A DNA stretch of 37,028 bases from Candidatus Aenigmatarchaeota archaeon (GTDB lineage: Archaea > Aenigmatarchaeota > Aenigmatarchaeia > JACPZZ01). The stretch covers positions 1 through 37,028 of the forward strand of contig JACPZZ010000028.1 of NCBI GenBank assembly GCA_016195275.1. Direction: 5' to 3'. The notes under the pieces were generated by a model. It worked only from the letters and a program-made list of their open reading frames with translations, did not search any database and had not been told where the DNA came from. The position numbers and the translations under genes were made by a program. Each line of letters begins with the position of its first letter. Position 1 is the stretch's first letter. This document shows, piece after piece, positions 1 to 37,028 of this stretch.

Positions 1-76
1 AACGAGAGCCCTATCAATAACTAAATGCATGAATGATAGGGCTGATTCGTTCCCTGTCAGTTTTTTATTTTTTCTC
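1..76. terminator. Hairpin followed by T-rich tract, terminator-like
   Basis: AGCCCTATCA (7-16) pairs perfectly with TGATAGGGCT (34-43), and AACGA at 1-5 can add pairing with TCGTT at 47-51. A T-rich run follows at 60-75. This looks like the 3' end of a transcript entering from the left on the plus strand, but the hairpin could also belong to the dispersed hairpin family of this window. Confidence 0.4.
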
Positions 77-96
77 AGAATAAGCGTGAGCAATTC

Positions 97-177
97 ATCT
101 ACTGATTGAAATCAGTAGATTTCTTGTCACCCGATTAAAATCAAGTCTAAGATCAATGTAGATGTACATATCTTAGA
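97..177. repeat. Two short palindromes upstream of the 16S promoter
   Basis: ATCTACTGATT at 97-107 is mirrored by AATCAGTAGAT at 110-120, and TCTAAGAT at 146-153 by ATCTTAGA at 170-177, the latter with an inner ATGTA/TACAT pairing. No coding potential is evident in 80-300. They could be regulatory sites or members of the dispersed hairpins described elsewhere in this annotation. Confidence 0.5.
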
Positions 178-297
178 TATGCCAGATGGCAAACATTACC
201 ATTTTTATATGCCTTCCAGAACATACTTCAGAAAAAAAACATAATAAACATGCTATACAAGACCTGAAATTAAACGTAATTTATTCTTCCGGACTGT

Positions 298-312
298 AAA
301 AACCTTTAAATA
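298..312 (+). promoter_or_regulatory. 16S rRNA promoter (BRE/TATA)
   Basis: An A-rich BRE-like stretch followed by TTTAAATA (305-312) is a standard archaeal TATA box, giving an expected transcription start near 335-340 and a pre-16S leader of about 420 nt. The 23S gene has a similar box of its own at about 17534. Confidence 0.6.
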
Positions 313-499
313 CCACTATACTCATTATTAATTTGCTGCAGGGCGTTAGGCCTGAGTTTTCGCTTCGTCGGCGACGCTGTGAAAGGCTTTTTTCAACTGC
401 GGTTAGATAAAAGCGCGACAATGCGCTGATCTCCAATTTGGAGTTACATGGAGATCTGAGGAACATTCTTGGTGTTGGTAAATTGACACGCGGTCGATA

Positions 500-520
500 G
501 AAACAGACATAGTCTGTTTC
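500..520. repeat. Hairpin family B, short variant, in 16S leader
   Basis: GAAACAGAC (500-508), loop ATA, GTCTGTTTC (512-520): a perfect 9-bp hairpin. It shares GAAACAGA with the 11-bp hairpins at 16199, 17882 and 26441. Confidence 0.6.
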
Positions 521-568
521 AGTCGCATTCGTGTGTTAGCCTAGAGTTTCAGATCCGACGCAGGTTAG

Positions 569-626
569 AAAAACGAGTTGGGCATGAATTTGGTCGAGGA
601 TTAAAGATGATGTCCAACTCGTTTTT
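569..626. repeat. 17-bp hairpin in pre-16S leader
   Basis: The arm at 569-585 (AAAAACGAGTTGGGCAT) pairs with 610-626 over 17 positions with one G-U. The same design (AAAAAC, four variable bases, TGGGCAT, then GAA) recurs just after 16S at 4349-4408, so the two hairpins bracket the gene. Confidence 0.65.
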
Positions 627-681
627 AGCAAGGTGAAATTCTGTATAGAAATAGACGTAAATAAGTGTGATCTTCCAATAA

Positions 682-694
682 GATCGATTACTCC
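682..694 (+). promoter_or_regulatory. 5' arm of the 16S processing stem
   Basis: GATCGATTACTCC here is complementary, apart from one A-A mismatch, to GGAGAAATCGATC at 4272-4284, about 25 nt after the 16S 3' end. Long leader-trailer helices cut by the splicing endonuclease are the normal route of archaeal pre-16S excision. Only the base pairing is seen; the cut sites are inferred. Confidence 0.5.
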
Positions 695-984
695 AAAAAA
701 AGAGGAAAAATTCGCGGTAGCGGACGTAAACTGAAAATTCAGTCGAAATCCGCTACACAATTCCGGTTGATCCTGCCGGAGGTTACTGCTATCCGAATCC
801 GGTTCAGACATGCGAGTCGTTGCCGCAAGGCAAGGCGAACTGCTCAGTAACACGTAGCCAACCTACCCTTAGATCAGGGATAAGCGCGCGAAAGTGCGGC
901 TAATACCTGATAGCCGCCTATACCTGGAATGGTTTGGCGATTAAAGCTTCGGCGTCTAAGGATGGGACTGCGGCCGATCAGGCT

Positions 985-1045
985 GTTGTGAGGGTAGAGG
1001 CGACTGACATACATCACAGATGTATGTCGATCTCTGCAATCCTCA
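985..1045 (+). other. Expanded 16S helix with perfect 10-bp hairpin
   Basis: Between GTTGTGAGG and CCTCACAA the usual short loop is replaced by about 45 nt containing GACATACATC (1006-1015), loop ACA, GATGTATGTC (1019-1028). I did not find a bulge-helix-bulge here, and the flanks pair as a normal helix, so I call it an expansion rather than an intron. Confidence 0.6.
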
Positions 1046-1259
1046 CAAACCTATAACCGGTAGGGGCCATGAAAGTGGGAGCCCCGAGATGGATTCTGAG
1101 ACATGAATCCAGGTCCTACGGGACGCAGCAGTTACGGAAACTCCACAATGCGCGCAAGCGTGATGGGGGGATTCGGAGTGTTGCAGTTTTTAACTGCAAC
1201 TTTTGCCGAGGTTAGTGCCCTCGGAGAATAAGTGGTGGGTAAGACGGGTGCCAGCCGCC

Positions 1260-1304
1260 ATGCTATCAGTTGGTTTTAAAGAAACTGGCTGATGGTCACG
1301 GTAT
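1260..1304 (+). other. 16S mini-intron in the 530 loop (45 nt)
   Basis: The universally conserved GTGCCAGCCGCC/GCGGTAATACC sequence is split. Exon GCCG (1254-1257) pairs with intron CGGT (1299-1302). The 3-nt bulges are CCA on the 5' side and ATG on the 3' side, and a roughly 13-bp inner stem with wobble pairs closes the insert. Cutting after the second bulge base on each side restores GCCAGCCGCCGCGGTAATACC exactly. No ORF. Confidence 0.88.
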
Positions 1305-1500
1305 GCGGTAATACCCGCGCCACGAGTGGTAATCGCGATTATTGGGCCTAAAGAGTTCGTAGCCGGTTTGGCAAGTCCCTAGTGAAATCTGGCAGTTGAC
1401 TGTCAGGCGTGCCGGGGATACTGCCGAACTTGGGACCGGGAAAGGGTACGGGTACTTTCGGGGTAGGGGTAAAATCCTGTAATCCTGAAAGGACCACCAG

Positions 1501-1537
1501 ATAGCGCAAGTTATGAAAATAATTTCCGCTCGGTGAA
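1501..1537 (+). other. 16S mini-intron (37 nt), 700 region
   Basis: Exon CACC (1495-1498) pairs with intron GGTG (1532-1535). Bulges AGA and AAT flank it, and the inner stem carries a GAAA loop. Splicing restores ACCACCAG-TGGCG. The downstream exon, up to the next intron at 1543, is only 5 nt long. Confidence 0.85.
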
Positions 1538-1542
1538 TGGCG

Positions 1543-1581
1543 AAACTTCTTTGGAAATTTTTTACCAAAAAAGTTCCACAG
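1543..1581 (+). other. 16S mini-intron (39 nt) after a 5-nt exon
   Basis: Exon TGG (1538-1540) pairs with intron CCA (1576-1578), with an A-C mismatch as a possible fourth pair. Bulges are CGA and AGA. The inner stem is AACTTCTTTGG against CCAAAAAAGTT with one mismatch. Splicing gives TGGCG-AAGGCG, the consensus. The 5-nt exon TGGCG (1538-1542) also takes part in the splice helix, so splicing order probably matters. Confidence 0.8.
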
Positions 1582-1635
1582 AAGGCGCGTACCTAGAACG
1601 GGTTCGACGGTGATGGACGAAAGCCAGGGGAGCAA

Positions 1636-1664
1636 ACTGATGGAAATTTTTCCGTCGGGCTAAA
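1636..1664 (+). other. 16S mini-intron (29 nt)
   Basis: Exon AGC pairs with intron GCT (1659-1661), and the inner stem runs from 1637 to 1658 with a G-U pair. Splicing gives GGGGAGCAAACGGGATTAG, matching the universal GGGGAGCAAACAGGATTAG at full length. It is the shortest well-supported insertion in the window, with only 12 nt of exon before the next intron at 1677. Confidence 0.75.
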
Positions 1665-1676
1665 ACGGGATTAGAT

Positions 1677-1711
1677 TTAAATCTAGTCTAAATTTACTGG
1701 GTTTACTAAAT
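1677..1711 (+). other. 16S mini-intron (35 nt) in the 790 loop
   Basis: Exon TTAG (1671-1674) pairs by four Watson-Crick pairs with intron CTAA (1706-1709). Bulges are ATT and ATA, and the inner stem starts TAAA/TTTA. Splicing restores GATTAGATACCCCAGTAG exactly, the near-universal 790 loop. Confidence 0.88.
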
Positions 1712-1812
1712 ACCCCAGTAGTCCTGGCTGTAAACGATGCAGACTTGGTGTTGCCAGTTCTTCGTGAACAGGCAGTGCCGTAGTGTAGATGTTAAGTCTG
1801 CCGCCTGGGGAG

Positions 1813-1879
1813 AGAAAGGCCGCATGGTTAAACTTATATTGTTATTAATAGCAATTAAGTTAAGCGACCTTTCCCCAAA
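1813..1879 (+). other. 16S mini-intron (67 nt), 890 region
   Basis: The exon G-run (1807-1810) pairs with CCCC (1873-1876), and AAAGG pairs with CCTTT inside. Splicing yields CCTGGGGAG-TACGGCCGCAAGG, the consensus. The exon to the next intron is 18 nt (1880-1897). Confidence 0.8.
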
Positions 1880-1897
1880 TACGGCCGCAAGGCTGAA

Positions 1898-2713
1898 TTA
1901 TTGGCGGTGTGATGGAACCTAAATTTCACGAACTTGCTAAAGAATTCGAGAAGGCTTGTAAAGAAGGCACAGTATCTCGACTGCTTCAAAAAACTCCGCA
2001 AGCTTTGTTACCTTTTAGACTTTCGCTGGGCTTGAGCCAGAAAAAACTGGCAAACAAACTCAAGGGACGACTGTCCGTTCCTATGATAGTCAAACATGAA
2101 AAAGGCCGTACAAAGTTTATAAGGAAAGGGACGACAGAAATTCTTGCAGGAATGCTTCCTAGCAAAGTATTACTCCGTGACATTATGAAAAATTACACAC
2201 GATTCATGGAGATGAAAAACGGAGGCTTTATGACTCCGGAAAATGCCAGGAAGTTACAAAGAGTTTGGCTGCACAAAACCACAAAAAAACAAAGGCAAGA
2301 GTGGGGGCGGTTGGGTGCGATAAAATCCAACAGCGGGGAGAAGCTTACAGAACAGGAAAACGAAATAAAAAAATTGTTGGACTCAACAAATGTTGAATAT
2401 ACCATACACGACCAGATAGAAACAAATTTGCTGAGTTTAAACATTGATTTTGTTCTGTACAAGCAAAATAAGCCGTGGTGTTTTATCGAAGTGACTAAAC
2501 GAAAGCACGACATGGCAATCCTCTGTCAAGCATATGCATATCGGAGCAGATTGCTAAAGGAAAGTTATCCTCGTGCTACAATTATGTTGGTTGCTGATAA
2601 CCTGTCTTTAATGCCCGCCAGAATTTTAGAAAAAGAGTTTGATTTTGTTTTTGACTCGAATTCTATGAATAAATTTAGCAAGTTTGTGGGTTCCTAAGCC
2701 GCTTATACAGCGT
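1898..2713 (+). other. 16S intron with nuclease ORF (816 nt), near E. coli position 908
   Basis: Exon GCTG (1892-1895) pairs with intron CAGC (2708-2711). Bulges are AAT and GTA. Splicing restores GGCTGAA-ACTTAAGGG. The site matches the known archaeal 16S intron site at about 908 (numbering from memory). The intron encodes a putative nuclease at 1912-2697. Confidence 0.88.
1912..2697 (+). CDS. Putative non-LAGLIDADG intron-encoded nuclease (HTH + PD-(D/E)XK-like)
   Basis: The ORF of about 261 aa fills the 16S intron near position 908, in the place where a homing endonuclease is expected. It has no LAGLIDADG motif. Residues about 34-70 resemble an Xre-type helix-turn-helix (GLSQKKLANKL, then a VKHEKG segment). 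Residues about 145-235 (TEQENEIKKLL, then NIDFVL, then FIEVTK about 15 residues on, then a basic helix ending KESYPRA) resemble the core of PD-(D/E)XK/Vsr-like nucleases, with D as the first acid and E..K as the second motif. The E-V-T-K spacing is not the textbook E-X-K, so the active site is inferred. ATG at 1912 follows GGTG; a GTG at 1909 is the alternative. Known archaeal rRNA intron endonucleases are LAGLIDADG, so this assignment needs a profile search. Confidence 0.6.
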   Translation: MEPKFHELAKEFEKACKEGTVSRLLQKTPQALLPFRLSLGLSQKKLANKLKGRLSVPMIVKHEKGRTKFIRKGTTEILAGMLPSKVLLRDIMKNYTRFMEMKNGGFMTPENARKLQRVWLHKTTKKQRQEWGRLGAIKSNSGEKLTEQENEIKKLLDSTNVEYTIHDQIETNLLSLNIDFVLYKQNKPWCFIEVTKRKHDMAILCQAYAYRSRLLKESYPRATIMLVADNLSLMPARILEKEFDFVFDSNSMNKFSKFVGS

Positions 2714-2724
2714 ACTTAAGGGAA

Positions 2725-2761
2725 AGAAGAAAATTTGAAAATAAATTTTTTCTTCCCCTAA
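2725..2761 (+). other. 16S mini-intron (37 nt), near E. coli position 919
   Basis: Exon AGGG (2719-2722) pairs with intron CCCT (2756-2759). Bulges are AAA and AAT, and the inner stem is GAAGA/TCTTC. Splicing gives ACTTAAGGGAA-TTGGCGGGG, the consensus at correct length. The exon between this and the 908-site intron is only 11 nt (2714-2724). Confidence 0.86.
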
Positions 2762-2959
2762 TTGGCGGGGGATCACACAAGGAGTGTAGGCTGCGGTTCA
2801 ATTGGATTCAACGCCGGAAAAGGAAACTCGTTCCTACGGATATCTTACGAGGAGCGACAGCAGAATGATGGTCAGTCTGACGGGCTTACCAGACAAGCTG
2901 AGAGGAGGTGCATGGCCATCGTCAGTTCGTACTGTGAAGCGTGCCGTTAAGTCGGTTAA

Positions 2960-3632
2960 ATCGCTAAGCCACATAAAAGCTTCTATCGGAACTCTGTAAC
3001 AGAAAAATAATAACCTTCCTTGCTGAATTTAGATTATGCAAGAGATCATAACCAAAGATTTTATAAAATCCAAACGGGCAAAAAGGCTTCCAGAAATCTT
3101 AAAACTGGACGAAGAATTTGCGTATTTGCTTGGGTTATGGAAAGCGGACAGATCTTCAACAGCAAAGGGAATTGTTGGTCTGATAAGCAAGGACGAAGAA
3201 CTTCTGAACGTTTTCAGGAAATTCTTTGAGCTTAAGCTAAAGATGAAAGCAAAGGAAAGAGTTGTTATCGGTTACGGGTTAACCAAAGAAGTTTACGTAT
3301 GTAGTATGCCGTTTAGAAGAATTCTGGAATTTGTTTCCCAAAATAGATTGGAAATGTTAAAGGATTCCAGAATTATCTTGTCTTACATCGCCGGATTAAT
3401 TGATGGTGATGGATCGACAGGAGGAATGGCGCATCTTGTGATTTTCTACGGTAAAAAAGAAAAAGAAGACGCCGAGAAAGATAGAAAATTAATTTTATCT
3501 TTAGGCTTCAATACAACGCTGAACGAAAAAGAAAATCATTTGAGATTGTACATTCTTAGGCCATCGAAATTACTGCAAAAGTTAACTGAATTCATAGTTT
3601 TGAAAAGGAAGCTTGTGACTTGGCGAGACCAT
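2960..3632 (+). other. 16S intron with LAGLIDADG ORF (673 nt), near E. coli position 1092
   Basis: Exon GGTT (2954-2957) pairs with GACC (3627-3630). Bulges are AAA and ATC. The inner stem TCGCTAAG pairs with the sequence at 3619-3626. Splicing restores GTTAAGTCGGTTAA-CGAACGAGACCC. The site corresponds to a known archaeal intron site near 1092 (from memory). Confidence 0.85.
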
Positions 3633-3704
3633 CGAACGAGACCCATATCCAATGTTGCTAATCTTGTCTGCGGACAAGATGCACTCATTGGAAACCGCCA
3701 CTGA
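3036..3704 (+). CDS. LAGLIDADG homing endonuclease of the second 16S ORF-intron
   Basis: 222 aa with two LAGLIDADG helices: a first, degenerate one (YLLGLWKADRS, about residues 30-40) and a canonical second one (IAGLIDGDGS, about 116-126). That is the two-motif monomeric type that cuts the intronless allele and drives intron homing. The first-motif acid seems to be the D of KAD. The reading frame does not stop at the 3' splice site (3632) but continues about 72 nt into 16S exon sequence before its stop, so the last two dozen residues are encoded by rRNA. ATG at 3036 lacks a clear Shine-Dalgarno. Confidence 0.85.
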   Translation: MQEIITKDFIKSKRAKRLPEILKLDEEFAYLLGLWKADRSSTAKGIVGLISKDEELLNVFRKFFELKLKMKAKERVVIGYGLTKEVYVCSMPFRRILEFVSQNRLEMLKDSRIILSYIAGLIDGDGSTGGMAHLVIFYGKKEKEDAEKDRKLILSLGFNTTLNEKENHLRLYILRPSKLLQKLTEFIVLKRKLVTWRDHRTRPISNVANLVCGQDALIGNRH

Positions 3705-3734
3705 TAAAGTGGAGGAAGGAGTGGGCGACGGTAG

Positions 3735-3762
3735 ACGATTATAACAGTATAATCGGCCGTAG
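3735..3762 (+). other. 16S mini-insertion (about 28 nt), 1200 region
   Basis: CGATTATA, loop ACAG, TATAATCG forms a perfect hairpin. Exon ACGG (3728-3731) pairs with CCGT (3757-3760), with TAG/AGT bulges and a GTAG repeat at both edges. The exact junction is uncertain by 1-2 nt: the product GACGGTA(G)TCTGTATGCCCC is slightly shorter than the usual archaeal consensus. Confidence 0.7.
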
Positions 3763-4086
3763 TCTGTATGCCCCGAATCTCCTCGGCAACACGCGGCCCT
3801 CAATGGTTGGGACAATGGGTTCCGACCGCGAAAGCGGAAGGCAATCCCCTAAATCCAATCTCAGTTCGGATCGAAGGCTGTAACTCGCCTTCGTGAAGCT
3901 GGAATTCCTAGTAAGCGAAAGTCACTATCTTTCGCTGAATGCGTCCCTGTTCCTTGCACACACCGCCCATCAAGCCATCCGAGTGGGGTTTTAGTGAGTT
4001 TCGTCCTTCGGGGCGAATCAAACTTGAACTCTATGAGGGGGGCTAACTTTGATAGTCACAAGCTGTCAGAGGCCTAAAGTTGTAAC

Positions 4087-4207
4087 AGATTGTCGGTAAG
4101 ACAGTTTTTGTTATTTGGCTTTTTGGGATTTTTCAGGTGATGATTACCTATTGGTATATTTTATCACTTGAATCTCAAAATTCATGTCTTGGCCGGCAAT
4201 CTACAAA
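4087..4207 (+). other. 16S intron without ORF (121 nt), near the 3' end of 16S
   Basis: Exon TGTA (4081-4084) pairs with TACA (4202-4205). Bulges are ACA and AAA. The 9-bp inner stem GATTGTCGG pairs with CCGGCAATC with one G-U. Splicing restores GTTGTAACAAGGTAGCCG exactly, in the helix-44 3' strand close to the decoding site. It holds no ORF of note and could be a former ORF-bearing intron or a larger ORF-less class. Confidence 0.87.
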
Positions 4208-4271
4208 AAGGTAGCCGTACGGGAACGTGCGGCTGGATCACCTCCTAATTTTGACCCCGCGAAGGTCGTTG

Positions 4272-4284
4272 GGAGAAATCGATC
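4272..4284 (+). promoter_or_regulatory. 3' arm of the 16S processing stem
   Basis: GGAGAAATCGATC pairs with the leader arm at 682-694 (one A-A mismatch), looping out the whole 16S gene. Confidence 0.5.
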
Positions 4285-4348
4285 GCCAAAAGCTTGTTGC
4301 GATAGGTGTAAACAAGGAAAAGGAATTTTATACAGAACACCAATAGCT

Positions 4349-4408
4349 AAAAACTGGCTGGGCATGAAATGATAATGAATATTTATCAATGATGCCCAGC
4401 CAGTTTTT
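4349..4408 (+). terminator. 17-bp perfect hairpin ending in TTTTT after 16S
   Basis: AAAAACTGGCTGGGCAT (4349-4365) pairs perfectly with ATGCCCAGCCAGTTTTT (4392-4408). Position and the terminal T5 suit transcript termination or end protection. It is a close structural relative of the leader hairpin at 569-626. Confidence 0.6.
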
Positions 4409-4520
4409 CTAACCTGCAAAATTTATTTATTTTTTTGGAAATAATCAAATAGCGCACAGATGGCTCAGTAAAATAATCGTCAATCAACGTATTCAATATG
4501 TGTATCCGTGCATACATAAT

Positions 4521-4530
4521 CTTTATATCT
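4521..4530 (+). promoter_or_regulatory. TATA box for the MoxR gene
   Basis: CTTTATAT lies about 55 nt before the ATG at 4581, leaving a roughly 25-nt leader that contains the GGAGTGA ribosome binding site. Confidence 0.5.
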
Positions 4531-4580
4531 AGCCTCTCCCAAGAAAAGAAAGTTTCGTTACCCACTAGGAGTGAATTTGT

Positions 4581-6059
4581 ATGGCATTTGATGTGAAAGA
4601 GCATGAAAGGTTGAGGAAAAGCGTCCAGGACGCAATGATAGCATTACCAATGGGTGCGGTCTATCTCAACAGCAGGACCGGAGTAAAACTGCAGTATGAC
4701 GGACCCGATGGCAAACCAACCGTAAGATATCTTGACCCGATGGCATCTTCTGCTATCGCGAATGCATTAGTCCCGATGGGCGGCATCATTTATCGCGGCG
4801 GCCACGGTGGTGGTAAGACCACACTTGCCCAAAAAGTCGCGCACATGGTCACGGGCATTCCGGAACCAGAACACGGTTACATAAGCGGCAACGACGACCA
4901 GAACGTTAACACGCTGATAGCATCTTTCAAGACAGGCAAATTATTGACAACAGGTGAAGAGGAAGTTGTCTGGCGCCGCTTCGTCACATCGCCAGTGAAA
5001 ATCGTTGATGAGTTGAACCGTTTTCCCCCGCCTGCGCAGAACGCTTTATTCAGGCTATTGAACAAAGGTGTTGCGGAATTCGTTGATTACGAAACAAGGG
5101 TAGAAGATTTTGTTTTAATGGCTACTGAAAACCCGAACGATCCTGGTACATATCCTTTGAGCCGCCCTTTCGTTGACAGGTTTGGCTTGTGTATTCCAGC
5201 ACCGCAAATCGCTTCCGCCCAGGATCAATATGCATTGTTAGAAAGGCCTGACGAAAAGCTTGTCGGGCTGAAAGTTGATAAAAAACTTTCATGGGACGAG
5301 TTGAAAAAACTAAGAAAGATGGTTTCCGAAGACATCGATTTGGATTCGGAAACCAAGTTGTATGCGATTTATCTGACGCAGGCCATCTCAACTTGTATAC
5401 GCGCTGACGGCAACGACAAATCGCACAATGCGCTGCGCATACCGGACCGCTGCAAGGGCTGTCATTTCGATACTGCAAACTCTGTTTGCCAGATGACCCA
5501 GACCGGCATATCCGGCCGAGCGGCGCTTGACTTACAAAGATACGCTAAAGCTTACGCATGGGTTGCTAACGCTTTCAAAGACCCGCAACACCCGAGCGTC
5601 CAGCCTTCTATTCTTGAAGCTGTCGCTCCGTACGCATTTTTCCACAGACTGGAACCGAACGAAACACGACTTAAGGAAAACGGCGGCTCGGGCGCAGTAG
5701 GCGCGGAATTCAAGTACGTCTCAAGCGTTGTAGCCCGCGCATCGCAGGGTTATGCGAGCGTGCGTGACGTGTTAGTTTCGGATTTCCCTGAAATAATGGA
5801 AGGCGAAAAGGAATTCGCGGGCTCAAGGCTCGAGGCAGCGGCAAACGGCGACATTGTTTTACAAACGCAGTTCGCCCCTCTGGCAAGACAGGCCGGCACA
5901 GACGAGTTCAGAGAGTTTGCAAAAAAGCTGCAAAAAGACTTAAGTGAAGGCGAGCTTAACGACATATCAAGGAACATTACTTTTGGCAGCGAGCTGGAAC
6001 CCGCAGCGAAAGAATATTTAATGTCAAAAGTCAGGGAACAGAATTCAAGGAAAAGCTAG
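4581..6059 (+). CDS. MoxR-family AAA+ ATPase with a cysteine cluster
   Basis: 492 aa. Walker A GGHGGGKTT lies at about 73-81, Walker B VKIVDELNR at about 139-147, and a sensor-1 segment LMATENPND at about 179-187, the signature of MoxR/AAA_3 ATPases (chaperone-like remodellers that usually act with a partner protein). An unusual feature is four cysteines at about 272, 291, 294 and 303 (CKGC plus two more), which could bind zinc in the lid region. GGAGTGA precedes ATG 4581. The next gene starts within 10 nt, so the two probably form an operon and the second product is a candidate partner. Its substrate cannot be read from the sequence. Confidence 0.9.
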   Translation: MAFDVKEHERLRKSVQDAMIALPMGAVYLNSRTGVKLQYDGPDGKPTVRYLDPMASSAIANALVPMGGIIYRGGHGGGKTTLAQKVAHMVTGIPEPEHGYISGNDDQNVNTLIASFKTGKLLTTGEEEVVWRRFVTSPVKIVDELNRFPPPAQNALFRLLNKGVAEFVDYETRVEDFVLMATENPNDPGTYPLSRPFVDRFGLCIPAPQIASAQDQYALLERPDEKLVGLKVDKKLSWDELKKLRKMVSEDIDLDSETKLYAIYLTQAISTCIRADGNDKSHNALRIPDRCKGCHFDTANSVCQMTQTGISGRAALDLQRYAKAYAWVANAFKDPQHPSVQPSILEAVAPYAFFHRLEPNETRLKENGGSGAVGAEFKYVSSVVARASQGYASVRDVLVSDFPEIMEGEKEFAGSRLEAAANGDIVLQTQFAPLARQAGTDEFREFAKKLQKDLSEGELNDISRNITFGSELEPAAKEYLMSKVREQNSRKS

Positions 6060-6068
6060 GTGTTTGAA

Positions 6069-6800
6069 ATGTCGATAGCTGATGAAATAAAAAAGGCAAG
6101 AGAACTCCACCCTCCTACGCTCCGTGCTGCGGGTACGCCGGCCGGATTTCCGAAAGAAACGTGTTTGGCGTTATACGAGGAAACTGCTGATGACCTTGCT
6201 GATGCTGCCGTGTCTTTACTGAAAGATAGAATGCCAAAGGGCTTGAGTACATCCACGCTCAGGTCTCTTGCCCCGCTCGGTTTGATGGTAACCGCATACA
6301 GCGGGAGGTCGTTGACTGTCAGTTTTTCTCATACTGTCCCGAAGCCGTACATGCATGCGGCGCTGAAACGTGCCGGCACGGAAATCAAAGTGTATAACCC
6401 GTTGGGCGTTGACGAAGGCGATTATATTTTCGATGTACCGGATTCTATAATTCCGGACTTTAATGACCTTCGAAAGTTGGATGGCATAAGCATGGGCGTC
6501 GCAGACGCCTCGTACTGCAGGCCTGAAGCTGTTAACCCAATGATCCTTGCGTACGCGTGCAGCCCTCATAGCCGCCCTTTGGTTGCGGCTGCGATAAAAG
6601 AATTGATCAGGGACGGCAAACTGGAAATGCCAACAACTGAAATGTCCAAAAGAAGGGCACTGGACATGATAGCGCAGTTTGCGCCGGACGGGTTTGAGTA
6701 CATATTCAATGTCGCAAGAAGGCACGACGTTGACATGCACTTTGCATTAGAAGACGCACAAAGAAGTAATGGCCGATTTATTGATTACTGGACAATGTAG
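6069..6800 (+). CDS. Hypothetical protein, probable partner of the MoxR ATPase
   Basis: About 243 aa, not recognised. It is a soluble, mixed alpha/beta composition protein with no signal peptide or membrane segment and no obvious metal site or VWA (MIDAS DxSxS) motif that MoxR partners often carry. A GTG at 6060 directly follows the upstream stop, but AGGTG at 6058-6062 is well spaced for ATG 6069, which I prefer. Tight coupling to the MoxR gene suggests a shared function. Confidence 0.75.
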   Translation: MSIADEIKKARELHPPTLRAAGTPAGFPKETCLALYEETADDLADAAVSLLKDRMPKGLSTSTLRSLAPLGLMVTAYSGRSLTVSFSHTVPKPYMHAALKRAGTEIKVYNPLGVDEGDYIFDVPDSIIPDFNDLRKLDGISMGVADASYCRPEAVNPMILAYACSPHSRPLVAAAIKELIRDGKLEMPTTEMSKRRALDMIAQFAPDGFEYIFNVARRHDVDMHFALEDAQRSNGRFIDYWTM

Positions 6801-6860
6801 TAAATTACTGCCTTCGTATATCTACAACTATTTAATTTTAGTCAAACAACTTCTTCGAAT

Positions 6861-6985
6861 GGGCCGATAGATCAATTGGTAGATCGCGACGTTTGCATGA
6901 CCTTTTTGGGAAAAAGGTCAATCAAAAACTGACCAAAAAGTTCCGATGTACGTCGAGGCTGCGGGTTCGAGTCCCGTTCGGTCCA
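6861..6985 (+). tRNA. tRNA-Ala (anticodon UGC) with a 52-nt intron
   Basis: The acceptor stem GGGCCGA/TCGGTCC contains the G3-U70 pair that specifies alanine, and position 73 is A. The anticodon stem is CGACG/CGTCG, the loop is TTTGCA plus A38, and the T stem is GCGGG/CCCGT with TTCGAGT loop. The CCA tail is not encoded. The intron (about 6898-6949) follows position 37, the canonical site, and contains the perfect hairpin GACCTTTTT/AAAAAGGTC. A TATA-like TATTTAATTTTA lies about 30-40 nt upstream. Confidence 0.95.
6898..6949 (+). other. tRNA-Ala intron (37/38 site)
   Basis: It interrupts the anticodon loop after A37. The anticodon region TGCA can pair with TGTA at the intron's 3' end, as expected for recognition by the splicing endonuclease that would also process the rRNA mini-introns. 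Confidence 0.85.
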
Positions 6986-7042
6986 TGCATCAAATCTTTC
7001 GTTAAGTGAAATAAGTTAAATTGATTGCTACTAAATATATAT

Positions 7043-8317
7043 ATGGTTCAATTACGAAGAACATTAAATTTGTTTGATACAATTTCTCTTTCTATAGGTG
7101 CAATTGTTGGGGCGGGAATTTTTGTCCTTACTGGTTTAGCTTCACAAGTTGCGGGGCCTGCATTGATTCTCTCAGTACTTATAGCTAGCTTTGTTGCAAC
7201 ACTAACTGCGATCAGTATTTCCAACCTCGTAAGAGCTTTTCCTAAGGAGGGTGGAGAATACGAATATGGCTACAAAATTCTTTCGCCATTTGCTGGCTTT
7301 ATTTCTGGTTGGATGTGGACGCTGAATAAAATGGTTGCCGGCGGTGTTTTGGTATTAGGATTTGCCACTTACCTCTCTGCTTTTTTTCCTTTCATTCCTC
7401 TAAAAGAAACTGCAGTTACATTGATTGGCTTGGTAACTTTGATAAACCACAGAGGTGTGAGAACGATAGGAACTGCAATCGATTTTCTAGTTATCTTAAA
7501 ACTAAGTATACTCATTTTTTTCATCGTTCTTGGAAGTCTTTTTATTAAAGCCGACAATTTCTTTCCTTTTGCTCCCCAAGGCGTTGGTGGAGTTCTGCAC
7601 GCCGCTGCGATTATCTTCTTTGCATATGTCGGCTTTGCTAGACCCGTTTATCTTGTCGAAGAGATTAAAAATCCGAGAAAGAATATTCCGAAAGGGATTT
7701 TCCTTGGCCTATCGATCTCAACTGTAATTTATTTGCTCGTTACTATTGTCGCAATTGGCTTAGTCGGAAGTAGTTCTTTGGCTAGAACGGATTCCCCTTT
7801 AGCAATTGCAATAGCTTCGACCAATGTAAATTGGGCTCCAAATCTCATTGTTCTCGGTGGATTAATTGCTACCTTTTCTGTTTTATTAGACGATAATCTT
7901 GCATTATCGAGAATGATTTTCGCCATCGGTAGAAAGGGCGACTATCCAAAATGGTTCGCAAAAATAGAAAAGAAGAGCAGAGCACCAAGAAGGGCAATCC
8001 TTGCAACCGGAATGATTACCGCGATTTTGACTTTTCTTTTTGACCTTAGACAACTAGCAGAGGTTGCTAGTTTTTTAATATTGACTTATTTCGCTTTAGT
8101 TAATTTATCGGCAATTAAAATGGAAAAAAAGAAACTTCCAGCTATAATACCAGTAATTGGGTTTATCGGAACTCTGAGTCTTGCACTTTCTCTTGCGGTC
8201 AAAAATATTATCATAGGTCTTTTATTAATTTCAATAGGCATAGTTTATTTTCATTTAAAGAGGAGTGCAAGCGGAACCGTAAAGCGGAACGTAATTCATA
8301 TAACTGAGTCCGGATAA
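7043..8317 (+). CDS. APC-superfamily amino-acid permease
   Basis: About 424 aa with roughly eleven or twelve hydrophobic segments. The N-terminal helix 1 signature SLSIGAIVGAGIFVL is the substrate-binding GAGIF motif of the amino acid-polyamine-organocation family. The helix-6 region FFAYVGFARPVYLVEEIKNP matches the FAFxGFE-type signature, with ARP replacing the more usual E/D. It would import or exchange amino acids. ATG 7043 starts directly at the family N-terminus; a TTG at 7025 would add six unlikely residues. The gene is visibly more A/T-rich than its neighbours and stands alone after the tRNA, which hints at horizontal acquisition. Confidence 0.9.
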   Translation: MVQLRRTLNLFDTISLSIGAIVGAGIFVLTGLASQVAGPALILSVLIASFVATLTAISISNLVRAFPKEGGEYEYGYKILSPFAGFISGWMWTLNKMVAGGVLVLGFATYLSAFFPFIPLKETAVTLIGLVTLINHRGVRTIGTAIDFLVILKLSILIFFIVLGSLFIKADNFFPFAPQGVGGVLHAAAIIFFAYVGFARPVYLVEEIKNPRKNIPKGIFLGLSISTVIYLLVTIVAIGLVGSSSLARTDSPLAIAIASTNVNWAPNLIVLGGLIATFSVLLDDNLALSRMIFAIGRKGDYPKWFAKIEKKSRAPRRAILATGMITAILTFLFDLRQLAEVASFLILTYFALVNLSAIKMEKKKLPAIIPVIGFIGTLSLALSLAVKNIIIGLLLISIGIVYFHLKRSASGTVKRNVIHITESG

Positions 8318-8479
8318 TAATTATACTTATGACTGCAAGCTTTTCCTCAGAAAACAGTGTTCGGTCAAGCAATCAAGCAAGAGTTCGACCGAGGTTCATT
8401 CTTCATCCGATCCATTACAAAACCAAACCAATAATAATCGCATTTGACGCAATCATGTTTTCTTTGGCGTCGACAAGCT
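8318..8479. other. Intergenic region without a recognisable gene
   Basis: It lies between convergent genes. It contains only weak inverted matches (for example GACGC near 8442 and GCGTC near 8467). No small ORF with a ribosome binding site was seen. Confidence 0.5.
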
Positions 8480-8800
8480 TCAGGAAGATTGTAGAGTAAT
8501 TTTGTCTTTCCTAAGCAACTTCTTGCCCCACTTGTTCATGCACTCTATTATATCTGAAAATTCCTGCCCCACCCCTGTCAACGAATAGTTGACAGAGATA
8601 GGTTGTGTATTTGTTACGCGTCTGTCTACTATGCCCCTCTTTTCTAAAAATTTCAGCGTTCTTGATAACGTCGTCGAGTTCATTCTAAGCGCCCTTTTCA
8701 ATTCGTTGAAATTTGATGATCCGCTAATCAGAAGCCTGCACACGACTTCCAGCCTGTGCCTTGTCCCGACCGTGTTTATCGTCTTGGATACAGCTTCCAT
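8480..8800 (-). CDS. HxlR-family winged-helix transcriptional regulator
   Basis: 106 aa. The recognition pattern RHRLEVVCRLL..GSSNFNELKRAL..NSTTLSRTLKFLEKRGIVDRRV followed by a YSLT wing matches the HxlR family, dimeric DNA-binding repressors or activators. The cysteine that typically begins the domain is absent, so redox sensing is not predicted. The gene faces the microprotein genes at 8889 and 8941 and has a perfect inverted repeat just ahead of its start, suggesting autoregulation and possibly control of the divergent genes. Confidence 0.85.
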   Translation of the reverse strand: MEAVSKTINTVGTRHRLEVVCRLLISGSSNFNELKRALRMNSTTLSRTLKFLEKRGIVDRRVTNTQPISVNYSLTGVGQEFSDIIECMNKWGKKLLRKDKITLQSS

Positions 8801-8810
8801 ATCTTTCGTA

Positions 8811-8828
8811 GGTATCGCCCCCGATACC
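8811..8828. promoter_or_regulatory. Perfect inverted repeat, candidate HxlR operator
   Basis: GGTATCG-CCCC-CGATACC. It lies 11 nt upstream of the regulator's start codon and just downstream of a TATA-like tract (8832-8842), where a bound dimer would block transcription start. Confidence 0.5.
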
Positions 8829-8831
8829 GTA

Positions 8832-8862
8832 TTCTATATATAGTCTAATTTATATACTTAGT
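8832..8862. promoter_or_regulatory. Divergent TATA-like promoter region
   Basis: CTATATATAG (8833-8842) would serve the minus-strand HxlR gene, and TTTATATACT (8850-8859) the plus-strand microprotein genes. Confidence 0.45.
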
Positions 8863-8888
8863 AACATTACTGTACTGGAGGTATCCAA

Positions 8889-8927
8889 ATGGGCAGGAAA
8901 AAGAAAATGGCAAACGGCTGTTGCTGA
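8889..8927 (+). CDS. Possible 12-aa peptide (MGRKKKMANGCC)
   Basis: A very short ORF preceded by an ideal GGAGGT ribosome binding site six bases before ATG. It is basic and ends in two cysteines. It could be a leader peptide, a metal-binding micropeptide or chance. The strong ribosome binding site and a second one before the next ORF argue for translation. Confidence 0.4.
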   Translation: MGRKKKMANGCC

Positions 8928-8940
8928 AGGGGGTTAAATA

Positions 8941-9030
8941 ATGAATAAAAAGGAAGATTTGGTGGTGTGCGCATGCGGCTCGGGAAAACATTACAAAGAC
9001 TGCTGCGGTGTACCCGCCAAGAAAAACTAG
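8941..9030 (+). CDS. 29-aa SEC-C motif microprotein
   Basis: The whole protein is little more than a SEC-C zinc-binding motif: CACGSGKHYKDCC at residues 10-22 matches the C-X-C-X8-C-C pattern found at the C-terminus of SecA and in small nucleic-acid-linked proteins. GGGGGT lies six bases before ATG 8941. A free-standing SEC-C protein this small is unusual. It likely binds one zinc and acts as an adaptor; the partner is unknown. Confidence 0.75.
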   Translation: MNKKEDLVVCACGSGKHYKDCCGVPAKKN

Positions 9031-9046
9031 CCGCATGCGGCTAGTT
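9025..9046. repeat. 22-bp perfect palindrome
   Basis: It is centred on GCATGC with AACTAGCC/GGCTAGTT arms and overlaps the stop codon of the SEC-C gene, 20 nt before the DUF3179 start. It could terminate the microprotein transcript or bind a dimeric regulator. No T tract follows. Confidence 0.55.
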
Positions 9047-9065
9047 CATCGGAGTGTTGCTGCCT

Positions 9066-10106
9066 ATGCCAACCGGTATTCCTTCCGTTTTAATGCTTAT
9101 CGCCGCGGTTGTGCTAATTGTAGCTGGCATAGGTTTTGCAAATTTATTTTTACTTAACCCCGCAGATAGAGGAATGGCGAATTCGGGCTCGTCTGTAGTT
9201 AACGATACCAACGAAAATGGTCTGAACACACCGGCGAAAACCGGTTGGCTCGATAATTTTAACCGGAATATCGTAGACGGTGGCCCGCCCAAAGATGGGA
9301 TACCCGCAATAGACAAGCCAAAATATATCAGTGCGCTCGAAGGTGACAAGTTATTAAAAAACACCGACATTGTGTTCGGAATAAATTACAAGGGCGTGCA
9401 AAAGGCGTTTCCGCGGAAGATGCTTGTATGGCACGAAATAGTTAACGATGTAATTAAAGGTGAAAAAATATCTGTAACCTATTGTCCACTAACAGGAACC
9501 AGCATAGGTCTGAAAGGCGCAAATAATTCTGGTGTGGATTTCGGAACTTCGGGCAAATTGGTGAATAGCAATTTGGTAATGTATGACAGGCAAACAAATA
9601 ATCTGTGGCCCCAGATATTGGGCATCTCAATAAACGGTGCGGACAAGGGCGATGAACTCGGATGGTTTCCTGTTTATTGGACTACGTGGGGACAATGGAA
9701 AAACAAATATCCGGATACTTTAGTTCTCTCGGAAAACACCGGCTTTTTGAGGCCGTACGACAATGACCCATACGGGTCATATAATGGAGAAAACACTTAC
9801 TACCAAACAGGGGGACCTTTCTTTCCTTTAATGGCGCAGAACAATAAATTGCCGCCGAAACAGGTTATTGTTGGCATAAAACTGAACAATTCTTACGTGG
9901 CCGTACCAAAAGATCTGGCAAAAAGCAAGAGGAATATCACAATAAATCTGGCTAATAAAACGATTTTAGCAGTTTATGATTATGACTTGGACAGCGTGAA
10001 TGTGTTTGAAAAGGACAGCAAAGATCCTGTCACATCATTCGATGCGATGTGGTTTGCTTGGTATGCCTTTTACCCTGAAACAGAGGTGTATTTGGACGAA
10101 GGTTAA
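9066..10106 (+). CDS. Membrane-anchored DUF3179-domain protein
   Basis: About 346 aa. An N-terminal hydrophobic helix (about residues 5-27) acts as signal anchor, followed by an extracytoplasmic domain with the DUF3179 features WHEIVNDVIKGEKISVTYCPLTGTSIG and a later LWPQ...GAD block. The family has no established biochemical role; the conserved Cys in YCPL is present. ATG 9066 is chosen; GTG 9054 would add four residues. The following membrane-protein gene starts 1 nt after its stop, so the two are co-translated. Confidence 0.85.
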   Translation: MPTGIPSVLMLIAAVVLIVAGIGFANLFLLNPADRGMANSGSSVVNDTNENGLNTPAKTGWLDNFNRNIVDGGPPKDGIPAIDKPKYISALEGDKLLKNTDIVFGINYKGVQKAFPRKMLVWHEIVNDVIKGEKISVTYCPLTGTSIGLKGANNSGVDFGTSGKLVNSNLVMYDRQTNNLWPQILGISINGADKGDELGWFPVYWTTWGQWKNKYPDTLVLSENTGFLRPYDNDPYGSYNGENTYYQTGGPFFPLMAQNNKLPPKQVIVGIKLNNSYVAVPKDLAKSKRNITINLANKTILAVYDYDLDSVNVFEKDSKDPVTSFDAMWFAWYAFYPETEVYLDEG

Positions 10107-10107
10107 A

Positions 10108-10686
10108 ATGTTTTTTCATCAACTTGGGTATATACTTTCAATTAATAAATTTAGGAACACCTTTATCGCCGTATTTGTGGCTTTTTTCTTCTTGTACCTT
10201 TATGCCATCGGCAACATAACCACGGTAGAAACTCCAAGACACGGTTTCAAATTAGTTGAAGACTGGCAAAACAATATATTAAAAAGCAGGGCCGCGTTTG
10301 TCTGGGAACCGATAGCCGTATTTTTCTTAGGCAATGTCGCGGTTTTCCTTTCTTTGCCAAACGTATTGTTGGCTAAAATTTTGTCTTTACTTGTCGCAGC
10401 TAATTTCACAGTCTCTGCTTTTAGCCTGTCCTTACCAAAGGTTTGCAGAATCAGTCCGTCAAAAAGTCTTCTAAGCGCTGCCCCCAGCCTCCTCACGGGC
10501 TTTGCGTGCTGCGTTCCTGCCTTTTTAGTGGTTCTGGGTTCTGGCACGGCAGCCTTTATCTCTCTTTTCATGGGCATAAGGCCTGCCTTCATACCCATCA
10601 GTTTTATTTTATTGATTTCCAGCCTTTACTGGACCGTAAACAAAATAACAGAGATAAGAAGAAGTTACGAGCCTGCCTATAGATAA
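10108..10686 (+). CDS. Integral membrane protein with a CCVP motif
   Basis: 192 aa, about five or six transmembrane helices. The motif GFACCVPAFLVVLGSG in the fourth helix resembles the vicinal-cysteine helix of MerT-like metal transporters and of a widespread archaeal/actinobacterial membrane family. ATG 10108 overlaps the end of the DUF3179 gene region; the longer frame back to 10000 lies inside that gene and is rejected. Possible role: metal or thiol handling at the membrane together with the DUF3179 protein. Uncertain. Confidence 0.75.
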   Translation: MFFHQLGYILSINKFRNTFIAVFVAFFFLYLYAIGNITTVETPRHGFKLVEDWQNNILKSRAAFVWEPIAVFFLGNVAVFLSLPNVLLAKILSLLVAANFTVSAFSLSLPKVCRISPSKSLLSAAPSLLTGFACCVPAFLVVLGSGTAAFISLFMGIRPAFIPISFILLISSLYWTVNKITEIRRSYEPAYR

Positions 10687-10735
10687 ATATCGTACATCCG
10701 ACATATATAAATGCCGGCATTGTTAATATCAAGGT

Positions 10736-11671
10736 ATGAGAGCGGTACAGATAAATGGATATGGCGGTAATGAGGTTGTCGTAATCAATGACGTGCCAAA
10801 GCCTGCTTTGTCCGCCGGGAAAGTCCTGGTAGAAGCGGAAGCCGCAGGCGTTAATCCGGTTGACTGGAAAATACGCCAGGGATATTTGCAGCAAATGGTA
10901 AAACTGCAGTTTCCTTCAACTTTGGGCGGCGATTTTTCAGGCGTTGTAGTTGAAGCAGGTGAGGATGTTTTTAACTTCAAAAAAGGCGACGAGGTTTATG
11001 GAAACGCGAGCGTGTTGCGCGGCGCTTCAGGATCGTTTGCTGATTTTATTTCAGTGGGTACGCAGTTCATTGGGCGAAAGCCAAAGAACGCCAACCATGA
11101 CGAAGCTGCCGGATTGCCGCTGGCAGGCGCGAGCGCTTTGCAGGCCACAGAGCAGCTAAACCTTTCGGAAGGCAAAAAAATTCTAATTCACGGCGGCTCT
11201 GGGGGTATAGGGTCGATTGCGATTCAGTTGGCTAAACATTTGGGCGCATATGTAGCCACGACTGTACGCTCTGATAACATTCAATTCGTGAAAGAAATGG
11301 GCGCGGATGAGGTAGTAGATTACACGAATAGCTCTTTCGAAGACATTTTGCACGATTATGACGCTGTGTTTGACACTGTGGGCGGCGAGACTTACAAAAA
11401 ATCTTTTAAAGTTCTGAAGAAAGGCGGTATGATCATTTCTATGCTCGAGAAGCCGGATGCCGGGTTAATGGAAAAATTCGGGGTTAAGGCTTCCTCTGTA
11501 TCAACGCAGATAAACGCCGACACGCTGTCAAAGCTGACAGAACTTGTTGAAAAGGGTACGATCAAAGTTCACGTGGACAAGATGTTTCCGCTGGAGCAGA
11601 CCGCCGAAGCGCTTGACCATCTTCAGACAAAACACCCGCGCGGAAAAGTCGTAATTACTATCAGTTCGTAG
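10736..11671 (+). CDS. Zinc-independent NADP-dependent oxidoreductase (quinone oxidoreductase-like MDR)
   Basis: 311 aa, the usual length for the family. The N-terminal GroES-like fold (residues 1-120, with AAGVNPVDWKIRQG) is followed by a Rossmann domain with the nucleotide motif HGGSGGIGSIAIQLAK (about 145-160) and a C-terminal KAKG-like end. The structural and catalytic zinc cysteines of true alcohol dehydrogenases are missing, as in quinone oxidoreductase and enoyl reductase homologues. It would reduce quinones or activated C=C bonds with NAD(P)H. It stands alone, probably with its own promoter in 10687-10730 (ATATATAA near 10703). Confidence 0.9.
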   Translation: MRAVQINGYGGNEVVVINDVPKPALSAGKVLVEAEAAGVNPVDWKIRQGYLQQMVKLQFPSTLGGDFSGVVVEAGEDVFNFKKGDEVYGNASVLRGASGSFADFISVGTQFIGRKPKNANHDEAAGLPLAGASALQATEQLNLSEGKKILIHGGSGGIGSIAIQLAKHLGAYVATTVRSDNIQFVKEMGADEVVDYTNSSFEDILHDYDAVFDTVGGETYKKSFKVLKKGGMIISMLEKPDAGLMEKFGVKASSVSTQINADTLSKLTELVEKGTIKVHVDKMFPLEQTAEALDHLQTKHPRGKVVITISS

Positions 11672-11744
11672 GAAGTAAATGACGTTATGAGATAACTTCG
11701 ATAACGGGAACGTCGGTTATATAGGCTAAACGCAAATTGTAATT

Positions 11745-12002
11745 ATGTCCGCGCAGCTTTCAGAGGAAGAGATGGATATTTTAACAGCGATCATGGAAGG
11801 CGGCGACCAAACGACATACGACAAGATAGGCGCCGGTTTGAAGTTTCTTTCCGGCGCAACCGACATCGAAGAAAATAAATTAAAAATCGTCCTTAAAAAG
11901 CTGGTTAAAGACCGTTACGTCGAACACAGGTTTTTTTCCGACGGAACGGACGATTATATCCTGCGCGAAAAAGGTATGGAAACTGTGAACGCTAATTTGT
12001 AG
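11745..12002 (+). CDS. Small winged-helix-like hypothetical protein
   Basis: 85 aa. The helix-turn-helix-like layout (LSEEEMDILTAIMEGG, then a KLKIVLKKLVKDRYVEHRF recognition-helix/wing stretch) suggests a small DNA-binding protein. No family is recognised. A TATATAGG box lies about 30 nt upstream, and the gene is convergent with the glutaredoxin-like gene, sharing the end position. Confidence 0.6.
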   Translation: MSAQLSEEEMDILTAIMEGGDQTTYDKIGAGLKFLSGATDIEENKLKIVLKKLVKDRYVEHRFFSDGTDDYILREKGMETVNANL

Positions 12003-12236
12003 TTACTGCTTCAATTTCAGAATATTATTTACAACCCTTGGGTTCCATCCGACAATAATTTCGCCGTTGATATCCAGCACAGGAACGCTGATCTGGCCTG
12101 ATTTTTGGATCATCTCTTCCGCAATCTTGGGATCCGCGGATACGTCAACCTTTTTGTACGGAATGTTGTTCTGCTTGAAAACCTCTTCGTATTTCTTGCA
12201 GTAATAGCATGTCGGTGTGGAATACAAAGTTATCAT
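12003..12236 (-). CDS. Glutaredoxin-like thiol-disulfide oxidoreductase
   Basis: 77 aa with redox motif CYYC at residues 10-13 in the typical TPTCYYCKK context, and the cis-proline region SVPVLDINGEIIVG (about residue 50). Size and motif fit NrdH/glutaredoxin-like proteins that reduce ribonucleotide reductase or general disulfides. It lies 40 nt downstream of the E2 gene on the same strand and may be the last gene of the dehydrogenase operon. Confidence 0.88.
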   Translation of the reverse strand: MITLYSTPTCYYCKKYEEVFKQNNIPYKKVDVSADPKIAEEMIQKSGQISVPVLDINGEIIVGWNPRVVNNILKLKQ

Positions 12237-12275
12237 TTTACCAGCCTAAACAACTATTTTTGCCAAAGGATTTAT

Positions 12276-13472
12276 TTATTCATGTTCCTTTTCTTCGTCA
12301 ATTGTCATATCTTCCTGCAGGTTCATCGCAAATTCGTTTGCGAACTTGGCAGCCTCGCCGCCATCGATAACGCGGTGGTCGAAAGAGATTGAAATGGGCA
12401 TGATTGTTCTTATCTGGACTTTTTTATCGACAACGACAGGCTTGTCCTGCATCCTTCCTATTCCCAGTATCGCCGCTTCTGGATAGTTTATAATTGGAAC
12501 TGCAAATGTTACGCCTATTGACCCGTAGTTGGAAATTGTGAACGACCCGCCTTTCATATCGTCGATTGTTAATTTCCTTTCTTTCGCTTTTTCGCTCAGC
12601 GTCCCGATCTCTTTGGCAAGCTCAAAAATATCCTTTTTGTCCGCGTTTTTCACAACAGGAACGAACAAACCGTACGGCGTTTGTACTGCGATTCCTATGT
12701 TGTAGTAACTCTTTACAATGATCTGCTCATTCTCCTCGTCCAAGCTCGAATTGGCGTAAGGATGCCGTTTAATCGCCTTTATCAGCGCCTTGATTATGAA
12801 TGGCAGGTATGTTAATTTAATCCCCTTCTTCTCCGCTTCTGCCTTCTTTTTATTCCGCAGCCCGACAAGGTACGTAGCATCAATCTCGTCCATCAGCGTT
12901 GAATGCGGTGCGGTATACTTTGACAGCTTCATATGGTCTGCGATCGCTTTTCGGACAGACGTCATCGGAATTTTCAAAATCTGCCCGTATTTCTCAAAAG
13001 TAACCTTTGGTGCTTTTGGTTTGGATGAATTTCTGATATCGTCCTCGGTTATGCGTCTGCCCGGGCCTGTGCCTTTGATTTTGCTTAGATCAACGCCCAT
13101 TTCCGCTGCAAGTTTTCTTATGGCCGGTGTGGCCAAAACGCCCGCCGGTTGCGCGGTTTGCGACATCGCAGGAACCGCATTTGAAATTTCTTTTGTTTTT
13201 TCCGCCCTGCTTTCTTTTATTTTCGCAGACTCGCCTTTCTCGCCAACCACTACAAGAACAGTCCCGACAGGGATCGTGTCGCCCACTTTTCCATTCAATT
13301 TCAGAACAGTGCCTTCAACCGGGCTCGGAATTTCTACAATGGCCTTTTCCGTTTCTATCTCGACAAGCGTCTGGTCGGCTTTAATATAATCGCCTTCCCT
13401 GACGTGCCATCTTACTATCTTGCCTTCGGTGATGCCTTCGCCCACGTCCGGGAATTTAAATTCTGTTGCCAT
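12276..13472 (-). CDS. Dihydrolipoamide acyltransferase (E2) of a 2-oxoacid dehydrogenase complex
   Basis: About 398 aa. Lipoyl domain at 1-80 with the lipoylated Lys at about 43 (ETEKA), peripheral subunit-binding domain at about 120-160 (ATPAIRKLAAEMGVDL...GPGRRITEDD), and catalytic domain at about 175-398 with FDHRVIDGG containing the active His and Asp. It transfers the acyl group from E1-bound thiamine to CoA. ATG 13472 follows GAGGG; an ATG at 13487 is possible. E1 subunits lie upstream in the same direction, separated by the Doc-like gene pair. E3 is not in the window. Confidence 0.93.
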   Translation of the reverse strand: MATEFKFPDVGEGITEGKIVRWHVREGDYIKADQTLVEIETEKAIVEIPSPVEGTVLKLNGKVGDTIPVGTVLVVVGEKGESAKIKESRAEKTKEISNAVPAMSQTAQPAGVLATPAIRKLAAEMGVDLSKIKGTGPGRRITEDDIRNSSKPKAPKVTFEKYGQILKIPMTSVRKAIADHMKLSKYTAPHSTLMDEIDATYLVGLRNKKKAEAEKKGIKLTYLPFIIKALIKAIKRHPYANSSLDEENEQIIVKSYYNIGIAVQTPYGLFVPVVKNADKKDIFELAKEIGTLSEKAKERKLTIDDMKGGSFTISNYGSIGVTFAVPIINYPEAAILGIGRMQDKPVVVDKKVQIRTIMPISISFDHRVIDGGEAAKFANEFAMNLQEDMTIDEEKEHE

Positions 13473-13519
13473 ATCGGGTTCCCTCATTTGTACATGATTC
13501 GATAATAAATTTTATTTCC

Positions 13520-13627
13520 TTATCCTTCAAAATATTTCTGATATTTATGTTCCTCTGCTAATTTTTTGAGAAAATCTATTCGCTCATCAATTACCTCTTC
13601 TGCCACATCCATAAATTTTTTTCTCAT
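13520..13627 (-). CDS. 35-aa ORF downstream of the Doc-like gene
   Basis: MRKKFMDVAEEVIDERIDF continues as a charged, probably single-helix protein rich in Glu/Lys. Its ribosome binding site GGTGA overlaps the stop of the Doc-like gene and its ATG is 5 nt later, so the two are translationally coupled. A small helical protein paired with a Fic/Doc protein could be its antitoxin, although antitoxins usually precede Doc. Confidence 0.5.
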   Translation of the reverse strand: MRKKFMDVAEEVIDERIDFLKKLAEEHKYQKYFEG

Positions 13628-13632
13628 AGAAA

Positions 13633-13875
13633 TCACCTTATATTTCTTGATACCCAGTAGACAATTTGTTTGGTGTTCATCTGACCTATAGATATTTTGT
13701 TAAGCATTACCCATATATCCTTTTCCTTGGATATTAATGTTTTCCCGTTAATTCTTAAAATGGTTTCAACGAGTATCAAAGCCGTCCTTTTGTTCCCATC
13801 CACGAACGGGTGTCTAGCCACAATACCAAATAGGAGGTTTGCAAGCTTTTTTATCAAGTCTCCGGTGGCGTTCAC
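13633..13875 (-). CDS. Doc/Fic-domain protein, short N-terminus
   Basis: 80 aa containing HPFVDGNKRTAL (residues 22-33), the Doc-type variant of the Fic motif (kinase that phosphorylates EF-Tu in P1 Doc). Doc proteins are usually about 125 aa with the motif near residue 65, so the N-terminal helices are short or missing here. An in-frame GTG start overlaps the TGA of a 15-codon ORF starting ATG at 13919 (MKIITKAVIELQFHR), which could be the true N-terminus lost by a 1-nt shift, or a coupled leader. It sits between the E1 beta and E2 genes of a metabolic operon. Confidence 0.7.
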   Translation of the reverse strand: MNATGDLIKKLANLLFGIVARHPFVDGNKRTALILVETILRINGKTLISKEKDIWVMLNKISIGQMNTKQIVYWVSRNIR

Positions 13876-13960
13876 CTGTGAAATTGTAACTCAATTACCG
13901 CTTTTGTGATAATTTTCATATCTAAAGAAATATAACCTTCAAGGCTTTAATATCGCTTTA

Positions 13961-14941
13961 TCAGAAATTCATAGCTTTGTTTATACCAATGATAACTTTT
14001 TCAATATCCGGTAAATAGAATTTCTCCGTCTTGTAGAAAGGATATGGTGTATCATAACCCGTAACACGTATGGGCGGCGCATGCAAAGAAAGCATCGCTT
14101 TCTCCGTTATTTGCGCCGAAATCTCCGCACCCATGCCTGCGTTGCGCGGGCCTTCGTGAACAATAACAACCCGTCCTGTTTTTTTAACAGAATTTATTAT
14201 CGTGTCCGTGTCAATCGGATTTATCGTGCGCAAGTCAATGACCTCACAGCTGACGCCATTCTCTTCCTCCATTTTTTTAGCTGCTAGCATAGAAACATGG
14301 TACATGGTGCTCCATGAAATTATTGTAACATCTTTTCCTTCCTTACCCAGGTTCGCTTTGCCCAGCGGAATTTCGTAAGGCGTTTCCGGAACTTCCTCCC
14401 TGAACGCGCGATAAAGTTTCATCGGCTCGAAAAACAGCACAGGATCCTTGCTGCGGATCGCCGAAATTAAAAGGCCTTTCGCTTCGTAAGGGCCTGACGG
14501 TATTACGACTTTCAATCCCGGCATATGCGAATAAATCGCCTCGTTGCTTTCCGAGTGTAGTTCTAACGCATGAATGCCTCCGCCGCACGGGCTGCGCAAA
14601 ACCATAGGGCATGTGAATTTTCCGCCAGACCTGTATCTGATGCGCGCAGCGTGTGATACTAATTGCTCAAAAGACGCATAAGTAAAACCGCTGAACTGGA
14701 TTTCCGCAACCGGCTTCAAGCCGGCCGCAGCCATGCCAATCGATAAGCCTACAATGCTCAATTCCGCGAGCGGCGTGTCAACGACTCTGTCCGCGCCGTA
14801 TTTTTTAAACAAGCCGTCCGTCACGCGGAAAACACCGCCGTTAACGCCGACGTCTTCACCCAGCAGGACAACATTTTTATCTCTCTGCATTTCGTTGTCC
14901 AAGGCGGAATTAATCGCCGCTACCATGTGCATTTGTACCAT
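13961..14941 (-). CDS. 2-oxoacid/pyruvate dehydrogenase E1 beta subunit
   Basis: 326 aa, the standard length. It contains the transketolase pyrimidine-binding region (LLGEDVGVNGGVFRVT near the N-terminus), the conserved RSPCGGG loop, and the C-terminal transketolase domain (GRVVIVHEGPRNAGMGAEISAQI). With E1 alpha it forms the alpha2beta2 thiamine-diphosphate decarboxylase. GGTGA lies 6-7 nt before ATG 14941. Whether the substrate is pyruvate or branched-chain 2-oxoacids cannot be decided from the sequence. Confidence 0.94.
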   Translation of the reverse strand: MVQMHMVAAINSALDNEMQRDKNVVLLGEDVGVNGGVFRVTDGLFKKYGADRVVDTPLAELSIVGLSIGMAAAGLKPVAEIQFSGFTYASFEQLVSHAARIRYRSGGKFTCPMVLRSPCGGGIHALELHSESNEAIYSHMPGLKVVIPSGPYEAKGLLISAIRSKDPVLFFEPMKLYRAFREEVPETPYEIPLGKANLGKEGKDVTIISWSTMYHVSMLAAKKMEEENGVSCEVIDLRTINPIDTDTIINSVKKTGRVVIVHEGPRNAGMGAEISAQITEKAMLSLHAPPIRVTGYDTPYPFYKTEKFYLPDIEKVIIGINKAMNF

Positions 14942-14949
14942 TTAATTTC

Positions 14950-15056
14950 ACCCAAACTTTTTCCAGTTTCTTTTTCCCTTAAGGATTTTTCTTTTCAAAG
15001 ACAACGAAAATCTTTGATTTTCGTGCACAGAAAACTTCTGTTTTCTGTGAAAAGGC
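14950..15056. repeat. Two adjacent perfect hairpins between E1 genes
   Basis: ACGAAAATC-TTT-GATTTTCGT (15004-15024) is followed by CACAGAAAAC-TTCT-GTTTTCTGTG (15026-15049). The second is a covarying copy of hairpins at 24749-24771 and 26272-26295 (family A). Confidence 0.7.
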
Positions 15057-16175
15057 TTATGGGAACGAACCTTCGATCTTCTCAACCTTGTTCGTTGATT
15101 CTGTGCTTCTATCCTTGTAAGCCTCTTTTAACTCCTCCAATTCTTCTTTCAAATTCGGCGTCATCTCCGAAAATATGTTTTCGAACAATTCGTCGAGTTT
15201 TTGTGACGGGATGTTCTCCGCATCTGTGATCGCTTTCTCCGCTGCCTGCGTCGCTTCTGCTGTTATGTCCTGCTCGAATTTCTCGCTCCACAAGCCTTTT
15301 GACAACATGTATTTTTTTAATCTTTCCACAGGTTCTTTTTTCTTCCAAGTTTCGACTTCAGCCTGTTCCCGGTATTTTTTCTGGTCATCCGCCGAAGAAT
15401 GGTCGCCTAATCTGTACGTTAATAATTCGATTACGGTCGCGCCTTTGCCGCTGCGCGCCTTGTCAGCAGCGTAACGTATTGCCTTTATCACTGAAAAAAT
15501 ATCATTGCCGTCTGCCACGACACCGTCAATGCCTGCAGAAATCGCCTTCTGCGCTATTGTCTGCGACGCGGTTTGTCTGCTTCTTGGCACAGAGATGGCC
15601 CATTGGTTGTTTTGCACAACAAAGATAACAGGCAGGTTAAAAACACCCGCAAAATTCATCGCTTCGTAAAAATCTCCCCGCGACGTCGCGCCGTCTCCGA
15701 ATGTTGCTAAAGACACGTAATCTTTCCCTTTAATTTTGGCCGCAAAGGCCGCGCCTGCGGCGTGCGGCGGATGTGTCCCGACAGGAATGCAAATGGGGAA
15801 ATTGTTTCCCGCGTTGGCGAATCCTCTTGCGTCGCCCATCCAGTAAAGCAAAACGTCTTTTAACGGCATTCCGCGCGCGTACAGCGCGCCGCTGTCGCGG
15901 TATGTCGGGAAAAACCAGTCGTCTTTGCGTAGTGAAGCGGCGATTCCAACTTGGCAGGCTTCCTGACCTAAATAGGAAATATACGGCCCAACGCGGCCCT
16001 GCCGTTGTATCTTCATTGTCTTGTCGTCGTAAACGCGGATCGTAACCATTTTTTTGTAAAGTTCTTTTATCTCGTCGTTCGTGAGCTTAGGCATCTCGCC
16101 TGTAACTTTGCCGTTCTCGTCCATTATGGAAATCGTCTTGACGGAAAAATTGTATTCGTTTTGTTCGCCTGTCAA
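15057..16175 (-). CDS. 2-oxoacid/pyruvate dehydrogenase E1 alpha subunit
   Basis: 372 aa. The thiamine-diphosphate motif GDG...NN is at residues 160-190 (GDGATSRGDFYEAMN...VVQNN). The phosphorylation-loop-like segment TYRLGDHSSADD is near 265. TTG at 16175 is the likely start because GGTGA stands six bases before it; the next ATG would remove about 17 residues. First gene of the operon E1 alpha, E1 beta, (Doc, 35 aa), E2, glutaredoxin. A TATA-like tract at about 16245-16256 would start transcription at the family B hairpin 16199-16230. Confidence 0.94.
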   Translation of the reverse strand: MTGEQNEYNFSVKTISIMDENGKVTGEMPKLTNDEIKELYKKMVTIRVYDDKTMKIQRQGRVGPYISYLGQEACQVGIAASLRKDDWFFPTYRDSGALYARGMPLKDVLLYWMGDARGFANAGNNFPICIPVGTHPPHAAGAAFAAKIKGKDYVSLATFGDGATSRGDFYEAMNFAGVFNLPVIFVVQNNQWAISVPRSRQTASQTIAQKAISAGIDGVVADGNDIFSVIKAIRYAADKARSGKGATVIELLTYRLGDHSSADDQKKYREQAEVETWKKKEPVERLKKYMLSKGLWSEKFEQDITAEATQAAEKAITDAENIPSQKLDELFENIFSEMTPNLKEELEELKEAYKDRSTESTNKVEKIEGSFP

Positions 16176-16198
16176 TTCGCTTCACCACGTTACCGCCT

Positions 16199-16230
16199 GA
16201 AACAGATTCCATACAGGCAGAATCTGTTTC
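16199..16230. repeat. Hairpin family B at the 5' end of the dehydrogenase operon
   Basis: GAAACAGATTC (16199-16209), 10-nt loop, GAATCTGTTTC (16220-16230): perfect 11-bp stem. It lies in the presumed 5' untranslated region of the E1 alpha gene, and the identical stem occurs at 17882 and 26441. Confidence 0.7.
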
Positions 16231-16350
16231 TAGTTTGTAACCTTCTTTAACTAATATTTACACGTTTAAAAACCTTATTCGTACGGGAGAAAAATTGTCG
16301 AAGGGTTGGGTTTAAATGTGCATGGAAAACAATAAATTACTCTGGATAGG

Positions 16351-17355
16351 GTGACAGAAATCGAAAACGGTGTAAGAAGACTTAAGGGTATTTTGGAGAG
16401 AATTTTCCACCATTCCGCTGGCAGGGAAACTTACGAAACCGCGGTCAATGCTGCTATTGAAAATTATTACAGGGCGGGTGATTTAAGACGGCTCGGTGAG
16501 TTTGCTGAGGAGGCAATTTATTCCAGCGACGGCAAGACCCGTGCCCGCGGCATCAGGGCTCTTGACAGGATAGTGAAACTGGCGGAAAAAACAGAACCTT
16601 CGCAAAAAGGACGGTGGGCAACTGATACAATTACCGACTTCAAGGGAAAGGCTAGAAAATACTCGGTCTATCTGCCGCCGGGATACGAAAATTCAATGGA
16701 AAGGTATCCTGTGGTTTACGTGATGCATGGTTTGATGACGCCTATAAACAGCCCCTCCGGCCTGAAAAGCAGCGGTGAATACTGGAAAAAAGGCCTTGAA
16801 CTGGATACAATGCTGGACCGGCTGATATCAAGTGGCGCAATTCACAAAATGATATTTGTGATGCCTGATATGGGCGCAATGCCTCTGCGGCCGTCTGGCA
16901 GAAATGAAGAGTTTTTGGTCAACACACTGATACCAGAAGTGGATAACAAATATCGGACAGTCCCGGACAAAAACCATCGTGCCATAGACGGTTATTCCCT
17001 GGGGGCGAGATTGTCCATAGGCATTGCCTCAAAAAATCCTGACAAATTTTCTTCCGCTGGCGGCCACAATGGGACTTACCATGGTACTGCCCCTAAAAGG
17101 ATTGAAGGACTTAAGGTATACCTGTCTTCAAGCATTTGGGACCCACTGTCAATTACGAAAACGCGGCGGGTTGCCAAGACAGTGGAAGGAGGCGGCAATG
17201 TTGCTTACGACCAGCACAAAATGATCACGGCCTCGCTGCCCACACCTTTCCACTCGCACCAGATGTGGAAACGCGGCCTAGAGATGTCATTCATTTACCA
17301 CTCAATGAATTTCAAAAGGTCGGAAAGAAGCGCGCTGTCCTTTCTTTATCATTGA
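16351..17355 (+). CDS. Esterase (esterase D/enterochelin-esterase-like alpha/beta hydrolase)
   Basis: 334 aa. Residues 1-90 are a helical extension. The alpha/beta-hydrolase domain begins with RKYSVYLPPGYENS, has PVVYVMHGL (oxyanion region), nucleophile elbow GYSLGA (Ser about 216) and a C-terminal His in FHSHQMWKRGL. This is the PF00756-type carboxylesterase pattern. GTG 16351 overlaps the stop of a 12-codon upstream ORF (MCMENNKLLWIG, GGGTGA overlap), possibly translational coupling. A TTTAAAAACC box at about 16264 is the probable promoter. Confidence 0.85.
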   Translation: MTEIENGVRRLKGILERIFHHSAGRETYETAVNAAIENYYRAGDLRRLGEFAEEAIYSSDGKTRARGIRALDRIVKLAEKTEPSQKGRWATDTITDFKGKARKYSVYLPPGYENSMERYPVVYVMHGLMTPINSPSGLKSSGEYWKKGLELDTMLDRLISSGAIHKMIFVMPDMGAMPLRPSGRNEEFLVNTLIPEVDNKYRTVPDKNHRAIDGYSLGARLSIGIASKNPDKFSSAGGHNGTYHGTAPKRIEGLKVYLSSSIWDPLSITKTRRVAKTVEGGGNVAYDQHKMITASLPTPFHSHQMWKRGLEMSFIYHSMNFKRSERSALSFLYH

Positions 17356-17530
17356 TTTCATTGAAATCCAAGTCTATGCACCATGCCCTCTCTCTTCTCA
17401 CAGGCTCTGCGGCCCACGCTGGGAAATCTCTGTCCGAAGGTGCCAGTCTGCCGACAACCTTAGCGTTCCCGCCCCATGATAAGGCTGTTTATTGTTGCCG
17501 TGATTTCCCATGAAATTACAACAAGATTAA
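17356..17530. other. Intergenic region before the 23S promoter
   Basis: No ORF with a ribosome binding site and no recognisable RNA was found. The open frame running through it is a continuation of an antisense or shifted frame of the esterase. Confidence 0.5.
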
Positions 17531-17540
17531 ACCTTAAATA
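17528..17540 (+). promoter_or_regulatory. 23S rRNA promoter (BRE/TATA)
   Basis: TAAACCTTAAATA resembles the 16S promoter box (CCTTTAAATA). Start of transcription is expected near 17565, giving a leader of about 615 nt. Confidence 0.55.
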
Positions 17541-17564
17541 CTAGTCGGTCGAATATATCCTTTG

Positions 17565-18179
17565 CTGGTCAGTTATGTTAGGCGCTTAAACTGCATTGGA
17601 ACTACTTTTACAGTCTTTAGTCGGCTGACGCATACATTGTATGCGTCTAATTGTACCGGACTGGAGAGCTATAAACGCTCGTTGTTGTGGGATGTGATAC
17701 ATCTTTATGCAAATGTTAAAATTCGTTTGGAATGAGTAACATCATTTCGGACGGAAGCGGTTGAAGCGTACCTATGGTATGCTTCTGTTCGCAACGAACG
17801 ATGACGCGAAGTAACTGTCTCTGGAAAACGCGCAAGCGTTTAATGACGAGAGAGAACACCTTTGGAGTTCGTGAAAAAACTGAAACAGATTCAGACAAAA
17901 GAGAATCTGTTTCGGTCAGTACGAGGATTTGCAGATGCTTGCAAATCTGAGCAAAGTGAGAGTTAGGAAAAAGAAATGGGTGCATCGTAAACTGAATGCT
18001 ATGCATCAATTTCAGTTAGCTACATCACGATGATGCGTCATAGGCAGGCCGCAGAAAACGGTTCGTAAAAAATACGAATCGTTTAGCAAAAAATTAGGCA
18101 AACTGAGTTCAAACGAGACAAGTTGTTAAGTAGACTAAACCAGATTTATTCAAAATTAAATCTGGTTTTAGTTACGCGC
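17565..18179 (+). ncRNA. Pre-23S leader with a chain of hairpins
   Basis: It contains at least five near-perfect hairpins: 17627-17647 (GACGCATAC/GTATGCGTC), 17763-17785 (GAAGCGTACC/GGTATGCTTC), 17882-17913 (family B), 18056-18084 (AAACGGTTCGTA/TACGAATCGTTT), and 18137-18168 (AAACCAGATTTA/TAAATCTGGTTT). No coding potential is convincing. Processing and protection of the long precursor is a plausible role. Confidence 0.65.
17882..17913. repeat. Hairpin family B in the 23S leader
   Basis: GAAACAGATTC, 10-nt loop, GAATCTGTTTC. The stem is identical to 16199-16230 and 26441-26473 while the loops differ. Confidence 0.7.
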
Positions 18180-18394
18180 AATTTGTTTTGACTCGACGCC
18201 ATTTGGTGGATGACTCGGCTTCGGTTGTCGAAGAAGGACGTGGTAAGCTGCGATAAGCTTTGGGTAGGCGCACACAGCCTTTTATCCAAAGATCTCCGAA
18301 TAGGACATCCAATCAGAAAAATCTTCTGATATTCCGTAAGGAATGAGAACGGGGTGAGTTGAAGCATCTTCGTAGCCCCAGGAAAAGAAATCAA

Positions 18395-18431
18395 TAAAAC
18401 CAATTTTGATATCAAGTCAAAATTGGTTTTC
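18395..18431 (+). other. 23S hairpin insertion (37 nt), domain I
   Basis: It splits the conserved GAAATCAA/GAGATT block. AAAACCAATTTTGA (18396-18409), loop TATCAAG, TCAAAATTGGTTTT (18417-18430) is a perfect 14-bp stem. Unlike most others it lacks a clear 4-bp central exon-intron helix: flanks AATC/GATT leave opposed 3-nt bulges. It is either a non-canonical intron or a retained expansion. Confidence 0.65.
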
Positions 18432-19119
18432 GAGATTGCGTTAGTAACGGCGAGTAAAAGCGCAACAGTGCAAACCGAATCCCTTGCCGACAAGGTAAGG
18501 GAGATGTGGTGTTATAGGACTTGGGTTCTGCCCAGTTTTCCGAGCCAAAGCTTCTGGAAAGAGGCGCGACACAGGGTGATAGCCCCGTAGGTTAAGGAAA
18601 AAAGGTGGATACCAAGTATCCTGAGTACCTCCGCTTGGATATGTGGAGGGAATTTGGGTGGCATTTACATCCAACACTAAATACAAACGAAGTCCGATAG
18701 CAAAATAGTACGGTGACGGAAAGTTGAAAAGAACCCTTGAAAGGGAGTTAAAAGAACCTGAAACCAAATGGCCATAGGCGGACACTGCTCGAAAGGATCT
18801 TTCTTCCAAATGAAGAATTCGTGAGGATTTTGTAAGAGGAAGAATGCCGGAGTGGTGTCGTTCGTTTCGAAAAACGCGTCAGGGAGTTTATTTTTGTGGC
18901 GAGGCTAAGCCGTTAAGCGGCGGAGCCGTAGCGAAAGCGACAAGCTTGCAACTACTTCGTGTAGCTAGAAGCGCCGTGTGAAAGCGCGGGAAGTCACAGG
19001 AATAAGACCCGAATCTGGTCGATCTAGTCCTAGGTAGGCTGAAGCCCCGAGAAATCGGGGTGGAGGGCCGTTAGGGGTTCTGGTATTCAATCCGTTCCCG
19101 AGACCTGGGATTAGGGGTG

Positions 19120-19152
19120 AAACTGGTTTAAGTCAAAAGGAACCTCGGTTGC
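19120..19152 (+). other. 23S small insertion with unclear boundaries
   Basis: About 33 extra bases lie between AGGGGTG and GAAAGAC. GGTT/AACC and AAC/GTT segments can pair. I could not draw a canonical splice motif, so expansion versus intron is open. Confidence 0.5.
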
Positions 19153-19159
19153 GAAAGAC

Positions 19160-19990
19160 AGATATACAGATTTACACCAACCCGTTGGTAGTGTGATGAA
19201 AATTAAAGAGGAAGTTTTAGCCTCGGTAATTGGGATGCTATTGACAGATGGTGGCATATCTGTAATTAGCAAAAATAAGTTAGAAGTCTTCCTTACAAGC
19301 AACTCGGAAGCTTTAAGGGAGTCTTTCAAGCAAAATTTGCAAATACTGTTCCCAAACCTGAATCTAAAATTTCAGACGGTGCATGGCAGAACGGTTAAAA
19401 AGATAAGGGTATGTAGTCGCGAAGTGGGTGTAGAATTTCTTAAATTTTCTACCACCTTTCGCACAAGGCCGTGCAACACTTTTCCGGTATGCCCAAAATT
19501 TAGGGGTGTGCCGGAAAGGGCTGTGCCACATGAGTGTAATTCATTAAACGGATTTCCACCGGCTACATTACCTAGCTTTATAATTAACGGGACACCTGCT
19601 GTAAAACGAGTCGCATTAAGAAGTGCAATGACTTGTGATGGTGGGATTGAATTTCACAAAATTGTGCATAATGGCAAGGAATATCTTCAAAGAAGATTGC
19701 TTTTAAGATGTCATAACCCGAATTTATTGGGTCAATGGGAGCGGGTTTTTGTAGCTTGTGGTTTTAAGATTACCAAAACGATAAATGAAATAAGAATAAC
19801 CGGCAAAAAAAACAATTTGAAAAGTTCAGAAACGAAATAAAATTCATCGATGATGTTCTTGTAGAAAGAAGCAAGTTTTGGAAAGGTATAAGCAAAAATG
19901 AAGTTTTAGATATCGCAATCGAATCCTTTGATTTAACTAGCACCAAAAGCCAATCGAGATCAGGGATATCTTTTAAGCGTCGAAATGGTA
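19160..19990 (+). other. 23S intron with frameshifted LAGLIDADG ORF (boundaries approximate)
   Basis: It lies between exon GAAAGAC and a short exon ATTTGAACCAT, corresponding to the conserved GAAAGACTAATCGAACCAT segment of domain II. Exact splice sites were not resolved. Confidence 0.7.
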
Positions 19991-20076
19991 AATTTGAACC
20001 ATGTTGCCTGATTGGAGAGTTCCATTTCCAAACTATCATCGAAAGAGTGGTTGGAATACCTTGCTGGAATTATTAA
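19196..20076 (+). pseudogene. LAGLIDADG homing endonuclease, frameshifted
   Basis: The first frame (19196-19840) carries both motifs, ASVIGMLLTDGGIS near the N-terminus and VALRSAMTCDGGIEF at about residue 145, as in the 291-aa protein at 21537. It stops early after an A8 run (19805-19812). One extra A would continue the protein into the next frame (QFEKFRNEIKFIDDVLVERS..., through 20076), which looks like a genuine C-terminal region. The gene is either recently inactivated, affected by a homopolymer sequencing error, or expressed by slippage. The continued frame would run over the small exon at about 19990-20002. Confidence 0.7.
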
Positions 20077-20540
20077 AAATTTATTCGGAATTGATTGCAA
20101 AATCGGTCCGCATAGGGATGGTTTCAGGCTAAGGGTGTATTCAAAACTCTTGAATGTTTTCCTTGAAAAAGTATTTGATATGCCACATGATCAAGAAAAT
20201 TGGAAAACCCCAAACTTGATCGAAGAAAATGAAATTTCTTGGAAGTGGTACATGTCGGGGTTCTTTGATGCGGAAGGTTATTTCACAAAACCGGAAACCT
20301 TCCTAAAAACTGGTAAAGTGAAATTGACATTTTCACAGAACAACAAAGAATCCTTGGAATTTATAAAAATGGCATTAAACTATTTTGGGATAAAATCAGG
20401 TAAAATTTATTTGGAAAATGGACGAAAATGCCATACTCTTCAAATTCAGGCGATTTTTGACATAAAACGATTTTCAGAAGAAATTAATTTAGTCAGAAAA
20501 AAGAAAAACATGGCTCAACTTTTAGACGTCTTTAAAGACC
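20003..20540 (+). other. 23S intron with truncated LAGLIDADG ORF (boundaries approximate)
   Basis: It begins about 12 nt after the previous intron ends and stops before TATAGCTGGTTCCCTC. The junctions were not resolved to the base. Confidence 0.65.
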
Positions 20541-20560
20541 CTATAGCTGGTTCCCTCTGA
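20012..20560 (+). CDS. LAGLIDADG endonuclease lacking its first motif
   Basis: 182 aa from a TTG start. The second motif YMSGFFDAEGYF is canonical at about residues 80-91, followed by the typical KLTFSQNNKESLEFIKMAL...FGIKSGKIY half. The N-terminal half begins inside what would be the first repeat (EYLAGIIKNLFGIDCKIG), and the first LAGLIDADG helix is not present. Likely a degraded enzyme or maturase remnant. The stop lies in exon sequence after the 3' splice site. Confidence 0.7.
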   Translation: MESSISKLSSKEWLEYLAGIIKNLFGIDCKIGPHRDGFRLRVYSKLLNVFLEKVFDMPHDQENWKTPNLIEENEISWKWYMSGFFDAEGYFTKPETFLKTGKVKLTFSQNNKESLEFIKMALNYFGIKSGKIYLENGRKCHTLQIQAIFDIKRFSEEINLVRKKKNMAQLLDVFKDPIAGSL

Positions 20561-20837
20561 AATGAGCCTCAGCTCAGCCTCGTCGGAGATAGATTTCAGA
20601 GTAAGGCACTGATTGGGGGTCCAAGTTCCGAAAGGAACAGATTTCCTGTCAAACCAAGAAACTGGAATCGTCGTAGAAGACGGGAGTGAGGGTGCCGGGG
20701 TAAGCTCGGCATCCGAGACCGGAACAACGGAGACCATGGTTAAGGTCCCTAAATCTTGGCTAAGTGATAAAGGATGTCTCAATTCTTAAACAGCGGGGAG
20801 GTTGGCTTAGAAGCAGCCATCCTTCAAACAGTGCGTA

Positions 20838-20878
20838 AGTTGGGCACCCGAATATGATTTCGGATGTTCGGCCGCAAA
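20838..20878 (+). other. 23S mini-intron (41 nt) in the GTPase-associated centre
   Basis: Exon TGCG (20832-20835) pairs with intron CGCA (20873-20876). Bulges are TAA and AAA, and a long inner stem is rich in G-U pairs. Splicing gives GTGCGTAATAGCTGACC, the universal GCGTAATAGCTCAC sequence of the L11-binding region (near 1093 in E. coli numbering, from memory). Confidence 0.87.
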
Positions 20879-21469
20879 ATAGCTGACCCGTCTAGAATTG
20901 GGGCGCCCAAAATGGAAGGGACTAAGTCAAGTACCGATACCTTGGATTTTGGAATTTTGTTCCAAAGTGGTAAGAGGGCGTCCCCTTAGGGCAGAAGCTT
21001 CTCCGTGAGGAGAAGTGGACCTTTGGGGAGCGAGAATCCTGACGAAAGTAACAGCAAAGTCGAGTGTGAATCTCGACCGTCTAAAGTACAAGAGTTTCCT
21101 GGCAACGTTCGTCAACCAGGAGTTAGTCGATCCTAAGGTTAGCCCTAACTGGGTAAAATCGAATTGGGAAGCAGGTTAATATTCCTGCACCATCTGGATA
21201 CGTGCCGCAAGGCGTGATTGTATTCTGACGCCTCGGGATAGGTGGACAGCGACCATCGTCGCTGCCAAGCATTGAAATTTGGGGAGTCTCGTAATGAGGA
21301 GAACCGAATGAACGTGTGAGTGGCGCTCGCAAGGGCGTTCCGCCAAATCCTGGGGTCCATGAAAAGGAAGCAATAAGAATTCCAGATGATCGTATCAAGA
21401 ACCGATACAGGTGTACACGCTGAGAAGGCGAAGACGTGTTGAGTGAACTCTACCCAGGGAAATCGGCAA

Positions 21470-22388
21470 ATGGGTTAAGGACCAATCGTACAGTAGGCTC
21501 CGTAAGATTTATACGCATAAAAAATAAATTCTTATAGTGCTTGCTGTACGAAACTTAATTTATCTTGTAGCCGCGGTATTGGCGGATGGTTCTATCGATA
21601 CCGAAAGGTACACCGTAACGTTTACGGAAGATAAGGGGGTTGTCGAAAAAATAACTAAAACCGCAAGCAAAATAGGAGATTTGCAACTTGAATGGAAATT
21701 AGAAAAACAGAAAAATTCGACGAGGGCGCGAACTTATTCTAAAAAACTCTGTGATTCGATGCTTAGTTTGATACCGAGTTTTAGAACACGACCTTTGGGA
21801 AAACACCCAACAAAAATTCCTATAGAACAAAGAAATATGTATCTGGAGTATCCAAAGATAAAATTACCGGAGACGATAAAAACCGGTGCGAATAAAATCG
21901 ATTTCTTGAGGGTATTCGCAACGTGTGACGGGGGTCCAGAATTTTCAGTTTATTCGAGGGGAAATGGGGCACTACAATTGCACGTCGGAGTGAAAATAGG
22001 GTGCGATAACCCTTATCTCAGAAAAGAGATCAAAGATATGATGACCGGCTTACGAGTAAATTTTGTGGAAAGAAATGACGGGATAATAATCAAACAAAAT
22101 TCAGAAATAATAAAGTTCGCAAAAACCGTAGGATTTCTTTCGGAATCAACGATAAGGAGAGGAAAATTATTAAAGGGTTTTACAAAGAACGACGCGTTGA
22201 CATTTATGGTAATGTGCGCAGAACTTTCAAAACAATCACCGTGGATAAATAAAAATTTTTCGGATAAAAAACGATTAGAAAATTTTTTGGTAGAATGTAT
22301 TGAATTAATTTCGTCAAAACATTTTGATGATTTGCAAAATCTTATAGAAAAGGAATTAAAAATTAGGTTAATCCTTAACCCAGTCGAA
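21470..22388 (+). other. 23S intron with LAGLIDADG ORF (919 nt), domain III/IV
   Basis: The perfect terminal stem GGGTTAAGGA (21472-21481)/TCCTTAACCC (22372-22381) is extended by T-A. Exon CGGC pairs with GTCG next to it, and bulges are AAA and AAT. Splicing gives ATCGGCAA-TTTAGCTCCGTAAC, the consensus at correct length. Confidence 0.87.
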
Positions 22389-22412
22389 TTTAGCTCCGTA
22401 ACTTCGGAATAA
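21537..22412 (+). CDS. LAGLIDADG homing endonuclease
   Basis: 291 aa, apparently intact, two motifs: LVAAVLADGSID (about residues 10-21) and FLRVFATCDGGPEF (about 123-136), with acids D18 and D131. It is closest in design to the frameshifted gene at 19196 (shared TFRTRP/FRTRPLGKHP-type linker and TCDGG motif), so the two introns probably share ancestry. The C-terminus (VEFSSVTSE) reads through the 3' splice site into 23S exon sequence. GTG start at 21537. Confidence 0.87.
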   Translation: MLAVRNLIYLVAAVLADGSIDTERYTVTFTEDKGVVEKITKTASKIGDLQLEWKLEKQKNSTRARTYSKKLCDSMLSLIPSFRTRPLGKHPTKIPIEQRNMYLEYPKIKLPETIKTGANKIDFLRVFATCDGGPEFSVYSRGNGALQLHVGVKIGCDNPYLRKEIKDMMTGLRVNFVERNDGIIIKQNSEIIKFAKTVGFLSESTIRRGKLLKGFTKNDALTFMVMCAELSKQSPWINKNFSDKKRLENFLVECIELISSKHFDDLQNLIEKELKIRLILNPVEFSSVTSE

Positions 22413-22586
22413 GGAGTGCCAGCTCAGTGATGAGCTGGTCGCAGTAACAAGGCGAGAGGGACTGTTTAATAAAAACGCTGGGATCTGCTTAGCCAGTAAT
22501 GGTTTGTACAGATCTTAAAGCCTGCCCAGTGGCGGTGTGTCAAGCTTGGTTACAACCGGGTGAAGCCCCGCTATACGGCGGCGGTA

Positions 22587-22620
22587 ATTTAGCAAGTTAC
22601 AAAAATTTGCTAAACCGTTT
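22587..22620 (+). other. 23S mini-intron 1 of 3 in the helix 69-71 region (34 nt)
   Basis: Exon GCGG (22581-22584) pairs with intron CCGT (22615-22618). Bulges are TAA and TTA, and the inner stem is TTTAGCAA/TTGCTAAA. Splicing gives GGCGGTAACTCTGACCGTC, matching the near-universal GGCGGTAACTATAACCGTC. Confidence 0.9.
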
Positions 22621-22635
22621 ACTCTGACCGTCTTA

Positions 22636-22667
22636 ACTCAATCAACGTTAAGTTGATTGGGAGGTCT
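22636..22667 (+). other. 23S mini-intron 2 of 3 (32 nt)
   Basis: Outer exon helix ACC/GGT, central helix GTCT/AGGT (two wobbles), bulges TAA and CTA, inner 9-bp stem CTCAATCAA/TTGATTGGG. Splicing yields CCGTCTTAAGGTAGCG, whereas simple alignment without this fold left the consensus one A short. This is independent support for splicing. The exon upstream is 15 nt. Confidence 0.9.
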
Positions 22668-22678
22668 AGGTAGCGTAA

Positions 22679-22713
22679 ATATCAATTCCATGAATCAGGA
22701 ATTGAAAACGTAA
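22679..22713 (+). other. 23S mini-intron 3 of 3 (35 nt)
   Basis: Exon GCGT (22673-22676) pairs with ACGT (22708-22711). Bulges are AAA and AAT, and the inner stem includes TCAATTCC/GGAATTGA. Splicing gives GGTAGCGTAATCCCTTGTCG, near the universal GGTAGCGAAATTCCTTGTCG. The exon before it is 11 nt. Confidence 0.84.
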
Positions 22714-22845
22714 TCCCTTGTCGATTAAATGTCGACCCGCATGAAAGGCTCAACTACTTTCGCGCTGTCCCGGGTAGAGACTCAGTGAAATTGTCATTCA
22801 AGTGAATAGACTTGAGACCAACAATGGGAAGAGAAGACCCCGTAG

Positions 22846-23570
22846 ATGGGGCGAGTGAAATACACTTAATAAACAAGTCTGCAGTATAGTATATCGGGTA
22901 CATGTGACAAGTTTTGCTATAACCAAACTAGTTGCGTATGATATAGGGATACACATCGGAGATGGAAATATGTATTCCAAAAACCGTACGCACCGAATAA
23001 CATACTCTGGCAACCTGACTACAGAACGCGATTTTTACAGGCGTGTTTTGTATAAAATAGTAAAAAGGATTTACAAAACTAATCCGATATACTTGGAGAG
23101 ACCCGTAGATAACACCGTGCTTCTAATGATAAACTCGAAAGATTTGGTGAATTTCAAGCAAAGAGTCTTTAATTTGCCGTGTGGCAAAAAAGACACCATA
23201 AGGATCCCGAGATCAATATTGAGAAACAGAAATCTTTTGAGATGGTGCATGAGAGGTATTGGTGACACAGATTTCTGCCTGTCCTTTAAGAGGAACAGAA
23301 AAGGTCTTTATACAGAACCTAGACTGGAATTGTATACCAAATCAGAATTCTTGTTAAAAGATGTGACAAGAGTCTTGAAAAGGTTTGATTTCAAATTTTC
23401 TGTTGAAAAACGTACAAAAAAATATCATGGGTTCATGATAAGAATGTACGGAAGAAAAAATTTGAACAGGTGGATAAACAATTTTGGATTCTCCAACTTC
23501 CATATATTACAGAAGATAAAGTCTTGGCAGAGACTTGGTTATTTTCCAAAAGTAGCTCGCTCCAACGGTT
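22846..23570 (+). other. 23S intron with LAGLIDADG ORF (725 nt), domain V
   Basis: Exon CCGT (22840-22843) pairs with ACGG (23565-23568). Bulges are AGA and TTA, and the inner stem GGGGCGAG pairs with CTCGCTCC. Splicing restores GACCCCGTAGAGCTTTACTG exactly. Confidence 0.9.
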
Positions 23571-23572
23571 AG
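22904..23572 (+). CDS. LAGLIDADG homing endonuclease
   Basis: 222 aa, two motifs: VAYDIGIHIGDGNM (about residues 10-23) and LLRWCMRGIGDTDFCLSF (about 113-130), with acidic residues in GDG and GDTD. The second helix is followed by the usual LYTKSEFLLKDVTRVLKRFDFKFSV half. GTG start. Apparently intact, stop at the end of the intron. Expected to cleave intronless 23S at the GACCCCGT site. Confidence 0.85.
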   Translation: MTSFAITKLVAYDIGIHIGDGNMYSKNRTHRITYSGNLTTERDFYRRVLYKIVKRIYKTNPIYLERPVDNTVLLMINSKDLVNFKQRVFNLPCGKKDTIRIPRSILRNRNLLRWCMRGIGDTDFCLSFKRNRKGLYTEPRLELYTKSEFLLKDVTRVLKRFDFKFSVEKRTKKYHGFMIRMYGRKNLNRWINNFGFSNFHILQKIKSWQRLGYFPKVARSNG

Positions 23573-23808
23573 CTTTACTGCAGTCTGGTGCTGCGGTACG
23601 ATTGGGATTTCATAGTGTAGTCTGGAGCTGTTCGAAGGCGCGACTCTCGGGTCGCGCTTAGGCGATAATGTAACACAGACATCTTTTGATTGTACTGCTT
23701 ATTGGATCTCAAAGATCCATGACACCGCTAGATGGGCAGTTTGACTGGGGCGGTACGTTCTTGACAGGAGATCAAGAGTGCTCTATGGTTAGCTCAGTCC
23801 GGTCAGAA

Positions 23809-23846
23809 ATTAGAACAACTTTTTCAGAAAGTTGTCTAAACTGAAC
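23809..23846 (+). other. 23S mini-intron (38 nt), domain V
   Basis: Exon TCAG (23803-23806) pairs with intron CTGA (23841-23844). Bulges are AAA and ACA, and the inner stem TTAG/CTAA plus ACAACTTT/AAAGTTGT closes it. Splicing restores GGTCAGAAATCGGACGTAG. Confidence 0.87.
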
Positions 23847-23997
23847 ATCGGACGTAGAGTGTAAAAGCAAAAGCTAGCCTGACTGGATTCTGAAAAGCAA
23901 GGATTCCAGCCGCGAAAGCGTGATTTAGCGATCCCCAATGCCTCCTGAATGGGGGCTTGGTGTATCAGAAAAGCTACCTCGGGGATAGTTCAAATGA

Positions 23998-24668
23998 ATT
24001 ATATCGGAACTTCACATTCAAAGGTCTTATCAACTATTCACACCCAGAATAAAATATGAATCGTAACAGAGCGTTTTTGCTTGCAGCTACGATAGGCGAC
24101 GGCTGTTTAACAAGTAGGCCGTCAATCGGAGATTATACTATCGAATTCGATCAGGATAATCTACGATGGCTGCAGGTAATTGCAGAAAAATTTGGGAAGG
24201 AATTTGGAAAGAAGCCTAAAATCTTCAAAACCAAGAGAGGATTTTTCCGGCTTCGACTCCATTCGAAAAGAATTTTCGAAGAAATGAAACAAATGAAAAA
24301 TAATTTCCAAAAAATACGCAACGAGAAGAAAGGGATAAAATCGGGTTTTCTGCAAGGTTTGTACGATTCCGAAGGTTCTGTGCAAAATCGAAGGTTAACC
24401 TTGTCAAACAAGGATGAGGAACTTTTGATTTTGTGCAAAGAACTTTTGACTGAATTCGGAATCAAAACAGGAAAGATATGGAAAATGAAATGGGGTGTGA
24501 AAGTGCTTCCTATATACGGGAAGAATATGATGATAAGATTTCGTAACAATGTGAATTTCCTGCATCCTGTGAAAAAGGAGAAGTTAGAATGTTTATTTGG
24601 ACCTCCAAAATGGGTTCGTGGCGGGCGAGAGTTCCTTTCGCCTGCGCTCTTCTTCAAAGGATAGGATC
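23998..24668 (+). other. 23S intron with LAGLIDADG ORF at the peptidyl-transferase region
   Basis: It interrupts CTCGGGGATA just before the invariant ACA. The 5' side is clear. The 3' side is most simply before ACAATC at 24669, but I could not draw a standard splice motif, and the intron may extend to about 24790. Confidence 0.7.
24056..24664 (+). CDS. LAGLIDADG homing endonuclease
   Basis: 202 aa, two motifs: FLLAATIGDGCLTS (about residues 7-20) and FLQGLYDSEGSV (about 98-109), the latter followed by NRRLTLSNKDEELLILCKELLTEFGIKTGKIW. This is the same layout as the ORFs at 20012 and 24957, suggesting one subfamily spread to several 23S sites. ATG 24056. Intact. Confidence 0.87.
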   Translation: MNRNRAFLLAATIGDGCLTSRPSIGDYTIEFDQDNLRWLQVIAEKFGKEFGKKPKIFKTKRGFFRLRLHSKRIFEEMKQMKNNFQKIRNEKKGIKSGFLQGLYDSEGSVQNRRLTLSNKDEELLILCKELLTEFGIKTGKIWKMKWGVKVLPIYGKNMMIRFRNNVNFLHPVKKEKLECLFGPPKWVRGGREFLSPALFFKG

Positions 24669-24671
24669 ACA

Positions 24672-24791
24672 ATCTGGTCTAAACCTTAATAGATTAGAAA
24701 GATGACGCAACTCGATGCACATGACAAAGGTTTGCAATGCAAACCGTGCATAGGAAACCAAGTTTCCTATGAAATGCGCGTCGGTTCGCAT
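24672..24791 (+). other. Structured insertion in 23S helix 89 region
   Basis: About 120 bases separate ACA (24669-24671) from GGAGTGCTGGGCGAG, the H89 strand and loop. It contains GGTTTGC-AAT-GCAAACC and CATAGGAAAC-CAA-GTTTCCTATG, both repeated downstream of 23S. It may be a second intron or the 3' part of the preceding one. Confidence 0.6.
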
Positions 24792-24937
24792 AAGAATGGA
24801 GTGCTGGGCGAGAATAAATCGACCCCGCGCGTTGAGGCGTCGCTGTCGGCTACCCCCCTCCTGGCTGTGCAGCAGCAGCCAAGGGTACAGGTGTTCACTG
24901 GTCAAAGGGGGACTTTAGCTGGGTTTAGAACGTCGTG

Positions 24938-25687
24938 ATCTTATAGTGGAACGGTCTTGAAGCGAATTGGTCTATCGGAACGTCGCTTTCGGAAAGATAA
25001 TATCATTCGCAAGCAAATCTTAGCCGTGGATGAAATATTTGCGTATATGATTGGCGCTATGCGTGATGGTACATTCACGAGAAACAAGAAACATTACGTG
25101 TATCGCATCAGGATATACCAAAAAAATAAAGAATGGTTGGAAAAGTTATCAGGTATGATAACTGAAAAATTTGGGAAAAAACCCAAATTAGCTTGCGACG
25201 ATAGAAGCGGTTTATGGTGTCTTATAGTAAATTCAAAAAGAATTTACGAAAGCATGGTAGAAATGTCCGAATATCCGGGCAACCAAGCATGCTGGAGCGC
25301 GCCAAAATCGATAGTGTCGGCGTCAAAGGAAATCAAGATAAATTATATAAAAGGTTTTTTGACGCAGAAGGCGGGATTTCCAAGATAGACAAAAAAGATT
25401 TTTTGCCAAAGGACATCAGAATATACATTTGCCAGGCAAACAAGCAAAGTCTTGATGAACTGAAGAACATGATTCAAGAATTTGGAATAAGGACAGGCGA
25501 TGTATGCGGGCCGTATTTTAAGAAAGGTTATGAAAAACCCACTTACGGACTGATGATTCATGGAATAAAAAACGTGAACAGTTTTTCGAAAATAATAGGT
25601 TCGCTACATCCAGAAAAATTGAAAAGATTTGAAATTATACAGGGGCTGAAAACCCCTTCTGGAAGATAGTTCTACATAAGACGGCAT
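24938..25687 (+). other. 23S intron with LAGLIDADG ORF (750 nt)
   Basis: Exon GTCG (24932-24935) pairs with CGGC (25682-25685). Bulges are TGA and ATA, and the inner stem TCTTAT pairs with ATAAGA. Splicing restores AACGTCGTGAGACAGTTCGG exactly. Confidence 0.89.
24957..25669 (+). pseudogene. LAGLIDADG homing endonuclease, frameshifted in the second motif
   Basis: First frame 24957-25388 includes motif 1 (FAYMIGAMRDGTF, about residues 28-40). The second frame, visible to 25669, supplies DAEGGISKIDKKDF and the C-terminal half with FGIRTGDVCGPYF. One extra T in the T6 run at 25355-25360 would join them as YIKGFFDAEGGIS, a perfect second motif. So the break sits inside the catalytic motif: real inactivation, or a homopolymer sequencing error. 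Confidence 0.75.
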
Positions 25688-25751
25688 AGACAGTTCGGTC
25701 TTTATCTATTGTTGGTGTCAATCGCCTGAGAGGAAGGCAGAATTAGTACGA

Positions 25752-25800
25752 AATGTGTTTACGTCAAACCATTTTTTACTTTTGGCGTAAATGCACGTAA
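25752..25800 (+). other. 23S mini-intron in the sarcin-ricin loop (49 nt)
   Basis: It splits AGTACGA/GAGGAAC, the most conserved rRNA sequence known. Exon TACG (25747-25750) pairs perfectly with CGTA (25796-25799). The 5' bulge is AAA. The inner stem has about 15 bp (TTTACGTCAAA against TTTGGCGTAAA plus extension). Removal with junction AGTACGA-GAGG restores the consensus; the strict second-base cut would give AGTACGAA-AGG, so the register is uncertain by 1 nt. Confidence 0.85.
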
Positions 25801-25889
25801 GAGGAACATCCTGCCGCAGCCACTAGTTTACCAGTTGTCTGAAGAGGCATCGCTGGGCAGCCACGCTGTATGCAGTTAAGGACTGAAAG

Positions 25890-26160
25890 CATAAGAGAAA
25901 TAGTTTCAGTTTTCCTGATGGTCAGACCGTCGAGTTAGCATCTGCTTTACTTTGAAAACGGTTGTTACATTCGGGTAATATGCCGACTAAGAGATTAGTT
26001 GCGCTAGGCAGAAATTATTCTCTGCTTAACTAAGTCCGAAACTGTCCTCAAATAATAGGCGATTATTTCCAAACTGGCGCAGACGCAAACCGAAGCATAC
26101 CGTATACTGTATCGGTATGCTTCAGTCGGATTTTGCGTCGGTGCGGATAAAAAGGTCTCG
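25890..26160 (+). other. Expanded or interrupted 3' end of 23S
   Basis: Between GGACTGAAAGCAT and GGTCTCGTAGACG lie about 270 nt, more than expected. GCAT repeats at 25889 and about 25939 may mark a small intron. The long stem at 26077-26138 (GACGCAAA...GAAGCATACC pairing with GGTATGCTTC...TTTTGCGTC) reuses the GAAGCATACC stem of the leader hairpin at 17763. Boundaries not resolved. Confidence 0.5.
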
Positions 26161-26244
26161 TAGACGACGAGATTAATGGAATCGGGATGTAAGCACCAAG
26201 GCAACGAGGTGTTCAGTCCGCGATCCCCAAAAGCCTGAATTTCA

Positions 26245-26375
26245 AGACAAATTGCTATTACTATTGCAATTCACAGGAAACATCGGTTTCCTGTGCACGG
26301 TGCAAGTTTACCGCTGTAAACTGCAGCCGGTTTTGCCGAAGGCAAAACCGGCTTTGCAATGCAAACCGTTGTGTT
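26245..26375 (+). repeat. Tandem run of hairpins after 23S
   Basis: Four consecutive perfect or near-perfect hairpins: AATTGC/GCAATT (26250-26271), CACAGGAAAC/GTTTCCTGTG (26272-26295, family A), GTTTAC/GTAAAC (26306-26321), and AGCCGGTTTTGCC-GAA-GGCAAAACCGGCT (26325-26353). They are followed by TTTGCAATGCAAACCGT, which is identical to 24731-24747. Confidence 0.7.
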
Positions 26376-26440
26376 CCCTTTGAACTCAGTCCTAAAAGCC
26401 GTTTGAGTTTGGTAAAACAAATTCGCGGAAAAAGAAGCTA

Positions 26441-26520
26441 GAAACAGATTCATACGATTATAGAATCTGTTTCCGGTTTTTGCGCTCGGCCTGCCTGTGA
26501 TTTTATTTTTATTTTCCAGT
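26441..26520 (+). terminator. Family B hairpin plus T-rich tract ending the 23S unit
   Basis: GAAACAGATTC (26441-26451), 11-nt loop, GAATCTGTTTC (26463-26473), then TTTTT and a T-rich run to about 26518. Probable transcription end of the 23S precursor. Confidence 0.6.
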
Positions 26521-26564
26521 ATTTTGACGAGTTTCAGCCCTAAGAAGGATTTAAGACTTTATCT

Positions 26565-26738
26565 ATGTTCTTGTTTTTCATGGTCATGTTAACAGTCGAA
26601 GAATCGTTAAACGTTAGTCGGCTTTTGGAAAAAGCTCAGATAATAATGAACCTAAAGTCCGTGGCCGGAAAAGTGAATGTCAAAGGACCGGACAGAAGAA
26701 CCGTCAATAACACAATAGGTTTCTTGCTCATTAACTAA
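26565..26738 (+). CDS. Small hypothetical protein (57 aa or shorter)
   Basis: The ORF encodes a soluble charged protein (VEESLNVSRLLEKAQIIMN...RRTVNNTIGFLLIN). Candidate starts are ATG 26565, 26580 or 26586. A TTTAAGACTTTAT box about 30 nt upstream suits a leaderless start at 26580 or 26586. No family recognised. It precedes the HAD gene and is separated from it by that gene's own promoter. Confidence 0.45.
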   Translation: MFLFFMVMLTVEESLNVSRLLEKAQIIMNLKSVAGKVNVKGPDRRTVNNTIGFLLIN

Positions 26739-26750
26739 TTAAATGTTTTT

Positions 26751-26780
26751 GTTTATAAGTTAGTTAGGATTCTAACTAAC
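26751..26780 (+). promoter_or_regulatory. TATA box and perfect inverted repeat before the HAD gene
   Basis: TTTATAAG (26752-26759) is followed by GTTAGTTAG-GATT-CTAACTAAC (26759-26780), ending one base before ATG 26782. Position downstream of TATA suits a repressor operator. Confidence 0.5.
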
Positions 26781-26781
26781 T

Positions 26782-27459
26782 ATGATAAAGGCCGTCATCT
26801 TCGATTTGGACAACACTTTGATAGATTTCATGGGTACAAAAAAAGCCAGCTGCGACGCGGCGATAGACGCGATGATAAAAGCGGGCTTAAAGACGCCAAA
26901 ACAAAAGGCGTGGAAAATTTTATTCTCTCTGTACCGTAAGAAAGGCATAGAGTACCAGACCGTATTCAAGCCGTTTTTGGAAAAAACAATGGGAAAAGTG
27001 GATTACAAAGTAATGGCCGCGGGCATAATAGCGTACCGCAAAACAAAAAATATCATGCTGAAAACTTATCCGAACGTTAAAACCGTGTTGAAAAAACTGG
27101 GTAAAAATTACAAACTCGCCATACTTTCCGACGCGCCCGTCCTGCAGGCATGGACCAGGCTGGTTGAAATGGGTTTGGAGGATTTTTTCGACACAGTGGT
27201 CACTTATGACGACACGCACAAGGCGAAGCCCCACCCTAAGCCTTTCAGGAAGGCATTGAGAAAATTGAACGCTAAACCCGGGGAAGTTGTTATGGTAGGG
27301 GACAACCTTTTGCGCGATGTAAAGGGGGCAAAAATGCTGGGAATAAAAACCGTCTTAGCGTCGTATGGAAACGTAAATGCCAAAAAGGCGGACTTCAAAC
27401 CGGACGCGGAAATAAACGATATCAAGGATCTTCCCCGGATTCTGTTGTCGATGAAATAA
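26782..27459 (+). CDS. HAD-superfamily hydrolase (phosphatase-like)
   Basis: 225 aa. Motif I FDLDNTL with Asp8/Asp10, motif II LSDAP (about 116-120), motif III Lys in KAKPHPKPF, and motif IV MVGDNLLRDVKGAK with the acidic pair. A helical cap of C1 type lies between motifs I and II. It resembles phosphoglycolate phosphatase or house-cleaning nucleotidases, but the substrate is not readable. The malic enzyme gene starts 26 nt downstream, suggesting one transcript. Confidence 0.9.
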   Translation: MIKAVIFDLDNTLIDFMGTKKASCDAAIDAMIKAGLKTPKQKAWKILFSLYRKKGIEYQTVFKPFLEKTMGKVDYKVMAAGIIAYRKTKNIMLKTYPNVKTVLKKLGKNYKLAILSDAPVLQAWTRLVEMGLEDFFDTVVTYDDTHKAKPHPKPFRKALRKLNAKPGEVVMVGDNLLRDVKGAKMLGIKTVLASYGNVNAKKADFKPDAEINDIKDLPRILLSMK

Positions 27460-27485
27460 CACTTATTAATCAGACAAATCATGTG

Positions 27486-28712
27486 ATGAAAATGGAAAGC
27501 GTCAAAGAGCGGTCGCTAAAACTTCATGAGGAAAACAAGGGCAAGCTGTCTGTCAATGTTAAAATGGATGTGCGCAGCAAAGATGACTTGGCCTTGGTGT
27601 ACACACCCGGCGTTGCTGAAGTATCAAGCGCAATAGATACGGACAAAAACAAAGTTTACGATTACACTATCAAAGGCAACACCGTTGCCGTAGTTTCCGA
27701 CGGCACGCGCGTTCTTGGTTTGGGCGACATAGGGCCTGAAGCTGCATTGCCTGTAATGGAAGGCAAATGCCTCCTTTTTAAAAAACTCGCAAACGTCGAT
27801 GCGTTTCCAATATGCCTTGCCACAAAAGATGAGGACGAAATAGTCAGTATTGTAAAAAACATCGCGCCTGTGTTTGGCGGTATAAATCTTGAAGACATCA
27901 GCTCGCCCAAAGTTTTTAATATCGAACAGCGGTTGAAAAAGGGGCTTGACATTCCGGTATTCCACGATGACAACCATGGAACAGGGATCGTAATTATGGG
28001 CGCTTTCATCAATGCGATAAAACTGGTTAACAAGGATGTCTCGCAGATAAAACTGGTTGTGAATGGCGCTGGCTCCGCGGGTATATCAGCCGTGCGAATG
28101 GCAGCGAACATGGGCGTTTCTGAAATAATCGTATGCGATTCAAAGGGCGCAATCTATGAGGGCCGCGAAGACATCAAAGGCACTTACAAGGAAGAGATAG
28201 CGAAAAAAACCAACCGCAAAAAAACGTCGGGTTCGTTGTCCGAAGTGGTTGAAAACGCGGATGTGTTAATAGGACTGTCCGCACCGAATGTTTTCAAGCC
28301 GGAAATGATAAAATCCATGGCCCATGACGCGGTTGTTTTCGCGCTGGCCAATCCGACTCCTGAGATAATGCCCGCTGAAGCGAAGCGTGCCGGAGCCAGG
28401 ATTGTTGCGACTGGCAGATCGGATTTCCCAAACCAGGTAAACAACGCGCTCGCATTTCCCGGAATCTTCCGGGGCGCGTTGGATGTCAGGGCGCGCGAAA
28501 TAAACGACGAAATGGAAAACGCGGCTGCAGACGCAATAGCCAGTATAATCAAGGATCCAAGCTACGACAAAATACTGCCTGATGTTTTGGATTGCCGCAT
28601 AGCACCGGCCATAGCCAAGGCTGTTGCATATGCCGCTATAAAAACGGGCGTCGCGCGCGTAGAGATGGATCCGGAAGAGATCGAAAAACAGGCCATTAAA
28701 ATGGTTTGTTAA
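27486..28712 (+). CDS. Malic enzyme (oxaloacetate-decarboxylating malate dehydrogenase)
   Basis: About 408 aa, the length of the short prokaryotic form. N-terminal malic domain with VYTPGVAEV, the catalytic region VLGLGDIGPEAALPVMEGK (Lys), and the metal-binding HDDNHGTGI. The NAD(P) domain has VVNGAGSAGISAVRM and a later GRSDFPNQVNN. It converts malate to pyruvate and CO2, feeding the dehydrogenase complex at 12276-16175. Starts ATG 27486 or 27492; GTG 27483 is less likely. Cofactor choice is not decided here. Confidence 0.93.
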   Translation: MKMESVKERSLKLHEENKGKLSVNVKMDVRSKDDLALVYTPGVAEVSSAIDTDKNKVYDYTIKGNTVAVVSDGTRVLGLGDIGPEAALPVMEGKCLLFKKLANVDAFPICLATKDEDEIVSIVKNIAPVFGGINLEDISSPKVFNIEQRLKKGLDIPVFHDDNHGTGIVIMGAFINAIKLVNKDVSQIKLVVNGAGSAGISAVRMAANMGVSEIIVCDSKGAIYEGREDIKGTYKEEIAKKTNRKKTSGSLSEVVENADVLIGLSAPNVFKPEMIKSMAHDAVVFALANPTPEIMPAEAKRAGARIVATGRSDFPNQVNNALAFPGIFRGALDVRAREINDEMENAAADAIASIIKDPSYDKILPDVLDCRIAPAIAKAVAYAAIKTGVARVEMDPEEIEKQAIKMVC

Positions 28713-28964
28713 CTTTCGGTCAGCTACCTACATCCTTTAGGAGTGGGATGAAAGCGAACATATAATTAAATACAAAATAGCTAATAACTGTTTGTTGATG
28801 CGGGAGTTGTGTGTCATTTAATAATACGTTTATAGCCGATTTTTTGTATACATTGCGATTAACGATGTCCCTGATTTTAGTTTTAAATAGGTTTCCGATG
28901 AAATCTATGGAAGACGTTTAAAAGCGAAACATATGTTCGACAAAAAACGTTTTGGTGACGAAAT
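28713..28964. other. Intergenic region with IS605-end-like hairpin and promoter
   Basis: ACATCCTTTAGGAGTGGGATGAAAG at 28730-28754 (hairpin CATCC/GGATG with a CTTTAG loop) resembles right ends of IS200/IS605 elements, but no transposase gene is attached. Promoter-like TTTAAATAG (about 28881-28890) and GTTTAAAAGCG (about 28915-28925) lie ahead of the next gene. Confidence 0.45.
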
Positions 28965-30140
28965 TTGACTACGACAACTTACAACCGCTCGCTAACCCCA
29001 TTCGTAGGAACCGGCAACTTTCGCGATTTTCAGAGGTTTGCCGACCAGCATGGCCTGGGGGAAATCTACGCAGAAGTGGAACCATACAAGGACAAACTGC
29101 AACACTGGCTAGGCGTCAGGGACAGCGTAAAAATCCTTGCAATAACACCCTACCAGGATGACAGCGCAGACTTTGGCAAAGGTGGCAATCGCAGGGTTAA
29201 GCCGTCAAGTGAGATAACACCATTTTCCGTTGATCCCGATGCAGCTGACGCTTTGGTCGAAGCTTGGGAAAGCCCGTTCCCGAACGCATCGCGCTACGGA
29301 AATATCCGCGTTCCCAAAGTCGGCGAAAACGTACAAAAAGAGCTCGGTGTCGTGGGCGTCGCAGAGGCGTTGCGAAAACATGGTTACAAAATCGAAGCCG
29401 CGAACAATGGCCTGTTTTATGTAGCTGGCCGGAGTTTCGATGTTGAAGATTATGCAAAAGTTGGGCCGGAAAGGCTGGAATTATTTCCGGAACGTGATGA
29501 AGAATGGTTCAGAGAAATTGAAAAACGAATAAGGTCTGAAGCACCTGAATTCAACCCTGATAAAGCAAGAAAAGTGTTAGGCCGGTTGCAGGAAACGCAC
29601 AGCCTTAGACCGGCGAAACCCGAGGATGTCCATGGCCTTGTTGCTGTGTTGGAAAGCACCTTCCCTTTCTACGGGACTTACAGCCTTAAGGAGACTATGC
29701 CTAAATTGGTGAAAGACCAGTACAACCGCTCCGGCGTCTCGTCATTGGTTTATGTGGCAGATAGGAAAAATGACGGTAAAATTGTTGCTACTGTTACTGT
29801 TGAACGCAGCCCGTTCCGTTTCGGTGAACTCACTGATGTGGCAAGTTTGGATCCGGAAACAGGCGATGTGAAAACAAATGGGCTGGGGTTTGCATTGTCG
29901 TACATGGCCCTCCGGCACGCCGCAAGAAATGGTATGGAAACGTGGTGGACCGACTCTGTTGCTGACAACGGTATGACAGATCTGGCGGGCAAACTTGACG
30001 GGCATTACGATGGCATACACAGAACGACTGTGAAACTGCTCACCAGACAGATGAAAAACAGGCATTTCCGCGAAAAGGATCCTTTGGTGATGGACCTGTT
30101 CGTATTCAGCGGGCCTACACAGCGGCTTGCATTAATCTGA
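28965..30140 (+). CDS. GNAT-like acetyltransferase with a long N-terminal region
   Basis: 391 aa. The C-terminal half (about 212-375) looks like a GNAT N-acetyltransferase: SLRPAKPEDVHGLVAVLESTFPFYGTY, a SLVYVADRKNDGKIVATVTVE strand pair and GELTDVASL, closest in layout to beta-lysine acetyltransferase-like enzymes. The N-terminal 200 residues are unrecognised (NFRDFQRFADQHGLGEIYAEVEPY). The TTG at 28965 is chosen because GGTGA precedes it by six bases and a stop lies just upstream; no nearby in-frame ATG exists. Substrate unknown. Confidence 0.75.
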   Translation: MTTTTYNRSLTPFVGTGNFRDFQRFADQHGLGEIYAEVEPYKDKLQHWLGVRDSVKILAITPYQDDSADFGKGGNRRVKPSSEITPFSVDPDAADALVEAWESPFPNASRYGNIRVPKVGENVQKELGVVGVAEALRKHGYKIEAANNGLFYVAGRSFDVEDYAKVGPERLELFPERDEEWFREIEKRIRSEAPEFNPDKARKVLGRLQETHSLRPAKPEDVHGLVAVLESTFPFYGTYSLKETMPKLVKDQYNRSGVSSLVYVADRKNDGKIVATVTVERSPFRFGELTDVASLDPETGDVKTNGLGFALSYMALRHAARNGMETWWTDSVADNGMTDLAGKLDGHYDGIHRTTVKLLTRQMKNRHFREKDPLVMDLFVFSGPTQRLALI

Positions 30141-30171
30141 ATTTTTATATTTCATCCCCAAAGTGATTTCT

Positions 30172-31293
30172 ATGGACGCAGTTGAATTGACAAAAAAACT
30201 GGTTGGGATCGAGTCGGTCAGCGGGAACGAAGAAAGAATTGCGAAATTCATTCACAATTTACTGGAACAAAACGGGCTGGAACCTGAATTGATTTACACA
30301 GGTAAAAACCGCCCGAATGTTGTTTGTTCCGTAGGAACAGGCAAACCTAAGCTTTTGTTAAACAGCCACATAGATACGGTTTTCGCGTCCGAAGGCTGGA
30401 AAAAAAACCCGACGAACCCTGTTATCGAACGCGGGAAACTTTTTGGTTTAGGGGCTTTAGACCAGAAAGCAGGCATAGCGATACAATTAATGCAACTACT
30501 TAGATTGAAAAACAAAAAATTCACCGGCTCAGTCACATTCACCGGAGTTGTTGACGAAGAGTTGCAATCGTTGGGAACCTACGACCTTATACAAAAAGGC
30601 ATAATAAAAGATTTCGACGCCGCACTGTTTTCAGAGCCTGGTATAATCTGCGGGGACGGTATATTCATCGTCAATTCGGTGCGCGGGCGCTACGGGTTTG
30701 TCGTGAAAGTTTACGGCAGATCCGGTCATGGCTCGCAGCGCAAAGGCATTAACGCAGTCGTAGATGCAGCGAAACTCATAAACGCAATAGACACGATGGA
30801 AACAAAGAAACATCCGGTCATGGGTTCCGGAGTTACATGCATATCAAAAGTGGGTGGCGGGACTGATTTCTTTTTCATACCGGATTATTGCGAGTTTATG
30901 CTGCACCGCAGCGCCGTTGTAGGCGAGAACAAACAATACTGCTACAACCAATTGAAAGATCTTATCAGATCGTTAAAATTAAAATCACGCGTTGAGGTTG
31001 AATTTTATAAACGCCCAAACCCGTTTTTGGAACCGTGCATTACTGATGAAAACGAAAGAATAGTGCAACTCGCAAAAAACGCGCTGCAGAAATCCGGTAT
31101 AAAACCCGAATTAAAAAATTCCGATTCTGTATTCGACATGAACTATACTGTAAACCTTGCAAACACACCTTCGATAAATATCGGGCCGAACGGAGGGAAC
31201 ATCCATGCTGCGGATGAATATGTGAATATAAAAGACATAGAAACGGTTGAGAAGATTTACACAGATATAATCAATAATTTCTTTAAGATCTGA
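30172..31293 (+). CDS. M20-family zinc peptidase/deacylase (ArgE/DapE/CPG2-like)
   Basis: About 373 aa. Metal and catalytic motifs in order: LLNSHIDTV (His, Asp), GALDQKAG (bridging Asp), VVDEELQS (catalytic Glu pair), ALFSEP (metal Glu), and a C-terminal His in GGNIHAADEYV. The dimerisation lid (about 180-290, GRSGHGSQRKGINAV) is complete. It hydrolyses an amide in a small N-acyl amino acid or dipeptide. The DEELQSLG context is nearest to acetylornithine/succinyl-diaminopimelate deacylase-like enzymes. ATG 30172 preferred over GTG 30163. Confidence 0.9.
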   Translation: MDAVELTKKLVGIESVSGNEERIAKFIHNLLEQNGLEPELIYTGKNRPNVVCSVGTGKPKLLLNSHIDTVFASEGWKKNPTNPVIERGKLFGLGALDQKAGIAIQLMQLLRLKNKKFTGSVTFTGVVDEELQSLGTYDLIQKGIIKDFDAALFSEPGIICGDGIFIVNSVRGRYGFVVKVYGRSGHGSQRKGINAVVDAAKLINAIDTMETKKHPVMGSGVTCISKVGGGTDFFFIPDYCEFMLHRSAVVGENKQYCYNQLKDLIRSLKLKSRVEVEFYKRPNPFLEPCITDENERIVQLAKNALQKSGIKPELKNSDSVFDMNYTVNLANTPSINIGPNGGNIHAADEYVNIKDIETVEKIYTDIINNFFKI

Positions 31294-31355
31294 CATAACT
31301 GGTATTGTATGCACGAAATATAATCGCAAGATAGTCTACTGAGATTCTTTTGTTG

Positions 31356-33257
31356 TTAGAGGATGCGCACTATTTTTCCTTCTGACGGAATATCGTCAAC
31401 CATAACGAAAAGAATATACCACCCAGGCAACGCCTTAATGCGGTCATTGATAATTGTTGCCTTTATCTGTGCCCCGTCATATGTGAAATTCAGGGACAGG
31501 TATCTATTGGGGCCGGAATCTATCCAGTGTGTTTCAGCCCGCATGCCTATCAATACTACTTCCGTTGGTGTTGATGTGCGCGAAACGCGGATGGAAAATG
31601 TTTCACCAATAGTCATATCATTCGTAGATAGCGAATCTATTTTAGGCCGTACGCCACGAAACATGTAAGGCGGTTCAAAGGCTTCTATGCGCATGTCTCT
31701 GCCAAATGGTGTTTCATCCACACCTGCACCATTCGTATTTATAACTCTGCCGTCTGGCAGGAGTCCGCCTATGCTATGAAAATGTATAAAGCGGTTCATG
31801 TCAGCTAAAGACCGCCAGCTGTCTGTCTTTGGGTCATACAAGTCAGTGATTTTGGTAACTTTTTGTACATTGCCGGCTCGACTTAGTGTCACAGGAGAAG
31901 GTCCGGTTCCCGTATATTCGCCGCCGTATACAAGAATCTTTCCTCCTGGAAGCATTTGCACTTCAGGACGTTGGCGCACCGCACGAGATTGAGAACCAAA
32001 CGACCATGAATCTGTTGAAGGATCATAGATTTCAACAAATTTCGGGTCATTATTGTCATTGGTTGGATCAATACCGAATGACGCAACCCTTCCATCAGGG
32101 AACATTGTCAGGGTGTGGTCAGAATGTTCGCCTGCTGGTGCGCCGCGCCGTGATTGCAGCATTTGCGCAGCATCAGACCATTTATTGCTTCCAATATCAT
32201 AGGTTTCAACATCCCGCCATGTTTTCAGAATCTTGCCTGTATAAAGTACTAGTGCAGGAGACATCTCTTGCGGACGTTTGTAAGGTGCCGCAAGAGTCCA
32301 TGTTTTTTTGTCCGGGTCGTATATTTCAACTATGTTGTTCCGGTTGCCTCCGCCCGGCGGGCTGCCGCTGTCGCCACCCATCACCATGATCCGTTTATCT
32401 GGCAGCCTTACGATGGAAGGATACCAGTGGCCTGCACTCATATCAGGAAGTATTGTCCACGTGTCGTTGTTTGGGCGATATATCTTGCTTTGTTTCAAGA
32501 ACGCTGGATTAGCGCCTTGCGGTCCTCCCCCTATACCATCCCCTCCGCCAGCCAGAAACACATCCCCATTCATTAACAAAAAGGTAGCATGGCCGGCAGC
32601 TTTTTTACCGCCGAAATCTTCAGTGCTCTTTGGGAAACGCTTAGTTTTTGTTGTAAAATTGAATATCACTGGGTCTTTCGAATCATGGCAAAAAAATATC
32701 TCGCCGTTTGGCAAAAGCGTTGCCGTTCCTGTTCCCTGGAAGTTTTCAGGGGATGTATCGCCTGTAAAAGACCATTTTCCTTTGTTGGTTTCAGGGCCAA
32801 GATTAAATGATTTGGTGGACAGCGATTCGGATATAACTACTGCAACTTCTTCATACTCTTGACCAAGCGCGGCAACTCCAAGCTGATAACTGCCGGCCGG
32901 TATATTGCCAAATTGGTAATACCCTTGCCCATCGCTTCTCGCTTCCCTGAAAAAACTAAGGTCTGTTGTAAATAATGTAATTCTGGCTTGTTTGATAAAA
33001 TTGCCGGAAGATCTTTCCTGAATTGTGCCTTCTAGTTTAGTTGTCCCGGATAACGATGTGGTCGTTAACGACGATGTTGTTGTAGTAGTTGTTGTAACAG
33101 TAATTGTGGTAGTCGTAACCGTGGCCGTAGTTGTTGTTGTGGTCGTGGTAGTTGAGGTTGTACGCAGGGTTGTTGTGGTATGGTCCGGCGGTTGGACGCA
33201 CCCGCTTGTTAAAATTACTAAAATAATTGTATATGATAAAACGCTGATTTTTGTCAT
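31356..33257 (-). CDS. Secreted lipoprotein with Thr-rich linker, carboxypeptidase-like and galactose-oxidase-like kelch domains
   Basis: About 633 aa. Signal peptide with lipobox LTSGC (Cys about 20), then a nearly pure Thr/Ser linker (about 27-75), a carboxypeptidase regulatory-like beta sandwich (about 80-150, DGQGYYQFGNIPAGSYQL), a kelch beta-propeller (about 165-530, repeated GGKILVYGG/ATLLPNGEIF units) and a C-terminal immunoglobulin-like DUF1929 domain. The copper-site His in THWIDS and in RFIHFHS are present, but the tyrosine usually before the latter His (YHS) is replaced, so oxidase activity is uncertain. It is 11 nt downstream of acetyl-CoA synthetase on the same strand. Surface-anchored binding protein or radical oxidase. 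Confidence 0.85.
   Translation of the reverse strand: MTKISVLSYTIILVILTSGCVQPPDHTTTTLRTTSTTTTTTTTTATVTTTTITVTTTTTTTSSLTTTSLSGTTKLEGTIQERSSGNFIKQARITLFTTDLSFFREARSDGQGYYQFGNIPAGSYQLGVAALGQEYEEVAVVISESLSTKSFNLGPETNKGKWSFTGDTSPENFQGTGTATLLPNGEIFFCHDSKDPVIFNFTTKTKRFPKSTEDFGGKKAAGHATFLLMNGDVFLAGGGDGIGGGPQGANPAFLKQSKIYRPNNDTWTILPDMSAGHWYPSIVRLPDKRIMVMGGDSGSPPGGGNRNNIVEIYDPDKKTWTLAAPYKRPQEMSPALVLYTGKILKTWRDVETYDIGSNKWSDAAQMLQSRRGAPAGEHSDHTLTMFPDGRVASFGIDPTNDNNDPKFVEIYDPSTDSWSFGSQSRAVRQRPEVQMLPGGKILVYGGEYTGTGPSPVTLSRAGNVQKVTKITDLYDPKTDSWRSLADMNRFIHFHSIGGLLPDGRVINTNGAGVDETPFGRDMRIEAFEPPYMFRGVRPKIDSLSTNDMTIGETFSIRVSRTSTPTEVVLIGMRAETHWIDSGPNRYLSLNFTYDGAQIKATIINDRIKALPGWYILFVMVDDIPSEGKIVRIL
33040..33190 (-). 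repeat. Low-complexity Thr-codon tract
   Basis: Runs of ACA/ACC/ACT codons on the minus strand encode the linker of the lipoprotein. In archaea such Thr-rich stalks are commonly O-glycosylated surface spacers. Codons are mixed, so this is protein-level rather than simple-repeat expansion. Confidence 0.8.
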
Positions 33258-33268
33258 ATTAGTCAACT

Positions 33269-35152
33269 TTAATCTTCCAGCGTCGAAGTGTCGCCGACTG
33301 GCAACCCAAGCTCCTTTGCTTTAAGCACGCGCCGCATTATCTTTCCGCTTCTTGTTTTCGGCAGCCACGTGACGAATTCTATTTCCGACGGGATCGCGAT
33401 TGGTCCGATCTCCGTGCGGACATGTTTTTTCAGCGCTTCTTTTAATTCTTCTGAAGGCGTTTGTCCTTCCCGCAGTATTACAAAGACTTTGATAACTTCT
33501 CCTCTCACGGCGTCCGGCTTGCCGATCACCGCCGACTCAGCAACAGACGGGTGACTAACTAAAGCGCTTTCTATTTCCGCCGATCCGAGCCGGTAACCGG
33601 AAACTTTGATGACATCGTCGCTTCGTCCCATTATCCAGAAATATCCGTCCTTATCACTGTGCGCGACGTCGCCTGCCATGTAGACATTCGGTATCGTGTT
33701 CCAGTACTTTAAGTATCGGTCAGGGTCATTGTAAACAGTCCGCATCATTGAAGGCCATGGGTTGCGGATTACAAGATAACCTCCCTTGTTAATCGGAACC
33801 GCATTGCCCTTTTCATCGACGATATCCGCAATTATTCCCGGAAATGGTTTTGTCGCAGAGCCCGGTTTAAGCGGAACGCAGGGCATCGGAGTTATCATTG
33901 TCATCCCAGTTTCGGTCTGCCACCATGTATCCATTATCGGTTTTTCACCCGTTACTTTCCGGTACCACAGCCACGCTTCGGGATTTATCGGCTCGCCGAC
34001 TGTTCCGAGCAAGCGGAGTGATGATAAATTATATTTCGCCGGCCATTTGTCCCCGCTTTTCATCAGTAACCGTATCGCAGTCGGCGCTGTGTAAAAAATT
34101 GTGACTTTCAAATCTTCTATTATCGACCAAAATCTGCCCGGGTCTGGTGTAGTTGGCGCGCCTTCATAAATCACGCTAGTCGCGCCATTAAGAAGCGGCC
34201 CGTAAACAATGTAGCTGTGGCCGGTTATCCACCCTGCATCAGCAGTACACCAGAAAACATCTTCCTGTTTCATGTCAAAAACCCATTTCACTGTTGTGTA
34301 GACGCCAACAGCATAACCGCCCTGTACATGCAAAACGCCTTTTGGTTTGCCTGTTGTTCCTGAAGTGTAAAGTATGAACAGCGGGTCTTCAGAGTCCATG
34401 ACTTCGCACTCACAATCGTCTTTCGCTTCGCGCATCAGCTCGTCCCAGTCCAGATCGCCTCTGGTGAATTCGGTGAACGAGTTCGCGTGGCGCACAACCA
34501 CAACATGTTCGACGGTAGGGCATTCGCCTTTAATTTCGTCGGCTATTTTTTTCAGCTCGGTTATTTTGCCTTTGTAAAAACCGCCATCAGCAGTTACGAT
34601 AACCTTAGAACCCGCGGCAACAATGCGCTCCTTCAATGCGCCGGAGCTGAAACCGGAATAGACAACGCTGTGGACCGCACCAATACGCGCGCAGGCCAAC
34701 AATGTTATTATCTGCTGGAATATGCGCGGCATATAAACCGTGACCTTATCGCCCTTCCCGACCCCGAGTTTTTTCAGTACGTTCGAAAATTTTCTGACTT
34801 CTGTCAGCAGTTGTGAATAGGTTATTTGCTTTTTGTCGCCCTGTTCCCCGACCCAATAAAAAGCTATTTTGCCGCCGAGCCCGTTTTTGACATGCCTGTC
34901 AAGTGCGTTATGACAGATATTAAACTTGCCGTTAACGAACCACTTTGCCCACGGATAGTTCCAATCGAGTACCTTGTCCCAAGGCTTGAACCAGTCCAGT
35001 TCTTTGGCCCTGTCAGACCAGAATTTCTGCGGGTCTTTAACCGATTCCCTGTAAACGGACTCGTAATCTTTGACGGTTGCGACGCTCATAGTCGCATTAT
35101 CCGGCTTGTAGACTTCGTCGCCCGATGATAAACGTTCCAACAGTTCAGTCAT
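33269..35152 (-). CDS. acs: Acetyl-CoA synthetase (AMP-forming)
   Basis: About 627 aa. Adenylation-domain motifs: YTSGTTGKPKGV (P-loop), WCTADAGWITGHSY, YEGAPTTPD, DTWWQTETG, GRSDDVIKVSGYRLG, and the C-terminal PKTRSGKIMRR with the Lys that makes the adenylate. It activates acetate to acetyl-CoA with ATP, complementing the dehydrogenase complex as an acetyl-CoA source. Start ATG 35152; the frame continues upstream to 35173 only through transposon remnant sequence. The decayed tnpB and its end hairpin stop about 10 nt before this start, so its promoter must lie within or beyond the remnant. Confidence 0.95.
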   Translation of the reverse strand: MTELLERLSSGDEVYKPDNATMSVATVKDYESVYRESVKDPQKFWSDRAKELDWFKPWDKVLDWNYPWAKWFVNGKFNICHNALDRHVKNGLGGKIAFYWVGEQGDKKQITYSQLLTEVRKFSNVLKKLGVGKGDKVTVYMPRIFQQIITLLACARIGAVHSVVYSGFSSGALKERIVAAGSKVIVTADGGFYKGKITELKKIADEIKGECPTVEHVVVVRHANSFTEFTRGDLDWDELMREAKDDCECEVMDSEDPLFILYTSGTTGKPKGVLHVQGGYAVGVYTTVKWVFDMKQEDVFWCTADAGWITGHSYIVYGPLLNGATSVIYEGAPTTPDPGRFWSIIEDLKVTIFYTAPTAIRLLMKSGDKWPAKYNLSSLRLLGTVGEPINPEAWLWYRKVTGEKPIMDTWWQTETGMTMITPMPCVPLKPGSATKPFPGIIADIVDEKGNAVPINKGGYLVIRNPWPSMMRTVYNDPDRYLKYWNTIPNVYMAGDVAHSDKDGYFWIMGRSDDVIKVSGYRLGSAEIESALVSHPSVAESAVIGKPDAVRGEVIKVFVILREGQTPSEELKEALKKHVRTEIGPIAIPSEIEFVTWLPKTRSGKIMRRVLKAKELGLPVGDTSTLED

Positions 35153-35180
35153 GCAATTTATGTGAACTATCAACTTGAAA
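35153..35180 (-). mobile_element. IS605-type right-end hairpin
   Basis: On the minus strand AACTATTTCAA-G-TTGATAGTT is followed by TTCAC-like sequence, a typical end for IS200/IS605-related elements, immediately after the tnpB remnant. Confidence 0.45.
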
Positions 35181-35553
35181 TAGTTGAGCTTCCTAATTCA
35201 CCGACGGCACTTGCTTTTTTAGAAAGTAGAGTACCATCTCCAAATGGGGTTGATTCGGATCGTTCCGACCCTATCCCTCTTAAAAGGGTTACCATTGCGG
35301 AGTTATAATCCCTGTCAACAAACAAACCACATTCACATTTATAGACCCTGTCCAAAAACCTGTCTACTATTTTTTCCCTTGTGGTTTCGCAACAAATAGT
35401 TGCGAAATATTTTCCAGAAGGCATCTTCTTAACGGTTATCGTTTTAGGCTTTCCTTCGGTAGGCCTGTGGTACTTCATAGAAATATCGCCAACAGTCGGC
35501 AAACGTAATTTATTTCCGATCCATTTTCCTTTCCCTGAGAGTACATCGATTTA
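35170..35553 (-). pseudogene. tnpB: tnpB remnant (IS200/IS605-type), internally deleted
   Basis: Translation shows TnpB middle-region sequence (GKWIGNKLRLPTVGDISMKYHRP...KTITVKKMPSGKYFATICCE) joined directly to the C-terminal part (VDRF...YKCECGLFVDRDYNSAMVTLLRGIGSERSESTPFGDG). The CECG half of the zinc ribbon and the final DRDYNSA RuvC Asp remain, but the first RuvC motifs, the first CxxC and the N-terminal domain are gone. It cannot be active. It records a past insertion upstream of acs. Confidence 0.85.
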
Positions 35554-35830
35554 TTTCCCTTTACCATGTTGTTGAAATCATTTCTCCCCAAGCTGATTCT
35601 ATTATCCCTCTATCTTTGAATCTTACGTGAAACCATTTGGTTATATAACTGCCTACAATTTTCAATTTTCACTCGTTTACAACAATTTACTTATATACTG
35701 TGTGGTGTACAGGGTTCCGATACAAATCAATCTACGAGTGCGGCCGATAATACCGAAAATGAAAGTTGCCCACTAGTTATTTAAAGGGAACTAGTCATTT
35801 AATTAATTGCTGAGAATTCCTGTGACTGTT
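35554..35830. other. Intergenic region upstream of the conserved hypothetical gene
   Basis: A/T-rich. TATA-like TTATATACTG at about 35690-35700 and TTATTTAAAGG near 35777-35787 are candidate promoters. A minus-strand 24-codon reading frame (KWFHVRFKDRG...) is present but without support. Confidence 0.45.
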
Positions 35831-36394
35831 ATGGCAAAAATTAAAAAAAAGGCTTCTAAAAACACAGGACACCGCAAAAAAAGCAAACTCGGCCGCGATT
35901 TTGCCAGAAAGCTTAAGGACGCGGAAACGCTCGCAGAAATTTTCGAGCTTGTGAAGGACGCTGTTTATTACACCATGGGCCACAAAAGGCCGGGCCTTAT
36001 GCTTGGTCTGGCAGAAATACAGGCTGAGCAGAAAAAATCCATAGGAAGTTTTTATCCGCTAGGCTCTAATTTCATAATCATAAACAAGGCGCCGCTAAGG
36101 AAGATAATGGAGAAAAACAGGAGGCTATACCAGCCCTATGTATTTCACATGCTTTTGCGCGAATATATGCACTCCTTCGGGATAATGGACGAGAACCTGA
36201 TAAGGCAGAACGTGAAAAAAATAAGCGGATCGCTTTTCGGCAAAAACCACGTAGTTACAGCCCTGTCAACAAGGTTCAGGAAATTCTTCCCCGACATAAT
36301 TTATTCGGATCCGGAGAATTATGTAAAACAGGAGAACACCGGCATCGAGATGGTCGACAACTTCGACAGCTCAAGCACGTCTTATTTGAGGTGA
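35831..36394 (+). CDS. Conserved archaeal hypothetical protein
   Basis: About 187 aa. A basic N-terminal tail (KIKKKASKNTGHRKKSK) precedes a conserved body: FELVKDAVYYTMGHKRPGLMLGLAEI, GSFYPLGSNFIIINKAPL, and LLREYMHSFGIMDE. I recall this arrangement from a widespread euryarchaeal/DPANN family in which the last motif is often HEYLHSLG, reminiscent of a zincin helix; here the first His is Arg, so metalloprotease activity is doubtful. ATG 35831 preferred. Confidence 0.7.
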   Translation: MAKIKKKASKNTGHRKKSKLGRDFARKLKDAETLAEIFELVKDAVYYTMGHKRPGLMLGLAEIQAEQKKSIGSFYPLGSNFIIINKAPLRKIMEKNRRLYQPYVFHMLLREYMHSFGIMDENLIRQNVKKISGSLFGKNHVVTALSTRFRKFFPDIIYSDPENYVKQENTGIEMVDNFDSSSTSYLR

Positions 36395-36512
36395 ACACCG
36401 ATAATGATGTATTTGTTACCCCTTCTTGTATTTTGTCCTGTGAGATCAAAATTCTGTTTCTGGTTACGATAATGGTAATACCGCTGCAAACCTATCCAAT
36501 ACTCACAGACTA

Positions 36513-36821
36513 GTGGTATTGAGCTATAAAAATCAGGCCTCCCATCAGGTTGATATGGGCCCTGTTAAAGTCAATGTTTTTTTATTGCCGCAAAAATCCG
36601 TATCCCCGCAAATAAATTACACCGAAGTTGACATGGAAAAAGATCCTGTTTACCAGAAAATAGCGCGTATCATAGAAAGGAGTCTGCAAGACGCTTCAAG
36701 AAGAAAACAGAAGAAGTGCGACATATCGATTGACGTGGAAACGCACAAAATACCTCCGCTCAGGAAACTTTTGGAAAGGAAAGGCTACAGCATTTTTGTT
36801 CAGGGAGTTTATCCAGTGTGA
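36513..36821 (+). CDS. Hypothetical protein, about 90-102 aa
   Basis: Unrecognised small alpha/beta protein (PVYQKIARIIERSLQDASRRKQKK, then CDISIDVETHKIPPLRKLLERKGYSIFVQGVYPV). GTG 36513 or ATG 36555 could be the start; neither has a strong ribosome binding site. Same orientation as the preceding gene, about 120 nt away. Confidence 0.6.
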   Translation: MVLSYKNQASHQVDMGPVKVNVFLLPQKSVSPQINYTEVDMEKDPVYQKIARIIERSLQDASRRKQKKCDISIDVETHKIPPLRKLLERKGYSIFVQGVYPV

Positions 36822-36895
36822 ACGGGAAAACCCACACGCTTTAGTCGTGATAAGCGAACCGTATCGGAACACCGAAACCATAAAGGGTATAAAGA

Positions 36896-36918
36896 ACCGC
36901 CAGTCATAGACTGGCGGT
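36896..36918. terminator. Perfect 10-bp hairpin
   Basis: ACCGCCAGTC-ATA-GACTGGCGGT overlaps the stop of the partial minus-strand frame below. It could end transcripts from either side and has the ATA loop seen in the hairpin at 500-520. Confidence 0.45.
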
Positions 36919-37028
36919 ATTCACGAAATCACGCAACGATAACATCTTGTTGTGTTTTCCTTGGTTCTTGACATAACTTCCCATCTGCACGGGGTCTCTG
37001 CCTAAAGAGTCCCCGTACCCCTGTCCGC
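36904..37028 (-). CDS. Possible partial CDS running off the window end
   Basis: An open frame on the minus strand ends at 36904 with ...SLGRDPVQMGSYVKNQGKH...LRDFVNTASL. The start is outside the window. Composition looks protein-like but no family is recognised and the segment is short. Confidence 0.35.
   Translation of the reverse strand, partial: GQGYGDSLGRDPVQMGSYVKNQGKHNKMLSLRDFVNTASL

Follow-up and report, generated by a model that had tools for sequence, protein, structure and literature searches.

Introns delimited by a bulge-helix-bulge (BHB) motif have been surveyed in the 16S rRNA genes of Thermoproteales, in which they occupy 13 sites (Jay and Inskeep, 2015; PMC4496867). For DPANN archaea, Nawrocki et al. 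(2018; PMC6125680) describe rRNA genes that hold both BHB and group I introns, including one group I intron in an LSU gene of Aenigmarchaeota. A search of the literature, partial in coverage, for earlier reports of BHB introns in rRNA genes of Aenigmatarchaeota, Micrarchaeota or other DPANN archaea returned only these two papers, PMC2738675 and PMC6379350, and others may exist. Here, we analyse a contig of 37,028 nt (the window; JACPZZ010000028.1, assembly GCA_016195275.1) from a metagenome bin that is about 83% complete. Its 16S rRNA gene is interrupted by 14 insertions which we consider, with a probability of roughly 0.93, to be archaeal BHB introns removed by the tRNA-splicing endonuclease EndA and joined by the ligase RtcB. 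Introns of this kind were known before, but not on this scale, and several of the features are new. The first-pass annotation had pointed to the ARMAN group, an assignment that gives way to Aenigmatarchaeota, because the relatives with 85–88% identical EndA are metagenome-assembled genomes named Candidatus Aenigmatarchaeota.

A 16S rRNA gene in 15 exons

The first-pass annotation had suggested a covariance-model alignment with an archaeal SSU model; the corresponding Rfam model (RF01959; cmscan, 936 bits) matches positions 760–4093 and leaves the large inserts unaligned. Alignment, with an intron state, to a profile of eight 16S genes with few introns, all from the same class, and of rrsB of E. 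coli K-12, whose numbering (Ec) is used below, moved the 3′ end out to 4246, and the two analyses together arrive at the extent of 760–4246 read initially from the sequence. Relative to the profile, the gene contains 14 insertions of at least 20 nt, namely, 12 short ones (22–121 nt) and two long ones with ORFs (816 and 673 nt), for a total inserted length of 2020 nt. The introns themselves had been recognized at first pass, but their number had been set at about 11, plausibly because 722/727 and 1492/1501 flank exons of just 5 and 9 nt, and the range of 28–67 nt given for most of them was too narrow.

760–4246, + strand: 16S rRNA gene, 15 exons (cmscan, profile alignment, spliced product)
1000–1039, + strand: intron Ec 265, 40 nt; BHB central helix 4/4; missing from the same-genus genome G004
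1260–1304, + strand: intron Ec 526 (530 loop), 45 nt; central helix 4/4; missing from G004
1501–1537, + strand: intron Ec 722, 37 nt; central helix CACC/GGTG, 4/4
1538–1542, + strand: micro-exon TGGCG, 5 nt
1543–1581, + strand: intron Ec 727, 39 nt; central helix 3/4 with intron 722 present, 4/4 once it is removed
1636–1664, + strand: intron Ec 781, 29 nt; central helix 3/4; long inner helix
1677–1711, + strand: intron Ec 793, 35 nt; central helix 4/4
1813–1879, + strand: intron Ec 890, 67 nt; central helix 3/4
1898–2713, + strand: intron Ec 908, 816 nt, ORF-bearing; central helix 4/4, score 14
2714–2724, + strand: exon between introns 908 and 919, 11 nt
2725–2761, + strand: intron Ec 919, 37 nt; score 15
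2820–2841, + strand: intron Ec 977, 22 nt; central helix 3/4
2960–3632, + strand: intron Ec 1102, 673 nt, ORF-bearing; central helix 4/4, score 14
3735–3761, + strand: intron Ec 1197, 27 nt; score 14
4046–4077, + strand: intron Ec 1492 (decoding site), 32 nt; central helix 4/4
4078–4086, + strand: exon between introns 1492 and 1501, 9 nt
4087–4207, + strand: intron Ec 1501, 121 nt; score 13

From 5′ to 3′, the exons measure 240, 220, 196, 5, 54, 12, 101, 18, 11, 58, 118, 102, 284, 9 and 39 nt. The spliced product of 1467 nt retains 532 of the 552 positions that are identical across the eight relatives and E. coli, in agreement with the original proposal that cutting at the BHB motifs rebuilds the consensus, and the universal motifs at Ec 530, 787, 907 and 1492 are restored by splicing only. 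The genome contains a single 16S copy.

BHB motifs at the junctions

In the motif as scored, exon bases −6 to −3 pair with intron bases −6 to −3, bulges of 3 nt stand on both strands with the cut after the second base, and the inner and outer helices are added. The geometry was validated by a tRNA intron at the classical 37/38 position, used as positive control, which scores 12.

6861–6985, + strand: tRNA-Ala(TGC) gene (cmscan), with a 52-nt intron (6898–6949) at 37/38

A mirrored geometry, in which the 5′ end of the intron pairs with the 3′ exon, gave no signal; local folding and the tRNA-Ala intron led to the correct one. At product-preserving junctions, the 16S introns score 9–15 each and sum to 168, compared to 112 ± 6 when introns are exchanged among the same sites, with 0 of 5000 trials reaching the observed sum. 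A complete 3-4-3 BHB with a 4-bp central helix is found in 10 of the 14 introns (swap mean 0.84, maximum 4), far above this null and in line with the earlier statement that a BHB can be drawn for at least nine insertions; random inserts score 12 or higher in 0.5% of trials. Three of the four central pairs form in introns 781, 890 and 977, and also in 727 while 722 is present.

The region around Ec 722–727 was at one stage treated as a single 75-nt BHB-less insertion ('insert 726'), which was rejected for two introns flanking the 5-nt exon that is required to restore CCACCAG/TGGCG/AAGGCG. Because the central helix of intron 727 passes from three to four pairs after removal of 722, ordered splicing is predicted around the micro-exon, with 722 leaving before the complete BHB of 727 can form. 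As far as the pairing indicates, a 5-nt exon whose downstream BHB would be completed only after the upstream intron leaves is new. We propose that, in the 16S precursor, four bases of the upstream exon would pair with four bases near the 3′ end of the intron, flanked by two 3-nt bulges, that EndA, a one-unit α-type enzyme, would cut within both bulges, and that RtcB would join the exons. Neighbouring introns would be partly interdependent, as in the case of 722 and 727.

The 23S rRNA gene contains 14 BHB introns, all with a complete central helix (14/14 versus a swap mean of 0.16).

18184–26250, + strand: 23S rRNA gene, 14 BHB introns; 3′ end approximate
19122–19946, + strand: intron Ec 782; central helix 4/4
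19968–20544, + strand: intron Ec 802; central helix 4/4
20838–20878, + strand: intron Ec 1095; central helix 4/4
21470–22388, + strand: intron Ec 1677; central helix 4/4
22587–22620, + strand: intron Ec 1912; central helix 4/4
22636–22667, + strand: intron Ec 1927; central helix 4/4
22679–22713, + strand: intron Ec 1938; central helix 4/4
22846–23570, + strand: intron Ec 2070; central helix 4/4
23809–23846, + strand: intron Ec 2310; central helix 4/4
23987–24608, + strand: intron Ec 2449; central helix 4/4
24637–24817, + strand: intron Ec 2477; central helix 4/4
24938–25687, + strand: intron Ec 2597; central helix 4/4
25753–25801, + strand: intron Ec 2661; central helix 4/4
25893–26029, + strand: intron Ec 2754; central helix 4/4

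Inserts at Ec 228, 538, 1436 and 2791 of the 23S gene score low and resemble helix extensions; they were left out of the count.

Introns across the phylum

A partial 16S gene from G004, a genome of the same genus, is identical to the window exons at 554 of 575 bases (96%) and lacks introns 265 and 526, exactly to the base; at the site of intron 526 it reads GCCGCC followed by GCGGTAAT. This comparison of two sequences provides direct evidence of intron gain or loss inside one genus. No intron site of the window 16S gene is unique to it: each is also occupied elsewhere in the phylum, in one or more other genomes. In a sample of 50 16S genes (the window and 49 relatives), we identified 231 insertions of at least 20 nt, of which 212, at 61 positions and in 45 of the 50 genes, have a BHB score of 10 or higher; some of these positions might represent one site split by a 1–2-base uncertainty of the junction (e.g. 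382/383, 977/978, 1091/1092). Most of the scoring introns (161) do not exceed 130 nt, and 33 are longer than 400 nt. One relative (G026, L077) has an intron load comparable to that of the window, in a 16S gene of 5872 nt. Among the genomes listed from a phylum-wide search of 156, all belong to the same class. The density that had been called exceptional at first pass does surpass that of published archaeal 16S genes and consists mostly of ORF-less mini-introns, but it is a trait of the phylum rather than of this gene alone.

The gene might be a product of misassembly or a 16S copy without function, but the sites and the BHB pattern recur in independent genomes by the dozen. The sequence does come from a metagenome bin, and in the assemblies of many relatives the 16S gene is broken or absent. 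However, the absence of introns 265 and 526 from G004, exact to the base, speaks against an artefact, and the preservation of nearly all invariant positions in the exons of the genome's only 16S gene against a decayed copy, so that we give this explanation practically no weight.

Across the phylum, 82% of introns have a complete central helix, compared to 7.9% after swapping introns between sites. This proportion is difficult to reconcile with the insertions being excised without ligation, yielding a fragmented 16S rRNA, because the BHB is that of ligated introns at both junctions; unligated pieces of 5, 9, 11 and 12 nt, moreover, could hardly be retained in a ribosome. Alternatively, the insertions could persist as expansion segments of the mature rRNA, as might be tolerated for insertion 265, which lies in a variable hairpin loop, but those in the 530 loop, the 900 region and the decoding site at 1492 break universal motifs. 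Either fate, retention or fragmentation, is thus very improbable for the set as a whole.

Some insertions could also be group I or other self-splicing introns. In PMC6125680, group I introns are reported at SSU position 1498 and in the LSU genes of Micrarchaeota and Aenigmarchaeota, and one relative (L027) has such an element: its long insertion at Ec 1498 has a BHB score of just 4 and is assigned to group I by Rfam (70 bits). The site is the one reported in that source. In the window, by contrast, a search for group I and group II introns with Rfam gave no match at the gathering score or at E values up to 1; 12 of the 14 introns lack the length that such ribozymes need, and BHB pairing is seen in every one of the 14. 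A self-splicing origin is accordingly an extremely remote prospect here, and BHB introns remain the preferred reading.

Intron-encoded proteins and the origin of mini-introns

Two of the introns contain an ORF.

1909–2697, + strand: ORF in intron 908, 262 aa; N-terminal helical HTH-like domain and putative PD-(D/E)XK-type nuclease domain
3036–3704, + strand: LAGLIDADG homing endonuclease ORF in intron 1102, 222 aa (PF14528, E 8e-10)

The stop codon of the LAGLIDADG ORF lies 72 nt into the following 16S exon. The product of the 908 ORF has no Pfam match, to the LAGLIDADG domain or any other. A search of other genomes recovered four relatives, all within 16S introns (Ec 946, 1197, 1363 and 1363), and a scan of genome contigs recovered none. 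The five members share invariant D180, I193 and E194 as well as the N-terminal helical HTH-like region. A structure model built from the alignment reached a moderate pLDDT of 70 (40 for a single-sequence model), and a fold search with this model returned mostly PD-(D/E)XK nucleases (Can2, PspGI, EndoMS), with low whole-chain scores. On the strength of this model, the protein is a putative non-LAGLIDADG homing endonuclease combining HTH and PD-(D/E)XK domains. We know of no homing endonuclease of this type reported in archaeal BHB introns. The two long introns would be mobile forms, one with a LAGLIDADG and the other with an HTH and PD-(D/E)XK protein.

In the phylum sample, nearly all long introns contain a sense-strand ORF, and 24 of 33 ORFs match LAGLIDADG. 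About a dozen 16S sites in the 50 genes carry both mini-introns and introns of more than 400 nt, with lengths at one and the same site spanning 33–847 nt (1363), 34–816 nt (908), 35–746 nt (793), 26–664 nt (919), 22–599 nt (977) and 27–832 nt (1197). Introns of intermediate length at Ec 1363, 1499 and 1501 have conserved internal motifs when aligned. Because mini-introns and ORF-bearing introns occupy the same sites, the former are probably remnants of long introns from which the endonuclease gene disappeared while the splicing core was kept, and this would most likely apply to the twelve short, ORF-less introns of the window. With regard to origin only, mini-introns might instead have arisen de novo or by reverse splicing of small RNAs. 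Many of the sampled sites, such as 265, 526 and 781, indeed hold mini-introns only, and the sequences sharing a site are often unrelated; given the dozen or so sites with both size classes, we regard such an origin as rather unlikely and favour decay of endonuclease-bearing introns. Same-site series leading from ORF-bearing introns down to 22-nt mini-introns provide material for testing intron decay.

EndA and an interrupted rtcB gene

The first-pass annotation had envisaged a three-unit endonuclease of relaxed specificity. The genome encodes one EndA, a single-unit protein of 214 aa that aligns over its full length, including the catalytic region, with the one-unit enzyme of M. jannaschii (1a79; E 7e-33) and only partially with EndA of ARMAN-2 (4fz2, 395 aa). 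The ARMAN ε2 type measures about 390 aa, and each genome of the genus (5/5) has one short EndA, in a frame of 220–244 aa; the three-unit assignment is therefore abandoned, although a second subunit may be missing from the 83% complete bin. Neither is relaxed specificity required, because all 4 bp of the central helix are present in 24 of the 28 introns in the two rRNA genes. A one-unit α4 EndA falls outside the types reported to be efficient on relaxed motifs (PMC6379350), which fits the mostly canonical BHBs found here. As an α4-type enzyme is expected to prefer the canonical motif (PMC6379350), introns 781, 890, 977 and 727 may be cut inefficiently, or the junctions assigned to them may be 1–2 bases off. 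Judged by eye, no link is apparent between EndA type and intron number.

Compared to intact same-genus copies, the rtcB gene of the genome has two insertions, one of 21 nt after MPDGH, with an in-frame stop and also present in G003, and one of 33 nt at GFDI^NCG, with a BHB score of 13. In other genera, rtcB has insertions of 31 nt and 28 nt in the vicinity of GFDI^NCG (L148 and L150; score 16) and of about 26–35 nt at MPDGH (L147, L148, L159 and L161), and in several more genomes its frame breaks at MPDGH. We take these insertions to be BHB mini-introns in a protein-coding gene, a new finding. The rtcB gene, of which the assembly has no other copy, is moreover missing about 30 codons, which may reflect an assembly error or a damaged gene in the bin. 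If the rtcB mRNA is indeed interrupted at two conserved motifs, RtcB would be required for its own synthesis, and this built-in feedback would pose the question of autoregulation. With dozens of rRNA sites, ordered removal at a 5-nt exon and an interrupted rtcB, we lean towards the view that BHB mini-introns are so widespread in Aenigmatarchaeota that both ribosome production and the ligase itself depend on EndA and RtcB.

Comparison with known systems

With these observations, introns in archaeal rRNA genes would no longer appear as a peculiarity of thermophilic Thermoproteota but as a trait widespread in a DPANN phylum whose genomes measure about 1 Mb, and the known 16S intron sites would increase from 13 to about 60. 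BHB introns interrupt 'universal' primer sites and defeat rRNA finders, so that surveys probably underestimate the numbers of these archaea.

The 16S introns of Thermoproteales, Desulfurococcales and Caldiarchaeum (PMC4496867) resemble those of the window in the BHB core, the location at highly conserved sites, the LAGLIDADG ORFs of long introns and the existence of hairpin introns shorter than 50 nt. Most of the 13 Thermoproteales sites recur in the Aenigmatarchaeota sample, the common sites including, among others, 374, 722, 781, 901, 908, 919, 977/978, 1092/1093 and 1205; the majority of the 61 positions are additional. However, whereas the introns of that set are confined to 13 sites and thermophilic lineages, those described here occupy about 60 positions (BHB score of at least 10) within a single phylum. 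One gene can hold as many as 14 of them, the bulk being mini-introns, the shortest exon measures 5 nt, and another type of ORF occurs alongside LAGLIDADG. The DPANN genes of Nawrocki et al. (2018; PMC6125680) are likewise intron-rich rRNA genes of uncultured archaea, but the accessible part of that source is a catalogue of group I introns with no map of BHB mini-introns or their sites, and the window has no group I intron.

The 908 ORF family may share the C-terminal fold and the D...IE motif with Can2, EndoMS/NucS and restriction enzymes of the PD-(D/E)XK type, and differs from them in the N-terminal HTH-like fusion, the location in BHB introns and the lack of a Pfam match for the window protein. 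Finally, the rtcB introns have a precedent in the intron of the archaeal cbf5 pre-mRNA (PMC2738675), which is also of the EndA-processed BHB type and lies within a protein-coding gene; in contrast to the cbf5 intron, they would affect the splicing ligase itself, are about 21–36 nt long and are located at MPDGH^GYGFP and GFDI^NCG.

Insertions in rtcB genes

The gene of RtcB, the ligase expected to join exons after EndA cutting, is itself interrupted in several genomes, with insertions of approximately 21-36 nt at two motifs, MPDGH^GYGFP and GFDI^NCG. The fit of the insertion junctions to the bulge-helix-bulge motif reaches scores as high as 16, and the rtcB genes of G004 and G002, two genomes of the same genus, are free of these insertions.

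Interrupted rtcB loci
L113 (G000:C11:32550-33908), rtcB of the window's own genome
L144, L147, L148, L150, L153, L159 and L161, rtcB of relatives

With the G004 gene as reference, L113 lacks about 30 codons (25-54), with a shift of frame. This gap could reflect a damaged gene, a second copy absent from the metagenome bin, or an assembly error.

In seven relatives (G013, G022, G038, G058, G059, G065 and G089), open frames of 960-1010 aa enclose a split RtcB match. Such long open frames around the split match suggest inteins near RtcB model position 48-50 in many relatives.

Introns of rRNA and tRNA genes

Mid-length 16S introns of relatives measure 165-220 nt at Ec 1363 (E. coli numbering), 103-172 nt at Ec 1499 and 104-121 nt at Ec 1501. 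They share conserved internal motifs, for example, GAGATGGGCAATATGA at 1499 and GCAGCACTATGATG at 1363, which may be small RNAs embedded in the introns. Two intron ORFs (window 3036-3704 and 24056-24664) overrun the 3' splice site, their stop codons lying within the rRNA exon. Roughly half of the tRNA genes detected in G000 (L032-L052) are interrupted, some at unusual positions according to ARAGORN.

The 16S precursor lies between two similar hairpins (window 565-630 and 4350-4412), each of which includes GGGCATGAA and has a T-run at its end.

Detection of 16S genes

In G001-G004, the other four members of this genus, a standard SSU search recovered no 16S; a DNA search recovered a partial 16S in G004. 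Introns, together with contig breaks, may be the reason why rRNA genes escape finders.

Two E. coli records, NZ_CP091836.1 and NZ_CP061914.1, carry a 16S copy that is atypical, about 1520 nt long, and the best match to the archaeal 16S query among all E. coli records.

One further feature of the window:
35170-35502, minus strand, short ORF that weakly matches the Cas12f1-like/TnpB TNB domain
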